Source of the DNA: Cyclobacteriaceae bacterium
GTDB lineage: Bacteria; Bacteroidota; Bacteroidia; Cytophagales; Cyclobacteriaceae
Length of the DNA stretch: 10,417 nucleotides
Reading direction: 5' to 3'
NCBI GenBank assembly: GCA_030589835.1
Contig: JAUUZS010000092.1
Span: forward strand, 1 to 10,417
The position numbers and the translations under genes were made by a program. The notes below the pieces were generated by a model. The model saw only the letters and a list, made by a program, of their open reading frames with translations. It did not search any database and was not told the origin of the DNA. Of the stretch, positions 1 to 10,417 are shown one piece after another (the stretch's first letter is position 1; every line of letters starts with the position of its first letter).

Positions 1-726
1 CCACATAATTTCGTCAATTTGATCAAAATTAATGTCCACAACCGGAGACATATGACATCCACGTGCACCAGGATCATCTTCTTCAATTACTAAGTCCCAT
101 CGGCTTTGCATGTTTTTATTCCATGCTTGTAGCCCCATTCTTCTATATGTGCCTTGAGCTGTTATCAATACTGGCTCCCCTTTGCTGTAACCCCCAAAAA
201 TGAAATTGCGAAATGTTTGACTGTTAGTTTCCCCATAAGAAGATTTTTTCCATGGCCATTGCCCAATACTTTCTCCAGTATTCGAATCAAGGGCTTCCAG
301 GCGCAAGTACTTATAACTTAATAGATGAACCGAATCTATATTGTTAACAAAATAGATTTCATCAACTCCATCATTGTCTAAGTCGAATGGGAAAACTGGC
401 GTAAACCAAATGCCATTAATAGTACTGGTAGTCAATTCTTTTTTCCACAATAATTGCCCTTCCAATGTAAACAATGCAAATTTTAATTTATCGGTAGGTG
501 GATAAAACATTTCTATCCAGGGATCAATTTCTTTATCTGCTGAGTATACCATCAAAATAGCCGTCTTTCCCTTAGCAATTTGAACCGGGACTGCACGCAG
601 TTTTCCAACTTTTGAACCAAGAGAAAATTCAAGGATGGTTTCTAAACCATTCGTTTTTTCACTTTGTCCGTATGAAGTGTAAAATAAAATGCTGATTATA
701 ATAAATGAGCCAATTGATTTTTTCAT
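1..726 (-). CDS. Secreted FG-GAP / rhamnogalacturonan-lyase-like beta-propeller protein, partial (N-terminal 242 codons)
   Basis: The frame is open from an ATG at 724-726 to the left edge, so the C-terminal part is missing. I translated this region by hand. A signal peptide is clear: K2-K3, a hydrophobic stretch to about residue 18, then S-Y-G-Q with predicted cleavage near residue 20. The mature part shows beta-propeller-like blades. Two Asp-rich FG-GAP-type calcium loops are visible: residues 115-123 (D-L-D-N-D-G-V-D-E) and residues 231-239 (D-I-N-F-D-Q-I-D-E). Between them is an A-L-D-x-x-T-G turn near 145-151. From memory of the family, this layout resembles the FG-GAP propellers of Bacteroidota annotated as rhamnogalacturonan-lyase-like. 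Whether it cleaves or only binds polysaccharide cannot be decided from this half. It is the last gene of the block, 62 bp after the chimeric ORF. Exported propeller is secure; lyase activity is uncertain. Confidence 0.75.
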   Translation of the reverse strand, partial: MKKSIGSFIIISILFYTSYGQSEKTNGLETILEFSLGSKVGKLRAVPVQIAKGKTAILMVYSADKEIDPWIEMFYPPTDKLKFALFTLEGQLLWKKELTTSTINGIWFTPVFPFDLDNDGVDEIYFVNNIDSVHLLSYKYLRLEALDSNTGESIGQWPWKKSSYGETNSQTFRNFIFGGYSKGEPVLITAQGTYRRMGLQAWNKNMQSRWDLVIEEDDPGARGCHMSPVVDINFDQIDEIMW

Positions 727-788
727 AATAACTAAGGTTTTCGTTTTCTAATTTATTTTCAAATAATCTCTCTTGATCATGGTCTCAA

Positions 789-1535
789 TCAAAACTCTAA
801 CTCAAATGACCTTCGATATTTTTTCAGCTTTTCCAGATAACCTTCCATGTCTAGCAATTGCCCGCCATAAAATTCAGAATAAGATACTTCCGATGCACGA
901 TTCCCCCTTAGATCCACACCGTAAAACTCTGAACCATGTCGATTAATGATAAAAGGATTATTTACATCAAAAGTAGATTTGGTAATCGTTGCATGAGGTA
1001 CATCGACCGCTGTAGAATTGATACCTGATGTTACAATTTTTACATTGTCCAGGATAATTCCAACATTTTGTGCTGTTGACTGGATTCCCCAGGACAAAAC
1101 ACCGACCGTCCCATTTTTAATGGTCACGGTTCCTTCTCCTTTAACAATCGGTATCCCTTCAATTGGCTTTGATTGGGAGACATTTTCCGTATAATCAAAA
1201 AAAGCACTATGAGCACGTTCATACAGGTGATCATTGTGGCCCATGGAACGCGTATTTTCAACAGTATAGCCATTCATAGTTCGTTTACTGTGAATGACAG
1301 GATTGAAAACCCCGATCATCTGAGGCATTTTATTAAACTGCATCCCTTCAACAATACCTTGCTTAATTCTTTGTGCTCTCCTCTCCCGGGAATCAACATC
1401 ATCCCACTGCCTGGCAAAACTTTTTATCATTAGGTTTGCCTCATCCTCCGTCCAATTGTTTCCAACACACAACATGGTATCCTGACCATAACTGTTGATA
1501 CTTATAAATGCAAAAAATATTAATAATCTCTTCAT
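789..1535 (-). CDS. Chimeric secreted ORF: esterase N-terminus + beta-helix middle + GH20-like C-terminal tail
   Basis: This is an intact 248-codon frame starting 9 bp after the beta-helix gene. Residues 1-18 are a signal peptide ending in S-Y-G-Q. Residues about 21-95 resemble, from memory, the region before the catalytic domain in Bacteroidota acetylxylan-esterase-like alpha/beta hydrolases: W-T-E-D-E-A, R-R-A-Q-R-I-K-Q-G-I, N-P-V-I-H-S-K-R, N-G-Y-T-V-E-N. The hydrolase domain that should follow is absent. Residues about 97-226 instead match residues about 262-398 of the neighbouring 739-residue protein (shared A-F-F-D-Y-T-E, L-S-W-G-I-Q-S, S-E-F-x-G-G-Q), with five residues lost near 143. 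Residues 226-248 match the last 23 residues of the GH20-like protein at 9047, 18 of 23 identical. No catalytic domain is complete, so it is probably an inactive fusion, although the frame is fully open. The three-part reading is secure for parts 2 and 3, which can be compared inside the window. Confidence 0.8.
   Translation of the reverse strand: MKRLLIFFAFISINSYGQDTMLCVGNNWTEDEANLMIKSFARQWDDVDSRERRAQRIKQGIVEGMQFNKMPQMIGVFNPVIHSKRTMNGYTVENTRSMGHNDHLYERAHSAFFDYTENVSQSKPIEGIPIVKGEGTVTIKNGTVGVLSWGIQSTAQNVGIILDNVKIVTSGINSTAVDVPHATITKSTFDVNNPFIINRHGSEFYGVDLRGNRASEVSYSEFYGGQLLDMEGYLEKLKKYRRSFELEF
833..871 (-). repeat. Copy 1 of dispersed repeat: GH20-like 3' end inside the chimeric ORF
   Basis: These 39 bases match 9091-9129 at 34 of 39 positions in the same orientation and the same reading frame. 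The flanking bases towards the 3' end still align at protein level to the stop codon, while the upstream side switches to beta-helix-like sequence. It marks the second junction of the chimera. Confidence 0.75.
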
Positions 1536-1544
1536 GATAATGTT

Positions 1545-3764
1545 TTATCGAACATTTACAGTCAGTTCTGTATTTTGATTGAGCAACGTGACTTCCTTTT
1601 TCCTTCCAACTTTTACTGTATATGGAGCTAGTTCGGTTTTTTTCAAACCGTCTATCAAGTACTGCGGCAATTCCATACTTACTCTGCCCTGTTCGGACGA
1701 TTTTGAAATGTTCACTTCCTGTCCATTTCTATCATATATTTTGACTTCTACACCCACAATCGGTTTTTGTTTTTTATCCTTTACACTAATATCCAAAGTC
1801 CAATAAACAGAATAACTGTGCTGTTCACCTTCTAATTCCAAGTTCATTTCTTCAAGAATATTAGACCTGAATTCTATATTGGTAGCGATGTGATTTTTGC
1901 CCCACCCCATTCTGAACGGTTTGAAACTATCTTCGGTACCAGGGGCTTTAATGATAGTGTTATTATAGATTTTTGTTCCATTTGCTGAACCATACCGAGA
2001 GGCAATCCAGGCTGCAGGCACATTGGTCGTAATATGGTTATCATAAAATTGTCCTCCAAAATATTTCGGGCCTCCACAGATATAAAATGCCGCTGCTATC
2101 ACTTTTGAAGAAGACTCCACTTTGTTCACAACGATCTCGTTCCCATAAACATAATTTTCCCCAGCCCTAGCACTGTAAAAAACCCCCCATGCCATGGGAA
2201 TGTATTTTTTAGGTTTGGGATAGTTTTTTGCTGTGATGTAGATCTTGTTGTCGTATATCCTATTGCCTACGGAAGCCCTTGGAGAGCCTGGTTTTGCACC
2301 ATAATCTCCGAGCCTTATTGCGGCGGTGCTGTATTCTTCATTTCCATATTCACAAGTTGGTGGCGATGTTTCTATTTTGAAAATGTTATTAAATACTTCA
2401 GTGTGCCTGCTCACATAAATACCTGATCCCTGTTTCGGTTCGAACCGGTTATTGTATATTTTAGTGCTATCACCTGTTCCCATAATACTATAATGGTTGG
2501 TCACAGTTTGATGGTTTATAAAAAGGTTATCATGAATAAGCGACTTTTTCCCTTTGATTGACAAACAGCCTTGGCCACCGTTAAATTCCGAATTCGAAAT
2601 TTCGGTGGCATTGTTGCCTCTAATAATCACAGAGCAAAGACCAACATGTCGCTGGATAAGAAACGGCATATCAACATCAAACTTGCAATTGTTAATGCGT
2701 GCATAGGGTATATCCACTGCGGCAGAACTTATACCGCTTGTTTTAATTTTTAAATTTTCAAGAATGACTTTCACATTTGTAGCAGAAGACTGAATGCCCC
2801 ATGAGAGTATCCCTACAGCAGCGCTTTCGATAGTGCCATTTTTAATAATGATTGTTCCTTTGCCACTTACTTGTGGTAACGAAGACAAGGGCTTTCCTGT
2901 TTTCATATCTTCTGTATAATCGAAAAAAGCAGGAATAGTTGGTGGCCGAGACTCCATAATCACATGATCATAGTGAGCTAATGGTGTTGTTTTTTCTATA
3001 ATACTGATGCCTGCATCCATCGCAGGGCGGATATCAATCTCGTCAACCAGACAATCTGAGTCAGCTTTAACCCGTACTCGGTATTTTCCGGCAGGTAAAT
3101 TAGTGAGGTGTGCGTAAACAAATCCTCCGCCCAATCGGGGACTTCTTCTCTCAACAGGACAGCTTTGCTTTGCACCATCCCCATATTCCGTTATGCACTT
3201 TACTTCATTGCCATTTTCATCTTCCACATACACACTCACTTTCATTTCATCATCGGGGTACTTCTTCATATCGTGGTAATATCTTCCTGTAATACCACAC
3301 ATGGCAAAATAGGAGCGGTTGGCAACCGGCAGGTTAATGTACGGGGATGTTATTTCATCACCGCTCTGTAGGCTCAATAATTTTTCGCCAAGAAACACAT
3401 GCACATCAGCGGTGTTTTCCACTTTCGCACCCGGGGCTTTCGAAACATCCCAGCCTTTCAATCCTTCTTCGAATCCGGAATTTGGAATATGTTCGTAATT
3501 TCCGTCAGCATAAGTAATGGTATACCCATTGAGATCAAGGGTAATGTCCTTACCTAGAAAAATAGTACTTTTTTCACTGCTAATATCGCTTGTCAACGTA
3601 TAGGTAGTTCCTTCCTTACCATAATAGCCCGGTTGGCTTATGGCTACAACATTTTCTGATAATGTTTTGTGATCATATTTTGTATATTGTGCATATACTT
3701 TTGGAGTCACGAGCAATACTTGCGAAAAAATAAAACTGGAAATGTATATTATTGTACTTTTCAT
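1545..3764 (-). CDS. Secreted right-handed beta-helix protein with inserted carbohydrate-binding-like domain and C-terminal Ig-like domain
   Basis: Signal peptide 1-25 ends V-Y-A-Q. Residues 53-88 look like the first coil of a pectate-lyase-like beta-helix (T-L-T-S-D-I, then I-T-L-D-L-N-G-Y-T-I). The helix is then interrupted by a beta-rich block at about 94-247. That block starts with N-S-G-F-E-E-G-L-K-G-W, the typical opening of a CBM4/9/22-type jelly roll. The helix resumes near 265 and runs to about 640 with many N-N-x-F and I-Y-N-N / I-Y-D-N-K asparagine-ladder turns typical of PbH1 repeats. Residues 652-739 form an Ig-like or carboxypeptidase-regulatory-like domain (K-P-I-V-G-V-E-V-K-I-Y-D). 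The fold family includes polysaccharide lyases, epimerases and hydrolases, so an extracellular polysaccharide substrate is likely, but I cannot assign catalytic residues. It lies 43 bp downstream of the transglutaminase-like gene. The middle is duplicated in the chimeric ORF that follows. Confidence 0.85.
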   Translation of the reverse strand: MKSTIIYISSFIFSQVLLVTPKVYAQYTKYDHKTLSENVVAISQPGYYGKEGTTYTLTSDISSEKSTIFLGKDITLDLNGYTITYADGNYEHIPNSGFEEGLKGWDVSKAPGAKVENTADVHVFLGEKLLSLQSGDEITSPYINLPVANRSYFAMCGITGRYYHDMKKYPDDEMKVSVYVEDENGNEVKCITEYGDGAKQSCPVERRSPRLGGGFVYAHLTNLPAGKYRVRVKADSDCLVDEIDIRPAMDAGISIIEKTTPLAHYDHVIMESRPPTIPAFFDYTEDMKTGKPLSSLPQVSGKGTIIIKNGTIESAAVGILSWGIQSSATNVKVILENLKIKTSGISSAAVDIPYARINNCKFDVDMPFLIQRHVGLCSVIIRGNNATEISNSEFNGGQGCLSIKGKKSLIHDNLFINHQTVTNHYSIMGTGDSTKIYNNRFEPKQGSGIYVSRHTEVFNNIFKIETSPPTCEYGNEEYSTAAIRLGDYGAKPGSPRASVGNRIYDNKIYITAKNYPKPKKYIPMAWGVFYSARAGENYVYGNEIVVNKVESSSKVIAAAFYICGGPKYFGGQFYDNHITTNVPAAWIASRYGSANGTKIYNNTIIKAPGTEDSFKPFRMGWGKNHIATNIEFRSNILEEMNLELEGEQHSYSVYWTLDISVKDKKQKPIVGVEVKIYDRNGQEVNISKSSEQGRVSMELPQYLIDGLKKTELAPYTVKVGRKKEVTLLNQNTELTVNVR

Positions 3765-3807
3765 AACAACAATGATTTAATGTAAATAGAGATTTTTCAT
3801 GATGAAT

Positions 3808-4623
3808 TTATACCGCATATTTATTATTCCTTTTCAAAAAATCAAATCCTAATGGCGCCATTAATAGCAATGGAATAATCCAAATTGCCCAATAAGAAAA
3901 ATGCTCAAACTTATTATCCACAGTATAAATATTTTTATATTTCCCAAAAATCTCAACAATAAAATCAGTGGTGTATGGATCTACAGCATCGGGGTAATAC
4001 AAATCCGCCATTTTACTATAGGGCTTTCTGGCAAGTTCAGGGTTTGCCTGAACTGCGGCAGTATCATAGGGAACAACAATGCCATAATCCGGATCAAGAA
4101 TATATGTTGTAGAATCATTGAGCTCTGCTCTTACTACAACATGTCTTCCTCCCAAATCCATTAATTCTGCTTTCATACCGTTCTCCATCAAAACGCCTTT
4201 CACAATAATCGAATGAGCTGAGCATAAACCCACCCCTCTTTCCAAGTTCTTTTTATAATTGCTAAATTCATAACGTTCATACATTTTGGGGTTGACGTAC
4301 GAGGCAAAAAACAACAAATAGTTTTCCCAGATGGGCACCCTCAAATAGTATTTATCAATTCCCTTGCTTTTCCAATAATGGGCAAAGCCATTGTTAACTA
4401 CTTTGTTAACTCTAATGGCAAATTCTACATTGGATTCACCTTCCCTTCTTTCTAACAACTCTAATATCTCTGGGTACTCTATGGTAATATCGTTAATTCT
4501 GTTCCTTAATGTCACCTCTTCTGTATAGATTTCAGGGTTTCTCATCGTTTTAAAAAGACCTGATATATTTATACCGATTAATATCAATCCCAATGCAAAA
4601 AGTATTCTTTTTAAAATTTTCAT
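3808..4623 (-). CDS. Membrane-anchored transglutaminase-like (papain-fold) protein
   Basis: This 271-residue protein has a hydrophobic segment at each end: about residues 6-23 after K2-K5-R6, and about 243-260 before a basic tail (K-R-N-N-K). The middle is therefore probably outside the cytoplasm, held by two membrane anchors. The core carries the transglutaminase-like Cys-His-Asp arrangement. C134 lies in G-V-G-L-C-S-A-H-S, H161 in G-G-R-H-V-V-V, and D177 in I-L-D-P-D-Y-G. The spacing fits the superfamily, which includes cysteine proteases, peptidoglycan or peptide amidases and cross-linking enzymes. The triad looks intact, so activity is plausible. Its presence among polysaccharide enzymes is unusual; a role on a peptide- or amide-bearing glycan, or in processing neighbouring exported proteins, is only inference. 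The ATG is followed directly by the anchor segment, which supports this start. Confidence 0.82.
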   Translation of the reverse strand: MKILKRILFALGLILIGINISGLFKTMRNPEIYTEEVTLRNRINDITIEYPEILELLERREGESNVEFAIRVNKVVNNGFAHYWKSKGIDKYYLRVPIWENYLLFFASYVNPKMYERYEFSNYKKNLERGVGLCSAHSIIVKGVLMENGMKAELMDLGGRHVVVRAELNDSTTYILDPDYGIVVPYDTAAVQANPELARKPYSKMADLYYPDAVDPYTTDFIVEIFGKYKNIYTVDNKFEHFSYWAIWIIPLLLMAPLGFDFLKRNNKYAV

Positions 4624-4727
4624 GTTTTTATAATTAAATATATTAATAAAATGTTGTGATTAAATCTGTCAATTTTCTCTATATAGTTATCTTTCTAATA
4701 AATGAACTCCCATAGCATCTTTTCTAC

Positions 4728-5090
4728 TTAATAATCAAATTTTATTATATAGACTTGCCTGCTTCCGGAGTGTATTGAATTAAAACCAACCATATCTCCA
4801 TGAGGACTCCATCTGCAATGAATGTCACAGCGCCATCCTTTAGTGTATTCATCTGGTTGATAAAATCTTCCCAGTGGTAATATTGCTTCACTTTTCATAT
4901 CCATTAAGTAAATTTTTTGTTCCCTGTTTTTTGTTGGATAAGTATCTGTGATCATCCATTTGCCGTCAGGAGAAAAAGTGCCATGCCTATCATAGTCAAG
5001 TAGTCCTTTACCCAACCTGTAATAATTGTTCTCCCCAACAGAGAATAATATATGAGCCATCTGTTTTGATTCATATTTTGCGGTGATCAT
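4728..5090 (-). pseudogene. C-terminal remnant of an oligogalacturonate-lyase-like (PD40) beta-propeller protein
   Basis: Only about 120 codons remain. The motifs belong to the last blades of a PD40/TolB-like propeller seen, from memory, in Bacteroidota and Planctomycetes proteins annotated as oligogalacturonate-lyase-like: R-H-G-T-F-S-P-D-G-K-W at 35-45, T-D-T-Y-P at 48-52, R-C-D-I-H-C-R-W-S at 87-95, and S-G-S-R-Q-V-Y-I at 108-115. The full family is about 400 residues, so the N-terminal two thirds, including the signal peptide, is absent. Upstream in the same frame there are only eight sense codons before a TGA. A different ATG at 5113-5115, 18 bp after the previous gene, opens M-K-S-F-L and stops at once. 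Deleting one T from the T6 run (plus-strand A6 at 5102-5107) would join that start to this frame. A single-domain fragment is unlikely to fold as a working enzyme, so I treat it as a decayed gene. Expression as a short peptide cannot be excluded. Confidence 0.7.
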
Positions 5091-5133
5091 ATCAATTTCA
5101 TAAAAAAGATTTCATTAATTCTATTTTTAACTC

Positions 5134-7020
5134 CTATTTATATGGACTGGTTAAATACATTTCTATATCTGTCCAATGTTCCAACATTATTTTTCTTTTG
5201 AGCATCAATTGTTCAATCAGGTCCGGCCCCAATAAAAATGTATCTTCATAAGCAGGGTCTTTGGCATGACTAATAAATTCCATTCCTCCACTTTCCAAAA
5301 CATCAATCAAATCAAGTGTATTATCTAATTCATCACGCCTGATGGCATTGAATTTTTGAAGATCCGGATCCCCTTCCCAGGTTGGTGTCTTATCAGGTCT
5401 ATGTTGAGGGCCACTTAACTCTTGCTCATGTCGATCTCTGATCAACTGTGCTTCAGCAAAATTACCGCCACTTCTCATAATGCTGGAGTAAATTCGTAAA
5501 CCCAGAACCATATTTTGAATGAATTGTTTTTCAGGGGCATCATTATCCACCTGATCCATTAAACCAATTATTTCATTAAGTTTAGATACATAAATACCTA
5601 GTGCATCTAGGGAAATCTCTTTTCGTCCACCATGAATATCAATGTAATCCATACGCGCTTCTATTTCAGAAGGATTAAATACATAGGGGAGGAAATAGCC
5701 CTCCTCTTCTGGGGTCAATAATTGAGGTGCAAACACCAAAGGTCTGGTTATTTGCCTTGCGGAAACTCCCCAATATAACCCCGAAATACGCCCAATGTTT
5801 GATTTATATTTTTTTGCTTCATCTAATGCAGTAAATGCCTTAAACAGAACTTCTGATGATCGTTCACCACCCCATTCCTTGCATATTTTACGCAATTCCT
5901 TTTGTTCATTAATTTCACCTTTCTTATCAAGAATTTCCAGATCATCTACAAGCATATCAATAAAACGATCAGAAACGGCAAGGTGCTCATAGCCTCTGTC
6001 ATAGGAAGCTCTAAAGGTGATAAAAACAGTTTGATTGGGATCTTTCTCTATAGTATTTACGGTTTTTAACAAGCCCAGTGGGTCTATCATTCCTCTCACC
6101 GGAAAAGAACCTACATTCATACTACTAATTACCTTGACTTTGTCAGAATTGTTGCTCTGATAATAACAGCCCTCTGGTAAATGCTTGTAAATATCTTTTT
6201 TTTCGTCTTCAGAAAACATAGAGCCAGTCAGGTATATGGTTATCTCTTTATCTGATTTTTGAGCGCCTTCTTTGAATGTATTCATCAAGAGCCCAACGCG
6301 TTCCCCCATACTCTTATCCTTACAATGCATTGGTCCATTGGGACCTACATATTGCCAGTCGGACCAGCAAATTCCAGAGCCTGCATCGTTGGTTTTAAAA
6401 AAGAAAGTTTGTATCTCCGGCACATTTTTCAGTAATTCGGCTACCATGTTCTCGAACATTTCACGGGTTTCCGCCACATTGATACAAGGAGCAAATGCTG
6501 CTTTATTATTTCTTCTGGGATGATCTACCCGTGGACCAAGAAAATGAGGATAGGATTCAAAAAAAGCGGATGGAAGAAAATTGGGTTCATAACTCCAAAA
6601 AGCAGCACCAAGACCATATTCTTTCAATATTTTTGCCTTTGCCAAAATTAATTCACGATTTTTTCTTACAAATTCCTCGGGTAAAAACGGTGCAATTTTA
6701 GGGTCCGGGAAAAATTTATAGGGTGTAGGGTTATTGCTCGCATATTCATACCAAAAATTTCTTCCTTCCGGGATTTCATGAAAACTCTTTTCAGCAAGGG
6801 TGCTTATGTTAATTTCAACACGTCCAAAAGGCTTTAACTTAGTTGCTTGTTTTGCCAACATTCTAAATTCATCCAGATCCCTGATCGCAGTTTGTATTAC
6901 AAAAACCTTTTCTTTATCTTTCTGACAATTACCCAAATTGGCAGAAAAGATTGTAATCAATAAAATCAAGTATATTTTTTCAACCGATACTAATTGCTTA
7001 TTAAATATTTTGATATTCAT
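5134..7020 (-). CDS. Large secreted protein, probable glycoside-hydrolase-like enzyme of unassigned family
   Basis: I do not recognise a named family for this 628-residue protein. The N-terminus has a hydrophobic segment at about 15-27 followed by L-G-N-C at 29-32, so it is exported; C32 is a weak lipoprotein candidate because Asn at position -1 is unusual. Residues about 38-360 alternate beta-strand-like and helix-like stretches, as in a TIM barrel. Candidate active-site segments are F-W-S-Y-E-P near 141-146, F-F-F-K-T-N-D-A-G-S-G-I-C-W-S at 206-220, G-P-N-G-P-M-H-C at 226-233, and F-I-T-F-R-A-S-Y-D-R-G near 333-343. Residues from about 370 on are mainly helical with charged repeats. From memory, similar N-D-x-G-S-G-x-C-W proteins occur near polysaccharide genes and are usually left as hypothetical. 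It lies between the esterase and the propeller remnant, 94 bp after the former. Glycan degradation is inferred from context and fold-like pattern only. Confidence 0.75.
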   Translation of the reverse strand: MNIKIFNKQLVSVEKIYLILLITIFSANLGNCQKDKEKVFVIQTAIRDLDEFRMLAKQATKLKPFGRVEINISTLAEKSFHEIPEGRNFWYEYASNNPTPYKFFPDPKIAPFLPEEFVRKNRELILAKAKILKEYGLGAAFWSYEPNFLPSAFFESYPHFLGPRVDHPRRNNKAAFAPCINVAETREMFENMVAELLKNVPEIQTFFFKTNDAGSGICWSDWQYVGPNGPMHCKDKSMGERVGLLMNTFKEGAQKSDKEITIYLTGSMFSEDEKKDIYKHLPEGCYYQSNNSDKVKVISSMNVGSFPVRGMIDPLGLLKTVNTIEKDPNQTVFITFRASYDRGYEHLAVSDRFIDMLVDDLEILDKKGEINEQKELRKICKEWGGERSSEVLFKAFTALDEAKKYKSNIGRISGLYWGVSARQITRPLVFAPQLLTPEEEGYFLPYVFNPSEIEARMDYIDIHGGRKEISLDALGIYVSKLNEIIGLMDQVDNDAPEKQFIQNMVLGLRIYSSIMRSGGNFAEAQLIRDRHEQELSGPQHRPDKTPTWEGDPDLQKFNAIRRDELDNTLDLIDVLESGGMEFISHAKDPAYEDTFLLGPDLIEQLMLKRKIMLEHWTDIEMYLTSPYK

Positions 7021-7058
7021 AATGCTTTACGCTATTTGTTGGTATTTATATTTTTTGA

Positions 7059-7098
7059 GATAAATAATTCATGCTAAGTGAATTATAAACTATTTATC
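7059..7098 (-). other. AT-rich imperfect inverted repeat in the spacer upstream of the 628-residue gene
   Basis: The 13-base arm at 7059-7071 is fully complementary to 7079-7086 plus 7094-7098, with a 7-base loop (7072-7078) and a 7-base bulge (7087-7093). Read on the transcribed strand it is followed by an A-rich run rather than a T-run, so it is not an intrinsic terminator. It could be an intercistronic mRNA hairpin, or simply chance in AT-rich spacer DNA. Confidence 0.3.
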
Positions 7099-7114
7099 AA
7101 AGGTTTCAATATTC

Positions 7115-8971
7115 TTACTTTTCTCCTATCGTTATGCTAAAAGTTCCCCAGGTAACATTGCGTTTAATTGCCTTCCACTCTTTCACTTCATATTTTGCCA
7201 AAAACCTAATTTTACGTCCAACCGGACAATTGTCGGCTACTCGAATCAAAGAAGACAATGTATATCCATCTCCCCATTTATCAGGTTGTATCTCATCGTA
7301 TAATACTTCATCCAGATAGGGATCATCATAAAAAACACGAAGTCGTTTACTCATGCCGGTTATCTCATAGAACATTACTGTCTCACCGGGTTCTGCGATA
7401 TTATTGCCATTTCCACTTCCAAAAATTTCAGTATCACCATCATCAATTCCGATATTAGTAAATTCCTGAACATCATAAAAAACCGGGGCATCAAATTCAT
7501 CTTTCCACATTTGATTCTTACCATCTTTAAAGGTAAGGTTAAACCTAATTCTGAATGGCGAACCATCTTCTACCGGCAAATTTTTAGCCGTAACTACAAA
7601 ATCATTTGGTAACCAGACAATTTCACCAGATTTAATTTCTTTAATTTTTATACTTTGGTTGGCGATTTCAACCCCTCCTTCATTTGTACTTATACTCACT
7701 GTTAAATTATGGATACTGCTCCCTCCTCTATTTAGTAGTTGAAGTTTGAGATCTGAGGCCTTGTTGTGATCAAGAAAGAAATCCCTTTCATTCACTTCAT
7801 GTGCCACATACACAATTTCACCGGGATCATTTTTTTTAAAAATACCAATCTGATGACTTTCATGATTTAGATCAAAACCAATCCGGCCCGTATTATCACT
7901 ATTGACCTTGGAAACTTTTTTTGTGCCTTGTGTCTCATTGTAATCAAAAAGGGTGTAAGAGGTATTTGGCTTATAAATTTCAGCGGTTTCAATCTGTATT
8001 TTAACGCCTTTAATAGATCTGCCATAAGGCTGCCATTTTTTAGTACTGACCCTTAACCCTGTATTGGTCACTCCTTTCAAATCAATAAATCCGGGTTCAT
8101 CCAAATTGCTGGTTACTTCATATCCCCAAACTTTGAATTCGGGGTAAAAATCTGTGTGATTCCACCGAGTAGGTTTTTTCGATGGGCTTTTAAACGAAGT
8201 AATGGTAAAATTAAACATATCTTCAAAACCCTGAGGCTTCAGTTTATGCCCACCCTCATAGATCTCATATTCATAGTTCAGTCCTTCTTCTCGTAATGCG
8301 CCCTCATGAACTTCATTATTGAGAAACACTAGCTCCCCATTCGTACTATTATGAAACCTGAGATTCTGGCCATTCATATATTTAAAAAAATACCTGACAC
8401 TATATAAAGAATGATTGTGAGGATAACCCATAAAAAATTCCGGAGAACCTTTGGAGTTAGCAGCAGTACCAATCATATCAGGGTATTTCGCGGCTAAATA
8501 AAACGACATTATCCCACCCATACTGTGCCCAATCACTGCTCGGTTTGATCTGTCTGTAAGTGTGCGGTATTGAACATCAATATGATTAACTAATTCTAAA
8601 AAATAATCTTTGAATTGCTCTTCGTAATTAATATTGGAATGATTGCCAATATTATAAGGACGTTTGTTGGAATCTTCATTTCTTCCATTCCAGGCCACAA
8701 GGATAACCCCATTCTTTTCAACCATCTCAACCACACCGGGCAAGTTCAGCTCATGAGTGCCATTATTACCATGAAAATAGTAAATAACCGGGTAGCTTTT
8801 TTGACTTGTATCATAATCTTCCGGAAGAAAAATACGATATGGTTTATCCCTGCCAAATACCTCACTATAATGTGTACTGTCTTCCTGAGCAAATGCCATT
8901 GACGTAAGTAACAACAGGAACGATATAATCAGGTTCCATTTATAAATTAGGCTATTCGTAAATAACTTCAT
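7115..8971 (-). CDS. Secreted multi-domain alpha/beta-hydrolase esterase (CE1 / esterase D-like)
   Basis: Signal peptide: K-W near 11-12, hydrophobic to about 27, cleavage at A-F-A-Q (about residue 28). The esterase domain spans about 30-260. Visible elements are R-I-F-L-P-E-D-Y-D (46-54), the oxyanion-loop strand Y-Y-F-H-G-N (64-69), the nucleophile elbow G-H-S-M-G-G with S150, and the catalytic histidine in E-G-G-H-K (H242). The acidic member is not obvious: the usual Asp position aligns by eye with N211-G212-E213, so E213 may serve or the triad may be degraded. After it come beta-rich regions: about 270-390; about 400-500, which looks like a CARDB/Ig-type domain (L-Q-L-L-N-R-G); and about 505-618, which begins with an Asp/Gly/Asn-rich stretch (D-D-G-D, then G-N-G-N-N-I-A-E-P-G-E) that may bind calcium. 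The role is probably removal of acyl or feruloyl-type esters from a polysaccharide outside the cell. It starts 75 bp after the GH20-like gene. Confidence 0.85.
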   Translation of the reverse strand: MKLFTNSLIYKWNLIISFLLLLTSMAFAQEDSTHYSEVFGRDKPYRIFLPEDYDTSQKSYPVIYYFHGNNGTHELNLPGVVEMVEKNGVILVAWNGRNEDSNKRPYNIGNHSNINYEEQFKDYFLELVNHIDVQYRTLTDRSNRAVIGHSMGGIMSFYLAAKYPDMIGTAANSKGSPEFFMGYPHNHSLYSVRYFFKYMNGQNLRFHNSTNGELVFLNNEVHEGALREEGLNYEYEIYEGGHKLKPQGFEDMFNFTITSFKSPSKKPTRWNHTDFYPEFKVWGYEVTSNLDEPGFIDLKGVTNTGLRVSTKKWQPYGRSIKGVKIQIETAEIYKPNTSYTLFDYNETQGTKKVSKVNSDNTGRIGFDLNHESHQIGIFKKNDPGEIVYVAHEVNERDFFLDHNKASDLKLQLLNRGGSSIHNLTVSISTNEGGVEIANQSIKIKEIKSGEIVWLPNDFVVTAKNLPVEDGSPFRIRFNLTFKDGKNQMWKDEFDAPVFYDVQEFTNIGIDDGDTEIFGSGNGNNIAEPGETVMFYEITGMSKRLRVFYDDPYLDEVLYDEIQPDKWGDGYTLSSLIRVADNCPVGRKIRFLAKYEVKEWKAIKRNVTWGTFSITIGEK

Positions 8972-9046
8972 GTGATTTTGTTAAGATCTTGGGAGCATTT
9001 TCATTATTTCTTTAAAGTGATTTCATAATTATTCAATAAGTAAGAA

Positions 9047-10417
9047 CTAAAATTCAAGTTGAAATGATTGTCTGTACTCTATTAATTGTTCCAAATAACC
9101 TTCCATATCCAGCAATTGCTCGTCATAAATCAGATAACTCATATCTGCCGTCCTATTGGCAAAATGGCGTGAGCGATCCATTTTGTAAAAATATTGTTTG
9201 TCAGGAGTCGACATACCTTTAGGGAGTCTTGTCTTCTCCCATATTGTCGTTAAGTTATTGATGGTTTTTTCTCTTCTTGTCAGGCTATTTTCAATAAGTT
9301 GCTCGGCTTTCAACAAACTATTATATGCCGCTTGTCTATCTAAAAAGGCATTGCGGTGCGCTTCTTTTATTGTATCTTCCAATTTTGAAAGATCTAGATA
9401 GGTAAGACAAGTATGATCGATCAATTCTGCTATGGATCGATACAATTCAAAATCGTAACTATGGTCCAAGTCCAATATTTTATTGGTTTCGATAATTTGT
9501 AGAGCTCTGGCCATTTTCTCACGTTGCTTTTCTGATCGGGTGACCATATCTTTATATTCCGAGTTCCAGTACTCATCATATTCTATATACTGTCCTCTTG
9601 GCAAATCGGGCAAATGGGTTTTACCGATTATTCCGTGATGCCATACATTTCTTTCAAAAGTTGCGGCATAATAATAAGCACCATCATTCAATAAATCGTA
9701 TAGCTCCTTCATATCAACTACTTCCTTTCCGTAGTAGTTATGGAAAAATGAATCTTCAAATTCTTCTAATCCTGGTGCCCCTCCATTCCAAGAATATTGT
9801 GCCGATACAACAAAACTTAGCATCCACATTTGATTATGCAGACCTGAATCATCCCACGAGGTGTTGATCATCCCATCAAAAACTTTCGATTGTGAACTAT
9901 TAGAAACCAAATTATAAGAGTTTGTCATACTCCCTTCGATTTTCTTTCCTCCACGTTTTCTATAATGATAGGGAAGAAACAACGGCTCCAGTCCAGGATT
10001 GGGGTCATACATAAATACCTCAAATCCCATTGATTTTGATTCTTTTGCATATTTAAAATCTGGGGTTTCATATTTGTAACTTTCTATAAGTACCAAGTCA
10101 GTATCAGGTTTTATATTTTTAATAGGTGACCTGTTTTGCTTCCATCCCATTGGCCTTTCCCATAGCATTACTTTTCTGGATTTTTTAAGATGTTTGGCCG
10201 CCTTGCTGGCAAATAAATGATACAATCCGCTTTTGCCAATTTCCTCAGCCTTTATTTTGCATTCCTTGCATTGTCCTAATTCAAATGTTTCGTCAGATCC
10301 AATATGGATATATTTTGATCCAGGCGTAGCTTCAATCGCTTCATCCCAAAGGTCAAACAGCAGGTCATAAGTTCCCTCTTTTAAAGGACAAAACTCCCAA
10401 TCCGAATCTGACACTTC
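9047..10417 (-). CDS. GH20-type beta-N-acetylhexosaminidase-like protein, partial (C-terminal part)
   Basis: The frame is open to the right edge and enters the window as E-V-S-D-S-D-W-E-F; the GTG at 10412-10414 is an internal Val codon, not a start. The GH20 signature is clear: Y-I-H-I-G-S-D-E-T, with the catalytic Asp-Glu pair encoded at 10292-10294 and 10289-10291 (GH20 usually has G-G-D-E; here G-S-D-E). A C-K-E-C pair follows, then V-M-L-W-E-R-P and I-N-T-S-W-D-D-S-G, matching the later barrel strands and aromatic subsite positions of the family. GH20 enzymes use the substrate's N-acetyl group to cleave terminal HexNAc. The last third, after about 9650, is a long charged helical domain outside the catalytic barrel. 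Its final 23 residues reappear at the end of the chimeric ORF at 789. The signal peptide and N-terminal domain lie outside the window. Confidence 0.85.
   Translation of the reverse strand, partial: EVSDSDWEFCPLKEGTYDLLFDLWDEAIEATPGSKYIHIGSDETFELGQCKECKIKAEEIGKSGLYHLFASKAAKHLKKSRKVMLWERPMGWKQNRSPIKNIKPDTDLVLIESYKYETPDFKYAKESKSMGFEVFMYDPNPGLEPLFLPYHYRKRGGKKIEGSMTNSYNLVSNSSQSKVFDGMINTSWDDSGLHNQMWMLSFVVSAQYSWNGGAPGLEEFEDSFFHNYYGKEVVDMKELYDLLNDGAYYYAATFERNVWHHGIIGKTHLPDLPRGQYIEYDEYWNSEYKDMVTRSEKQREKMARALQIIETNKILDLDHSYDFELYRSIAELIDHTCLTYLDLSKLEDTIKEAHRNAFLDRQAAYNSLLKAEQLIENSLTRREKTINNLTTIWEKTRLPKGMSTPDKQYFYKMDRSRHFANRTADMSYLIYDEQLLDMEGYLEQLIEYRQSFQLEF
9091..9129 (-). repeat. Copy 2 of dispersed repeat: 3' end of the GH20-like gene
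   Basis: This is the intact-context copy of the segment at 833-871. It codes for part of the C-terminal helical tail (Y-D-E-Q-L-L-D-M-E-G-Y-L-E). The two copies lie about 8.2 kb apart in direct orientation. Confidence 0.75.

Follow-up and report, generated by a model that had tools for sequence, protein, structure and literature searches.

A three-part open reading frame in a Bacteroidota gene row: a probable deletion remnant of esterase, beta-helix and GH20-type genes

When a short, apparently exported open reading frame (ORF) consists of recognisable pieces of other genes, is it a product of decay that is still open, a new secreted protein, or an artefact? The question is raised by a frame in the window, by which we mean the whole stretch of 10,417 nt analysed here. 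This frame (Table 1) joins pieces of three identifiable full-length genes at two places, both in frame, and it contains neither internal stops nor frameshifts. We consider it probable that this ORF, which is either recent or kept open, was left over as a chimera when deletions struck an operon-like row of genes, and that it is not an enzyme.

Three sources of one frame

The N-terminal part belongs to the AXE1/GCE-type esterases. P0006, which is assigned to this type by Pfam (PF05448, PF22244), is identical to the mosaic ORF at 82/94 positions and P0007 at 79/94, and this homology stops at residue 94-95. Homology to beta-helix-type proteins covers residues 91/92-226, with 74% identity to P0003 in the large protein search and 65-73% to eight genomic beta-helix copies; it amounts to about 135 of the ~740 residues of these proteins, with both ends absent. 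The last 22 residues align with the C-terminus of GH20-type proteins only. Each segment matches its own family, as proposed in an earlier note made from the sequence alone, which had set the esterase-like part at residues ~1-95, the beta-helix middle at ~97-226 and the GH20-like tail at 226-248. The open frame with a signal peptide described there is present as a 248-aa frame with an ATG start, with a signal peptide recognised by eye.

The alpha/beta-hydrolase core is absent from the ORF, as judged from the end of the homology at 94-95 and from the lack of a Pfam match. Homology does not extend over most of the beta-helix solenoid, and the GH20 catalytic domain is absent, the tail alone being aligned. 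A Pfam/NCBIfam search of the 248-aa ORF returned no family. Lacking the hydrolase core and retaining just an inner stretch of the beta-helix, the product is presumably not an enzyme.

Table 1. Position of the mosaic ORF, its parts and breakpoints, and related genes in the window
Feature	Position	Strand	Remarks
Mosaic ORF	789..1535	-	248 aa, begins with ATG; N-terminus looks like a signal peptide by eye
Part 1, AXE1/GCE-type esterase, residues 1-94	1254..1535	-	full-length relatives P0006, P0007 (384 aa)
Part 2, residues 95-226, inside of ~740-aa beta-helix-type protein	858..1253	-	protein alignment
Part 3, residues 227-248, GH20-type C-terminal tail	792..857	-	17/22 identical to the window's GH20-type gene
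Join 1, codons V92-E93-N94	1254..1262	-	V-E common to esterases (..GYxVENI..) and most beta-helix relatives (..VExTHPMG..)
Join 2, F222-Y-G-G-Q226	858..872	-	TTTATGRCGRGCAA sequence, which the GH20-type gene of the window has too
15-nt in-frame loss after G142	1109..1112	-	between near-repeats seen in relatives
Full-length part-2 paralog, beta-helix-type	1545..3764	-	stop 9 bp before mosaic start
GH20-type protein, part-3 paralog, cut by window end	9047..10417	-	GH20 Pfam domains in L005, L006 relatives
C-terminal stub of TolB/PD40-like protein	4728..5090	-	last ~119 of ~412 residues
RGL11 lyase-like gene, downstream of mosaic, cut by window end	1..726	-	family search

The large protein search returned 32 matches, of which two, P0001 and P0002, span the whole query and the other 30 cover 15-54% of it. 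The same fusion is carried by P0001 with one difference (V137M) and by P0002 with three (R96H, S97P, F248Y). Both clusters bear the source tag lgn, which we read as Logan assemblies, and P0002 lies on a contig of 5,512 bp. At residues 96-97 H-P is found in P0002 and in 9/13 beta-helix relatives; the window mosaic has RS, which therefore looks derived. The presence of both joins in two further variants, which may stem from the window's own sample, makes a one-off assembly error unlikely.

The earlier note had suggested looking for the same fusion in related genomes. It was encountered in these two protein clusters, but no match joining the parts was found in genome sets of 393, 341, 28, 6 and 6, which overlap partly and of which the 393- and 341-genome sets are samples of larger orders. 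A few genome alignments reach up to ~10 residues beyond a join, within longer frames; a scan of genome contigs gave 14 loci, each matching one part only, and several short frames contain the esterase part alone, e.g. G440:C647 (168 aa) and G447:C61 (130 aa). The whole architecture in many distant genomes would, according to the note, have marked an ordinary domain family; it did not appear in any of these sets. Membership of the whole ORF in a known family was rejected, as neither Pfam nor NCBIfam gave a match. Among the papers listed by general literature searches, none deals with this fusion by its title or the opening of its abstract (weak evidence of absence).

The joins and the surrounding gene row

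At the position of join 1, which in the mosaic ORF reads GTTGAAAA, VEN is present in 13/13 aligned esterases. The word GTTGAAA stands at this place in 2/6 esterase genes (L067, L046) and 1/5 beta-helix genes (L006), and the beta-helix genes of L002 and L001 are one base off it. At join 2, TTTATGRCGRGCAA fits both the mosaic ORF and the GH20-type gene of the window, the L002 beta-helix gene having TTTATGGAGGGCAG. The first join had been placed at 1241-1253 and has to be moved just upstream, to 1262-1254; the second, at Q226 (860-858), falls inside the range of 858-865 given for it. Both keep the frame, as had been stated, but they are accompanied by a third in-frame event, the loss of 15 nt: the five residues missing after G142 are present in 13/13 compared beta-helix relatives, and in L083 and L047 the near-identical words AAAAAACGG/AAAAAATGG lie 15 nt apart at the site of the loss. 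All three events are in frame, for which the chance would be 1/27 if the frame were free. Judging from the relatives, the breakpoints appear to fall where the parents have short sequence in common, the exact shared words being read from the DNA of relatives and not of the donors themselves.

The window contains eight main frames (at least 120 aa), all on the minus strand and separated by gaps of 9-104 bp. Transcription runs from a GH20-type gene (cut) through an esterase (PF00756) and a 628-aa protein of no clear family to a 120-aa propeller stub, and then on through a 271-aa protein and a 739-aa beta-helix-type protein to the 248-aa mosaic and, last, an RGL11-like lyase (cut). The stub at 4728-5090 is 61-65% identical to two relatives and is, by its sequence, a second remnant in this row. 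The labels GH20 and beta-helix for the window genes are putative, since they rest on relatives: the GH20-type gene is 48-57% identical to L005 and L006 genes bearing GH20 domains (PF00728/PF02838), itself giving a sub-threshold DUF4838 match only and no GH20 Pfam, and in the case of the beta-helix protein some relatives are annotated with PF13229, the window copy being without such a match. The 271-aa protein (3808-4623, minus strand), transglutaminase-like by our own label, lies directly upstream of the beta-helix gene, and the same arrangement is seen in L001:60-3042 and L006:22-2666.

Paralogs of parts 2 and 3 do occur in the window, as the earlier note pointed out, but their divergence is too great for immediate donors. 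The DNA identity of the mosaic middle to gene 1545-3764 is 68% over 160 bp (E 2e-10) and that of the tail to gene 9047-10414 is 85% over 48 bp (E 8e-9), which makes these genes cousins rather than recent donors.

The ancestral gene order was sought in the surroundings of nine beta-helix copies outside the window: L001 (two), L002, L003, L004, L005/L047 (two), L006 and L083. At two loci, L005/L047 and L006, a GH20 gene lies downstream of the beta-helix gene on the same strand, which is the order of parts 2 and 3 of the mosaic. The two genes are separated in L006 by a sulfatase and in L005/L047 by two short frames, FG-GAP-like by eye, one of which was searched against Pfam and gave no match. No P0006-type esterase was found around the nine copies in the stretches fetched; L002 has a distant AXE1-like gene (~24%) in the orientation opposite to the beta-helix gene. 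Since a GH20 gene downstream is seen and an esterase upstream is not, a template can be pointed to for the second deletion but not for the first. The origin suggested earlier, by deletions in an array of esterase, beta-helix and GH20 genes, is in keeping with the short sequence shared at the joins in some relatives and with the beta-helix to GH20 order, but an esterase preceding a beta-helix gene was not seen around the nine copies. Separately, two ~740-aa beta-helix paralogs stand three genes apart on one strand in L005:50-8307 and L001:859-9890.

Decay and selection among the relatives

Two scans, one of which scored the best 4 candidates per genome, gave at least 22 loci at least 60% identical to P0006. 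Among those 22, the gene is intact in 10, runs off a contig end in 8 and is damaged in 4. The esterase of G336 has a stop and that of G001:C314 a frame break. In G375:C22 (L080:5649-6188, plus strand) a single in-frame deletion, from about residue 45 to 280, has left the first ~45 and the last ~105 residues; a further open frame, which looks GTPase-like by eye, follows 2 bp after the end of this gene. The AXE1/GCE-type esterase of G405:C36 (L079:8321-8992, minus strand) has lost two internal stretches in frame, and the first of these deletions starts at the VEN motif, as join 1 of the mosaic does. Judged from the intact L073, a 7-bp word marks each deletion, with one mismatch at the first and exact (ATGTGGA) at the second; in the relative L075 fewer bases are shared.

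A second esterase and beta-helix mosaic, separate from the window ORF, is P0013 (347 aa). It resembles the AXE1-type esterases P0089/P0094 in its first ~67 residues and in a further piece, DYRVEKLI, at the motif that corresponds to VENI of P0006. Beta-helix sequence comes next, from which 37 residues are missing. Over residues 232-307 the best description is a reading in the +1 frame of the L002 beta-helix gene, with 72% identity, and P0013 is therefore a pseudogene, although it is catalogued as a protein. The VEN/VEK breakpoint is found in three genes (the mosaic ORF, G405 and P0013), which are few cases, noticed post hoc. By hand count, 9/12 events are in frame over the mosaic ORF, P0013, G405, G375 and G001:C314 (binomial p 0.004 vs 1/3), and 3/4 in the genome-found loci alone; the tally of 9/12 is not used as evidence because the mosaic ORF and P0013 were found as open frames. 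A general version for the polysaccharide-degradation gene rows of these Bacteroidota, in which short shared words just ahead of the esterase core (VEN/VEK) are hit by deletions time and again, the frame tends to survive, and decaying operons repeatedly yield new exported mosaics, with the frame held by selection against polarity or for the product, is unlikely in our opinion.

The comparison of dN/dS along the parts and the prediction of structure, both advised in the earlier note, gave the following picture. With a self-written branch codon model, omega on the saturated branch of the mosaic middle was 0.02 vs 0.07 in the background (p 0.09), and omega = 1 was rejected (p 5e-6); on the N-part branch, likewise saturated, it was elevated to 0.33 vs 0.075 (p 0.012), and omega = 1 was not rejected (p 0.24). 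Where the model left omega free rather than at 1, the branches carry ~1.4-12 neutral substitutions per codon, and the branch omegas therefore probably record mostly the time before fusion. At 2/31 esterase columns that are otherwise invariant the mosaic deviates (R50 instead of W, N88 instead of D), which is within the range of intact esterases (0-3 of 29-32) and does not separate it from them. The structure models gave no confident fold: mean pLDDT was 36 with alignment A1, which may hold misaligned esterase rows, and 38 with A3, in which the esterase rows were cut to ~60 residues. No residue reached pLDDT 70 in either model, a weak result without a parent control, and in the Foldseek search with the A3 model 0/44 matches listed had E <= 0.001.

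Remnant, new protein or artefact

If the ORF is a deletion remnant, the ancestor would have been a row in which esterase, beta-helix and GH20 genes followed one another on the same strand, and from which two large stretches may have been lost by deletion between short shared sequences, with a 15-nt slip inside the beta-helix part. The product would probably still be translated and exported. The frame could still be open because the deletions are recent, or because an out-of-frame remnant in an operon would impose polarity on the downstream RGL11-like gene. In favour of this origin we count the three families with clean part boundaries, joins at sequence shared in some relatives, the one-strand gene row, the junctions in P0001 and P0002, the lack of a joined match in the genomes searched, and the decay of the esterase kin, P0013 and 4728-5090. 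Counted against it are the open frame with three in-frame events, a middle part without relaxation, an invariant-column count like that of intact esterases, the esterase not seen upstream of a beta-helix gene, and the occurrence of exact join-1 words in some relatives only.

The same in-frame events, the frame open in three sequence variants, the low omega of the middle part on its own branch and the position in a row of polysaccharide-degradation-type genes would all suit a new secreted protein, in which a beta-helix stretch placed behind an esterase export signal serves as a small glycan-binding protein or decoy and the frame is selected. We regard this as unlikely, though the foremost of the alternatives: the fusion is seen in near-identical variants only and in none of the other genomes searched, the beta-helix part is without both ends and without five residues kept in 13/13 relatives, the window has RS where P0002 and 9/13 relatives have HP, neither model (mean pLDDT 36 and 38) has a confident fold, and the sister mosaic P0013 is broken. 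An artefact of assembly or amplification, in which words common to the three pieces led to their being linked, would agree with the short shared sequence at the joins, but it is very improbable given that both joins recur in two other protein clusters with 1 and 3 aa differences (possibly from the window's own sample) and that the DNA identity of the pieces to the paralogs in the window is just 68% and 85%. We give still less credit, next to none, to an ordinary conserved multi-domain family that is mosaic in looks only; a clean start and a signal-peptide-like N-terminus are what such a family would have, but no Pfam or NCBIfam family is matched, 2/32 protein matches span the query while the rest cover 15-54%, and genome matches cover one part each.

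As a probable remnant, the mosaic illustrates one way in which three known genes can supply the pieces of an orphan-like exported ORF, the breakpoints, the allelic variants and relatives of every parent being visible together, and it cautions against naming such ORFs after one of their parts. If the keeping of the frame proves systematic, it would become testable whether decaying operons give rise to new secreted proteins; of all the observations, the VEN/VEK breakpoint that recurs in three separate genes is the one that might lead to something new.

The mosaic shares with AXE1/GCE-type esterases its residues 1-94 and a similar N-terminus, but is without their alpha/beta-hydrolase core, including the GGSGGG stretch (203 of P0006), which we take to be the nucleophile elbow. 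With Bacteroidota beta-helix-type proteins it shares homology from residue 91 to 226, where an inner stretch of these proteins aligns; unlike them it has ~135/~740 residues, no ends and a 5-residue loss. With GH20-type proteins it has in common the C-terminal tail, matched by its last 22 residues, but not the catalytic domain. Amiri et al. are said to have described, in 2003, orphan ORFs of Rickettsia derived from gene remnants. Rickettsia orphan ORFs made of gene remnants are also the subject of Davids et al. 2003 (PMC2447293). The likeness is that short open frames turn out to be debris of formerly working genes and not new genes, whereas the mosaic differs in that its sources are identifiable, its relatives belong to Bacteroidota, and the pieces of three genes stand in one frame.
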